Source of the DNA: Peribolospora baueri
Lineage: Eukaryota > Basidiomycota > Peribolosporomycetes > Peribolosporales > Peribolosporaceae
DNA length: 64,000 nt
Direction of reading: 5' to 3'
Assembly: GCA_029717555.1 (NCBI GenBank)
Contig: JAMDHS010000018.1
Span: forward strand, 124,001-188,000
Position numbers and translations under genes: made by a program. Below are positions 1-64,000 of this stretch, piece by piece; the first letter of the stretch is position 1; every line of letters starts with the position of its first letter. The notes under the pieces are model-generated. The model saw only the letters and a program-made list of their open reading frames with translations. It searched no databases and was not told the origin of the DNA.

Positions 1-320
1 GCTTCATATATATATAACAATGAACGGAGGTTAGAGGACCTCGGCTTCAAGAATTCTAAGATTTTCCGGCACCCGTGTTTGACGCGAAGATACCTACACT
101 ACCCTATTCTCTCAAAGTTAGGGTTCTGCTGGAATGCGCGCCTTGACTGGACCGCCCTCCGTCCTGGTTGACAGGCTGATTTTGGCTACGTCGTTGCACG
201 TTCTCTGCACAGTTTGGATAGCATCGTAAGTAGATGTTTGTGTTTTGGTCCTGTGAAGCTCATAACGTGTTGCAGAGATCGAGCTGAACACAACACTTTC
301 CGACTGAAGGGCCGTCTGCA
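1..320. other. upstream sequence, no gene seen
   Basis: This is the left edge of the window. It lies upstream of the kinase-fold gene and has no open frame resembling a protein family. A short TA run lies near position 7. It may hold the promoter and 5' leader of the gene starting at 321 or 435. Confidence 0.4.
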
Positions 321-1717
321 GTGGGAGCGCCGGTCGAGTCGTTGCGACGTAACATTCCTGTCAGCCGGCTTTTGTTCCAACGGTTTTCGCCAGCCCTTCC
401 CTCGTCCCAAAATTCGCAATCACCTACGGCCCCTATGGATCTTTCTCCACACATCAAGGAAGGGGTCGACGAGTTTGTCAAACATTTCGATCGCTCAAAG
501 TTGCTCGCCATTGCCCTCGCAGCCAAAGGCTCCTCGGCAGCAGCGAACTGGACGGACAGCTTCGGCTATGGCAACATTCATGTTGTCATGCAGCTCCGAT
601 TTGACGACGGTGCTCGCTGGGCTGCCAAGGTGCCGTGGAACGAGAAATGGGGAAGCACGTCGGACGATATGGAAAGGGAAGCCATACTCCTTCGTCATTT
701 CGCTCAAGTCTTGCCTCATCTTCCCATACCTAGGGTCCACGCCTATGGCTTGGTCGAGGGCAGGAATGCTAACGTGGGCATTCCGTATATTTTGATGGAC
801 TGGATGCACGGGTCGCCTCTGAGGTGGACTGAAAGCCAGCCTCCGACTACAAAGGCTCGTCACAAGGTGCTCCGTCAGATTGCTGCTTTCAACGTCGAAC
901 TTCGTATGGCGTCACTACCTTCCCTCGAGAGTGCTCATATCCGTCCCCCACCGGACGACGTGACGCAGTGGCTGGTAGCCTTTGTCGATCGAAGGCTGAC
1001 CGGGATGTTGACGGGTCAAAGGAAAGGGTTTGATCTAGTCGACTTGTTTCTCCATCGACATCTCATCGAGAATCTCTGCGATCGACCGGAAGGGCCGGAA
1101 AAGGTACCCGCCTTCTTCGTTCACGATGATTTGAATAGCTCAAATGTTCTCGTCGGAAATGAGTACAAGGTCGTAGGGTAAGCTTCACATCATCCTTAGC
1201 CAGGCTGGAATCCCCGAGCGGTCGAAGGTGGACCATACTGAGGTGATGTGTATTGCACTCGCATGTCAACAGGATCCTCGACTGGAACGGGTTCAACGGC
1301 GGTCAGCTCCTCCCTTTCGTTCGCGCCATCTGTTTTCCGACCTTCCTGGACCACTCTAAAAGAGGGCCAATCTTCGATGCCGACCGAGCGGCGTACGTGG
1401 ACTTCTACCGTCAAGCAGAAGAAGAGAAAGGGGACGAGCTTTGCCAGCCGCGAGGCTGGCCACTGCTTGCGGATGATCAACTTCAAGAAGCCATGACTGC
1501 TCTGGATTGTCCCGGAGTTTTGAGAGAGATGTTCGAGGGAAGAGGACGCGGAGAGAAGGAGTGGGCTATCGCTGCGAAGCAGTTAGAGAAGTACGCCCGG
1601 ACGAAGGAAGGAATGCAGGCGGAAGTGGAGAGGTTGGATACGTTTGACCGGTTGCACGAAATGATCGCCGCGCATTCGGCGCCGGAGGAAGGGAAGGACT
1701 ACATCACCGGCGGGTAA
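321..1717 (+). CDS. APH-fold phosphotransferase (aminoglycoside phosphotransferase/choline kinase-like)
   Basis: Two exons, 321-1177 and 1273-1717, join in phase across a 95 bp GTAAGC...ACAG intron, giving 433 residues. If Met39 (435) is the true start the length is 395; that Met is followed at once by conserved-looking sequence and is the likelier start. Kinase-fold marks are a beta-strand Lys in WAAKVPW, the catalytic-loop motif HDDLNSSN (family pattern HxDxxxxN), and the metal-binding Asp in ILDWNGF, which the splice restores. This matches the APH superfamily, which phosphorylates small molecules or acts on protein-linked substrates; the fungal members are very diverse and no substrate can be named. 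The stop codon TAA overlaps a second donor-like GTAAGT, so a further 3' exon is possible. The gene stands alone, in the same direction as the next gene. Confidence 0.75.
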
Positions 1718-2200
1718 GTAGGGCTCGAGGCGTGGCCACTGTGATCATCGTGAACACGTCTGTCTCGCTTGGAATGATACTGGAGACAAAAGGATAAAGA
1801 AGATGGCGCAGCTACACGTCACTGTCATTCCAGAATAAGACGCTGCGTGTGATGAAGAAGCGTAGATAACGCTCCGCATGGGCCTGCAACGTCGAGTCAG
1901 CGTGGCACAATGTAAGCAATTGGGTCACGCTACCCTCGAATCGAACAGGAAACAATGACCACAGCCAATAAGACTTCAGATTGAACTTAGAATGTAGGGA
2001 GCGGCGTGGAGACGTCTTCTTATTCAACAACCAAAAGCAAGGGAGTCGCCGCCGCGGCCCAAACCAAGTGCACGGAGACGAGTGCGGGGCCACTGAGGAA
2101 GACAGCGGCGGACAAGTATGCGGCACACGCTGAAAGCATAAATAGGCGTCAAGAGCCAGGGTCGCACTCTCTCACTTCCTCATACTTGCCCTTGCTCTTC
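1718..2200. other. intergenic, no gene seen
   Basis: Spacer between two plus-strand genes. It should contain the 3' end of the APH-fold gene transcript and the promoter of the next gene. An open frame from 2006 runs through the right part into the next gene's first exon, but its composition is not convincing as protein. Confidence 0.4.
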
Positions 2201-3050
2201 ATGGTCTCACCAGCAATCCAATCTCAACATGACAGCACAACTTCTTTCTTTCGCTACGGAGCAGTTCAACTCTCTGGGCTACCCATCAGACGCTTCGAGA
2301 AAGAAGGCGGTGGGGACTTGATTCAGACTCGATTGAGAGACATTTTCATCCGGCATGACATGTGCGACCAGTGAGTCCACAGTCAGGCAAGGTCTAGCAA
2401 AATCTCAAGGAGCTCATCAGAATGTTCACTGACGACTTCCTTCGAGCTGTCATCACAATAGCTTCGGTATTGCCCTCGTGCATAGCCATTTTCGCATGAA
2501 TGACAACGAGCGCTTAGTCGAAGTCAACGGTGTCGCTATGCCCTGGCCGGCCCACCTCGCAGCTGAGCTGGGAGGAAGCCTCGTCCCACGCACTTGGCTG
2601 TTTGCCAGGGATGGATCTGGCCTCATGCCGTTCGAGTTCGAGTTTGCTCCACCCGGTGCTTCTACGGGCGACGTCGAAAAATTGCTGGATTCGAAGCCCG
2701 ATTTTATCCAGGAACTCAGCCAGACCCTCAAGTCCCTCGGTCTCCTCGATGTGTTGGGCCTTCGTATCTATCCAGGCCCGGACTTCCCTGGGTTCGTGGA
2801 AGTAAGCCTTTCCCAAGCCAGTATTTGTTTCCCTCCTAACGTGGTAGGTCGGGCACTTCATTTCTTCCTACGCAAGTATCGTCCACAAGATTGAGTTCTG
2901 ATCACCATTGCTTTTCAGCTCTGCGCCAAAGGAACTGAAACGGCTTGGTTCTTTTCGAAGAAGGTGCCCCGCATGGGTTGTAGGTGCAGGTGCTTGGAGT
3001 ACGGTAAAACGCATGGCGGACATACGCACTACACCGCCATCGCGTGTTAG
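2201..3050 (+). CDS. conserved-looking hypothetical protein, four exons
   Basis: I do not recognise the family by name. Exons 2201-2370, 2462-2801, 2848-2871 and 2919-3050 join in phase. The third intron (2872-2918) uses a GCAAGT donor, a plausible GC-AG intron, and the 24 bp exon before it is bounded by a clear CTAAC branch site and TAG acceptor. The protein has a core with HFGIALVHSHF and a basic, Cys/His-rich tail with spaced CRCRC, GKTHGGHTHYT and a final Cys, so metal binding is possible. The 5' end is uncertain. A better-looking start at 2230 (MTAQLLSFATEQFNSLGYPS) is one base out of frame with the rest and hits a stop, so either the gene has a frameshift near 2320 or translation starts elsewhere. 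Splicing of exons 2-4 is much surer than the start. Confidence 0.6.
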
Positions 3051-4028
3051 CTACCTGTGTCCCAATATCCAGCTTGCCCGCGATGCTGAACTTCGTAATC
3101 ATGACGTCATACGGCTAGCACGAATCGTGGGAGCTTGGAAAAGCTTGCGTGAAGAAGGAAGCCTGATATTCAGGGCGAGCGGGTTCCTCGTCAACATACG
3201 CTTCTGGTAGTCAAATGCGAATCCCTGGATCCTTTGAGTTGTAGGACGAGAGCGGCTGCATCGTTCCTCGCAGCAGATTCAAACGGGTCTTGGGACCGTC
3301 GGGTCATTCCAAGGCTATCATGCAGGGGAGAGACTGGGGTGTAGGGTCAGATTGGCTCGGCTTCAGTGAGAACCCCGACTGAAGATTGCGTCTCCCCGGA
3401 ACTCACCTGCACGTCCGATTTCCGCTCTGCCTGCATCGACGAAGAAGTCGTCATCCAACACTGTGGACTGGGGTTGAGGGACGTAGCGTTCCGAGGACGC
3501 AGTCCAGTGACGAGGATGGCTTTCTCATCTCTTTCGGCTCGGAATCAACGCTGGACGAAAGAAATTGGAAGCACCCTGAAGTTGGGAGAGCCCTGAGTCG
3601 GAACTCTGAAAGATGACGCCCTATCGGCTAAGGAGGCTCCGAAGAAGGAGGACGTTCGGCGGTCGGTCGGCTCTCTGCGCGCGTGCAACGCCTTGGGCAG
3701 ACAGACGCTTGCTATCTAACACCGCGGCAGGAGCGGTCGATTCTACGAGAGTGGAGAATCGGACGGCTTCAGCTGGGGTGGTGGTCCGACCACTCACCGC
3801 AGAGGTGCCACCCGATGTCGCCCCGCCGCTTCCTTGTTCGCTAGCGCTGTCAGTTAGCTAGCTTCTCGAGGCCGCCGTATGTTCTGCGTTCATGTTAGCT
3901 GCCTAACTGTACGTACGTAAGCCGAGCTCAGAGCAAGTGATCGGCGAAGTAGGGTTAGTCGATCACTCTGAACCCATTATCGTTATCGTTACGGCCGGCT
4001 CGCATGCTGCTTCTCTACCATCCATGAC
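3051..4028. other. unassigned sequence
   Basis: Only short overlapping frames (3366-3596, 3613-3861) of no recognisable family. There is no clear splice-linked coding signal. It leads into the rearranged patch that begins at 4029. Confidence 0.4.
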
Positions 4029-4163
4029 ATGGCTGCCCCTCCTCCGGCTCCTCGCTGGATCCTACGATGGCATGCCACGCAAGTGAATGACGTCGCATTT
4101 TCCCCCGGCTTCTCTTCAACGGGGCCCAATGTTTATCTTCTCTCGGCCGATGCTGAAGGCTAC
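4029..4163 (+). pseudogene. lone first exon of a WD40 protein (ASTRA-associated Asa1-like)
   Basis: This 45-codon exon starts with Met and ends exactly at a GTGAGC donor (4164). It reads PAPRWILRWHATQVNDVAFSP and then LLSADAEGY, the typical opening blade of a WD40 propeller, closest in my judgement to the Asa1/GNB1L type, in which the first blade begins close to the N-terminus. No second blade follows on either strand. The next recognisable coding sequence, 19 bp downstream of the donor, belongs to a methyltransferase. I infer that the gene lost everything beyond exon 1 in the rearrangement that also split the methyltransferase. Family assignment to WD40 is fairly sure; to Asa1 it is tentative. 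Confidence 0.5.
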
Positions 4164-4181
4164 GTGAGCTGAGCGGCGACG

Positions 4182-4860
4182 TACGACGTGGTGTGGGCGC
4201 AGTGGTGCCTTCAGCATCTCTCCGATCAGGACTTGGAGTCTTTCCTGAAAAGGTCGAAAAAGGCGCTCGTGGAGGATGGAGTGATCGTGGTGAAGGAGAA
4301 CGTCGTGCGTATCGCCCTTCGCTTCCCCAAGCCGCGGCCCACACGCCGTTCGCATCGCGGCTGGGTCAAGCGCTGACTTCGCTGGCGGGCCCCATCAGTT
4401 TCATTCGCCCCTCCCCCTGTGACCTCGGCATCCAGTGCCGAGATGGCGAGGACGGCGAGGAAATGATCGTATGGGACGACGAGGACCATTCCATCACTAG
4501 GTATGCGAGCATTCTCCGATTGTCCCCTGGCCCATGGACGCCGCTCATGATGTCCGCCGCCCGCGCCATCGCACCCGGTCGTCGTGTATGCGTCACCGGT
4601 CCTCGGTGATCAGGTCTGACTCCGCATGGGAACGGGTTATGAGTACCGCATCTGTTCGGACCGCCTTATCATTGTGGCACAGCACCCCGTCAGGAGGTGG
4701 AGAGCCACGCCCGCGCTCGGGATCAACACTCAGTCGAGCTTACTCTCTCCCTCGGACGCTGGTCTGGCGGCGACACGCACGCGAACGCAGTTCAAGGCCG
4801 CTGGTTTGCAGATCATCAAAAAGGAGACCGCCCCGCTCCGCCTTCATCTCCTTCCTCCTC
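4182..4860 (+). pseudogene. C-terminal half of N-terminal Xaa-Pro-Lys N-methyltransferase (NTMT1/Tae1 family), inverted
   Basis: Exon 4182-4304 reads YDVVWAQWCLQHLSDQDL, then LKRSKKALVEDG and VIVVKENV, the post-motif-I core of the NTMT1/Tae1 family (YDVIWIQW.IGHL...GIIVVKEN). It ends at a GTGCGT donor. A second exon, 4436-4500, gives the family's acidic block WDDEDHSITR and ends at a GTATGC donor. A third stretch around 4752-4850 holds QFKAAGLQIIKKE, matching the family's final helix. The enzyme family methylates the alpha-amino group of proteins starting X-Pro-Lys, in cytosol and nucleus. The N-terminal half with the SAM-binding motif is not upstream on this strand. It lies at 4890-5522 on the opposite strand, so this half has been flipped away from it. 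Confidence 0.7.
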
Positions 4861-4889
4861 GAGGCGCGACGCTTCGCGCGACTCTTCAG

Positions 4890-5522
4890 GCGACAGCGTC
4901 GTGGAAATGAGACGGGACGTCGACCAGGGGCGGCGGCCAGGGTCGAAGTCTTGTAGAGTGGAGAGGCGAAAGTTGACGGATTTCGTGGGGCCGAGATGTT
5001 TCTATCTCGGGGAGGACTTAGAGGCTTCGAGGAGGAACTGAGAGCGGGAGAAGATGGAGGAGGCCCCGCCGTGATCAAAAATAGACAACAGCGTGTCCCT
5101 CGTGACCCTGCCGACGCCAGCTCCGCAATCCAGCGCCCGCGTCTTCCGTCGCCCCTGCTCCTTTTCCTTCTCGTCTGGCCCCGCCGTCCCGGCCTCGAAG
5201 TCGGCCGTCCGTGGAGGGACGGTGGAGAGGCGGGGGAAGACGGAGAGGAGGAAGGCACGCGAGCCGAGGGCATCGATGCGAGGGAGCGTCTTCGCATGGA
5301 TGATGAGGACGACAGAAGAGGGAGAGGAGACGGCGAGAAGGGATCGATTGAGGACGAGGGAGAAGGACGACTTGGTGCCGAACGCCGGTTCGTCTTCCGA
5401 GGCTGACAAGGTCAAGCAAGGCTCACCCCGTTCCCGTAACCCCCGAGGACGTAGTTGACCGTCGCCGGCCCACTGTTCCAGAACTCCAATCCCTTCTTGA
5501 CGTCTGGATCTCTTCGAGACAT
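4890..5522 (-). pseudogene. N-terminal half of the same NTMT1/Tae1-type methyltransferase
   Basis: Reading leftwards, exon 5522-5427 gives MSRRDPDVKKGLEFW and ATVNYVLGGYGNG, the substrate-binding start of the family. It ends at GTGAGC. The next exon begins at 5289 after an AAG acceptor with TLPRIDALGSRAFLL. It continues to ALDCGAGVGRVTRDTLL, SAM motif I in the form typical of this family. Further left come QFLLEASKSS and STLQDFDPG, which correspond to motif II and the stretch just before the YDVVW core. One in-frame stop lies between these last two pieces. The expected C-terminal half does not follow on this strand and is found inverted at 4182-4860. An upstream Met at 5816 is also in frame. 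Confidence 0.7.
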
Positions 5523-6131
5523 CGCTTCTGTCCCTTTTAGAAGAGACACGGCGATGTCATCTTCCAGGCGGAATTGGAACCAGGCTGTTCCGTACCCGAA
5601 GGGCCCTGTTTTGAAGGAGAAGGAAAAAGCGAACGTTGACGTCGGCCGGCGGCGATCTGACGGAAGAAGTGTGGGGACGTGCGAGTCGAAACAAGGAACG
5701 CACGAGTCGGGACTCGGTCGGCTCCTTGCCATCGCTGTTCGCTCTCCTCTCCTTCTCTCACCACCTCGGTCGCACGTCGCGACCACCACGCTGCTGTGCG
5801 CTCGCGACGCAGCCATACGATCCGGAAAGCGTCATGGACGCAGCTCCCTCCGCCATCCCCGCCGAGGCGTTGACGACGCTCACCCCGGAGAGCCAAGCCG
5901 CCGCCGCCGACGCCGACGCCGACGCTATATGCTCCCCGGCCAGCACATCGGCCACCGCGCCGACACCGAACGGGGTAGGAGCGAAAGTCGCTCAAGTTCG
6001 AGTGGGAAAGGAAGCGAGAGTCGATCAAGTTCGAGCGGGAAAGGGTTCGAGCGGGAAACGAGAAAGAGTCGATTAAGTGGGAAAGGAGAGAGAGTCGATC
6101 AGGTTCGAGCGGGAAAGGAGAAGAGAAATAA
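5523..6131. other. spacer with an Ala-rich open frame, possibly a gene start
   Basis: The plus strand has an ATG at 5834 opening an alanine-rich frame (PAEALTTLTPESQAAAADAD) that soon turns into a simple purine-rich repeat of GGGAAAG/GAGCGGG units (about 5980-6120). It may be the truncated 5' end of some gene, or chance. It lies head to head with the methyltransferase N-half. Confidence 0.3.
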
Positions 6132-6371
6132 AAAGAGAAGGGACGTCGACGGGAAAGAGACAGCAGGGAAGCAAACCAAAAAACAACCTTTACAATCCAG
6201 ACTCAAGCAGCACCTAGGCGAAAGCGAGCCGACCGCCCTCACCACCACCTCTCCCTCTCCCTATGCTGGGTCAGCACTCCCACCGTCTGGCCTGTCACCT
6301 TCGCCTTGTCACCCGCCCTCACATCATCCTCTGCCACTTTCCCATGAGCTTCCCGGTTCCAGACCCACCTC
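6132..6371. repeat. dispersed repeat, copy 1 (240 bp)
   Basis: This block is almost the same as 21548-21806, in the same orientation, with a few substitutions and a longer A/G tract in the other copy. On the minus strand both copies keep an open frame ending KVTGQTVGVLTQHRERER (copy 2: KMTGQTVGVLTQHRERER) and a stop. They could therefore be duplicated last-exon-plus-3'UTR sequence of a gene, or part of a mobile element. There are no inverted termini or target duplications that I can see. Confidence 0.8.
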
Positions 6372-6489
6372 TGGCGGAGAAAAACTGTCCCAAGTCGGCC
6401 CCAATCGTCGGCTCTCTGTACAAACTCTTTCCGGTCGAATTTTGCTGACCTTCTCCTTCTTCCGTGCTTTTACCCTTCTCTCGCGATAG

Positions 6490-7307
<818 letters not shown>

Positions 7308-7315
<8 letters not shown>

Positions 7316-9960
7316 CCTAGAGGCGACCCAGCGTCTGGGAGCGAGGTCGCTGCCGCCGCGGCGGTTCGTCACCGGCGGTGAAGGGTTCGCCGCCCCGGTA
7401 GCGTCTCCTCCTCGTCCTCCTCCCTGAGGCGACACTTGGGCTGAGAGCGAGGTCTCTGTCGCCGCGGTGCGGGCGGTGCGGGCGGCGACCGCCTGACATG
7501 TCTTCGTCGCCGCGGCGCGGGCGGCGGCCGCCTGACGTTTGCGGTGCCACGTCTCGGTTCGCTTTGCCTCCCGGGGCGTCGCCTCGTAGATGGCCCGCGA
7601 GTCGGCGTGAGTGCCGAGCTGCATGCCTGCTCGGCGCAAGGCGGTTTTCGTTGCGGGGAAGGTCCGCAGGTCGGTGGCATCGTTCGCGCCTCGAGCTGAC
7701 TTGAGGCGGTTTCGTCTGTGCCGCCCTCGCCGACAAGACACGGGGGAGCTGCCATGAGTGCTCGTGCGGGCCCGGGGTCTCGATGGCAGCGACATGGTGG
7801 TGTGTCCCCTTGTTGTCCGTGACGCGGCAAGTGCGGGCACGGAAGGAGAGACGACAGTCGACCCGATCCAGCCATGTTGCTGTCATGGCCGCCCCGTTCG
7901 GGAGCCGGATGTCGGCGTCATCGACAGGCCGGGGTGTGACCGGTAGACGAGCGCGCTCTACACTCCTGCTTACGTAGACCCGCGACGCACGACTGTCAAG
8001 CAAGGTGCGAGCGGCCTGGTCGGCGATGGAAGCAGGCACGTAGAAGAGGTCCTGTTGGCTCTTATCACGAGCCGTGGCTAAGAGGACAGAGAGCCGTAGG
8101 TCGTCCTCGTAGCCGGTCTGCCCAATCCGCTCCTCATCGGAAGGGTAGACCGGGACTTCGAAGTCATCATCACTGAGAGACTTCGAGTCAGACGGGGGAT
8201 AGCGGCCGTCTGAGTGGCCGTGGTTCGACGACTGGTCGGACTCGCGCCGCAGGGGGGAAAGAACCGCATTGAGGCGCTCAACGTCCCTCCGGTTCTTGCA
8301 GTTGCGGTACGAGTGGTCACTCTTCCCGCACCCGTAACAAAGGCCCTCTCGCCGACACTTCGCAACCCGTGCGTCCCGCTGCTGCGGGTCACCAGGGGGT
8401 GATAACTGGCCCTTGAGGCGCCGCTCTCCTGGCGGTAGGACCGATCCCCCTGCTGGCTGCCGGAATCAGGACTCATCGGAGGGCGGTGGGTGAGTTCCTC
8501 CAACGGGGCGTGTCGGAGGTCTTGTCACGCGACCGACGATCAGACGGTTGACCGTGCAGTTCACGGTGCTGAGCACTGCTATGGAAGCTAAGAAGAGTGC
8601 GCTCCACTTGGTCCGCGTACTCCATAAACCCGTGGAGGTCCTCCGGCACCGCTCCGGGAGCCGCAAACTGGAGGCGCTCCCACACACGGTTGTGTAGGCG
8701 GCCGCCTCAAACAGGCGACGGAGTTCCTCGTCGCTGGACGGCTGGCAGCGCGCGGCGAGGCGGAGGAACTCATTTGAGCTGGTATGAAAGACCTACAGTT
8801 ACGTAGCGTAGGTGAGGGAATGCTGGTTCGTGTGGAGGACACTGATTTGCCCTCTTCTTTAAGGACGCGGCCTAGGACATCAAGACCTGTGGAGAGCTTG
8901 ACAGGAGCCCCGCGTCGTCGTCGAGGCATCCGTGATGGCTGAACAGTTTATGACCGACCCGAGGAAAGGCGCTGGCAAGAAGGGCTGTCAAAATGATATT
9001 TTTACCGCAAGGGTGAGGGTTCATGAGGGTTGCGCCGCGGAATTCTCGGACGCTGTCAATGACTGCCTGAGAGGGGCATCCTCCAGTCTTGCAGAAGGCC
9101 GTCAGGGTGGAAAACACGGAGAGACGGTCGCTCAGCGTGCCCCATGCTCGATCGATGGGGTCGGCACAAGACCGGACTGGACTGGAGCGTAACTGGGCAG
9201 CGCAACTCTATGGACACCTGCCTCTTCAAAAGCGAGTCAGTGGCAGAGCCCGCGGCCGTTCCAAGAAGACTGAGCAGCTGCGACATGGCTCTGCTCGCTC
9301 TCCTGCCCACTCCGTCGGCCTGTAACCCGTTGTCCTTCAACTGTGCACCGTGGGCCTCACCGGGACCTGGTGAACCACGCATGCAAGCGTGTGCCACCCA
9401 GCTTGGACCATTAAGACGGATGAAGGAAAGAGGAAGAAAAGCGTCACCACGAGCCGGTAACGAGTGATCGACTGTTGTCGGCGACCTCGCAAGGCATCGT
9501 GCTATGCCACATCCGACTTGTCCCTTTGTCCTCTCATGTCCCCTTGTCCTCGCTTGTTCCTTTGTCCTTCCATGAGCACTCGTGTGTATAAAGCAGGTCT
9601 CTCCCCGTCGATCTCGACACTGCGATCTCGATCTTGCCCACGTGATCTACCATTGTTGTGAGAAATCGCAGGGGGTGCCGGGGCTGCGGCAAATGCGATG
9701 GACCAGGACCGACTAGGCTTCAGGTGGACAAGGTGGTAACCGAGCATATTGGCCGACTGTGAGCTGGTAGATGGTGGTGTCTACATGGTGTTCCTCCTCA
9801 CAGGGAGTACAGACAGTAGGGTTCCCATCCTCTATATATACGTTTCTCGAGAGGAATAGGCGCTCGGAGCGTACACAAAGGGGTACGCCGAGAACAATAG
9901 AAGTGATCGACCGCCTAGGAAATAGACGGTCGTAAACGGGGTCGCGACACGGTGATCACA
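7308..9960 (-). mobile_element. Ty3/gypsy LTR retrotransposon, internally deleted fossil
   Basis: Oriented right to left. Parts in order: one LTR (9657-9960), a gag region (about 9200-8080) with a CCHC zinc knuckle of the form CYGCGKSDHSYRNC near 8345-8300, an aspartic-protease region (about 8040-7880) with the LLDS-type active-site context, then directly the Arg/Pro-rich C-terminal tail of pol (about 7720-7310). Reverse transcriptase, RNase H and integrase are absent and no 3' LTR is seen, so the copy is broken with a large internal loss and several smaller breaks. Its tail matches the tail of the second copy at 50170-50460. It sits against the end of the VAO fragment. The single LTR prevents dating by LTR comparison. 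Confidence 0.85.
9657..9960 (-). repeat. 5' LTR of the Ty3/gypsy element
   Basis: Read on the minus strand it begins TGTGATCACCGTGTCGCGAC and ends near CTCACA, in keeping with TG...CA-type LTR ends. A TATATATAGAGG TATA box lies inside (about 9830-9841 on the plus strand). The sequence just inside, TGGTAGATCACG, is positioned like a primer-binding site. The inner boundary is my best reading, not proven by a second LTR. Confidence 0.6.
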
Positions 9961-10111
9961 CACCCCCCTACCCTGACGCCAATTGTCTTCTCGATGCACG
10001 TGATCCACTACGGTCTTCCCGACGACGTATGCGGCTGTAGACCTCTCAGACGGGCGTCGGCCTGCAAAGCCAGTTCATTCACTCACTCACTCATCTCGAC
10101 GCTTCTTTACC

Positions 10112-11101
10112 ATGGCAGCAGCGGCGGCGGCGGCGGCCTCATCAACGGCTTCTCCAGCCGACACCTCTTCACCCGCGCCCGCCTCTCTCGCCGCGTCCGC
10201 AAAACCAGCTTACCGGATCGCGCTCACGGCGCTCACGCCCAACAACGTCGGCCAGCTCCGAAAGCTCAACTCGGTGCTCTTCCCTGTATCGTACAGCGAG
10301 AGGTTTTACAAGGATGTCGTGAAGGAGGAGCTCGAGGGCGTTTGCCAGCTGGGTGAGTTGATGTGGACGAGAGAGCGAGAGCGTTTTTCGAGAAGGGCAA
10401 CGAAGAAACGAAAATTGGCCCTGGCGCGTCGTTCGTGACCGCTCATTCTTCGGCTCGTCCCCGTTTTTCACCCTGGCCGTCCCGATTTGACGAAAGCTTA
10501 TCTCTCTTTTCCTTACTCTCGCCCTCGTCCCAACTCGCACTCCTCTTCATCTTCCTCCGACCCCATCCTCTCCTCCTCCTCCTTCGGCGCAGCCCTCTTC
10601 AACGACGTCCCCGTCGGCAACGTCTGCTGCAAGATCGAGGACACGCCGTCGCCTTCCTCCGGCGGCGACGCGCCGGGGTCGGGAAAGAAGCGTCGCCGAC
10701 TGTACCTAATGACGCTTGGCGTGCTCGCCCCCTACCGACGACTGGGCGTCGCTAGCGCGCTTCTCGACCACGTCCTCGAGAACGCGCGGAAGCCTCGTGT
10801 CGGTGCGCCTGAGCCTGTGGCCCCGCCGTCTGGCACCAAAGAAGGCGGGAAGGAGGAGGCGAAGAAGAAGTCGAGCGCGGGCAAGCCGGGATCGGGAAAG
10901 ACGGAGAAGGAGAGGGAGGAGGAGGAGGAGGAGGAGGAGGAAGAACCGCCGGTGGAGTCCATCTACCTGCACGTCCAGACGTCCAACGACACCGCACGGG
11001 CTTGGTACGAGAAGCGGGGTTTTACCGTCATCGAGACCGTGGGGAACTATTATAAGCGCATCGAGCCCGCCAGCGCTTGGGTGCTTGAGAGGAGGCTGTA
11101 A
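10112..11101 (+). CDS. NAA50: N-alpha-acetyltransferase NAA50 (NatE catalytic subunit)
   Basis: Exons 10112-10352 and 10593-11101 (240 bp GTGAGT...GCAG intron) encode 249 residues. After an Ala/Ser-rich start, the order matches NAA50: LNSVLFPVSYSERFYKDV, FNDVPVGNVCCKIE, the acetyl-CoA loop RRLYLMTLGVLAPYRRLGVA, then IYLHVQTSNDTARAWYEKRG and NYYKRIEPASAWVL. The enzyme acetylates N-terminal Met-starting peptides and lysines at ribosomes with NatA. Unlike the usual family size of about 170 residues, this protein has an extra segment between the acetyl-CoA loop and the IYLHV strand: about 50 residues rich in Lys and Glu, ending in a run of nine or so Glu. A second, smaller insert (SPSSGGDAPGSGKK) follows CKIED. 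Both inserts are in one uninterrupted exon, so they are translated unless a cryptic intron is used. The gene converges on KPR1. Confidence 0.92.
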
Positions 11102-11697
11102 GCGCGGCGATGGGATTGGGTGTCTTTTGGCGGGGTGGCATGGCATGGCATGGCGGGCCGGAGGTCTGACGCAGTTGAGACGAGACGAATGGGATGATCG
11201 AAGCGGTAGAGGTACGGACGGACGAGGAGGATGTGACGCGGAGTCTCGAGGACCTTATCTTGGTCGTTCCATTCATTGGACATATCACCCTTTCGCCCGC
11301 CCGCCGACCGTTCCCTCCCTCTCTTCTCCTTACAAAACGACGTCGTCGTATCTCGTCAAGTCAAGTCGCGTCGCGTCGCGCTTCCCCGCTTGACACTCGC
11401 CGGTTCGGACTTTTTTCTTTTTTTGAATTTCTTCGCATTCTCCACTCGCACCCCTCTGCCATCCTCTTCCTTCCATGCCCGATCTAGTTCGGGCTAATGT
11501 GGGCGTACTCGCTCGTTCCCTGCACACACGCCCCTCGGCGACGGCCGAGGAGAGGGTATACAGGCGAAGGGACGAGGAAACGCAAGTGATGAAACGAAAA
11601 CGAAAAAGAAACCAAAAGCCCGCCGCGCCGCATCTTCAATGTCCGGAGAAGAGGTTCGAACATCTAGAGGTGGTCGAAGAGGGAAGGCGGGACGGCT
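11102..11697. other. convergent 3' spacer
   Basis: This 600 bp lies between the 3' ends of NAA50 (plus) and KPR1 (minus). It contains pyrimidine-rich stretches and no recognisable gene. Confidence 0.5.
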
Positions 11698-13344
11698 TCA
11701 AAGGTTGCCCGCGGCGGGATGCGCCTTCTCCCTCTTGTTGCGGTCGTCGATGGCCTTGACGAGCGTATAGATGGTTTGGAGCACCGGAGTGGAGATGCCG
11801 AGCGCCTTGGCCTTGCGGAGGACGTTGCCGTGGATGACCTGTGGGGGGGGGCGATGGGAGAGGAAGGTCAGAGCGATCCCATTGGAACGGATCCGACCGC
11901 GGAGCGGGAAGTATGGAGACGAGGCGAGCGAGAGGCGCGGGCGGCGAACGCACCTCCACCTCGGTTTCCCTGCCCCTCTTCACGTCCTCCATCATGCTGC
12001 TCATCAGCCCCGCCGGGCCGACCACCTTCTCCTGCGCCCTGGCCCTGCGATAAAGGCGCTCCGGCAGCGCTTCGTCCAGCGGCAAGCCGAGCGCCCTGGC
12101 GACGGCCACGACCTCTGCCATTATCGCGAGGGCAACGTCGATGGAGTGCGGGGCGGAGGCGGCAAAGTAGTATCCGGTGGGGGATTGGGTGACGGCGGTG
12201 ATGCCGTTCCACGCCGCGTTCCACGCCGTCTTCTCCCACCGCTTCGCTTGCATCGCCTGCGGCTCCAGCACGGTGAAGTGTGTGCCGCCGGCGGTGAGGA
12301 GCTTGGAGAAGCGATCGAGACAGGATTGTTCGAGCGCCGTGGGCGAGAAGTGGGCGGCATCGACCGGCAGGAGACCGATTTCCATCGCCTCTTCATTTCG
12401 GTGCTGGACCCGGGCAAGTGTCAGACGAGATAGGTGAGCACGAGGCAGACGCGCAAGTCAGGCGGAAACGAGACCGTTTTGCTCGCTCACCTCGACGACA
12501 TTGTGGGACGTCTGGACGGCCAACGCCCAAGTCTGACCGACGGAGGTGATTTGGGAGATGCGAAGGCACCGTTAGCGAGGCACCGGCGTGTCCAAGTCAG
12601 ATGGATGGATCGGTTGCGAGGACGCTCACTACACAAGTGATGATGGGGTTTTTGGGCCACCTCTGGCGGTAGGGATCCTCATTGCCCACGCCGTTCTGGA
12701 TGACGACGATCGTCGTCCCCTCCTCACCGGCCTCCTCGTCGGTTTCGGTGACGAAGGGCTCGAGCATCTCCGCCGGCGAGGGCCGCGCGTCGGGCAGCGC
12801 CTTGGTCGTGACGACGACGTAGGAGAAGCGGCGTGTGGAACCGGCGAGAGGTCGGGAGGTGGAGGCTGCGGGGAAGACTGCAGATGGGGAGAGGGACAAC
12901 GGGTTCGTTAGGGGGACCGTCGAGCGTGCAGGACACGCGAAGGTTGCTCACGGTCCGCGAAAGGGACTTGATGTTCGCCGAGCCGGATCGACTTGACGGA
13001 GAGACCCTTGGTGGGAGAAAACGCGAGCCACGATCCAATCGCAGTCAGTGCCTGGGGCTCGCGAACGCGCCAGTCTAGAGTCTGGCAATTGGCAAAGAAA
13101 AAAGTGTGTGAAAGGGGGAAAGCGGCAGAGGCTCACATTGTCTTTGACGGGCTCGTAGTTGCTCCTCGCGATCGCGCTCACGTTGACGAGGCGAGAGAGG
13201 TGGAATATGAGAGCGTAGAAAGAGCCGATGCTGTGCGTTCGGAAAGAAGAAAAGTAAAATGAGTGGGGCGGTGGGGGTGGAAGACGAGAGAAGGCAACAA
13301 ACGGCAACGCACGCGCCCAGGCCGACACACAGCACCTCCTCCAT
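11698..13344 (-). CDS. 2-dehydropantoate 2-reductase (ketopantoate reductase), KPR1
   Basis: Seven exons: 13344-13313, 13230-13137, 13006-12952, 12877-12630, 12532-12491, 12403-11954 and 11838-11698, giving 353 residues; an in-frame Met at 13383 would add 13. The first splice builds the NADP-binding motif VLCVGLGAIGSFYA. Later come FSYVVVTTKALPDA, TTIVVIQNGVGNE, the catalytic block WEKTAWNAAWNGITAV (Lys215, Asn219, Asn223, matching the Lys-x3-Asn-x3-Asn of PanE), SSMMEDVKRGRETEVE with the catalytic Glu, and a C-terminal helix bundle. It reduces ketopantoate to pantoate for pantothenate and CoA synthesis. Intron 2 needs an AAG acceptor (13009-13007) to match the paralog exactly; the alternative CCAG at 13084-13082 would add 25 in-frame residues. 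Exon sizes 94, 55 and 42 are the same as in KPR2 at 18.2 kb. Confidence 0.9.
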
Positions 13345-14475
13345 CTTCGCTGGCCTTTTGCAGTCATCGTCGACGGGGCTCATGACCGAGTGTGCTTTCT
13401 TTCTTCTCTTCCTTGAGGCGGCGGCGTGGCGGACGACGATGGTGAGGCGAACGCGACGTGTGCTATGGAAACAGGAGGGGAGGGGAGGGAGAGGAGGGGA
13501 AGACGAAGGGGGAACGTGCGAAGGGAATAGAGGGAGGAAGGAAGGGCGGGGGTTTCAGCCGTCGGGTCGGTCTCGTCGCTCTTCTATCTGACGGCGACGG
13601 GTTACTCACTCACTCCAGCAACAGCAACAGCAACAGACTCTCAACAGCGGTCAGTCCAGCTGAAAGAAGCAGCGACGCAGCGACTCAAGCGACGACGTGT
13701 GAACGGATGGATAGTGTAGAAGGAGCGAATCGAGGAAGAAGAAAGAAGTTATCTTGATCTCCACCTCGCTTCTGTCGGTACCGACCGACCGCGGACGGAC
13801 GGACGGACGATCGGACCGAGGGACCGGAAAGACGGCAGAAAGACGCGGCGAAGCGCGTCGCGACTCTTTCCCGTTTCTTCCCGGCTGGCCTGGGCAGGGC
13901 AGGCGGATGGATGAACGAGATCATACGGTAGATGAGATGAGATGAGACGAGAGATAGTATTCATAAAAACCAGGACAGATGTAGACAGACGGGCGACAGA
14001 GAGCGGAAGGAAAAGAAAGAGAAAGGGAAAGAAAGAGGAGACGACGAGGGCGAGGGCGGGACGAGCGAGGGGAGGGGCGGTCGTGAAAAGCCACGACACG
14101 ATAGGACGATCGAGGCGAATGGAAAAAGTCCGATAGATACGAGAAGGTTGAGGGGAGGTGGTGCTGACGTAGAGGGGGGGAAGGGAAAGCCGACGTCGAT
14201 GAGCCGGTCGAGTGAGTTGGGAAGGGGAAAGAGGGAAAGAAAGAAGAAAGGAGACAAGACGAGGCACTGTCCGCGAATCGAACAACAACCGACCGAAGCC
14301 GACCCACGACCCACGACGACGGCAAACCGACAAACTACCGAACATACCAAGGCGAGAGGGAGAAAAAAAAGGAAGGAAAAAGAAAAAGAAAAAGAAAAGG
14401 AAAAACTGGATTGGGAGGATTAGGATCCATGCCGTGGTCACTGCTCACTCAACCAAGAACTTTGAGCGGCAAGGG

Positions 14476-14510
<35 letters not shown>

Positions 14511-14678
14511 CGAGGGAAAAAAAGGAGGGAAAAGCAAGGGGGTTCCGTGCGTATACGGTGAGCGGTAAAATGGTGGATGGTGACCTGAAATGGGGCGAAA
14601 TCATCCGTTCGACTCTTGTCGTCGTCGTCGGCACGCTGCGCCGCGGCTCTATAGCAACCCCTCTCCCCCCCTGCTTCA
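13345..14678. other. low-complexity intergenic region
   Basis: This 1.3 kb lies between two minus-strand genes. It is dominated by purine-rich plus-strand sequence (GGAAAGAAAGA-type) and includes a 34-A tract. The long open frames on the minus strand here are runs of Phe, Leu, Ser and Arg caused by this bias and are not credible genes. The promoter of KPR1 should lie at its left edge. Confidence 0.5.
14476..14509. repeat. 34-bp A tract
   Basis: An uninterrupted run of 34 A on the plus strand (T on the sense strand of the upstream guanylyltransferase gene), about 170 bp past that gene's stop codon. It may be an old poly(A) tail of a retroposed sequence or simple slippage; nothing recognisable precedes it. 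Confidence 0.9.
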
Positions 14679-16590
14679 TCACAAGAGGTGCTTCTTGCCC
14701 GCCTCCTTGCATCTCGCGACGAGCTTCTTGACCTCTTGGCTCCTAGCGTGCGTCGTGACGAGAAGCGCATCGGGCGTATCGACGACGACAACGTCGTCGA
14801 CGCCGAGGAGGGCGACGACGCGCCCTGCGGCGGGGATGACGACGCCGCCAGCGACTTTCTCCGTCACCACGAGCGAGTGGTCGCCGAGGATGCGCGGCTG
14901 GTGTGGCTCGGCGGGGAGCATCTCGGCGAGCGATGTGAAATCACCCACGTCATCCCAGCCGAACGTGGCGGGCACGACGGCGACCTTGCCCTCGGCCGCC
15001 GCTGGCTCGGCGACGGCGTGGTCGATGGCGATCTTGGGCAGGTCGTGCCAGTACTTTTGGAAGGCCTCCTCCTTGGCCGCCTCGGTCGCCTTGGCGTCCT
15101 CGAGCACGTCCGCGATCTGGTTCAAGCCCCGGGCGAGGTTGGGCTCGTACTTCTCGAGGAGGTCCATGAGGACGGTGGCCTTGACGACGAACATGCCCGC
15201 ATTCCAGCGGTAGTCGCCCGTGGCGAGGTACTTTGCCGCCGTGCGCGCGTCGGGCTTCTCCTTGAACTGGAGCACGGTGCGCGCATTAGGCGACTCGTGC
15301 ATGCCCAGCTTGTCGCCCAGCTTGATGTACCCGAAACCGGTGGCGGGAGAGGAGGGGGCGATACCGATGGTCACCAGGTGGCCGGCGCGGGCGACGGCGA
15401 CGGCCTCGACGACGGCGTGCTCGAAGGCGTCCGCGCCGCTGATCATGTGGTCCGCCGCAAAGGAGCCCAGGACGGCCTCCGGGTTACGACGGGCGAGCAC
15501 AGCGGCGGCGAGGCCGATTGCGCCGGCCGATTCACGCGGTGAGGGCTCGGCGAGCAGGTTGGCCACTTGCAGCTCCGGCAGTTGGTCGCGCACGCCCGCG
15601 GCATGGCGCTGGCCGGTGACGACGACCAGGCGATCGGGGCCGGAAAGAGGGAGGAGACGGTCTAGGAAGAGAAGTCAACCATTGAGCGAACGTCCGCGTG
15701 CGCTGGTCGAGCTCTAGCAAAAGGGCCACTCACCCCACGTGTTCTGGATGAGCGTCCTGCCTCTGCCCGTGAGATCGAGCAAGAACTTGGGACACGCCTC
15801 CCTAGAGAGGGGCCACAAGCGGGTGCCGGCGCCGCCGGCGGGGACGACGGCCCAAAAGTCCTTGATGTCGTACATCTTGCGGGGCTCAATGGGGCGGGCG
15901 AAGGGGGACGAAGGGGGTTGGAGGAAGAAGGCGGGCGGTTGGGGGAGGCCGGCGACGCTGGTCCGGGGACTGGTGACGGGACTCCTGCCGACGCCGTTCA
16001 AGTTGGGAAAGCCACCAGGGCTTGGACTGTTGCTGTGGTGTTGAGAGTACTGGCCATGTGGGTGGTGTCCGCCGGGGACGCCGTAGCCGTAGCCGTTGGC
16101 ATGGCCGTTGGCGTGTCCGTTGCCGGTGCCGGCGCTGAGCGAGGACTTTACTTGGCGCTCCAAGTCGATGTTGGACTGGCGGAGGTCAGCGCACTCGTGG
16201 CGAAGGGAGGCAATGTCGAGTTGCTGTACGGCATCGAGAGGACGGGGGTGTGGTGAGCCAGGAGCTACGCAAGTAGTCGAGCAAGAAAATGGGGGGGGCT
16301 GGGATTGGGGCAGCGGGGCTCGGGCGGTGGAGACATATGCGCCTATATAGGTATCTTTCTATCTATCTATCTATCTATCTATCCTCCCACCTTCTTCCTT
16401 CTTCCGTCTTCCTTCCCCGCCTGGTCTGACCCGGATCGTCCAGATGCGAGAGCACGTCGTGGGAACAAGGGAAGAAGGTAGGCGGATGACAAGGGGAAGG
16501 GAAAGGTAAGCTCACCGACTTCTCGAGCATGGCCACGATCTGCCTGAGCATGGCGTCGGTGGAGTCGCCGGGGGCGAGGGGAGCTGCCAT
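14679..16590 (-). CDS. mannose-1-phosphate guanylyltransferase, ManC (bacterial) type, with coiled-coil N-terminus
   Basis: Three exons (16590-16516, 16223-15734, 15661-14679) give 515 residues. Residues 1-55 form a short helical coiled-coil region (DAMLRQIVAMLEKS, SLRHECADLRQSNIDLERQV). A Gly/His/Asn/Pro-rich linker of about 75 residues follows, then the catalytic domain from about residue 145: AVVPAGGAGTRLWPLS and PKFLLDL (nucleotide binding), FAADHMI, TGFGYIKLG, QFKEKPD, YRWNAGMFV, FGWDDVGDF. This is the COG0836/ManC pattern, not that of the eukaryotic PSA1/MPG1 enzyme. It makes GDP-mannose from mannose-1-phosphate and GTP for glycan synthesis. No phosphomannose-isomerase domain follows, unlike many bacterial fused forms. 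Horizontal origin is possible but not shown here. Intron 1 (292 bp) is long for this window and carries a TCTA microsatellite. Confidence 0.88.
16358..16383. repeat. (TCTA)n microsatellite
   Basis: About six TCTA units lie in the first intron of the guanylyltransferase gene. No coding effect. Confidence 0.9.
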
Positions 16591-18196
16591 GGTGGGCGTT
16601 GTGTGGTGGGAGAAGTCCGCGAGGGGATGGCGGTGATAAGGGCTGAGCTCGTGAGGACGGGGCGGAGAGGGAGACCGGAGGGGAGGGGAGGGGAGGAAGG
16701 AGGAGGAGGAGGAAGGGCAGCGATGGGAGATGGGAGGAGGGGAGGATGATGATGATGATGATGATGATGATGGTGAGCGAACAAGAAAGAGCGCAAGCAG
16801 TCCGATGTGCGATGTCGGCTGTCAGTGTGCCGTTGACGTCGTCCGTTGTCGTCGCCGCCCTGAAGTGACAGACCAGCCTCGAGTGAGCGCGCCAGCGACG
16901 AGCCTAAGCCCGAGCCAACGAGCCGTAGCAACCGACCGTCGATCTGCACGCGCCTCCGATTTCAGCCATCATCAGCCACCCATCAGCCAACAGCAGCCAT
17001 CGGCCCCCAGCCTCGCACAGGTCGCCGCAGCAGCTGCGCAGCCGGATCATCGTCGCGTCCACCCCGGCCATTCCTTTTCTAGCTCGCCTCCAAGCCCAGC
17101 CCACTCGCATCGAACACAGCCATGCCCTCCTGAACGAGCGAGGAAGGATCGAGCGCGTGCGAGGGATCCTCCTTTTCCGGTCTTGCTTCCTGCCATCCTT
17201 CCCTTTCCTCCAACTTCCATCCCGCCCTTCCGTCGTCCTCCCGTCGCCCACAACATACCGCCGCCCTTCTCTCCTCCAGCCCCTTCTTACGTGCGAGCGA
17301 ATGAACAAACGTACTTTACTTCCCTCGGAACCCGCCCTTCTCCCTTCCATCCCTTCCTCCTCATAGCCCATCATATCAGGTCCCGCGCCTACCACCGCCC
17401 TCTTCGACGTCGACGACCTCCGCTCCGCTCCACGCAGGCAAGCCTCCGCGTCGGAAGCTAGCTAGTCTTGTATTCGTTACTTCCTCCTCACCCGCGAGCC
17501 AAGCAAAGCAAAGCAGCACACACACAGACGCCCGCGCTTCTTGAACGCTGGTCACGCACCGTGCCCTCTGCTACGCACATGCGCGGGAAGGAAAAGAGGA
17601 CAGCGCGATCGGCGGGCGAACTGAAATGCTTGCGTTCCCGGATCGCCCGTCCACCTTCCGCACAGACCTAGTGATTCGAGTACGGAGAAGACGGGAATAG
17701 CTCGACGGCGCGTGTACATGGGCAATGAGTGTGGTCACTCTCGGCAGGCCAACACGCCTGCACATCAGCGTCGCATGGCTCGGAGCGGCGAAGGGGAGAT
17801 GACACAGGTCGCCCTGCAGCGCACCGCCGCACGGGATCGTCGCGGAGATCGCCCCGAAGAGGTAAGGGTAAAGAAAGAGATGGAGGGAGGACAGCGTCCG
17901 TCTCCAGGTCGCTCGCACCGACTGCGGCTCGCCCCGATACTACCCGCGTCTGCGCGTCGATCGCCGTCTTCGCCGCTTTCTCCGCCCTCGCCCGCCGTCG
18001 TTGCGTCCAACGCACGGATCCCGATCTCTCTCCATTCGCCAGCCTATCGCGAGACCAACCCCTCCCCTCGTCTCCCTCTCCCTCTCCCTCTCCGTCTTCT
18101 GTCTTCTGTCGTCGTCTTCGGCTTCGACTTGAGTGGCCATCGACGAGTCTTTGCTTTGCCATTCGATTGGACGATCGACGACGGGCCGAGCGAGAG
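16591..18196. other. divergent intergenic region, likely shared promoter
   Basis: This 1.6 kb lies between the divergent starts of the guanylyltransferase gene (minus) and KPR2 (plus). It has a (GAT)n repeat at 16744-16772, C/T-rich stretches typical of fungal promoters, and no convincing coding frame. Confidence 0.5.
16744..16772. repeat. (GAT)n microsatellite
   Basis: About nine GAT units, 150 bp upstream of the guanylyltransferase start codon. Confidence 0.9.
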
Positions 18197-21006
18197 ATGG
18201 AAGAGAGCGTTTTGGTGTACGGCTTGGGAGCGTGAGCATCCGTCCCCCTTCCTTCTCCTCTCCTTTTTCGCTTTCTTTCTTTCACTCTACTGTGCGACTG
18301 TACGCTAATTCTAACTACTACGTCTCCTCCAGCGTCGGCACCTTTTACGCCTCCCTTCTCGCCCGCTCCGGCTCGGCGCGCGTGAGCGCCGTGGTGAGGA
18401 ATGACTTGGAGTACGTCAGGGCCAAGGTGCGTTGAGGCAGCCGAGGCTGCCCTTCTTCTTCAACACGACACGCATGACTGGGTTCTCTTCCTCTTACCTC
18501 TCCCTCGTACCCCATCAGGGCCTGACCATCCGGAGCAAGGCGCTTGGCGAACAACGTTTCTTCCTCGACGAAGGTGAGCCTCGCACGATGTCTTCATTAG
18601 TCGCTTCGGCTCCGCTCCGCGCCTCTCTTTCGTCTCCTTCCTTCACCTCTCATTCCCACTCGCTTTTCTTTCCCGCAATCCCACACCGCCCGTCGGCAGT
18701 CTTTTCCTTCAACCGACCTCCACCCACAACCCGCCGCTCCTTCTCCTTCATCCTTGTCACCGCCAAATCCGTCCTCGACGCATCCCCTTCCCTGCCCGAG
18801 TCGCTCGAACCTTACGTCACCGACGGGGAGACGACGATCGTACTGTTGACGAATGGGATGGGAACGGAGGAACTCATTACGGCTAGGTGGCCTAGGAACG
18901 CCGTGTTGGTCGGCTTGGTGAGTTTCAGGGACGGCGTATGCAACGACATATGCGGATGCAGGACCGTGGATGGCCGCCGCGGACATGGATCGGTCTAACG
19001 TTAGAGAACGTTGGGAGGAAAGGGCCGCTCATAAATGCGTTTAAACCCATTCATTTGGCTCCTGCAGCCGTGGGTTGTCGCTACGAAGGTAGACCCAGGT
19101 GTCTTTGAGGTGAGCGAGCGTCCTTGTCCGACCTCCCGTCCGACTTGCATTCAACCGAGGCCTCGATGTTCAAACAATCCCTTCCTGATACGCATACTCC
19201 CTCCCCCCATCTCCTTCCTCAGCACGCCAACGACCAAGGCCTCGAACTCGGCATCCTCCCTCGCCAAGGCGACGCCACTTTCGCCGCGGACGAGTCCCGC
19301 CTCCACGTCTTGGCAGCGCTGCTCCGTCGCGGCGGCGCCGAAGTTGACGTGCTCGAACCTGCGCGCCTTGCGCAGCGGAGATGGGAGAAGCTCATCTGGT
19401 GGGGCTTTCACAGATTTGCACGGATGGCTGAGGCGCCTTTCGGATGGTCCCTCCAACCGGACTGACCATTAAATTTCCTTTTCTTTCCCCCTTTTCTGCG
19501 TTCTTTCGGCCGACTGGCAGGTCCTCCACCTGGTCCGCATGTACGTCGCTCTCGATGCTCCTAACCGGATCATTTCTATCCTCCTCGCCCGAGGCACCCA
19601 GGGCTGCACTCAAGCTCATGGACGAGCTCATCTCCGTGGCGAGGGCGGCAGGTGTGTCACTCAGGGAAGGTCTGGCGGAAGACATGCTCGCGAAATGTCA
19701 GCGTGTCGGCGCGGGCTCGGCTGGTGGGGTAGGGGAAGAGGGGATGAGGACGACGATGATGGACGATGTCAGAGCGGAGAGGAGGACCGAGGTCGAGGTA
19801 AGTCGCTGCGGTCCCCGGTTCGCTACACTTCGCGCGTCCGTCTGCGTGCTGACAGCCTTACGTCTTCAATTCTCGGCATTTTAGGCACTCCTCGGGTACC
19901 CTCTTCGCAAAGCTCGCGAATTGGGTATTACCACGCCCGCGCTAGAGACGAACTATGTCCTGCTCAAGGCGATCGACGAGCGCAACGCGAGATCGCGCGA
20001 GGAACGCAAGCGCTTCCGGTCTCCGAAACGCGCCCGTCACCTGCAAGCCTACTCCTCGTCCTCCGGCGCCGCCGCCACTGCGTTTCCAAGGCCGGACCGC
20101 AGTCCCGATAAGCTTTCTATTGTTGTCGAGGGGATGACGGGAGAGAAGCGCAAGGCAATGACGCCACCGCAAACCGACCTCCGTCCTTCTTCCCGACCTC
20201 CTCCGCCGGCGAGACACTCTGACGCGGAGGGCGGAATGCCCGCCACGCCGGGCTCGGGATCCGTCTACTCCTTCCTCGGGCCTTCGCCTTCCATTGTCGG
20301 CGTCTCTCCCCATTCCCCTTCTTTACCCCTCGCCCGACCCTCCTTTGCCGCTTCCCCCACCGCCTCCATGTCCCGCGGCATCGCCGCCGCCGCTGCCCCC
20401 GCGCCCAGCTCGACCTCCTCGCCGGAGCGCAAACGCCGCCGCCGCACCACAAAGGCCGAGTCCGCGTTCCTCCTCGAAGCCTTCGCGGAGAACCCGTTCC
20501 CGGACGCGGCGCGGCGCAGCACGCTCGCTCAGGCGCTCGGCATGAGCGCGCGCGCCGTGCAGGTGTGGTTCCAGAACCGGAGGAGCGCGGAGAAGCTTCG
20601 CGCGGGGAGGTACGATCCGGCGAAGACGAAGAGGGAGGACGGAGACAGAGACGGGGACGGGGACGAGGAGCATGGCGGGTGGGGTTTGGGGGAAGGGGAG
20701 GACTGGAACGAGGAGGGGAATGGGGAGGGGGGAAGGGAGGTTCGAGAGCGTGGGAGCGCAGACGGTCATCGCGAGCTTTGGGCAGAGGCGCCCGAGCAAG
20801 GCCTACGGCGAGGCGGGCAGACACCGACGAGGGGCTCCCGCTCGCACCATCTCGCCCACGACACCGGCGGTGGCTCCGAGGACGCGAGCCGGCCCGACGC
20901 CGCAGAGTGGACAACTGGCGCGGCCGTCGCGGCGGCTGCGGTTGCAGCATCGGCATCGGCTTCCGGCGTCGAGGTTGGCTTGGCCGCGCCCATCGAGCTG
21001 TCCTGA
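18197..21006 (+). CDS. ketopantoate-reductase-like protein (KPR2) fused to a homeodomain
   Basis: Eight exons (18197-18231, 18333-18426, 18519-18573, 18700-18917, 19068-19109, 19223-19398, 19521-19797, 19885-21006) join in phase to 672 residues. Residues 1 to about 345 follow ketopantoate reductase KPR1 exon by exon: NADP motif VLVYGLGAVGTFYA, FSFILVTAKSVLDA, TTIVLLTNGMGTEE, WEKLIWSSTWSACTSLS, RTEVEALLGYPLRKARELG, AIDERNARS. The last exon does not stop there. It continues without a stop through about 130 low-complexity residues into a homeodomain at about 483-542 (RRRRTTKAESAFLLEAF, ALGMSARAVQVWFQNRRSAE), then an acidic and Ala-rich tail. Catalytic Lys204 and the late Glu remain, but the two substrate-side Asn are Ser208 and Ser212 and the Ser pair before the Glu is Thr. 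Binding of NADP(H) without normal reduction, coupled to DNA binding, is inferred. An independent homeobox gene starting at an internal Met (e.g. 20134) cannot be excluded. Confidence 0.8.
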
Positions 21007-21547
21007 TGCGGGTACTTTGAGAAGAGCGTGAGGTCTCTCTCTCTCTCTCTCTCGCTGTCTCTCTTTCTTCCGTTTCGCCCTTCTTCCGTCTTCAGATCCC
21101 ATTTCGAATTCCTCCACCTCGTGTGTCCATCTCGTCGATGGCCCCTTTTCCCGCACATACCATTTTTGAGGCGGCAGGATTTGTATCGCCCACCCGCATG
21201 TGACCTATCTATACTATACGTGCGGTACGGTACGACTGCTATCACTATATACTAGTGCTCGGCCCTCCTCGTCCCCTTCCTGGCGATGCGTGACGTGATG
21301 GGCATGGAAGGGAAGAGAGAGAGGCCCAGTGAACGCTGATGCTGAAGCGGGAGGCGGAAAGAAGCGCTCTGCCGCTGGCTGGTCGGCTCAGCTCGGCGCC
21401 AGAGTCAAGAGTCAGACAGACGGCTTCAAACGAGGAGGAGCTCTTGGCCATGTTTCACCTCCCTTCCGTCGCTTGGTCTGGAAGTGAAGTGAAGTGATAT
21501 GGTGTGATGTGATTGATAGATAGAGGACACATGAGGTGGAGAGATAG
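21007..21547. other. 3' flank of the fusion gene
   Basis: Contains a (CT)n run at about 21033-21065 and T/C-rich sequence, probably the 3' UTR and terminator of the fusion gene. No gene seen. Confidence 0.45.
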
Positions 21548-21806
21548 AAAGAGAAGGGACGTCGACGGGAAAGAGACAGCAGGGAAGCAAACCAAAAAAA
21601 AGAAAAAGAAAAAGAAAAAAACCTTTACAATCCAGGCCAAGCAGCACCTAGGCGAAAGCGGGCCGACCGCCCTCACGACCACCTCTCCCTCTCCCTATGC
21701 TGGGTCAGCACTCCGACCGTCTGGCCTGTCATCTTCGCCTTGTCATCCGCCTTCACATCATCCTCTGCCACTTTCTCATGAGCTTCCGGGCTCCACACCC
21801 ACCTCC
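21548..21806. repeat. dispersed repeat, copy 2 (about 259 bp)
   Basis: Same orientation and near-identical to 6132-6371. The shared start is AAAGAGAAGGGACGTCGACG and the shared end lies near the sequence ACCCACCTC. This copy has an expanded AAAAAG tract. As in copy 1, what follows on its right side is different sequence, so the block moved or was duplicated as a unit. Confidence 0.8.
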
Positions 21807-23486
21807 TCGACCTTCCTCTAGGCGCATCCTGCAAAGCTGAATGCGCAGTCTGGCCCTTGTATGCTCCGCCATTACCCTCGACACCACTGGGAGCGAACGG
21901 CGCTCCTCTGCTGCCTCTGGCTTTGGCGTTGCCAGAAGAACAGCAAGCTGGAGCCCGGAATGCTTGGGGTGCAAGTAGACGAGGCTGCTGCGCTAGCCGT
22001 CATAGCAGGCAACCGATCCTGGTCCAATTCAATCGCCATCGCATCCGGGTTGACTTGTTCCGAATCATTCGAGGCGGAGCCTTGTCGCGACTTGGAGAGG
22101 AGGGTTGAGCGGGTCGAGCGACGGAGAGCACCGGAGCGCTCAAGTGTACAGTTGCTTCGTCGAATCTGGGGTCGACTCCACGGACAGTCCCGTTCCACCT
22201 CTTCCGAACCTCCCAGCGTCGCGTTTGGTGAGCACGGTGGGTAATGTCCAAGGCGGTCAGCGACGCCACCACCTTTGAATGCTCTCCCTGGGGCACCCCC
22301 GGCCAGTACGGGGGCCGATCTTCCCACTCACCTCGGAAGTCCACCCTCCCACGTCGAATCCCCAAGGTCCTGCCCGCCCTCGCCTCCCTCTCCGGACTCG
22401 CCTTCGCCTACATTTCACCTTCCGGCCCTGAATCCCAGTACATATCCACCCTTCCATGACTATGGTCATCGCTCAAGGCGGCCTCCTACCCCCCCCCCCC
22501 GTCTGTCGACCACACCCAAGCCTACGCAGACCAGACCCCAGATGGATACCGTCGAATGTGGCTGCGCCCCAGCTGGACGTGCTTCCGCATCTGAATGCGG
22601 CAAACAGGACGGAGACATGAGTTGTAGCGCCTCCGCTCTCTCTGAGACGGCGAAAAGGGACGGGGCGACTGGCTGCATTGAGCAGGCAGACTCTGTCCAA
22701 GGGTGCTTTCCGGCTGATCGCGACAGACCACTGAGAGACGGCGGGTTGGATGAATGCGGTAAAGACGGAGAAGCGAGCAAAAGAGGACAGCGGCAATTCA
22801 GTTCTTTCGCTTCCGAGCCCTTTCGCCCGAAGCGGAACGAAGATCGCCCCGCTCACCGGTGTACCGGCTGAAAGTGCTCGCGCCGATGAAGGGGCGGATG
22901 TCCTGACCTCTGGCGTGAAAGTATACAGACTTGTCCGGCATCAGGCCTTGGCCTTGTGTGGCTCGGACGCGCTGGCATAGGTTGGTCTGCATTGCCAAGC
23001 CCCGGCCAAAGGAAGCGGGGAGAGATAAACTCGGTACAATCGCACCAGGCGGTGCTTCCTCTTGCCTTCCCAAACTTGCAGCGGGAAGAATGCAGACAGA
23101 ATTTCAGCGATGGACGACGCGCTGAACTGAATCGGCGCCGCTTCGATAGGGCGTCTCCAAAACGAGCGCTTCACCGTGCACTCCCTACGTTCCGCAGTGT
23201 AAAGCAAGATGCTAAAGTCGCTTGGCACTTCACCCGCAGATTCAGACCGAATGGGGCACGCTGTCAGAGGCGACTCACGGCTCTTGCGCCTTCGTGACCT
23301 GCGACAAGCAGAGACGTCGCTGTCGACATTGCATTCAGTCACTATCGGAGAAATTAAGGGCGGCGGGTTAGCAGCTTTTCACCCGGGATGCAAACAAGGA
23401 AAGGCATTTACTGGATTCCGTCCGCAGTGGTGGTATAATATAAGCTGATAGATGGTGGTCGTGTCGTCCCATAATGCAAGTGATGC
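21807..23486. other. unassigned region with short coding-like stretches
   Basis: No family recognised. Coding-like stretches on the plus strand are about 21940-22240 (KLEPGMLGVQVDEAAALAV) and 22290-22440 (IPKVLPALASLSGLAFAY). On the minus strand about 23070-22860 carries MQTNLCQRVRATQGQGLMPD. They do not join into one gene that I can defend, and may be remnants. A run of 12 or so C lies near 22490. Confidence 0.35.
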
Positions 23487-23560
23487 GATTGATTGATTGA
23501 TTATTCTGTATAAAGTCTGTGATTACAGGCCGATATCCACCTAAAGGGACTATGAAGTAG
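23487..23560 (-). mobile_element. LINE 3'-tail fragment
   Basis: An (ATTG)n run is followed by TTCTGTATAAAGTC and ACAGGCCGATATCCACCTAAAG. It matches the 3' end of the larger LINE just to the right (TTCTGTTTAAAGTC, ACAGGCCGGTTTCGGCCTAAAG). Only the last 70 or so bp of that element are present, in the same orientation, as expected for a strongly 5'-truncated insertion. Confidence 0.65.
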
Positions 23561-23685
23561 GCAGCTAGTCTGTAAAGCCGCTTTGAGTCTTGTTGGAACC
23601 CGTCCTCTTGACAGAACAGGGTTCATCCTCCCGATCTTTGTGCAAATACCCTCGCACCGTCCCCACACCTCACACCACACCTCGA

Positions 23686-23702
23686 TTGATTGATTGATTG
23701 AC

Positions 23703-23762
<60 letters not shown>

Positions 23763-23764
23763 TG
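23686..23764. repeat. (ATTG)n microsatellite, LINE tail
   Basis: About eighteen ATTG units, with one variant, then GGTT units. This is the 3' terminal repeat of the adjacent minus-strand LINE. Confidence 0.9.
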
Positions 23765-25560
23765 GTTGGTTGGTTAGTTGTTCTGTTTAAAGTCCATATA
23801 TACAGGCCGGTTTCGGCCTAAAGGGACTCCCCCACCTCCCACCTGCCAAAACGGAGGGGAAGGCAACTGGATGCTGGCGGTAACATGCACATCCAAAGCG
23901 GGGTGAGTGAGCGATCGGCTACAAAGGTGGCGTGGTGCCGGCGTACCTAGCTGCCGTCCATCCCGTGGCGCTATCCAAGCCTTCCAAGAGCTCCCTCTCG
24001 TGTTGGCGCTTGGCGCGGCGGATGGCAGTCTTGAGGCGTCGATGCGCGACACGCAGCTCCTCGCGCGCTGCCACTTCGTACGCGGAGCCAGGCTCGAGGT
24101 GACGGAGGATGCGTTTGCACCGCTTGACTTCGCGGACGAGGGGGTTGAGCGTATCCGGATCCCACCATCGTTTAGAGTAAGCCGACCATCCTTTCTTGGG
24201 GACGTGCGCGTTGCCCGCGGTCTTCACCTCCTCCTTCCCAGCCTCAATACATAGAACAGAGGCGGGTCGGCTGTGACGGCAATCGCCCGACGAGCAGCCC
24301 TGGTTGTCGGCGCAGACACACTGGCGGAGCAAGTGGAAAGATGAGGCGCATCTGGTGCAGCGGGGAGTAACTGTACAGTGGACGGTCGTAAGAGCCACAC
24401 CGATAGCACTGGCGAACCGTCTGCCTCGCCTTCTCGACCACCTTCATTTCGCTCTCGACCGCGAGCCCGTGCAAGATAGCCCGGTTGGCCATCTCTTTGG
24501 TGCCGACGAGGACAATTAGGCTTGTCCTTGCGCGGGCGTTGGGGCCTTTGGCTCTAGTGGGAACTGCCCATCGTGCCTTGATGATGTCCCTCCTTGTAAG
24601 GCCATTGTCGGCCGCGAACTCGTCCAGGCACTCTTCGCTCTCTGGGACAAAAGTCGTCGGGACGTTGTGGATGATGACCGGGTAGAGACGGGTCTTCAGC
24701 TGGAGGTGTTCGCTGAGGTGCCCTACCCAGGCCTGGTCGGTTGAGAGGCGAGCGGCGTCCTCTTCCTTGAGGAGGTGGACGGCAATCTCTTTCGATTGAG
24801 GGCGGATCGAGAATGCAGAGATTGGAATGTCCTCTCCCCCGGTGGACTTTATCGACGACTGAATACGGTCTCTGAGCATGGTGGGAGCGAGGTCGACAAG
24901 GTCGGGTTTGCCGGGATGGCGTTGCGCCAGGATGATCGTAGGGAATGAGGTGCGGAGGGTCGTGGATTCCGTGGTGGACGTGTAGAAAGAGTACCCGCTC
25001 TTAGCAGCGTCCCCGTACGACCTTTCGCTCTTGCAGGAGGGCGTTCTCGAGCCGCCGTTGTCCTGTGGAGACGCATCGCTTCCTGTGCGCGGGCCACTCT
25101 GCTAGCGATGGTGTCCTTGACCCGGCTCATCTGGGTGTCAAGCTGTTCCAGCTTGAGCAGCATAGTTTTAAGGCCTGCCTGGATGGCTGCCGTCCTGTCG
25201 GCTGTGGCCGAATGAGCAGCTGCGACGATGGCGATCTGGTCGAGGAGCAAGTTGAGGTCGATGAGGGTCGCCTCTTCGACAGTTGCTTCCGCGTTGGCAG
25301 TCTTTTTAGATCTCTCCAAAACGGGCTGGAGGATCTGAACCGCGGTCAGGGCTAGTAAGCCAATGTCGTTGGGGTCTTGGACAAGGTGGCGCACCCTGGT
25401 GCTGGGGGTCTGAGATAAGACTGACGGGTTGGGGGCAGGGGTGGGAGTGACCTCGCGTGCTGGGCGCGCTCGCAATGAGGTCGAGATTTTCGTCGGTGCC
25501 CCGCGTAATGGCCTGGGGGCGAGGCGCTGTGGTGGCTTTGGGGGGCATACAGATGGGGCT
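23686..25560 (-). mobile_element. non-LTR retrotransposon (LINE, Tad1-like), ORF1 plus 3' end, ORF2 mostly deleted
   Basis: Read on the minus strand, ORF1 starts at about 25548 (MPPKATTAPRPQAITRGTDE), with a frame change near 25475. It continues through a helical region (VQILQPVLERSKK, LEQLDTQMSRVKDTI), a gag-like domain (VGHLSEHLQLKTRLYPV, ARTSLIVLVGTKEMANRAI) and a Cys-rich zinc-knuckle region (CYRCG, CTRCASSFHLLRQCVC), again with a frame change. It is followed directly by a basic segment KRWWDPDTLNPLVREVKRCK, which in these elements lies between the endonuclease and reverse transcriptase of ORF2. Reverse transcriptase is missing. The 3' end has a conserved short stem-like sequence and a (CAAT)n tail. 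It is an inactive, internally deleted copy inserted 285 bp before a histidine-phosphatase gene. Confidence 0.8.
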
Positions 25561-25844
25561 GGGGGTCGATAGAGAGGGATAAGACGACACAGAGCTTATG
25601 GTGGGGGTCAAGCTGATGGTGGTCGTCGCAAGTGATGTAAGTCCACGGCAAGATTCGATCATCGCCGCAGCGCATCGGAGACGCCGACACCGTTCGTCGT
25701 CCCTCGACCTCTCCACTCTCCCCGGGCTGGGCCTTCTCCTTGTCTTCGCTCTCTTCGTCTTCCCGTGAGTCGAGACTCGCATCGGTCGGCACGTGGTCAT
25801 ATCGTCAGAGCAAAGCAAAGTGCGACCCGGTTCACGACGATTTC

Positions 25845-27598
25845 ATGATCCTCAAGAAGGTCACTGTGACGCTCGTCCGTCACGGTGAGAGCACGGACAA
25901 TCTTAAGCAGGTTTGTGAGTTTGAGTCGTCGAGGAGCGGTACATGCATAGGCATTGGGATGAGGGGATAATACGGGCCACGATGGGCGATGGCGCAGAAA
26001 GGAGAGCGGGGAGGCGGGGCTTCTCGTCTGGCGTCGCGCATGTTGCTTAACGCTGCTCCTCTTTCTATTTCCTCCGGCAGGGGCAGGTTGGAAGGACTCT
26101 CCGCTCTCTAACCATGGTGAATGACCCCGCGCGCTCCGTCTTTCAGCGCACGAGGAGAAGAATGGTTTTGATCTGACTCGATTTGTCGTCCTTTGCGCTC
26201 TGTGTCTTCAAACACCCCATCGGCCAACGTTAGGCATGAACGTGAGATATGCTCGACCTTCCCTTCTCTGCGGCGAAGCGCCCCCCGCGAGCCATCCTCA
26301 TCCCTCCCACTTGCCAATGTGGACTTTTGTGTATGCAGCAAGCTAAAGCCGTAGGCAAGTACTTTGCGAACACTCCCATCACCGCAATTTATGCTTCGGA
26401 CCTGAAACGAGCTGCTTGGACCGCCGCTTCGATACATGAGGTGAGGCGTTGGCGGGACGCATTGGAATCGGCAGCGCCTGACTCCTCGTGGCATGCTGTC
26501 GTCCTCCCTTCTCACTCGTTCTCTCCCACCCTCCCTTGTCGTCTCCTCTGCGTCAGTCTAACCGATTCAACCCGTCGTTAACCTATACCCCGCTATTGCG
26601 AGAGCAAAACTTTGGTGACGCGGAGGGCAAAGACTTTCTCTCAGCTGGTGGGCGGGAGGCTCCTTTCTTTATTTTCTCATGCGATACGTCCGTGTTGTAT
26701 ATTTGAACGCATAGACTGCTCATGCCTTTCTTCGCGCACCTCTCTTTTTTCCGCAGAATGGGCGAACCCAGCTTGGGAAGACGCACGACAACACCGCTTT
26801 CTGAACGGAGAGTCGCTCGAAGATGTCAACCAGCGGGTCACTCAAGCGATAAAGACGTTTGTAATGCCTCACGTGGAACGTCTGCGAACCGGATCTTCTC
26901 CCGCCGCCACAGCCAAGGACGCGGACGGGGAAGAGCATATAGTTATGGTGGCTCACGGCATTGCCATTGCAGAGCTCCTCCGCGCCTTCATGTCTATGTA
27001 CATGCCAGCGTCGGTTGCTCAGCGGGTAAGCATCGAGGACCCTTGGGGAGACCCGTGGAAAAAGTATGCCCGCGCGAGCTTGCAGAACACCGCTTGGAAC
27101 AGGATCGAGATCGGCGTCGTCGCTGCCGACTCAGCGGCAGACGGGGAGCGCAGAATGGATACAGGAACGATGGCGGGGGCAACGACCATGCCAGCCCAGC
27201 CACCACCATCACTGCCTTCCACGACGAACGCCGTGGAGAAGCCGGCCGACGAGGACAAGGACCAAGGGCAGATCCAGGAGGAGGTCGTCGAGTCCGTCGC
27301 CGCCATCTCTGAGAGCACCAACGGCAGCAGTAACTCCTCTCCATCCGCCTCTGTCGCCTCTCCCTCGCCTTCGCCTTCTTCTGCCCTGACCGCAGCGAGC
27401 CTCACCCCAACAGCGCCCATAGAGCCCTTGTTCATCCGCATCGTCGCCCAGAACCAGCACGAGCACCTCCACGGCCTGATGAGGCAGAAGGGAGGCATCG
27501 GAAGCTCGCTGTTCGACAAGAGGCAGAGGTCCATCCGCGAGTTCCTCGGAGGAGGCGGCGGGGAAGCGGGCGGGAGAGGCGGAAGTGCGCGGAGTTAG
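25845..27598 (+). CDS. histidine phosphatase superfamily protein (phosphoglycerate-mutase-like)
   Basis: Exons: 25845-25914 (VTVTLVRHGESTDN with the catalytic RHGE), 26081-26116 (WAGWKDSPLSNH), third exon ending 26440 (QAKAVGKYFANTPITAIYAS, DLKRAAWTA), 26557-26647 (PLLREQNFGDAEGKDF), 26757-27598 (EWANPAW, ESLEDVNQRV, HIVMVAHGIAIAELL with the second catalytic His). These are the ordered motifs of 2-histidine phosphatases of the PGM/Sts/TIGAR kind, which remove phosphate from sugars, nucleotides or proteins via phospho-His. The Ser/Pro/Glu-rich C-terminal part (about 120 residues) is unusual and probably disordered. The second-to-third exon junction is not clean: donor phase 1 at 26117 fits only a GAG acceptor at 26289-26291, not the expected TGCAG at 26336-26338. 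Substrate unknown. Confidence 0.82.
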
Positions 27599-28173
27599 TT
27601 GGGAGCAGCCACGAGATTTGACCTGACCTGACCTAACCTGACGAAGGAAAGCGTGTCCGATTCGATTCGCAGCCTGACGTCCTGGCTAAGGGAACTTAGT
27701 TGGCTAGAGGTTCGCTTCCTTACTCCTTCCCCCACCCCTCACGTTTTCCGTCGTACGGTCGGTCACCTCTCCTCTTATCTTCTCCTTCCACCGGCAATCT
27801 CTTGAGCTGCTCTCCATCCTCGTCCTCGTCATCGTTACCGGAACGGTAGGCACCGTCTATATATGTCTATATATATATGTCCGCATGTTATGCGTCCTTA
27901 TGAAATTGATGAATTTAACCTTTTTTTGGACGGCCGGTTCGAAAATTCGATTTTCCCTTCGTGACAACGCTAAAAAAATTGGCACGTCTCATATTGCGGC
28001 GAGAACGCTCTACAGAAGCGTTGTAGGAGCGTAGTTAAAAATACATGGGGCGGGAGGGAAGCTCAGAAGAGGTATGAGTGAGGAGCGGATTCCATACGTT
28101 AGAAGGCGCAGGGGGCGGGGGCATGCGAGGACGGAGGACGAGGTAAGGCAGGCATGCGGGTCCCGCAGATCGA
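27599..28173. other. convergent 3' spacer, AT-rich core
   Basis: Lies between the 3' ends of the phosphatase (plus) and the aldo/keto reductase (minus). A TATATATG run (about 27855-27890), a T7 tract and a small inverted motif around CGCTCTACAGAAGCG (28007-28021) are present. No gene. Confidence 0.5.
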
Positions 28174-29451
<1,278 letters not shown>

Positions 29452-30935
29452 GGAATATGTATATGAGTCTAAGAAGTCTAGACGTCTATAGATGTAAGGG
29501 AAGTCGGTCTATGAAGAGATGTCTGGGAATATGGCAACCAGGAGGGGTGGTGGTAGGAAGAACGAGCCTCACTCGACCCTGGCTTGGGTATATATCCCCT
29601 TGCCCACCCTGGACGACATCGTTCTTCGGGTGACTGGCCCCGTACCAAAGAGGAGCTTCGGAGCGCCATGAGAGAGAGCAGAGGAGCAAAAATGATGACC
29701 AAGGGGGGGTCGAAGACGAGGTGGTTGACAAAACAGGAAGGTCGCCCGGACCGGGTCTTGGAAGGAGCGGACCTTTAGGCGGCCATATTTGGCATGACGA
29801 CAGTCTGCAGCAAGGACCAGCGGCTCCTCCTGTCTAAGAGAGGATGCACGTGTGGATATTAGATATTGAGAAGGGAAAACATGGGCTTAGAATTGGAAAG
29901 CAGCTGGAGTAGCACTGGTTGAGGTATGGGCAGGTGAGTCCTGGTGTTGATCTATTGGAGGGCGGGTGGTCCCGAATGGGGTTCTGAACGAGATTGCCTT
30001 CCCGAAAAGGAAGGTGCTCGTAGAGGGCTCGAGCAACACTGGCTATTGGAGACGTCGACTTATACTCTTTTGTATAGTCAGCAGTCGCAGTGGACGAGGG
30101 CTGGACGAACGAATTTCTTATGGTCCACTCCGAAGGGTCGGAAGGAACTTTGATGGACTGGCGGCCACAATCAGTCAGTCAATCAACCGCTCGAACCGAG
30201 CATCGTCCATTTCTCATCCCAAGCGAGCTGCACTCGCCCTCTGGAGCAACTCCGAGCGAGGGAAGAGACAATGCGCCGAGGGCGGGGGGAACGCACAGAG
30301 ATAGAATCTTTCGGCGCAAAGCCAAGCAAGATTGTCGCGTCTGTTGCGGGCGCCTCTGCTTGGCTGCGCAGGTGAAGAGAGATAAAGCCGAGATCGGACG
30401 TCATATCAGCGGAAACGTCTCACAAGCTTCCAGCTACGGAAAAGTAGCGCTGAGCAAGATGGCCAGCAAGTGGGCAGGTCAGCAGTCTGTCCACCACTAC
30501 GGATGTACGATGGAACGAGATGGAGCGACGGGGATCGCCAGCGGTATCGATCCGGTCCGGCTCGTGCCGGATCGGGCGGCGCCGGCGGCCTAAGCACGGC
30601 TGCGGCAAGCAGGCCTTCCGTTTACGTCGTCCCCGCGCGCGTCCTTGCGGCAAGGCAAGAAGAGCGAGGGCGGGACCAGGACCGAAGAAAGGACGACGGC
30701 CAGGTCGGCGCACCGCGGCACGTGCAGGAGGATGGCGGCGTGAGAACTTCGCCGTTGCCGCAGCAACCGTGTTTCGTCACCACCATCTGCAATCGACTCC
30801 ACTCCGCTCATCCTTCTCCGCATCCAACCCGACGACATTCTACCAGCCATTCAGCCATCTCGTCACCTTGTGTGTAGTCGAGCCGAGTCGGGCCGAGCCG
30901 AGGCCGCGTCGAGGCGTGGAACAGAGCCGATTGCT
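29452..30935. other. divergent promoter region
   Basis: This 1.5 kb lies between the divergent starts of the aldo/keto reductase and the PHD protein. A TATATATCC motif at 29588-29596 is placed about 140 bp upstream of the reductase start. Open frames at 30090-30593 and 30520-31107 have no family resemblance and are likely chance. Confidence 0.45.
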
Positions 30936-33900
30936 ATGTACATATATGACGAGGAACGAGAACAGATGGCGCTTGAGGAGCATCGTCGGCTTGGCCAGGC
31001 GCAGAACGGTGACCGTGACGGTGACGACGACGACGATTACGACGACGACGACACCCAGGGCCCCTTCTGCCTGTGTCGCGGGCCGGATGATAAGGAGTCG
31101 CCCATGATTTTCTGTGATGGTTGCGAGGACTGGTGAGCGTTTGTTATCCTCCCTTTTCTTTCTCTAAGGGGGACGGGACCTTGGTCTCTTCCCCCTCTTC
31201 CTTTGCAAGCCTGCGCGTGAGTGTGGGCGTGTCTTTCCCCGTGCGGCCGGCAGACCTGTCCTGACGATGTTTGTCCGTTCCTCGCTCCCAGGTTCCACTT
31301 TCGATGCATCGATCTCTCCGAAGAAGATGCGGAGACGATCGGACAGTATTACTGCCCCAATTGCACCGCGAGGACCGGGCTGAGGACCAAGAGTGAGTGT
31401 GGATGCGTTGCCAGTGGCCCGAGGGAAATTATTCGGGTGCTGATCAGACCATGCCGCTATTCCTCACTTTCTTCAATCAATCAGAAATATGGGAACTACC
31501 GCCTTCGCAAGCTGGCTCGGACTTCGATGACGCGGACGACGAAAACAGAGAGGCTGCACCATCAGCAGCCGGAGAAGACACCGAGAAGATCAATAAAGGA
31601 AAAGCGCCGGCAGCCCGCAATGCGAGCAAGGGCGTCTTAAGGAAGAGTGCAGGGACGAGCACGGCGAAAAAGGGCGTCCAGAAGAAGGCCGCCGGAGTAG
31701 CCAAGACGGGAAAGGGGAGCAAAGGCCAACGGCGTGCGCGCTCTTCAACGCCTCCGGAGGATGAGGAAAGCTCGGAGATGGAGATAGAGGAGGACGCTGA
31801 TGATATCGATGATGAGGACTATGTGGAGAAGGAGGAGAACACTGCAAAGAACGTGAGTAGACGACGACTTCCGTCAAAGCAACCGCACTCCGATGCTGAT
31901 GCGGCCAACTCCCTTTTGTCGTACGTTTTGTGCTCCTTCTAGGCACTTCCTGCACCCTCGAAATCACCTACGATCCCGTCTCCAGCGCACGTCAGCAAGA
32001 AACCGCCATCAGCGACAAAGCGAAAAGCGTCCATTCCAGCTGACGACGCGTCACGGGGGAAGAACCGTCGGACCTCAATGAGCTCACGCACTTCGGCCTC
32101 GCCTCAACACGAGCGGGAGGGTCACGGCCAGAGTCAGGACAAAGGCGCCGGGAAGGCAGGGACGTCGGATTCGGCCCATGCCGACCCTGTGCGCACACAT
32201 TGCTTGGAGCAGTTCAAGACGACGCTTAGGGCCATTTTCGCTTCCAGCGACGCAACAACCCAGGCGGAGGGGGATAATTCTGTGGTGTCTGCCTCGGAAC
32301 AAGCAGCGTTAGAGTATGCCACTTCCTTGGAAAGCGCGTTGTTTGAGCTGCACTCGACCTTGGACGCGAAGACGCGGCGGCGCGTGCCGTCGCACTTCTA
32401 CAAGGAGAAGTTCCGCTCGCTCTTTTTCAACCTGCGGGACCGGAAGAACACATTACTGCGCACGCGTATTGTCTCCAACGGACTCTCTCCCTCTGCCCTC
32501 GCCAACGCATCCAGCGCCGATCTCGCCAACGAAACACTGCGCAACATGGCGGAGAGCGTTCGAAAGGCGAGCATGGCCGATTCGATTAGGGAAAAACAGA
32601 AGGGTCCGATCACCAAGATGACCCACAAGGGCATGGTGATGATTGAGGACGGTGCGATCACGGATGGCGGCGGCTCGACGAATAGGGAGACGGAGGCGGT
32701 GGCAGAGCCAATTGAGCCCATCATCCATGGACCCGTCAAGCGTGATTCCATCTCCGGTACTCTTCAGAAGAGCCCGATTACGCCATCGAGGGAGGATTCT
32801 CTTCAATCTCCCACTATAGGCTCAGAAATGCGGTTCTCGAGAGATGAATCGCTTGACCGTGGTGGCCGTGATTCGCCTCCGCAGGCTCACGGCCGAGAGG
32901 GAGGGCGTGTTGGCTCGATCAGTATGGATCAGCGGTCTCCGGCGGCGGCGACGCATAGGGCGTCTTTCGACCTGTCTTCAGTGTGGGCATCGGTTAAGGC
33001 TCATGCACCGGCGCACGAAGAGGTAGGAGAGGCGGGGGCAGAAGCGAAAGCAGAGGGAGAGGGAGGGCATGGCTCTGCTGGAGAAGCGGCAAGTCCAGAG
33101 GGTGATATGTCGGCGGCCGATATCGAAGAGAAAGAAGAGAAGGGGAATGTGGATGAGGAGTATGATCCTTTCGATTTCGAGGGCAAGGGTCGAGGGAGCG
33201 AGATGGACGACATGGACATCGACGACATCCTCAATCCAGATGCGGTCAAGTCTAACGCTGGGGAGCAGCCAGCTGATCAGGGCGACTCTGCCGCGCCTGC
33301 CGACGCCGATGTGGCAAAAACAGCTTGCGCTGGTGCTGAAGTACCGAAAGTCGCTGAGGCACTCGCCACATCCCCTCCGCTTCCCGTCATCTGGCGAGGC
33401 AAGATCAGTCTCCCAGACGAAGGGGCCTTCCCAGCACAGGTAACGCAGGTGGGCGGACGTCCGCTGGGCGAGGCTCCGGATATCTGGAAGCATTTTTTCC
33501 CCACGGACTCGCTCACCATCGAAGGACGCGTGCCTGTCGAGCGTTCGTCTGAGTATCTCGTCCAATCTAGACTGTCTTCCAAGACCGAGCTTGTCCTCCT
33601 CGCTATTCGTCTGTCCGACGACACCCGCGCTGACGATGACGCCGCAGCCGCTGCCGCGCGACGGCAGGGAATGGAAAAAGTGCTTCACTTTCTCAAACAC
33701 CGTTCCCGCTACGGCGTCTTCCTACCGCGAAAGGAGAGCAAGGCCACGGTGAAAGATTTCTATCTAGTGCCGCTGGAGGAGGAGGACCCTCTGCCGGAGT
33801 GGGTAGAACTTCTGGAGAACCATAAGGTGCTCGAGAAGGGGAGAAGGGTGGGGGCCATGTTCCTCGGGGTAGCTGTTTTGCATAAGACGGCGTTCCAGCC

Positions 33901-35071
33901 CAACCAATCCGCACAGCCGTCGTCGTCTGCGCCGGTGAGCAACGCGCCACCGTCGTCCAGCGGCCCAGCCAAGCCTGTCGTCCTCCCTCCGGGCCCTCCG
34001 CCCAAGCCGCCGACTTTCCCCGCCCCGACCGCCGCATCGATCGCTCCTCCCGCCGTACCGGGCTACACACCGTCATCGACATCGGCGCTTGCACAGTCGC
34101 AGTGGCATTCTCAACCTGGATCCTCTCTCCCACCGGCCACGACGATGCCAGCCGCACCGCCGAATCTTTCAGCTCTTCAAGAGCTGCTCAAGACCAACCC
34201 TGATGTCCTTAAGAGCCTTCTCAACACCTCTGGCGGCGGCACGGCTTCGACTGGCGACGGTCACGGCGCATCGGCGGCTCAGGGAACCACCCACAGTCTG
34301 GGACGATCGACCGCCCTACCGTCTGCGGCTGCGTCTGCGGCTGCCCCTGCTCCCCCGGGTGCCCCGCCCGCCTTACCACCCCAGCTCGCCGCCTTGGCGG
34401 CCACCCTGGCGGCCCAAGGTGGCGGCGCCTCGGGCGGGTATGACCCTCAGCAGCGGCCGCCAGCACAGCATGGATCCTATTCCCACCCGTCTTCACTCCT
34501 CGGCGGAGGACTGGGTTCTTCCTCCCCTTACACTGGCGCATCTTATGACAGTGGCACAGGCGGCGGCGGGTACGGTCCTACGGCTTCTTCCCAAAGCAAG
34601 GGAAGTGAGGGCGACCGTTTCGGTGCCGCCGGTGGCGCCGCGCGTGGTTGGACGAACGAGCGTGGCGGAGATGTGCTTGGCGAATGGCATCGACCGAACG
34701 GGGGGTCCTATGGTGGAGGTGGAGGGGAGTATGCGCCGGGGCCGCCGGGTCCACCTCCGGCAGCGCCCGGAGGGAGGGGATACGACTACGACTACGACTA
34801 CGACTACGACTATGGGCGCGGGCCCGGCCCTGGGCGGGACTATGGGTACGGTGGAGGCTACGGTGAGAGACGAAGGCCCAAATACGATGACGGGGCACCA
34901 CCACCACCTCCCCGGGACTACGATAGGGATGGTTATGCAGACGACGGCCGTGGGGGAGGAAGTGTTGGGGGCTTCAGGAGAAGCGGTGGAGGCGGGCGAA
35001 GCGCTAGGGGAGGGCTCCGTGGAAGGCGCGGGGGCGGTTTTCGCGGCCGAGGGAGGGGCAGAGGATATTGA
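30936..35071 (+). CDS. PHD finger / TFIIS central domain / SPOC protein, Bye1-like transcription elongation regulator
   Basis: Exons 30936-31132, 31292-31392, 31485-31852 and 31943-35071 give 1264 residues. Order: an acidic Asp run, then a PHD finger at about 48-98 (FCLCRGPD, MIFCDGCEDWFHFRC, YYCPNC), basic Lys/Ser-rich region, TFIIS central (TFS2M) domain at about 305-460 (CLEQFKTTLRAIF, VPSHFYKEKFRSLFFNLRD, MTHKGMVMIED), SPOC domain at about 700-870 (VIWRGKISLP, YGVFLPRKES), Pro/Ala-rich stretch, and a Gly-rich tail with Asp-Tyr repeats (34782-34812) and RGG/RGR ends. Yeast Bye1 has the same PHD-TFS2M-SPOC order, binds H3K4me3 and RNA polymerase II, and acts in the nucleus. The long Gly/RGG tail goes beyond Bye1 and suggests RNA binding or condensate behaviour (inference). 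An upstream in-frame Met at 30870 is possible. Confidence 0.92.
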
Positions 35072-35866
35072 AGTTTTCAAGGGCAAGCTGTTGGTCGTCC
35101 GAGGCAGGAAGGGGCGAGGGGTCGCATCTGTTCCTGCCTTGCCCTCTATTTGCTCGTCGCCTTCCATTCTATACTGTCCAGTTTGCTTCTCTTCCTCCCC
35201 CCATCGTTCCTCTACGGCGACATTCTCGCTGTTGTCTCCTCTCCCTCTTTTAGCAGTCATGTTTCGTCTGTGCTTTCGCCGACTCGCAGTCTCCACTTCC
35301 TCGCACGCAATGGGCCTCGCTGTTCGAATGTATTATCGCACGCACGCTCTCACTTCCTTTGAGCCCACGGCGACGATGCGCTCCTTCGCCTCGAACGACA
35401 CGCGCGGCCTCGTTCGCCTGCGCGATGGCTGCTGTGCGAGCAGACCGGTTTGGATGGCGTTCAGGAACTTGAACGGAGTAGTCCGGCTGGCGAGGCGTTC
35501 AGCACCAGCTAGTTGAGCGGGCGGGCGAGCGAGCGACAGAACAGAACACACCGACGAATACATCCTGATGTACATACAAATTCACACCGTCCGAGTCAGC
35601 CTCGGTCCATGACCCTGTTCAGAATGCTTTTGCAGGAACGCCTTGTTCCATCTCCCGACGGACGACCGCCTGCCCTTCTCTGAACTCTCTTCGAAGGGCA
35701 CCGTTGTGCCGGTTGGCTATGAGAATCCGATTGACCCCGTGCTTAGTGATACGATCCCAGAGCGTTGCGTGGCAGCGGCAGGCTGATGACGAGTGGGGAA
35801 CGGTTTCCTCTAGCCTTTGTATTCTCGTGCACCATCATCTCCATAAACCCAACTTACACTGTCCCC
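35072..35866. other. intergenic
   Basis: Holds the 3' end of the PHD gene and the promoter of the next. One stretch at 35634-35790 (RNALFHLPTDDRLPFSEL, VVPVGYENPIDPVLSD) looks coding and may be an unjoined 5' exon of the membrane-protein gene or a remnant. Confidence 0.4.
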
Positions 35867-36993
35867 ATGATCAAATATTGCACAGTTCGTGAAGTTACCA
35901 TTGCGCTGCTCGTGAGCATGTTTTGTTTCGGCCACGGAGGCAAGGGTAGCACGACTCGGAGAGGCCTCCATACTCTGTGATGCAGAAATGATCCGCCGGG
36001 AGTCATGAACTGGCGCTCATTGCATGTCCACATAACCATCAGTGCCTCACGTCGTACTGCGCCCTCATCCTGTGTGCCATCGCCATCGCACGGAGCAAGC
36101 AGCACTTCTGTGGCTACCCAGCAGACTTGGCCAGCGAGCTTGCGGCGAGCATATTCTGCCTCCTCTTCACCACCTTTGTCCTCTGCAAAGGACCCAGTAG
36201 CAGAATCATCATCGAACTTGCTGGGTGGTGGATTCAAGGGCTGTGGAACCTAGGTGGGCCCCCGGCTGACTTCACTCAGAAAGGCCCCTCTTTGTGCCTA
36301 CCTATCTGCACGTAGCTCGGTATCATCGAAGCTGATGAGATAAGGCGTGGATCCTTCGCTTCTATTGTGCCCACAGCGAATGCCATCTCGACGGCTGCTC
36401 TGATGGGTAGAGGTGCGTTCCAAAGTCCTTGCCCTGGAAAAGAGCAGAGGCGAATCAAGGGTGGAAGCTGATGTAAGGCGTGCGGGGGTTGCTCCCCACG
36501 TCATGTTACATGGCAGACGTTCACCATGGCATCCCCTGCCCGACGAAGCCATACTGGCCGCACCTTGAGTACTTCAAGTGAGTATGCCAACGCGAGGGAC
36601 GGAAATCAGTGATCGTCCTGCTTTTGGCGTCCAAGGCAATGCTGAATTTCATGTCACTCTTCTGTACACACGTTCCGTCCTTCGCTGCGAAGGGCTGTGG
36701 AAAAGGCATGTGAAGGGCTTGCATGGATAATGTTCATCATCCCTGCGATCTACACCATCGTCACAGCCACTTACATCCGCATGGAGCGCCGTGCAAGGAA
36801 GGGGGACATCGGGAACATGTTGGCGTTGCAGATCCATGGGATCGCACAGAACGTGGCTTGGCTAAGGACGAGGAGTTGGGAGATAGGCATGGCGACGATG
36901 GGGGAGAGACAGCGTATGGACCTAGCGAGGCAGTATGGCGCTGAGGTAAAGAAGCAAGAAGGGTTTCTCCCGCCTCTTCAGTCTGGGGCTTGA
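35867..36993 (+). CDS. small multi-pass membrane protein (MARVEL-like four-TM), hypothetical
   Basis: Hand model: 35867-35911 (CTVREVTIALL), 36043-36253 (CALILCAIAIARS, FCLLFTTFVLC), 36316-36412 (IIEADEIRRGSFASIVPTAN), 36517-36577 (DVHHGIPCPTKPYWPHLEYF), 36693-36993 (ACEGLAWIMFIIPAIYTIV, then a basic cytosolic tail ending LPPLQSGA). Three or four hydrophobic helices with short loops suggest a MARVEL-type membrane protein, a family in fungi linked to eisosomes or vesicle traffic; I infer this from topology only. The junction of exons 2 and 3 is unresolved (phase 1 donor, phase 0 acceptor), and the last acceptor is AAG. It converges on the NCS1 permease gene 266 bp away. Confidence 0.55.
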
Positions 36994-37259
36994 ACATGTG
37001 GGTGAGCTCCAGAAGAGGTCGTTTAGAGCGCGCCAGTGAGGTAATGAGCTCGACCGTTCAAGACGACCTGGACGCTGCCTCGCCGGCCAAGTGTAGGTGC
37101 AGGTGTACTGTACGATCAGGCTCGTTGTGTGTTGAACAGAGACAAGTGCATTCCGAACGTCGTGAGCACGACGTGATGACAAAACACCTTGGGTACATGT
37201 CTGGTAGACTAAATGGTATGAGCTCCTCTCGAGAATGAAAGCAGAGTCGCATCGTGTTC

Positions 37260-39947
37260 CTAATACTTCCACAATCTCCTCTCAACCGTCCTCAGGACGG
37301 CATAAAGCGGAGCACAGAGGAAGAAGGCCGTTTCAAAGCCGATGTCGCCTCCGCCGCCGATGGCCTTGGCAATGGGTCCAACGTACCACACCTGTGTCAT
37401 GCACGGAACGACAAGGCCGCACGAGAGGACGCATGCGCCGACGGCGGCAACGCCTAGCGGCAAACGGCGCCAGTCGTTCCAGGCTGGGATGAAGTAGCGG
37501 TTGAAGTCGCCTCGGCGGAAGAGGAAGTGCTCGATGACGACGACGGAGACGTAAAGAGCGGACCACTGTGCGCGGGGCAAGAGCCGAGGGGGCGAAGAAA
37601 GAGGTCGATCAGCGATTACCTCGACGATCCATCCTGCTCAGCTCGGTATGGGCACAGTGACTCACGTAGGCAAGAAGGCCCGTAAAGTTGGAAAGGGTAT
37701 CGTAGAAAGCCGATGCGCCCACGATCGACAACGGAACGTAGCTGGTTGCCGACACAAGGGTACGAAACAGTGTAAAGAATGATGCCTAGTCAGTCGTATG
37801 AGCCTCGCTAGTGTTCCGGTCAGCCCATACGTATGCACGAACTCACATAGCGGTGGCGATGATGGCGAACAAAAACCTGGGCAAAGATGCCAAGAACGGC
37901 AGAAGCGTCTGGAAACTAAGGCCGAAGCTGTAGATCGTGGGGGTGACGTTCGCGGTGACGCTAAGAGCGAGCAGAACGGTGAGGAACCTTCCGAAGCCGC
38001 CTACTCGCTCGGACATGACCGTCTCGAGGAGGGCGCCAGGGGAGATCTGATATGCCGATTGCCAAGTCGGGAGGGAGGGGGAGGCAGCTGTGAAGGCGAA
38101 TGCCGCTCCGAGCATTTGAATGGGGCACTGTGACGAGGATGAGATTATCATGAAGAGACACATTAGCCGTTGTCCTTGGCGCAGATGAGATGAAGCGGGA
38201 AGCCATGAGAGCAAAGCGCAGGGACGCACAGTGCTGAAGAAAAAGCCAGAAAAGGCCCATACGAACATCTTGAAGCCGGAGGCATTGGGCGTCATGTAGC
38301 TGTTCGCCATAAAATGTTCAGTCAGGAGAACATGGACCCCGGACAGAGGAGATGAGTGCTGGGTGATTCCATGCCAGATGCTGTTCACCGAATACGCACC
38401 AGGAGAAGTCGCTCGCCAGGCTTCCCCAGCTGAGCACGTAACCGGTGACAATAGCTCCAAACGTGAGCACACCGGCAGCGACGGCAGCCGGAGACGAATT
38501 GTAGGAGGATGAGGGCGCGTTGGCGTATTTTTGTAGCTCAGAGCCGCCTATACCGGTCGCGATTATGAAGACTATGAGGACGGGGATGAAGGCGAAGCGC
38601 TCGTAGAGGTGGATAAAGCGAATGCCACAGAAAGAAATCTGAAAGCGGGGGAGAACGTAGTAGTGAGGCAAGTAAAACGATAAACACGGGCGCGCACGGA
38701 AATAAGTGCAAATCTTTGGCGACGATGGTGTCTCCGCCAGCTCACCAGTAGCGACACGGCGGCGATGATGGCGATGCCGACGGCAACGCTCAGGCGGCCG
38801 TCCGAGACGGAGCTGAGCGTCTGGCCCCCTACGATACAGTTGAGGATGGTGAAGCCCATCATAGTGCATACGTTGAAGAGGGAGGGAAGCATCACGCCGA
38901 AGTAGCTGGACCAACGGGACAAGGTGGGACGCCAAGACAGTTGTGGAGAGCTGTCGAAAGTGAGGACACGGCACGCATATGCTCTCACTTACCCAAACGA
39001 ATAGCGAGAAGAGACCATCTGTCGAAGGCCGAGCTTGGGACCGAAAGTGCATCTGTCGTGACCATGGAGAAGATATGAATAGAGAAGCGCTCCTCCGCCT
39101 CATGTAGAATATAACTCACAAATAAGCAGGTGGCACGCATCCGACAATGTTAAATCCTACAATGGTGAGCAGCGCATCTCGGAGGCACAGGCCAAACATC
39201 GGGGCCAGGGCGCCATTTGAGAAGGTTAGGACTGCATCACATGGAGGAGCAAGGAAGATCAGAGTCAGATGAGCTTGAAAACCGTGATTTTGGGTGCCTC
39301 GTAGACGGGGAGACATGATGTTCTCGGACACGTCACGAAGACGGTCGGCAGTGGCTAGCAGGTCACGCACGTAGATGAAAAGAACAAACGGAAAGCGTAA
39401 ACTCACTGTTACAATCACAGCTAAACCAGAGCAATCCCATGCTGAAGTAGTCTGTGTCCACCCTTTGCGCTTCGGGTACCGGGACGAGAGCCCGGGACTG
39501 AGGTGATGGACGGTGAGGACAGCGAGGAGCGGACGGCAATGGAATGTGCTTAAGTCTACTCCCCAACGCCGCTGGTCTTCGACGGCCATCCCTATAACGC
39601 ATACTACCGGGACGCCGTTTCTTACTCCTCATCTCACTTCATCTTCCGTCACTCACCTCCACCCTATACCCCCATAACCACTCGCTCAGCGCGTAAAGCC
39701 ATCCCAATCCCCTCACGCGGGCAAAGAAACCTTGCTTTTCAAGGCCCATTGCCCCTTTCGGATCGGGGGTGGAAGAGAGCGATCCGACATCGTCCAGGAA
39801 GGATTTTCGGGGGTGAGGAAGTGAAATGGGGGCGCCTTGTGCTGCGTCCTGTGCGGAGGGTTCTGAACGCAGATTCTTCTCGACGTCGTCCTCCGCCCCG
39901 CCGGGCGCGAAGATCGGGGAAGCGCAAGTGGGAGCGGTGTCGGCCAT
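37260..39947 (-). CDS. NCS1 nucleobase permease (purine-cytosine permease, Fcy2 type)
   Basis: Ten exons (39947-39657, 39497-39407, 39231-39120, 39052-38993, 38905-38746, 38638-38400, 38299-38230, 38127-37847, 37741-37666, 37565-37260) close in phase to 561 residues with about twelve hydrophobic segments. Family marks: VDTDYFSMGLLWFSCDCN at the first helix, MFGLCLRDALLTIVGFN, CTFGPKLGLRQMVSSRYSFG (NCS1 signature), YFGVMLPSLFNVCTMMGF, IVTGYVLSWGSLASDFS, DTLSNFTGLLAYW and IEHFLFRRGDFNRYF. NCS1 Fcy-type carriers import cytosine, adenine, guanine or related bases with protons at the plasma membrane. The 97-residue N-terminal exon is hydrophilic and cytosolic. An upstream non-ATG extension is not needed. 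Neighbours give no pathway clue. Confidence 0.92.
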
Positions 39948-42180
39948 GGACGAGTGGTGAGGCAAGGCGAGAGGAGATGTGGAGAAGGGTGAATGAGTGA
40001 GGAGGGGCGGAGGGCAGCTCCGCCGGAGGGCGACAGCCGTGAACCTGAAAGAAGAAGGGGATCAGGAATGGAATCAGATCGGTCGGACGAGCGCACGAAA
40101 GTGGCTGTAGATACAGTAGTTGCCGTTAACCTACGATTCTTTGGAATCTGCCTGTTTCAGTATCTATTTCCGGCTGGGGATTTTGCCGCCCTGCAGCCCC
40201 CAAGACCACGTCGAGTCCGATTCGTCCTGCAGACCGTCGACGGATCGCTGGGCGAGGGAGATAAGGGTGAAGGAAAGACCAGAAAAAGGTGCTCGAAGAA
40301 GATAAACGGCCAGCGAGGAAAAGAGGTGAGGTGTTCCGGCAAACGAGTCGAATCGTGTCCTGTGCGAAGCGGAAGAAAGAGCCGAGCTCAGGCACCGGTC
40401 GTGCGACCTAGCACAGATCAGCTGCAGAATACTGTCAACGGATATGTGCGGAGCTAGGCGCGATCAGAGTCCCGAAGGATGGGGATAGTCGCAGGGAATG
40501 GAGAACGGAAAGCGTGCGACGGGTCTTCCCCCAGTCTGCATCGTCGAGCGAAGAAAGGATCGTTTCTTTCTTGTTTTTTTTCTTGCTGCTTTATCTTCCC
40601 TCTCCATTGAAGACCGTTTCTTTTTGTTGAAGACCCTTTTCTTCTTGTTTTTCATCTCGCTAATCTCCCTCCACTTATTTTCCGACGATCCGGAGTTCGA
40701 GAAGGAGCCGTACGGCGCCCCGAAACGGCGCTCAATGTTGTCCTCTTTGGATCTCGGCGATCGTTCATCCCCACTCGCAAAGTGATCTATACCAACCTCC
40801 ATCGGGGCTCGTCGACCGAGCACATGATCAAGAAAGGTAGGGGAGTGACCTCGGATCATGATCATCGGCGATGGGGAATTAAGCAGCCGGCCGTCATCGC
40901 AGCTCATCTCCTCCCTCCTCCTCCTCCTCCTCCTCCTCCTCCTCTTCCACCGACCACCTCGTCCCCAGATCCATACAGCAGGCTACATCGTCGACGGAAA
41001 GATCGCCAATGACGCGGCGGCCCCTCCGCACGCTAGGGACAAGGCGGGTCGGTGTCGAAGTGGATCGTCTCGAAGTGGTGCGGTGATGTGTGCTTTGCTG
41101 TGCTGCGCCCGGCAAGCGCTCTCCCTTGACCGGGAGCCTCAGGGAGAGCTGGGTGGGATCAAAGTTGCCTCTCGGCGAGTAGGTGTACGGACGCGGACGA
41201 CGGAAGGCGCGACGAGGGCTGCGCCTCGGACGACGTGACAAGTACGAGTACGAGTACGTTCGGACTTTGGCAGGCGGACGAAGATGTAATACGTGATAAC
41301 CATACCCCCGCGAGACTGAACGGCGACGCGATTCACGATTCACCTGCTGCGCTGCACGCAAGCCATGTGACGTGTGGAGAGACAGCGAGCGCCCGAGCGG
41401 CGCCTAGGCCGTCGACCGCTCGCGGCCCCGCGCTATGCCATTCCATCTATGCGCCTATCCTGTCCGCAACGTCCGTCGTTTGCGAGCGAGATGGGCGGCG
41501 GTGGGAAGGGAGGGAGCAAGGGACGTGCGAAGGAGGCGGACGAGGTGGCCGGATCGACGGCCGATCATGGCGACGGCGAGCGGCGTTGTATCCTGCCGCA
41601 GCCGCTGGCGTTAGCGGTTTGTAACGACCGGTTTGTATTCCGCCCTCTTTCTTTCTTTCTTTCTTTTTCTTTTTTCCCGCGCCTGCCCTGCCCGCCTTCC
41701 GCCGCCGCCGCTTCAGTCTGTCTCTCCGCTCCGCCCGCCTGTCTCTGTCTGTCCGGCCGTACCTCGACCTCGACCTCGACGACGGACAGTCAGTGAGTCG
41801 CTCGCTCGCCGGCTCGCCCTTGGCCTCCTTCCACCATCGCCATACTTTCCACCCTTTCCTCTTTCTTGCCTTCCTTCTTGCCTCCTTCCTCCCTGTATCC
41901 CACCGCTCCTTCTTCTCTTCCTCCTCTCGCATCCCATCTCTCGCTCTCTCACTCACTCTCTCCCCTCTCGCGCCTGCGAGAAGTCCCGTCCCACCCCGCC
42001 AACAACCCTCCCTTCGGCCCTCTTCCCTTCGTCTACCGCCGCCGCGAGCCTTTGTCGTGCGCTCGTTCGCCCGCTGCATGCCGCTTGCTTCACCCTCAAC
42101 GCCCGTCCATCCCCTCAGCGCCCAGTAGTCGGCCTGCCTTCGCCCCCTTTTCTCCGCCTTAAACCCCCACCCCCCTCCCC
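39948..42180. other. large divergent intergenic region
   Basis: This 2.2 kb lies between the divergent starts of the permease and the RasGAP gene. It has a (CCT)n run (about 40905-40945) and long C/T-rich stretches towards the RasGAP start. A coding-like bit at 40690-40790 (FEKEPYGAPKRRSMLSSLDL) joins to nothing recognisable. No gene called. Confidence 0.45.
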
Positions 42181-45100
42181 ATGGCATACCCCGCAACCAT
42201 GTCCGCCTCCGCCGCCTCGGCCTCCGGCGCCGGGCCAAACGGCGTCCAGCGCCGGCTCACCACGGCCAGCGTCGCTGGCAATCGCAACACGAACAGGTAC
42301 TCGGTCACCGCGCTATATAGCATGGCCGCCGAGCAAGACGTGGAGGTGGAGGACGATTTGGCTAGAGGTGAGTGACGCCGGCGAGCGTGCGGACCTGTTC
42401 TTCTCTCTATCTCTCCTTCTCGGTCTGTCTGTCTCTCTGTCTGTCTCTCTCTGTGTGTGTGCGTGTGTGCGTGTGTGCGTGTGTGCGTGTGTGCGTTTGT
42501 GTGTGTGTCTCCATTCCTGTCTCTCTTCTCACTTCCTCTTCCCTTTTCCTCCCCTCGCATTTAGCGCAAAGACGCCTTCGCGAGCTCAAAGGCCGCATCT
42601 CGGCTCAATCCAAGAAAAACTTTGTCCTTGAGCGCGACGTCCGCTATCTGGACGGCCGTATCGCCTTGCTCATCGCCAACAGGATGGCCGCCGAAGAGGT
42701 GTGTGACGTGACGTGACGTGACGACGGGTTATGAACCGCGGCTTAGGTAGGTCCTCCGCTCACCCCTCCCCTTCTCCGGCCCGTCTTCCGTGCAGCAATC
42801 CGAAGTGGCCAGTCACTTGGAAGAGACCGATCCAATGTCCGGAACCATGCTCGACGATAGAAGGACGCAGGTACATCCTCTCTCTCCTCCTTCCGCTTTC
42901 CTCCCCCTCCCACTCACACTCTCTCTCTTTTTGTACCCACCCTCTCAGCAATACTCTAATCTCTTTTTCCTCCTTCAATCCGAGCCTCGACACGTCGCCG
43001 CTCTTTGTCGCCTCGTCAGCCTGACCGAGATCGACACCCTCCTCCAGACCGTCATGTTCACCCTCTACGGAAATCAGTACGAGAGCAGAGAGGAGCATCT
43101 TCTGCTCACCATGTTCCAGGTCAGTCCCCACGCCGCCATCGCTGCCGTCGCCTGCCGGTCGCCCCTCTTGGATGATCGTGATCTCTCGCTCATCGTCCCT
43201 TCCCCCCTCCAGTCCGTCCTCTCCGCCCAGTTCGAGACGGCCACCGAGTTCGGCTCGTTGCTCCGTGCCAACACGCCCGTGTCGCGTATGATGACCACCT
43301 ACACCCGCCGCGGTCCCGGTCAGAGCTACCTCAAGAACGTGCTCGCCGAGCGGATTAACAGCCTCATCGAGCACAAGGATCTCAACCTGGAGATCAACCC
43401 GTTGAAGGTGCGCTTTGGCCATCGACGCTTCGTCGCCGCTCGCTCCACTGACGTTCAACCTACCCCTCCTTTTCGACCGTACAGGTCTATGAGCAAATGA
43501 TCCAGCAGATCGAGGAGGATACCGGCTCGATCCCGCCGGACCTGCCTCGCGGCGTGGCCCCAGAGATGGCTGCGGAGAACGCAGACGTGCAGGCGATCAT
43601 CGCCCCGCGGCTGACGATGCTCATGGAGATCGCCAACTCGTTCCTGCTCACCATCATCAACTCGATCGATGAGGTGCCGTACGGCATTCGATGGATCTGC
43701 AAGCAGATCCGTAGCCTCACAAAGGTGAGCGACCAAGGCGACCCGCCGGTGCCCATGCGGAAAGGCCATCCGTAGCTAAGCTTCCATCCTTCTTCCTTCC
43801 CCCACGTTTCGTTCAACCTCGCCCTTCTTCCTTCCGCCACGTTCGTTCAACCCTCGCCCTTCTACCCTTCCCAGCGCAAATACCCGGACGCCACCGACTA
43901 TGCCATCTGCTCCCTCATCGGCGGATTCTTCTTCCTTCGTTTCATCAACCCGGCCGTCGTCACCCCGCAGGCGTACATGCTCGTCGATGCGCCCCCCTCT
44001 AAACACCCCCGGCGGACGTTAACCTTGATCGCCAAAATGCTCCAAAACCTGGCCAACAAGCCGTCGTACGCCAAGGAGCAGTACATGATGTCCCTCAATC
44101 CCTTCGTCGAGGCCAACAAGACGCGCATCAACCAGTTTTTGAACCAACTCTGCGAAGTCGGCGACTTTTACGAGACGCTGGAGGTGGGTTCGCTTCGATT
44201 TGGCGCTGTCCTCGTGGGGATGTCGTTGTTTGTCGCCTCGTCGCTGATCGTCTGCTTTTCGCGGCGCCGCACAGATGGATCAATACATGGCCCTCTCGAA
44301 AAAGGACTTGCGCATCTCCATCACTCACAACGAGCTGTATAACACCCACGCTCTCTTGCTTCAGCACATCGACACTCTGGTAAGAAGCCGCGAGTCTTCT
44401 TCATCTATTCACCCGGGTCATGCCCGTCGGCCACGAGTTCGCTCGACTGACACTCCCTCTCCCCCGCTCCACTCGATAGGCCCCGAACGATAAGCAACAC
44501 CTGCGCATCTTGCTTGACGAGCTCGGTGCCGCGCCCGCACAGGTGCCGCGAAAAGAGAACCAGACGATCGAATTGCCGCTGTACAGTCGATGGGAAACGC
44601 CGATTCAGGACCTGACGACAGCCCTGATGAGCGAGAACAACGTGACTCAGAGGTGGGTGATCAGGGCACGGACGGCGGCAGGAAGCTGGCGTGGCGGCTC
44701 AACCCCCCTCCGTTCCCATCTTCTGGTTCCACAGCGACATCCTCTACATGGAGACCAAGTCCATCTTCGTCCAGCTCATCCGTTCCATGCCTCAGTACGC
44801 CGAGAAGCGACCGATCAACCTGCCAGCGATCGCGGAGAAGGCGGCGACGACCAAGGACGCGACGCTGGTGCGCAAGGGGATCAAGGTCAAGGAGATGCTG
44901 CGCGAGCTCGAAGAGCTCAAGGTGGTCGACCGGAGGGACGGATACAAGCTCATGACCGACGAGGTCGCCGGCGAGCTTGTGCATCTCGGCAACATGCGGG
45001 AGAAGGTGATGGATGAGTCGCGGAGCCTGGAGGAGGTGTACAAGACCATCTGCGATCACAACAACTACCTCCGGAGCCAGCTCGAGACGTACAAGAGCTA

Positions 45101-45620
45101 CCTCCAGAACGTGCGCATGACGACCGGCGGCGTAAAGGACAAGGGCCACGCCGGCGTGGGCGTCGTGACGGTGGGAGGAAAGGAGAAGAAGCCGATGAAG
45201 TCGCAGGTGCTGGGGCCGTATCGGTTCACCCACGCCCAGATGGAGAAGGACGGCATCATCGTCGAGTCGAGCGTGCCGGAGAATCGGTGAGTAGTGCAAA
45301 GTGACCGTTGAAGGGCGATGGACGCCGGGGCGCGTCGGGATGGCCGCTGATTCACACATCGTCGACCCACGCGCGCGCGACCCGGGTGCAGACGAGCGAA
45401 CATTTTCTTCAATATCACCTCACCCTCGCCGGGCACGTTTATCATCGCACTCCACTACAAGGGGCGAGAAAAGGCGATTTTGGAGATGGATCTCAAGCTG
45501 GACGACCTGCTGGAGAAGCAAAAGGACGGAGTGAACCTGCTCGACCTGGAATACGTCCAGCTCAATGTCCAAAAGGTACTCGGCCTGCTCAACAAGACGT
45601 TTGCCAAGCGCAAGGTCTGA
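42181..45620 (+). CDS. Ras GTPase-activating-like protein (GapA/Sar1/IQGAP C-terminal type)
   Basis: Eleven exons (42181-42367, 42565-42698, 42796-42870, 42949-43119, 43213-43407, 43485-43724, 43875-44183, 44275-44379, 44480-44652, 44735-45286, 45392-45620) close in phase to 789 residues. A coiled-coil lead ([13 protein letters not shown]) is followed by the RasGAP domain (about 160-520): [20 protein letters not shown] with the Arg at the finger position, GQSYLKNVL, then [20 protein letters not shown], the hallmark FLRFxxPA. After it comes the RasGAP C-terminal domain ([19 protein letters not shown], then [19 protein letters not shown]). S. pombe Gap1 and Dictyostelium GapA have this plan: they stimulate Ras GTPase or bind Rac at the cortex and in cytokinesis. 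There are no calponin-homology or IQ motifs, so this is a RasGAP/GapA form, not a full IQGAP. Confidence 0.93.
42440..42508. repeat. TCTG/GTGTGC simple repeat
   Basis: CT/GT-rich repeat in the first intron of the RasGAP gene. Confidence 0.85.
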
Positions 45621-46737
45621 GCGGGCGCGGGATGCCGCGGGGGGGGCGAAAAAGCGGGAAGCAGGCTTTCCCGACCCCGCCCTCGCGTGCTCGGTTCGTC
45701 TTCCTGTTCGTCTTTCCATCTTCCTTCGTCTTCTTCGTATACCACCGGCTTTCTCTGTCGTCCTCTTTGTCTGCCGCCCCGGGACCACCTTTCCATGCTC
45801 TTTTCTCTTCCTCCACTGGCCGCCGTCGTCTCGTTGGGCATATCGTCCGGTCGGTCTGGTATTCGTCTTGCTCTCTCTACGTCTTTTCTGTCCCTATTTG
45901 TTTCTCCTCTCGTCTCCACTCGCCTCTCTCGTCTCCTCTCGCTTCCTCTCGTCTCCTTTTTCTTTGTCCTCCCATCTCTCTCCCGTCCTCTTTCTCAGCA
46001 ACACCACCGGTCGGACGGCGCTGTGGTGGTGTGTGAAGCGTTCTCGCTCGCTCGCTTTTCCGACCCGCCCGCGACGTCTCTTGCTGCTCGAATGGGTTTT
46101 TCGATCCCTCCTTCCCCCGGGCTTTCGACGGATGAGGCGAGGCCTCCCTCCGCGTACTTTTATTTTTGTCGTGTTGACGTTTACGCGTGCGGGGATATGG
46201 AACGCTTTTCAACATGCAACATGGCCTGACGTGGCGTGAGCATGGTGATCGTGGGCTGTGAGAGACGTCGGGCGGGGATCGCAGCGTCGGTCATCTCTAT
46301 CCATCCATCCATCCATCCATCTGCCTCGAGGGGACTACGTGAGCGACCAGCGCTGCTACTCTATCTCGATCCTCCCTTTCCTTCTGTCTGTCTGTCTTGC
46401 TTCCTTATCTCGGCGACGCGGCGACGTCGAAGACCCCATGTGACGGAGAACCCCTTCCCCCTCGCGGAAATGGAAGGCATCGACCGTTTCGCGTTTCTGC
46501 GGCTGACGACACACTTCGGGCACGTTCGGCCGATCGACGTGGGGGACCTTCTTTTTGATCGGTTCGGACCTCGTCGAGAGAATATTCGTGGTAAGCGACG
46601 TGGCCGACGTCGGCGTCGGCGGCGGCGGCGTCGGCGGTGAGGGAGCATTCATTCGGATGGAGGGTGCGGCGCTCCTCCTCCTCCGCCTCACTCGCTCGTT
46701 CGCCTCGTCTTTGTCCGTACAATCCTACCCGACCCTC
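45621..46737. other. intergenic, low complexity
   Basis: C/T-rich sequence after the RasGAP stop, a (ATCC)n run at about 46300-46320 and a GGC-rich stretch at 46605-46640. No gene recognised. Confidence 0.45.
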
Positions 46738-48420
46738 ATGACGGTAAGCCGAAGTCGACCACCAGAGGCACCGGCAACGACTACTGCGCACGACCCTCCG
46801 TCGTCGGCCTTCTTCGGCACGAAAACGGCGACGGTGAAGGAGGCCGACGAGGACGGGGGCCGGGCGACGAAGAGGAAGGAGAAAACGTGAAGGACGGGGA
46901 AAGGGAGAACTATGAGACGGGTAGGGATGCACGAGAGCTGCAGGGCCGGTTGGGAGACGTGGAGGAATGGAAATTCAAGCGAAGGTGGTGAGCATACGAA
47001 GACGGTAGAGACGCTCCTCCGCTTTCTCTGGTCGGGCCAGCACTTAATCGCTGGACACGACCCCCTTCCCCTCACCCATCTCCTCCCTCCCTCGTCCGCC
47101 GTGTCCTTCATTCCCCAGGTACCAAGTCTGGCTGCCCTAGAGTCCGCCGCCGCCGCTGCCGCCGCCCGAGCTCTTCTCCTCGGCCGAGACGTTCCCGGTG
47201 GCCAAGGCGAGCCTCTTCAGCATCCTCACCTACGCCTGGGTGACGCCGATCATGGTCCGCGGCTTTTCGCACCCTCTCAGCGCCACGAACCTGTGGAAGA
47301 TGGACTCGGCGAGGTAGACGGGCTACCTCTGCCGGCGCTTGATCGACGCCTGGGAGAAGGGGTGCGAGGACGCGCGGGCGTGGAACGACAGGGTGCGCGA
47401 GGAAGAGAGCCGTCTGGGCGCTCAAAGCCGCCGCCATGGCCCGGCGCGTTCGGTCCCGACCTGCGGGCGCGGAGACGGAGCACACCGATTGGCGTGCGAT
47501 GTACGAGAACTTGGCGGCTCGGTGGAGTGAGACGACCGAGAAGGAGGGAGGCGGCCTGCGGTCTCCTAGCCTCGCCTTGAGCCTTAACGACGTGTTGGGG
47601 AGGCGCTTCTGGATCGGCGGCTTCTTCAAGGTCCGTCCGTCCCTCCTCTCGGCTCCGTGTCGTCGTTCACCGCGCTCACCCATCCCATCCTACTTCCCTC
47701 TCTGTCTCGTGCCACAGGTCGCCGGAGACACGGCGCAGCTTTGCGGTCCGCTGGTATCGAAACAGATCATAAAGTTCGCCGGACGAGTCTACGCCGCCAA
47801 GCAAGCCGGACAGCCGGCCCCGGACGTGGCCGAGGAGTCGCCATGGGGATAGGCCTCTTCCTTTTGACCGTCACGGCGAGCGTCTGCCAGCACCAGTTCT
47901 TCTGGCGCTCCATGACCACCGGCGTCCTCGCCCGCGCCTCATTCATCGGCGCGATCTACGAACGCGCCATGCGCCTCTCGCCCCGCGCTCGTGCCTCGCA
48001 CACCAATTCCAGGCTCGTCAATTTCATTTCCACGGACGTCTCACGTATCATTTTTGTGCGCAATGGTGAGACTCGACTTGCTTCCCGCCGTCCGCCTTCC
48101 GGCGCTCTGTTCCTCTCGTCGGTACCGTCGTTTTTTGCGTTATTTAATTCTGCCTTTTCTTTCAACTTTTCCCCTCACTCCAGGCTCCTCGTAATCTACA
48201 CCGCGCCGATCCAGCTCTCGGTTTGCCTCATCATTCTCCTCGTCCAGATTGGACCATCAGCGCTGGCTGGTTTTGCCCTCTTCCTCGTCATCGTCCTCAT
48301 GCAGACACAGATCATGAAGTGTTCCGTATACGAAGGACGAGCATGGTTTGGACGGACCGGGCGAAGCTGACACAAGAGCTTCTTCGGGGCTATGAGGGTC
48401 ATCAAAACCTTTGTAATCGT
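46738..48420 (+). pseudogene. ABCC-type (MRP/Yor1-like) ABC transporter, N-terminal remnant
   Basis: Ordered pieces of the first membrane domain are present: an acidic lead ending EEWKFKRRW (to 46987), ASLFSILTYAWVTPIMVRGF and PLSATNLWKMD (about 47205-47315), LARASFIGAIYERAMRLSPR (about 47930), HTNSRLVNFISTDVSRIIF, APIQLSVCLIILLVQIG, and MVWTDRAKLTQELF, then MRVIKTF. This is the start of the full-size ABCC family, ATP-driven exporters of conjugates and drugs in plasma or vacuolar membrane. The host gene is broken: in-frame TAG codons lie near 47141 and 47318, the frame shifts near 47415 and near 48355, and everything after the TMD1 coupling region, including both ATP-binding domains, is replaced by a Ty3/gypsy fragment. 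Confidence 0.8.
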
Positions 48421-48484
48421 CGTAAGAACTTAGCGCTCGCAGTGATGCTTCGGGCGAACTCGGCGGAAAGGGTGAGCATAGGCC

Positions 48485-50460
48485 GAGGTCACGCAAGACA
48501 TTCGTTGTGCAGTGGTGCTACACAACCTCTTGAAGGAAGGTGACGCCGACTTGCGCAGGAAGCGATTTCGGTCGATCCACTGGACCGCCCAGTGTGAGAG
48601 CGCCTTTCAGGACCTCAAGGCCGCACTCACTGCGGCGCTAGTCCTCGCTCTGCCTGACCTCGAGCGACCGTTCACCATCGAGACTGACGCCTCGGACCTC
48701 GCAATTGGCATGGCGCTCTTGCAGGAGTCACTCGCCGACCACAAGCTTCACCCAGTGGCCTGTGATGGCCGCAAATTAACCGCAGCCGAGCTCAACTATC
48801 CGGTCCATGAGAAGGAGTTGCTCGCTGTTAAGCATGCCCTACGGGTGTGGCGCCCATACGTCGACAACGGCTGCACCGTCACCATCCTCACCGACCACGA
48901 GAGCCTCAAATACTTGAAGTCCGTTCAGGCGCCATCCAAGCGCCTTGCGAGGTGGATAGATGAGTTCGCGGAGTACGACCTCGACATTCACTACTGGCGC
49001 GGGCACGACAATGTGGTGTCCGTTGCCATCAGTCGCCGCCCTGACTTCTTTCTAGCGATGCAGGCAACCGACTCTTTCGAGAGGTTCATCGCTACGCTAA
49101 CGGCCTACCTCACGACGGGCCAGCTCCCAGGCAAGAGCGACTCAGGCGATCAGGAACTGCGCGACGCCGCTGGTCACTATGCCATGAACGAGGTGGGAGT
49201 CCTATGCCGGAAAATCGACGACGGTGGGCTCGCGCCATACGTACCCCCGCTTTTCCGACGCGCCTTTGTCGAGAGGATGCATTCGGCTTACGGGCATCTC
49301 GGGCACCCCGGCCTTGGCGGCGAAGCGACCAGGAGCGCGAGCGGCACCAGGTCATGGCCAAGGCAGCCATTGCTCCCTTTGAGCGATGGGGCATTGATGT
49401 GGTGGGACACCTCCCCACTGGGGTCAGTGGCAACGAGTACATCATCACTGCCATTGACTATGCGACGGGATGGGTCATTGCGAAAGCGACGAAGTCCGTT
49501 AAGGCACGCGACATTGCCGACTTCCTGCATGACAAAATCGTCATGCAATTCGGCGCCCCAAGCGAGTTTGTCTCTGACCAGGCGAGAACTTCTTGGCGCC
49601 AGCTGTCGAGGCGTACATGAAGCGCCTCGAAGCAACTCATCATGCCGCGAGCGCATACCACCCGCGCACTAATGGCAAGGTGGACAGCTTTAATGGCACG
49701 TTCGGTCGCATGCTCACCAAGTAAAACCACGGGCCAGCCGTCAAGCTTTGGGACCAGTTGATCAAGCGGTCTTCGCCTGCCGTGTACGTGCACGCCACCA
49801 TGCGGTATTCGCCCTTTCACCTCGTCTACGGGTTTAAGCCTCGGTTGCCCTCGACGCTCCCGGCGCCAACCTCGGGGACGCTGACTTAGACAAGCGTCTC
49901 AAACGAGTTCACACCGACCGGCGCCTTGCCACGCGCAGCGCTCGCGGCAGCACAAACGCGGGATGAAGTTGTCCGAGAGCACACTCTGAATGTTGGCGAC
50001 ATGGTGATGGTTCGGAACGAAGCCCCGCAAAAGCTGGAATCTCTGTGGTTTGGGTTATACCGCATTACCAAGCGGCACCGCTGGGCACATATGCCCTAGT
50101 TGACCCAACCAATCGCCCCTTGCGGTTCCTCGTTCATGGAAACCGCCTCAAGCCATCTCGCGGCGCGAACGGTGCCGCCGACTTGTGGACCTCCCCCGCA
50201 AACAGAACCGGCTTGGGCCGAGCAGGGATGCGGCTTGCAACTCACGCCGACTCTCAGTCTGTCGATGCGGCGACGCTCCGGGAGGCGACCCGAGACCCGG
50301 CCCAGGACATCCTCGGAAAGCGCGCATCCGCAGGCCGCCCAGAAGCGCAGGCAGACGTGGCAAAACAAACGTCAGGCGGCCGCCGCCCACGCCGCGGCGA
50401 CGAGGACCTCGCTCCCAGACGCTGGGTCGCCTCTAGATGGAGGAGGAGGAGGCGCTACCG
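48485..50460 (+). mobile_element. Ty3/gypsy pol fragment (RNase H, integrase, C-terminal tail), fossil
   Basis: Begins with the end of the reverse-transcriptase/RNase H linker and carries RNase H (about 48560-49050; FTIETDASDLAIGMALLQ, LTDHESLKYL), the integrase core (about 49290-49700; GIDVVGHLPTG, YATGWVIAKATKS) and the Arg/Pro-rich pol tail (50170-50460), which matches 7310-7720 of the other copy. No LTR, gag, protease or reverse transcriptase is seen, so it is a truncated and broken piece with several breaks. It lies within the ABC transporter remnant. Relative age is hard to judge: decay is comparable to the copy at 7.3-10 kb. Confidence 0.85.
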
Positions 50461-50599
50461 GAGCGAAGAACCCTTCGGCTCGACCTCGCATCCGCCTGCG
50501 CCCACACTCCTTGCTGTTTCGACCCATTTTCGCTTCTACTCCGTCGCGCGTCTTGCGCCTCACGCTCCCTACCGACTTCCGACATAGCGCTCGAATGGG

Positions 50600-52036
50600 C
50601 CTCATGACCCCAACGACTTACGAACAGTCACGAATCACGACGGATAGTCAGTAACAGGTGCATGATCCGGGTTAGCAGTCTTTCCGTGATTTGATTATGG
50701 CTTCAGTTGACGACCCCTTACCGCTCGACTGGTACGCGCGACTTAGGTGGAGGAGGATGTGATTTCACATACAACTTCGTAGACGGTGGCCAAACCGTGG
50801 GAATTTGGCCATACTGCGCCCCAGACCCCTATGTACTACCATTCACACTCCATCAGGAGGAATACCTTCACGATTCTTACTCACAGCTATAAGTCAAATC
50901 ACAGGTGCAGCCTATATGCGTGGTCTCCCGCGATGAAAGTCAAATGGTGATGATATGCTGCCGTGTCGGTACCGAAGTTGGGGCAATTCTTCGGCTAACT
51001 TTACTCCACAGCACACATCACTGTGTCACGACCAATCGCGATTATGTCGGCAGAAAAAATGCCTTGTGCTCTACGATCTCTCCCGCCCCGCCGACCTCTC
51101 GCCCATTATCAACTTAAATTTTCAACTCGCTTCCGACACGGAACAGGGGTGTCATCAGGTCCGTAGGCAACTGTAAGTGCCAGAGATATGAAGCGTACGC
51201 CGAATTATTCAGGTTTGAGGAGCTCTCATATGCCCTTTTTTTTTAAGTCAAAAAAAAAAATTCACGGTTATCACCTTTTCGCGCTTGTGCATCACTTAGA
51301 ACAGTGTCTTCCATAGTGCCAGGATTTCATCCCCTCGCATGCATCTGTCATAATTTTGCTTTCCTTATAGAATTGCATACGTATAAACCTAGGGAGACAC
51401 CAAACATTTTTAGTGAAACTCCGGTTCAGAATTTTCGTGCGCATATGTCTCAATTCCCAGAGTTTTTCCGTCCCCCTGAAAAAATTCTGTTACAAAACTG
51501 ATCACCACCCAAACAACTTCGATGCTCATTCATCTAACAATGGCGATATTTCTTCTGTGCCGGGGATCCATCCACCAGTAATAATTCAGGCGAATACGGC
51601 CTTTTCTGACGCGTCTTAGATGAAAGAGATCATCTCGATCACTTTGCTGCTCGAGGCAAAGATCTGACTACAGTTGACCCTGTCTGTTAGCATACGGTTG
51701 TCTTTGTATAGAGCATAGCGATCGTCAAAAGCTTGAATTCATGTCTTGATGGACGCCATCGACTGTGTCAAGAATTGCGGAAACTAGGAATAGATCACTC
51801 TGTATAGTCAGCCTCTCGCATACTGCATAGCCCTCGGGCAATAACGTGTATGCTTATAGACATGGTTGACTGTATTTTTATTGGATTTATTATGTGTATA
51901 AATGTCTCAACGCCCATCAACAAGGAGCGTCCTGTCCCAACCATGTTTCGTTCTAATGGTCTGATCCAAACAAGCCCGTCCTGAGCTGACGTCCGTTGAT
52001 ATCAGGTGAACACATTGAAAGAGGCAGCAAAATCCA
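50600..52036. other. AT-rich region without recognisable genes
   Basis: Base composition shifts clearly to AT compared with the rest of the window, with poly-T/poly-A tracts (51236-51260). Only short frames are present (50707-50892, 51304-51501), none of a known family. The right edge holds the 3' flank of the flavocytochrome b2 gene. It could be decayed transposon sequence or DNA of other origin. Confidence 0.5.
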
Positions 52037-54320
52037 TCACAGCTTGGCCGCCCCCCAGCGCCATATCCACCCCTTCTTCTCGACTCCTGGCAGAGGATCA
52101 GGCAGGTCCCTCTCCAACATCTTGGTGTTGAGCAGGTGAGGGCCCAGTTGATCGAGCGAGATGACGCCCAGAAGCTTGAGAGTCGTTTCAATCTCATCGC
52201 GGAGGACTGGGGGCGTCATGAGCAGGGAAGGGTTGAAAAACAAAGTTGTGTAAGTAAGAATAGACGTTCAGTAAGCTCACAGGTCGGCAAGCAGTTGAGC
52301 GTTGTGCAGCCTATGCCATTCGCACTCGCTTTTCCACGGTGATCAATCGAGTCCTCTCACCTTCGATGCCCTTCCTAACGCCTGGCTCACCCCAGGCCAA
52401 AGCATACATGAACGCCCTCCCCAACCCGACGGCCCTAGCACCCAAGCAGAGTGCTTTGACCACATCGGTGCCTCTCCACACGCCTCCGTCCAGATAAATC
52501 TCCGGGGCACGGCCCGTGCGAGAGAGGGGGGACACGCGTGTAAAGAAGGCCGGATGGTGGAGGCGGAGGGAGAGGAGGGTTGTGAGTGGGGGTGGAGCGC
52601 TGCACAGAGATGGAAGCATCTCGCTGGTGTCAGCGTGAAAATGGAAGCATCTACCTCACGCCGTGTGGAGCGGCATGTCATTCGATGAACGCACCCATCC
52701 AAAGCCCTCCCGCCGTGATTGCTGAGGTAGATGACATCACATCCCAGTTCCGCCGCCTTGAGTGCATCTTCAACGGTCTGGATGCCCTTCACCCCGACGG
52801 GGAGATCGGTAAGCTTGCGAAGCCAGGCAATGTCTTTCCAACTGTGCAGAAGACAGGCAGAAGATGGAGTAAGAGTGAGCGCGCCAAACTGTTCACGACT
52901 TGCTGATTCCTTGTCCAACCAAAGCATCACTCGACATGGAGCGGGAAAAAACACACCTCAAAGCAGGATCGATGTAAGTGCCCATGGTCCTTCCTATTCC
53001 ACCGCCCTTGGAGTCGCTTGCATACTGTGCTCCGGAGATGGATGAGGTCTTCACATGGACAACATGTGATGCCCTCCGGTCAGTGCCATCGAGTATGAGG
53101 AAATGGGCAGCGTCGCATGAATCCCGATCGTGTGCGGCAGGGAGAGTGGACGCACCATTCCCGCCAAGTCGGCCTTGCTCCTCTCATCCGCCTCTCGTTT
53201 TCCAGGTGTTGCAGCATCGACGGTGACAACGATGGCTTTGACACCTCTGCGAGCGGTGCCCGCACCATCGTCGAGTGAACACACCTTTCGAACCAGCGCC
53301 TCCGCCTTGGCACGGTCCTTGTTGACGTACAGCTGGAACAGGAATGGCGGGACAGGATCGACGGTTGTTGTGTTCGATGGAGCAAACCTTCTGGCGGAGA
53401 GGATGCTCTCGACGGTGGCGCTGGCGTTGCTTGAAATCATCATGCCCACACCCTCCACTCCGGTTGCGCGAGCGAGCGCACGTTCACCCTCGGGCTCTCC
53501 GGACATTTTGGCCATGCCGGCTGGAGCGACGAATATGGGGAGAGAGACCTTGTGGCCAAGGAGGGTGGTAGACGTGGTGACAGTGGCGACGTTGACTAGT
53601 GTGCGGGGGAGGAAGAGCACCGAGGAGAAGGAGGCGCGGTTCAAGCCAAGGGCTGAGGGACGGCATTGAAGAAGAGGCCGTCAGTCAAACATAAAGTTCT
53701 GATCACACTTGAAGGCGGGTAGGGAGCACTCACTGACTTCGTCCGTCGCACCGGACGATATGTAAGCCCAGGCTTTGAGAGTGAGCACACGAGGAGCCGC
53801 CTCCTGCTCACGGAAGTGAACGAGAGATGACACATCATGAGCACTCGAGACCAGCACCGTTCAACGACACTGACCTGTATCTGCTGGCCATCGACGCTTC
53901 CGCCAAGATGAAGGGAAGAAAGACGTGGCGCACCTCGAAATCCTTCAAAGAGATGATCTGATCCACCGGCGGCTTGACCCACTCTTCCTTTCCTCCTTTC
54001 TCCACCTTGTTCCGCGCTACTGCCACCTGTCCGCCGAGCAGCTTGGCTCCAACCCTTTCGCTCCCTGCTAGCTTCTCCCGAGCGCCCTCTACTTCACCAA
54101 GACACTCCTCCGGCTTTAGCAGCTCTTCGACGGTGCCGGGCGGATGGAAGCTGTCAAATTCGACGGTCGCATCTTTGCCCGCGTAGCGGAGGATAACGTC
54201 CTGCCCTCCGGGATGGTCGGGGAGGAAGCGGGTCACGTTCCACGCCTTTCCGTGGAGGATGATCCAGCAGTCGGAGGCGGTGTTGTGCTTGGCGACGTCG
54301 ACGAGGGCGAGGGCCGGCAT
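52037..54320 (-). CDS. L-lactate dehydrogenase (cytochrome), flavocytochrome b2
   Basis: Seven exons (54320-53934, 53803-53734, 53652-53156, 53048-52957, 52841-52695, 52599-52361, 52206-52037) close in phase to 533 residues. Residues 1-85 are a cytochrome b5 fold with both haem ligands in context ([28 protein letters not shown]). The FMN alpha-hydroxy-acid dehydrogenase domain follows: [13 protein letters not shown] (active-site Tyr), [22 protein letters not shown] (Tyr), [13 protein letters not shown] (Asp), [13 protein letters not shown] (Lys), [10 protein letters not shown] (catalytic His and Arg), [14 protein letters not shown]. It oxidises L-lactate to pyruvate and passes electrons to cytochrome c. 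Yeast Cyb2 has a long presequence for the intermembrane space; here the cyt b5 fold starts almost at Met1 and no presequence is visible. Exon 4 uses an AAG acceptor. Confidence 0.93.
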
Positions 54321-54499
54321 GGCGGATCTATGAGCGTGAGGAAGTGTGAGACAGGGTCTGTTCTGCGGTGCTGGTAAAGAGATGGGTCAGTTGGTAGAGA
54401 GATGGGATGAGCGCGCTGTGACGGTCAGACAGTAGGTAGATGGATCCATTGAGCGCTTCGATGCGTTGCTTCGGATGGCCGTAAGTGAACAGCTCAGCT

Positions 54500-54827
54500 C
54501 AGCTCAGCTCGGCCGTCGGACCGGCCGCGTCCCCCTGGCCGACTGCGGCGAGTGGAGTCGTCTCCGCATTCGCCGGTGACACGTGCCCCTCCTGCCAGAG
54601 AACTCAGATTGTAGCGCACTTCCTCCTCTTCTGCCCCAGGTGGCGAGAATCATCGCCGTCGCCTTAGAGAATCCCTCGCTGCGCGCCGACTCCCCACCCA
54701 GGACCTACACACACTCCTCTTCGATCCCCTCGCCCTTCCCTTGACGGCCCGGTTCCTCAGAGACACTGGCCGCTTCCTCCCCTTTGGAGAAGGGTCAGGC
54801 GCCCGCTTCATCACCGATGCCGCCTAG
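54500..54827 (+). mobile_element. LINE ORF2 C-terminal fragment
   Basis: The plus strand carries the Cys/His motif typical of the C-terminus of Tad/L1-like reverse transcriptases (TCPSCQRTQIVAHFLLFCPR). After a frame shift come LPTQDLHTLLFDPLAL and RFLRDTGRFLPFGEGS before a TAG at 54825. It is a 5'-truncated LINE piece, oriented opposite to the flavocytochrome gene. Whether it belongs to the same family as the LINE at 23.7-25.6 kb cannot be told, since that copy lacks this part. Confidence 0.65.
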
Positions 54828-55206
54828 GCCATACCTTCCTCGCACCGATCCCCCACTCACTCCATAGCGACCCTGCCTGCGACACCAATGCCCATTTGCG
54901 CTCCCCTGCGATCTCCATTTTGGGGTATGCTGTACAGACGTTTTGAGTCTCTGTTCCCTCCCCTTTTCTACACCCGCCGTTCGGCTGGCGACGGCTACCG
55001 CAGTTGCCCTAACCGCAGTCTGGCCTTCCCATTGTTGCGTCTCTCTATAGTCCCTCGAGGCTGTTCAGCGTCCTGGGCTCGTGACATACCGCAGCAGTTT
55101 TCACGTGATCTACTGCGGTAGTTGTCTTGCAGGCGGGAAGACCATCATGGATATCATCTTCACCCGGATCATCCACTCGTTCTTGTGTCCCATACGATCA
55201 GTCAAG

Positions 55207-55894
55207 ATGGCTTCTCTCCTCCCTCTCGGCCGCGGCGCGTCCTCTTCGCGTTCAAGTCGCGCGCTTGTTCTTTGCTCCTGTAGCGCCGCCACCTGTCTCT
55301 CCGCACCTCGACGACCGCTCTCCATCCTCGCCTCGTCCGCCGTCTCGTCACCACAACCCTTCACCCGTTCCATCTTCCTCCCCCTGTCCCTCTCCCTTCC
55401 CTCCATCCCAACGCCTTCAAGCCTCCTGCGAAGGTCTACAGAGTATCTCCGCGACACCCTGCTCCCGCTCCTCCCGCCCGTCCTCAAGGCCGTTCCCAAG
55501 AAGAAGGTTTCCCATTCGCGCAAGGCTATGCGCAGCGCGAATAAAGGGGTGAAGGACCGGACGAGTGAGTCCCAGAGATTATCAAGCCGTGGCGGCGGGT
55601 CGGTGTGGGCGATTTGCTCTGCGGGGTGGAGCCGACTGAGCCGTAGCTGGTTCCCGACCGTCTGACTCCTTTGATGGCGTCCGCTCAACCGTCTCCTTTC
55701 TTTCCCTTCCTTCCGCTTCTTTTCTCGCGTCTTCTCCCCCACTTTATCTCCCATCATCCGACCCAACCCCAGACTTAGTCCACTGCCCAGCCTGCGGTGC
55801 GCCCAAGCTCCAACACCACCTCTGCGCCTCGTGTTACTCCCAGATCCACCGTGAGATCAAGGCTGAGAAGAGGGCAGCAGCCGCACGAGGCTAA
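55207..55894 (+). CDS. MRPL32: mitochondrial large-subunit ribosomal protein bL32m (MRPL32)
   Basis: Exons 55207-55564 and 55773-55894 give 159 residues. The Ser/Arg/Leu-rich first 90 residues resemble a mitochondrial targeting and processing region, as in yeast Mrpl32, whose presequence is matured by the m-AAA protease. The mature part starts AVPKKKVSHSRKAMRSANKG and has the bL32 zinc ribbon CPACGAPKLQHHLCASCY followed by a basic tail. It is a structural component of the mitoribosomal large subunit. It converges on the FPP synthase gene 450 bp away. The start Met at 55207 is the first that gives a targeting-like N-terminus; an in-frame Met at 55147 upstream is possible. Confidence 0.93.
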
Positions 55895-56346
55895 GAAACG
55901 CGGCGGGCATCCATCTGCCCTCGGCAGTTTGTGCGCCCGTCCGTCCGTCCGCTCGTTCGTTTGTACGCACCTCGGGTGCGATGTGCGTTGGTGGTCTCCG
56001 CCTGGCACAATGATGAGTCATTGGAATCCAATGGCGACCAGCCAGTCCATCCTTCTTCGCTTTTCGTATCCGCCTCAGCCATGGCCAGTGCTCGTCCACC
56101 AGCGCTACCCTGGTGAAAACTAGATTAGACGGGGGAAGAAAGGCATAAGAACAAGGCCTGATCGCTAGCGAGCAAGGGAGAAAATAAAGGGCGAAACCGA
56201 AAGCGTCTATGGATATGTTCATTTTGAAGAGTATGGTGATCGATGGGTAGATAGATGGATGGATCGGAAGTTGGCCTGCCCCACCACCTTTCGCTAAAAA
56301 ACAGATCGAGGGGAGTCATTCTATGCGTACACAGAACGACCAAAAT
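55895..56346. other. convergent 3' spacer
   Basis: Lies between MRPL32 and FPP synthase 3' ends. Short simple repeats only. Confidence 0.5.
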
Positions 56347-58414
56347 TCACTTGCTCCTCTTGTACACCTTGTTCAAAAAGACGCTGAACACGCCCCTCTT
56401 CAAGCCGACGCCTTTGTCGCCGACCTCGGGGACCGCGTCGATGAGGGCGCAGATGCGCTCGTAGCTCTCCTTTTCGTACGACGCGAACCGGGTCGGCAGG
56501 TCCACTTGGGGAGACGAGAAGACAGCCTTGACGCGCGCTTCGCACTCGGCCTCTTTGCGGCCATAGTTGTCCTTCCGAGCGGTTTTTTTCATCGAAGATG
56601 CCGTGTGGGGGAGAGATCGGATCAGCACGTGTCTGCCGGTAAGGTTAAAGGACACCGTCATCAAACTCACGTCCAAAATCTTCCTCTGCTCCGGCGTAGC
56701 ATGCTTCAAGGCGACGTTGATGTTCCAGGAGCACTTGTTGTCCAAGATGTCCGTCCCGATCTTGCCGATCACCTCGGGGGCGCCGTAGCAGTCGAGGTAG
56801 TCGTCCTGGACCTGGAAGTACTCGCCGAGGGGGATGAGGATGTCGAGCGCCTGCTCGTACAACGCCTCGTCCGTGATGCCGGCCATGCGCATCGCAAGGG
56901 CTACGGGGAGGTAGAAGGAGTAGAAGGCCGTCTTGTAGACGACGATTAGATGGTGCCTGGGGGAGGACAGAAAGGAGCACATCGCACAGAGAGGCGGACA
57001 GAGACGAACGTGTGAGGGACGTGACGAAGGTACAAACGACGAGCGTGCGAAACCTCACCGACACCCGGTGACACGTACTTCTCAAGCGAAAATTTGGACA
57101 GGTCCACCACGTTCTCCGGGGCGGTGAGGAGGTCGAGCAGCTGGCCGATGGTCGTTTGGAAAGTCGTCTGTGGCGATGGAGATAAAGGGAAAAAATTGCG
57201 TCAGGGCCATGGTTCGAGCTGCTTTGCGCACACCATTCACGCTCGCGACGGCGCGCGATCTTCCGCATCAGTTCGGCCCGGCCCGCGCGCTCGCTCGCTC
57301 GCTCACCTCGTGGAAGTGCTCGAGCAAGTAGACGTAGTAGCTCTCGCTGCGGAAGTGCTTGCGCAAGAGGAAGTAGATAGCCGCCTCGATCATGAACGAG
57401 TCGTTCACGGCGATGGTGCCAACGTGCTCCTGCGTTCGTGTGAGTGGACAAGGCCGTCCGTGAGCAAGGCGTTAGCAAGGCGATGGGACATTACGAACCG
57501 GCGAAAAGAAGGAAGGAGAAACAAAAAAGGAACGGACCAGGCGGTACCAGCAGGGCTGTCCTCGTCGGGTGATGGACTGGTCCATCATATCGTCCGAAAC
57601 CAAGAAGTACGCTTGGAGCTGGATTGATGGTCCGTTGGGTAAGCGAGCCAGCAAAAGGAAAGAGCAGCGACGGGAGGCAGTGGACGTGCCGAATTCACGC
57701 AAGGAAGATCGGCGAGAGTGACGTACCAGTTCGATGCACCATCCCAAAACGGCCGCACGGAAGTACTCGTCCTGCCCGAGCGGCTCACCCTTGAGGATCT
57801 CAAGCGAGTCGACGACGGACATGCCCCTGTTGAGCTTTCCTGTTGGGCGTGGGGGAGGTGTGGAAGGCGGGGCGCAGACGGACGTTAGAGGGGAGGCGAC
57901 ACGGCGACACGGACATGGGAGGGCCGGTGAGGAAACAAAGTATTCACCTCCCACGGAGTTATAGAACAGGGATTTCTTGTACCAATCCTTGGCCTCTTGG
58001 GGTACGCCCACCTTGTCGACGTAAGCCAGGACCTCGTCGGCGATGACAGGGAAGATGTCCTCGAAGCGCTTTCGTCGGGCTTGCTTGTCTGCGACGAGGA
58101 AATGGTAAAACGTCATGATGGACCAGACAATGCGATGCGATGCGAGGTCAAGGTTGAGGGCGAAGTGGGAGAGGGGAAAAAGGATGAGCCAAGTCGACAT
58201 GCGAGCCAAGCTACACCGGAAGGACGTCCTGACCCCGGAGTCCGGACCTCAGGCGAGCGGATAACAACCGATCTCGGCCGGGGCAACTGCCAGTTCATCC
58301 CCTCAACCCCAACCCAGTCCCGCCAACCCGGCCATGACAAGGACAGACATACGGCGACAGGGTGAACGCACCGTCCGCGGGAGCAGCGGCCCCGTTCGTC
58401 TGGGCAAGTGCCAT
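56347..58414 (-). CDS. ERG20: farnesyl diphosphate synthase
   Basis: Exons from the C-terminal side are firm: 58088-57948, 57839-57727, 57618-57538, 57429-57307, 57167-57079, 56956-56671 and 56571-56347. They hold [15 protein letters not shown], the first Asp-rich motif [45 protein letters not shown], the second Asp-rich motif [12 protein letters not shown] and the C-terminal KVYKRSK. The enzyme condenses IPP with DMAPP and GPP to farnesyl diphosphate for sterols, dolichol, quinones, carotenoids and prenylation; cytosolic. The first exon (58414 to about 58353, starting [15 protein letters not shown]) ends phase 2, whereas the next acceptor needs phase 1, so a small exon or other splice in 58090-58352 is missed. 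The last intron ends in AAG (56574-56572). Confidence 0.93.
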
Positions 58415-59149
58415 CTTCGCGTGTGCTGTGCTGTGCCTGCCCTGATCGAGGAAGGAGGGAAGGATGCAAAGTCTAGGTGCGGGGTGCGCACGGAGCGTTA
58501 GAGTGGGGAGCCGGAGAAGGGGGAGATGAGAGCCGGGGAGGATGGCGATGGCGATGACCGTTCGTCGTTGTCGTTCCTTCTTTCGTCCCCCTTTGCTACG
58601 GCTTATGTTTGCAAACAAAACGCAGTCCATATCTTTGCTGCGGTAGGAGAGTTTGCCGAGCCCGGCTCGCTCGACGCCTTCCGCGGAGTTTGGGTGGCCG
58701 AAATAAATGGATCGCGTCGTTGCTCTCATCCTCACTCCGCGATATCCTTGCGCTGAGAGTAGACAGCGGATCGCGTTCTTCTCTTCCAATCTGAGCCTCC
58801 CATTTTCATATGGTCCACGCGGAGCACGTCGCAGGTGGTAACCGGTGGAAAGTACACGGAAGATAGGTCCCAGATGCCGCTGGTACCCCTCCCTCGGCTT
58901 GGCGCAAGGCGGGTGTCCTCCCCCCGTGCAGAAGAAACGGTGTCCCCCCTCCCCAAGGACGCGACCATCCTCCCCGTACAGCTCCCTCTTTATTCTCCCT
59001 CCTTCAGCCGACCAGCACAACCAAGCATTCAGAATGGCCCCTCTTTCTGTGAAGTAAAGCGCATCTTCAATGCATGACCACCGGCGCATCTGCCGACTGG
59101 CTGAACGAGCGCGCCGGCCAGCCGAACGACGGCGCCCCGCGCCCGCGAA
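58415..59149. other. upstream region of FPP synthase
   Basis: Expected promoter of the FPP synthase gene and 3' flank of the coiled-coil gene. The minus strand is open for over 200 codons in frame with the FPP synthase Met, but its composition is not protein-like, and I treat this as chance in GC-rich DNA. Confidence 0.45.
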
Positions 59150-60249
59150 TCACTGGCCTTGCCGAGCGGCCCTGGCCTCGAGTTCGACGCGACGGGCTTC
59201 GGCGGCGGCCAGACGGGCCTCAAGGGCTTGGAGCTCTGACTCTTGGCTGGAAGGAAGGCGCGAGAGGAGGAGTAGAGGCATGTCAGAACCGACGGAAGGC
59301 TTGGGCTGCGGAGGATGGAGAGCGAAGCGAAAAAGCTCACGACTGCACGCTCGATTGCCTGGAAGGTGTGCGTCAAGAGACGGGTAGAGGGAGTGGGGGT
59401 GAGGAAGAGAGGAATCAAGAGTGGATGGGGCGTCCGTACGGACGCCATTACGATCCGCCATTAGCGAAGACCGCGCGATGCCGAGGAAACCGTAGAGCCC
59501 ATTCCGAGACGCAAAAGCAGAGGCAGACGCCAAGGCGACAAGACGTGCAGACGGACTCACTTCTCCCTAAGCCTCCTTTCCATCTCCTCCGTGGAGACGT
59601 TCCCATCCTGGTTTGAGTGCCCGTGCGGGTTCTCGCCCATGCGCACGCTCGCCGCCGCGTCCATCGCGCGCTCCACCTCGGCGCGCGCGGCGTCTTGGAT
59701 CGCCCGCTCGTGCGCGTCGTGTCGCCCTTGGGCTGCGTTGAGAGAAGCCTGGAGCTGCCCTGCGGTGAGGCTGAGGGGCGGGCGCGGACAGAAGGAAGAG
59801 AGGGGTGAAAGAAAGAGGGAAGTGTGGGCGTAGAGAACGTCGAAGGAGAGGGAAGTCGTATCTGATAGCAGGAACCCCCGCGACAATAACAGGACAAGCA
59901 ACGACTTGGCGCTTCCCGAGACGACCAACAGGTCGGGCATATGGACACGTAACACGGAAAGGAAAGAACCACCGCGCAACGGACGCCGGGTACAGAGTGT
60001 ATGTAGTCCGGAGCGCCGGTCGCCGACGGTCCTACGGGCCAACCGGGGCTTATATGCGCTCGCTCGCTTTACGAGGCCGTCGCGAAACAAGGAAAACAGA
60101 GAGAGAGAAGAAGAAGAGTGGAAAAGAAGAGAGATCAGGGCTCACTTGTGACCGGGATTCGCCTCCGCCTCCCTCTCGAGCCTCTGAGCCAGGTGGGGTG
60201 GCATGCTCTCAGCCAAGCTGCGGTGCTGCTGGCCGTTGGGGTCGGACAT
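59150..60249 (-). CDS. small helical/coiled-coil protein, unknown function
   Basis: Exons 60249-60146, 59770-59561 and 59246-59150 close in phase to 136 residues. I do not recognise the family. It starts MSDPNGQQHRSLAESMPPHL and is followed by long helices rich in Ala, Glu, Gln and Arg (QLQASLNAAQGRHDAHERAI, ARAEVERAMDAAASV, ESELQALEARLAAAEARRVE), a likely coiled coil. No signal peptide or membrane segment is present. The first intron (375 bp) is the longest in this part of the window. The gene lies between FPP synthase and TOM40, all three on the minus strand, which does not by itself imply a shared role. Confidence 0.7.
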
Positions 60250-61660
60250 GGTATGGTGTGTAGATGGCGGGGTATGGGGGTGTGGTGGGTAGCGAGGCGA
60301 GCGCTCAATGTGCAGTCGGTTGCGTCGATGGCGATGGCGATGGAGGCCGGAGGGACCGTTGGGGGTACGCCGTGGAGGACGAAGGAAGTGGTGGGTCGGA
60401 TCTTCCTTCCCCTGACTAGTGAAGTGACCCGCAACACGCGCGGCGATTGTAAATGCGCTGCTTAGCGGCCATTTCAAATGCCTGCTTATCAGCTCGTAGT
60501 TCGTCCAGCGCCCGGAACACGTGGCACTACGTCATCTAATTACCCACTCAAACACCTCACTTGTATCGCTTGTGCCGCTTGTATGTTGTACCCCGCCGCC
60601 GTGCGCCGCTCTCCGTTTGTCATAAATAGTTGGGGGGAGCGACGACGACACACCAAGTACATATGTGACTTTACGACGACGAGTCCGCTTGCTGCAGGCT
60701 GAGCGAGCGCAGGATGTGCGTCGGACACGTTGAAACGCCACACGAGATCGCACGCAGAGTGAGTGCATGCCGCACGGCGCGGCGAGGAGGAATCGCGTGC
60801 AAGGTGCGGGCGCAGCGTGCTCGTCGAAAGAAGAGAAGAGAAGAGTCGAATCAATCCCCTGTGGACGACCGCGAAAAAAGGACGTCCCCTCTTCGTCGAG
60901 CACGGAAGGAACGGGGATCGCCGGTCCACTCCGCTCCTTTCTCCTCGCTCCACACACTCTCTCTCCTTTCGTTCGCACCGGACGCCTCGTTCACCCCGGC
61001 TCGGCCGGATGCAAGGTACGGGCTCGTGTGCGATGCGAGGCGAGTGAGCGGGCCGACTACTTCTCGAAGAGGGAGTGGGAGCAGGGCCCGACCGAATAGA
61101 GGAGACAGACAGACAGACAGACACACAAAGTCGTCCTTTCCTGGAAGCGGCAGCCGCCGCACCCGGCCGGCACCCGCACGATCGTCGATCGTCGATGCTG
61201 AACCGAGCCGAGCCGATCGGATCGGCAAAACCGTCGCTCTTGTTTGGCAAGACGGACGGACGGATTGATTTGCAAGCTAGGAGCGGAGGTTGTAGTACGA
61301 GACCGGACGGCATGTAGGTAGGTACGTAGGTACGTGAGCAGGTAGGTACGTGGGTTGGCGTGCGAGAGAGAGATGAATGAATACACATGGATGGATGGGC
61401 TGTGGGCCGGACCGGGCGAGGTCGCCGACGGCGGGAGAGAATGGGATAAGGGGGAGGGAGTGAGGCGCCCGAGAGCGGCGGAAGACCCTCCGAGCGGCCT
61501 GATCGCGTCTGACCGAGGCAGGTGGACGGACAGAGCAGGCTCGATGGGCGGGGCGACGGGTGCGACGGGCGGGGTGTGGAGAGGCCTAAGGACAACCCTT
61601 GCCTTGCCGCCACGGCGCCTTCGTGTTTCCCTCCCCGGTCCCGGTCCTCGTCATCGCAGT
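60250..61660. other. intergenic
   Basis: This 1.4 kb between two minus-strand genes has no recognisable gene. It contains a short run of GTAGGTACGT-type units at about 61313-61350 and the promoter of the coiled-coil gene on its left. Confidence 0.45.
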
Positions 61661-63322
61661 CTAAATGGGCGGCGTGGGAGGCACGGCGGACGGATCGGCC
61701 GGCTCTCCTCCAGACTCAACCATGATGCCCAAGCCGATCTTAGCCGCGTTCTGTTCGCGCGGCAAGAGAGAGGAGAGCAGAGGAGAGCAGAGGAGAGGAA
61801 AGCAGAGGAGAGCAGAGGAGAGCAGAGCGGAGGAGAGCAGAGGACGATAGGAAGCGCGGACGGATGAGGTCAGCGAGAACGGCGCATGTCAGGCGAAGAA
61901 AAGAAAATAAAGTCCGAAACCCGCTCTGACGGAACGCCGACACGACGCACCTTGAAGTGATCGATCTCCCCGGCGACCAGGAAGGCGAAAGCGGGGCTGA
62001 ACCTCTGCTCGAGCAGCGCGGACACCTTGCCGGTCGAGTCGATCTGTCCGCGGAAAGTTGACATGCGGAAGTCGTACTTGACGCCGGCCGTCGCGACGGC
62101 CTCCCTCCTCGTACTGGCCGCCAACGCCTGGAGGTCGAGCCCGACCTCGACGCGCTCGTTAAGCTTCTGCCAGTACGTGGCTTGGAGCACGTTCGAGCCC
62201 TGCACCTGGGCCGTGGCGATCCAGTCGCCCTTGTCGCCGGTGTACTTGGCCAGGTAGGACAGCGTGGCCTCCTCGATGTCCGGCGTGGGGCGCTGGTAGA
62301 GCGTCTCGACGCCGAGGGCGATGTTGCGGGAGAGAGACTGGATAAAGTTGGCGATGTAGATGCCTGTGCCGTCCGCCGGGGACGGGTTGAGCGCCTTGAT
62401 GTTCGCGCTGTGGTCTCGGCCTTGGTAGTCATGCTCCAGCTGCACCATGGACTGGCCTGGGGTGGCGGAGAGCTGTGGAGCGGCAAGGCAGGACGTGAGG
62501 AAGGCGTCGGCGAAACAAAGGCGACGACGGTCGCCGTCGGGCTCACCTGCGCCTGCATCTTGGAGATATGACCCTGCGTCCAACCTTGGTTGAATCGGGC
62601 GGTGAGGCTCCCTTCGTGGTCGATGCCGCCTTGCATGAACGTCTGAGGGAGGCAAGAGGAATGGGCGTTTGAAAGCGGGATCGCTCAGCGTCGATCGGTC
62701 GTGGACGATGGAGGGTCGACGACAAGACTCATCATCGCCCTCGAGAGCCCCGTTGCGACGGCGACGACGCCGCTTCGCCTCCTGCGCGGCCGGACTCACG
62801 TTCGCGCTGGCGAACACCGCTCCAAAGTTGTAGCTCGGTGGGGCGGACTGGGAGCCCAAGCTGAAGGAGTGGGTGACCTGGAAGGCAGGATTGAGGGAGA
62901 GGCCCTTGGTAAGGTCGGCGCGGGCGCCGTCGAAGATGTAGTTGGACAGGTGGGTCGCTGGGAGAGAAGGGGTAAGGAGGAGGAAGAGAGCCGGCCAAGA
63001 GAGGTGAGCAAGAAGGAGGCTCGCCCGTCCGTCCACTCTTTCTTCCTTTCCTTTCCTTCCTTCTTTCCTTCCTTTTCACGCGGGACGGGAGCTCACCCTT
63101 GACCTCCCTCTGCAAGTTCTCGACAGTGCCGGGGCTAGGCAGGTCGAGCTTGTCACGGGTGCTGCGTATGGTGGAGGCAAGGTCGAAGAAGGGAGAGAAG
63201 TAAGGGTAGAGGAAGTGTGGTTTGTACGACTCGGGGAACGGTTCCGGAGAGGCGGGGTTGATGGCGGACCATGACGAGGAGCCGGGGCCGCCGGACGGGG
63301 AGGCGGAGGGGTCGGAAGCCAT
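61661..63322 (-). CDS. TOM40: mitochondrial outer-membrane import channel Tom40
   Basis: Five exons (63322-63097, 62957-62800, 62642-62547, 62472-61951, 61750-61661) close in phase to 363 residues. The N-terminus (WSAINPASPEPFPESYK, then TVENLQREVK) is the fungal Tom40 lead. The beta-barrel part follows: FDGARADLTKGLSLNPAFQV, THSFSLGSQ, YNFGAVFASANV, FMQGGIDHEGSLTARFNQGW, MVQLEHDYQGRDHSANIKAL, the alternating strands to FSPAFAFLVAGEIDHFK, and the final strand IGLGIMVESGG. Tom40 is the pore of the TOM complex through which nearly all mitochondrial precursors enter. Its length is normal for fungi. The last intron contains a 90-bp G/A-only tract. Confidence 0.95.
61763..61853. repeat. polypurine GAGAGCAG/GGAGAG repeat
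   Basis: About 90 bp made almost only of A and G in AGAGGAGAGC-like units in the last TOM40 intron, next to its 3' splice site (a C/T tract on the sense strand, so it could serve as a long polypyrimidine tract). Confidence 0.85.
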
Positions 63323-64000
63323 GATGGGCGGTGGAGGAGTGTGAGTAGAAAGGTCCAAGAGAGCGGCAAGGAAGAGTTGCAAGGATGGGGGAGACGAAAG
63401 AAGGACAAGAAGATCGGGGCAGTCGGAGGCGAGATCGAGGCAAGGCAAGTCAGGTCAGGTCAGCTCGGCAGGGCTGGGCACTGAGGATGTGCTGGCGTCG
63501 CTCGGGGCGTGGACGGGTGCGTGCGGTGGAGGATGTTTGAGGGACGAGAGGAGGAGACCTCGGCGGGATGTGATGTGATGGATGGACGATGTGGTCTGGT
63601 CGGTCGTCTCTCTCGTTTCGCCTTCGTACGCTTTTTTCTTGCAGGCGATCGAGAGGCGGGTGGAAGGAAAAGGTCGGTATAACGCGTAGCATAGTAGTAT
63701 ATACGTGTACACGCTATGTGCGTACGACTAGTAGTCCATCCCGCGACGGCGAGCAGCAGCCAGGCGAGAAAGAAGACGAGGCGGCGGGGCAGAGAGCGAG
63801 AGACAGAGAGAGAGCGAGCAAGCCGGGCCGACCGACTACGACGACGACGGCGACGACCACCACCACCACCATCACCACTACCACGACCGCCCTTCACATT
63901 CTCTTCTGCCGACGTTCGTCTACATACAGTAGTGCGTATACGCGTCCAAGCACTCCCTTCACCGCCTCGGGTCCGGATTCGCCGCCCGTCCCAGGAGTGC
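63323..64000. other. TOM40 upstream region
   Basis: Promoter side of TOM40 to the right edge of the window. The minus-strand frames here are Arg/Ser/Pro-rich and not credible. No other gene seen. Confidence 0.45.

Follow-up and report, generated by a model that had tools for sequence, protein, structure and literature searches.

Does a single gene of the fungus Peribolospora baueri encode both a ketopantoate-reductase-like domain and a homeodomain, and if so, what might its product do? The window, that is, the whole stretch of DNA analyzed, was 64,000 nucleotides long (contig JAMDHS010000018.1:124001-188000, label C88), from a genome of 22.1 Mb in 178 contigs. Spliced translation of positions 18197-21006 (+ strand) returned 8 exons and 672 aa, arranged as a reductase-like part (KPR-B), a linker, a homeodomain and a tail. 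The exons (18197-18231, 18333-18426, 18519-18573, 18700-18917, 19068-19109, 19223-19398, 19521-19797 and 19885-21006) splice together in phase, giving 672 residues followed by a stop codon, and the 7 introns (87-150 nt) were each GT..AG. A sequence-only reading of this locus had counted eight exons closing in phase to 672 residues, and spliced translation bore this out.

Domain matches in the fused protein were far beyond chance. The ketopantoate-reductase-like part (aa 1 to ~329; 18197-19974, + strand; exons 1-7 and the start of exon 8) was delimited from Pfam, TIGR00745 and PDB relatives, with ApbA at residues 5-160 (6.6e-24, 84.7 bits against a Pfam cut-off of 22.2), ApbA_C at residues 198-329 (1.8e-25, 90.1 bits against a Pfam cut-off of 22.7) and the NCBI subfamily model TIGR00745 (apbA_panE) at 8.1e-48 (163.2 against a cut-off of 141.35). 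The last exon, exon 8 (19885-21006, + strand), is one open frame of 373 codons that carries the reductase C-terminus, linker, homeodomain and tail. The homeodomain (aa 481-536; 20428-20595, + strand) was matched by Pfam PF00046 at 4e-15 (55.8 bits against a cut-off of 22.9) and recovered at the same position in a whole-genome scan; it is near-complete, with 56 of the 57 profile positions matched, and has the WFQNRR recognition-helix motif at residue 527. The single 373-codon frame and the Pfam match also agree with the earlier statement that the last exon holds the C-terminal helices of the reductase and a homeodomain with no stop. As an observation at the level of sequence, reductase and homeodomain in one open spliced frame are confirmed.

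Directly after the reductase lies a basic stretch, RKRFRSPKRARH (aa 340-351; 20005-20040, + strand), which by its sequence and position may serve as a nuclear localisation signal. This stretch, which adjoins the reductase end in the fused protein, is missing from KPR-A, a stand-alone reductase paralogue 4.8 kb away (11698-13383, - strand; spliced translation, 7 exons, 366 aa, own stop; Pfam ApbA/ApbA_C). To the 3' side of the homeodomain, an acidic stretch with tryptophans (aa 549-595; 20632-20772, + strand; 17 D/E and 6 K/R by composition) is a possible activation region. Between KPR-A and the fused gene, a nucleotidyltransferase (14679-16358, - strand; NTP_transferase and ManC/GMP-like beta-helix) was observed, probably a mannose-1-phosphate guanylyltransferase.

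Similarity of the fused reductase to KPR-A extends to about residue 333, within exon 8, and the frame is then open to 21006, through a linker rich in S, P, A and G (aa 334-480; 19987-20427, + strand) that has no stop. Openness alone is not rare, as the same frame was open by chance in 18.5% of 20,000 first-order Markov resamplings of the 447-nt linker. Codon usage, scored for the linker and for control stretches after training on 2,321 codons (some of them from the fused gene), failed to tell coding from non-coding DNA. The stronger argument for fusion is that an intact eight-exon reductase is followed by neither an in-frame stop nor a GT[AG] donor before the homeodomain. A concealed GT-AG intron in the linker was ruled out, since none of the 14 GT dinucleotides between 19960 and 20480 is part of a GTA or GTG donor. 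GTA sites are found earlier in exon 8 (19896 and 19925), within the conserved reductase end, and were rejected as donors because their use would delete conserved reductase helices. Between 19960 and 20480 there was likewise no match to the poly(A)-like strings that were tried. DNA comparison gave no relatives of the linker elsewhere in the genome, and at the protein level there were only two weak matches (E 0.25 and 0.88).

Counter-evidence to fusion came from two GC-type donor-like sites in the linker, at 20006 and 20043, the first pairing with an acceptor at 20102 to form a candidate non-canonical GC-AG intron (20006-20102, + strand; 97 nt) within the size range of the fused gene's own introns. 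Its removal would stop the reductase 17 residues past KAIDERN, with the homeodomain dropped, and the product would be about as long as KPR-A, which stops 12 residues past KAIDDRN, the counterpart of KAIDERN. Also against fusion, the homeodomain might be produced by itself from the in-frame Met461 (20368-20370, + strand), given the composition upstream: C+T make up 82% of the 100 nt 5' of this codon, compared with 53-70% ahead of four other start codons. The locus could on these grounds be two neighboring or overlapping genes, the reductase stopping by way of the GC-AG intron and the homeodomain being expressed from a start inside the frame, for instance Met461. Open frames 5' of the presumed starts of two other homeodomain genes (on contigs C135 and C138; 97 and 106 codons) fit such an arrangement, as does the location of the paralogous reductases and homeodomains of this genome on different contigs. 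We nevertheless regard two genes as quite unlikely. GTG or GTA opens every one of the 13 introns modelled for the fused gene and KPR-A, so a GC donor at 20006 would be the sole exception, and its context (AAC before GCAAGC) is one that we take to be weak; moreover, one frame runs stop-free from the reductase into the homeodomain, and a basic stretch directly after the reductase suits a nuclear protein. It is also conceivable that a sequence or assembly error, or decay of the gene, underlies the open frame, a missed base masking a stop or a shift of frame between reductase and homeodomain. A one-base frame change after the reductase would reach a stop (the other forward frames end at 20111 and 20137), but with eight exons in an intact frame, canonical introns and conservation of both domains, this is highly improbable.

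Clues to the origin of such a fused gene lie in the same genome. All 6 introns of KPR-A match introns of the fused gene in alignment column and phase; the fused gene has one more, at the asparagine site considered below, and KPR-A is without it. Identity between the two reductases is 40.8% (336 aligned residues), suggestive of an old duplication. The whole-genome homeodomain scan gave five loci, the closest to the fused homeodomain being that on C135 (L023), with 63% identity over the homeodomain query and an RYDP extension common to both. The C135 protein has no reductase domain, and its homeodomain is nearer the N-terminus than that of the fused protein. Over 66 codons the two homeodomains differ 21, 15 and 32 times at codon positions 1, 2 and 3, a pattern expected for a maintained protein. 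Given the shared introns and own stop of KPR-A, together with the reductase-free C135 homeodomain, a duplicated reductase seems to have acquired a homeodomain tail. ApbA_C matches in the genome were C33, C87, C174 (partial), KPR-A and the fused gene, and a weak ApbA match on C112 was below the cut-off; among contigs with matches, C88 alone bears both a homeodomain and a reductase.

The partial copy on C174 (L027:5300-5973) is a 701-bp copy, 94.4% identical, of the 3' part of KPR-A alone, last intron included (window positions 11689-12389). As its protein match is interrupted between KPR-A residues 281 and 294, this copy has probably arisen by partial duplication and decayed. That C174 might be a second haplotype with another copy of the fusion was ruled out: over the 30 kb compared, only these 701 bp of KPR-A were matched, and none of the 5 homeodomain matches was on C174.

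To see what the reductase part has retained, the fused copy was aligned to E. coli PanE. Arg31 of PanE has a role in NADP binding. The fused copy retains the GXGXXG motif (as GLGAVG) and Arg34 (E. coli Arg31), as well as Lys84 (Lys72), Asn113 (Asn98), Lys204 (Lys176) and Glu297 (Glu256), and the Lys-Asn-Glu triad is present as Lys204, Asn113 and Glu297. Ser244 of PanE is Thr in the fused copy, and the substrate-holding Asn180 and Asn184, taken as marks of a functional ketopantoate reductase, have given way to Ser208 and Ser212. KPR-A, the partial C174 copy, C33 and E. coli PanE have both asparagines, as do the PDB relatives 8iwg, 3i83, 3hn2 and 3hwr (4 of the 4 whose alignments cover the site); C87 keeps Asn180 only, and the fused copy is alone among the copies compared in having neither. 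Roles in ketopantoate reductase are given for Lys176, Asn98, Glu256, Lys72, Ser244 and Asn180 in PMC3478992, and for Asn184, Ser244, Asn98 and Lys176 in PMC10127515. As the asparagines are kept in C33, a separate PanE-like gene, and lost in the fused copy, C33 is more likely to be the pathway enzyme, and the fused copy to have taken on a changed role.

On this basis, a transcription factor that derives from a reductase and binds NADP(H) is a plausible and, in our view, the best reading of the locus. In its full form, we tentatively favor, with somewhat less than even confidence, a duplicated reductase-like gene that was joined in frame to a homeodomain tail and now makes one nuclear, dinucleotide-responsive homeodomain transcription factor. 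A duplicated fungal ketopantoate-reductase-like gene would have been joined in frame to the homeodomain tail, and the fused protein would enter the nucleus by means of the basic stretch after the reductase and bind DNA through its homeodomain. The reductase cleft would open and close on NADPH/NADP+, whether a 2-oxoacid ligand takes part or not, and this movement would alter how the protein pairs, how far its basic stretch is exposed or how it binds DNA, such that transcription would track the redox or metabolite state. For such a movement there is a parallel, since NADP+ binding shifts the conformation of ketopantoate reductase enough for a FRET probe, NADPsor (PMC7662651). NADPsor is like the proposed factor in exploiting an NADP+-driven conformational change of ketopantoate reductase; unlike the fused protein, it is engineered, with fluorescent proteins in place of a DNA-binding domain.

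It had been proposed from sequence that the fused protein reads NADP(H) or a pantoate/CoA-pathway metabolite. The first part is plausible, as the nucleotide-binding motifs are kept and NADPsor offers a parallel; the second is weaker, with both asparagines lost and C33 present, and the existence of this separate PanE-like gene makes a reading of NADP(H) likelier than one of pantoate. The last exon alone was also modelled with AlphaFold2 from a single sequence (mean pLDDT 51.8). In the model, one helix extends from the end of the reductase into the basic residues 340-351, the three helices of the homeodomain are formed, and the linker is mostly of low confidence; a disordered linker counts against tight coupling of reductase and homeodomain. 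The fusion may be real and the reductase a non-sensing leftover or pairing platform on an ordinary homeodomain factor, or it may be still catalytic, with the homeodomain only a nuclear carrier. The length and low confidence of the linker and the loss of the substrate asparagines speak for this, and retention of the catalytic Lys, Asn and Glu would allow activity on another 2-oxoacid. We consider it rather unlikely, as the whole reductase and its NADP-binding positions are intact despite only 40.8% identity to KPR-A, suggesting continued use of the fold and of the cofactor site.

Fungal Pan5 is a member of the PanE/ApbA ketopantoate reductase family. With this family (E. coli PanE, TIGR00745) the fused protein has in common both Pfam domains, the Rossmann motif and the Lys-Asn-Glu triad; it differs in the serines at Asn180/Asn184 and in the added C-terminal linker and homeodomain. 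KPR-A, unlike the fused gene, has its own stop and keeps both asparagines. CtBP, NmrA and Gal80 are dinucleotide-sensing regulators that bring reductase-like folds into transcriptional control, and they belong to families other than that of the fused protein; to our knowledge, none of them carries a homeodomain of its own. For the joining of an enzyme to a homeodomain in general, ceramide synthases set a precedent. CERS2-6 and Drosophila Schlank, like the fused protein, are described as combining a metabolic enzyme and a homeodomain in a single chain, and Schlank is reported as a transcription factor whose homeodomain binds DNA (PMC13294678, PMC6025876). These differ from the fused protein in that the enzyme is unrelated, is a membrane acyltransferase and is found in animals. 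Among the 8 Pfam families matching the fused protein at E up to 1, there was neither a TLC (Lag1p) domain nor an NmrA or 2-hydroxyacid dehydrogenase domain.

That no fusion of a ketopantoate reductase to a DNA-binding domain had been described was also part of the sequence-only reading, and the text available from an open-access literature search, outside which most subscription papers fall, names none. Relatives of the homeodomain were sought in two collections not expected to include fungi, and there were 0 among 74 pattern stretches in viral_contigs and 0 among 595 in genome_contigs. It is possible, if doubtful, that the protein is the first natural case of a homeodomain transcription factor containing its own NADP(H)-binding reductase domain, in which a duplicated reductase that lost substrate residues and kept cofactor binding would link redox or 2-oxoacid state to target genes. 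If made as predicted, it would directly connect NADP(H) or a metabolite with fungal transcription within one polypeptide chain, and would clearly exemplify an enzyme that has become a regulator. As the un-fused paralogue and the homeodomain's nearest relative are still in the same genome, a before-and-after comparison is possible.

Several other features of the locus were recorded. A dispersed repeat (21539-22500) begins about 530 bp past the stop of the fused gene, with related pieces on nine contigs including C88, one of them in the window at 6123-6371. A 382-codon frame (7317-8465, - strand) without a Pfam match at 0.001 contains the motif CYGCGKSDHSYRNC, presumably zinc-knuckle-like, and is possibly a retroelement remnant; positions 7380-7713 within it have a 72% identical counterpart on the opposite strand at 50139-50476. 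A 285-codon frame (24244-25101, - strand), likewise without a Pfam match at 0.001, gave the impression of a retroelement gag remnant. A STE3-type receptor was present, and a 1042-codon frame (31943-35071, + strand) has TFIIS central and SPOC domains and is assumed by us to be Bye1-like.
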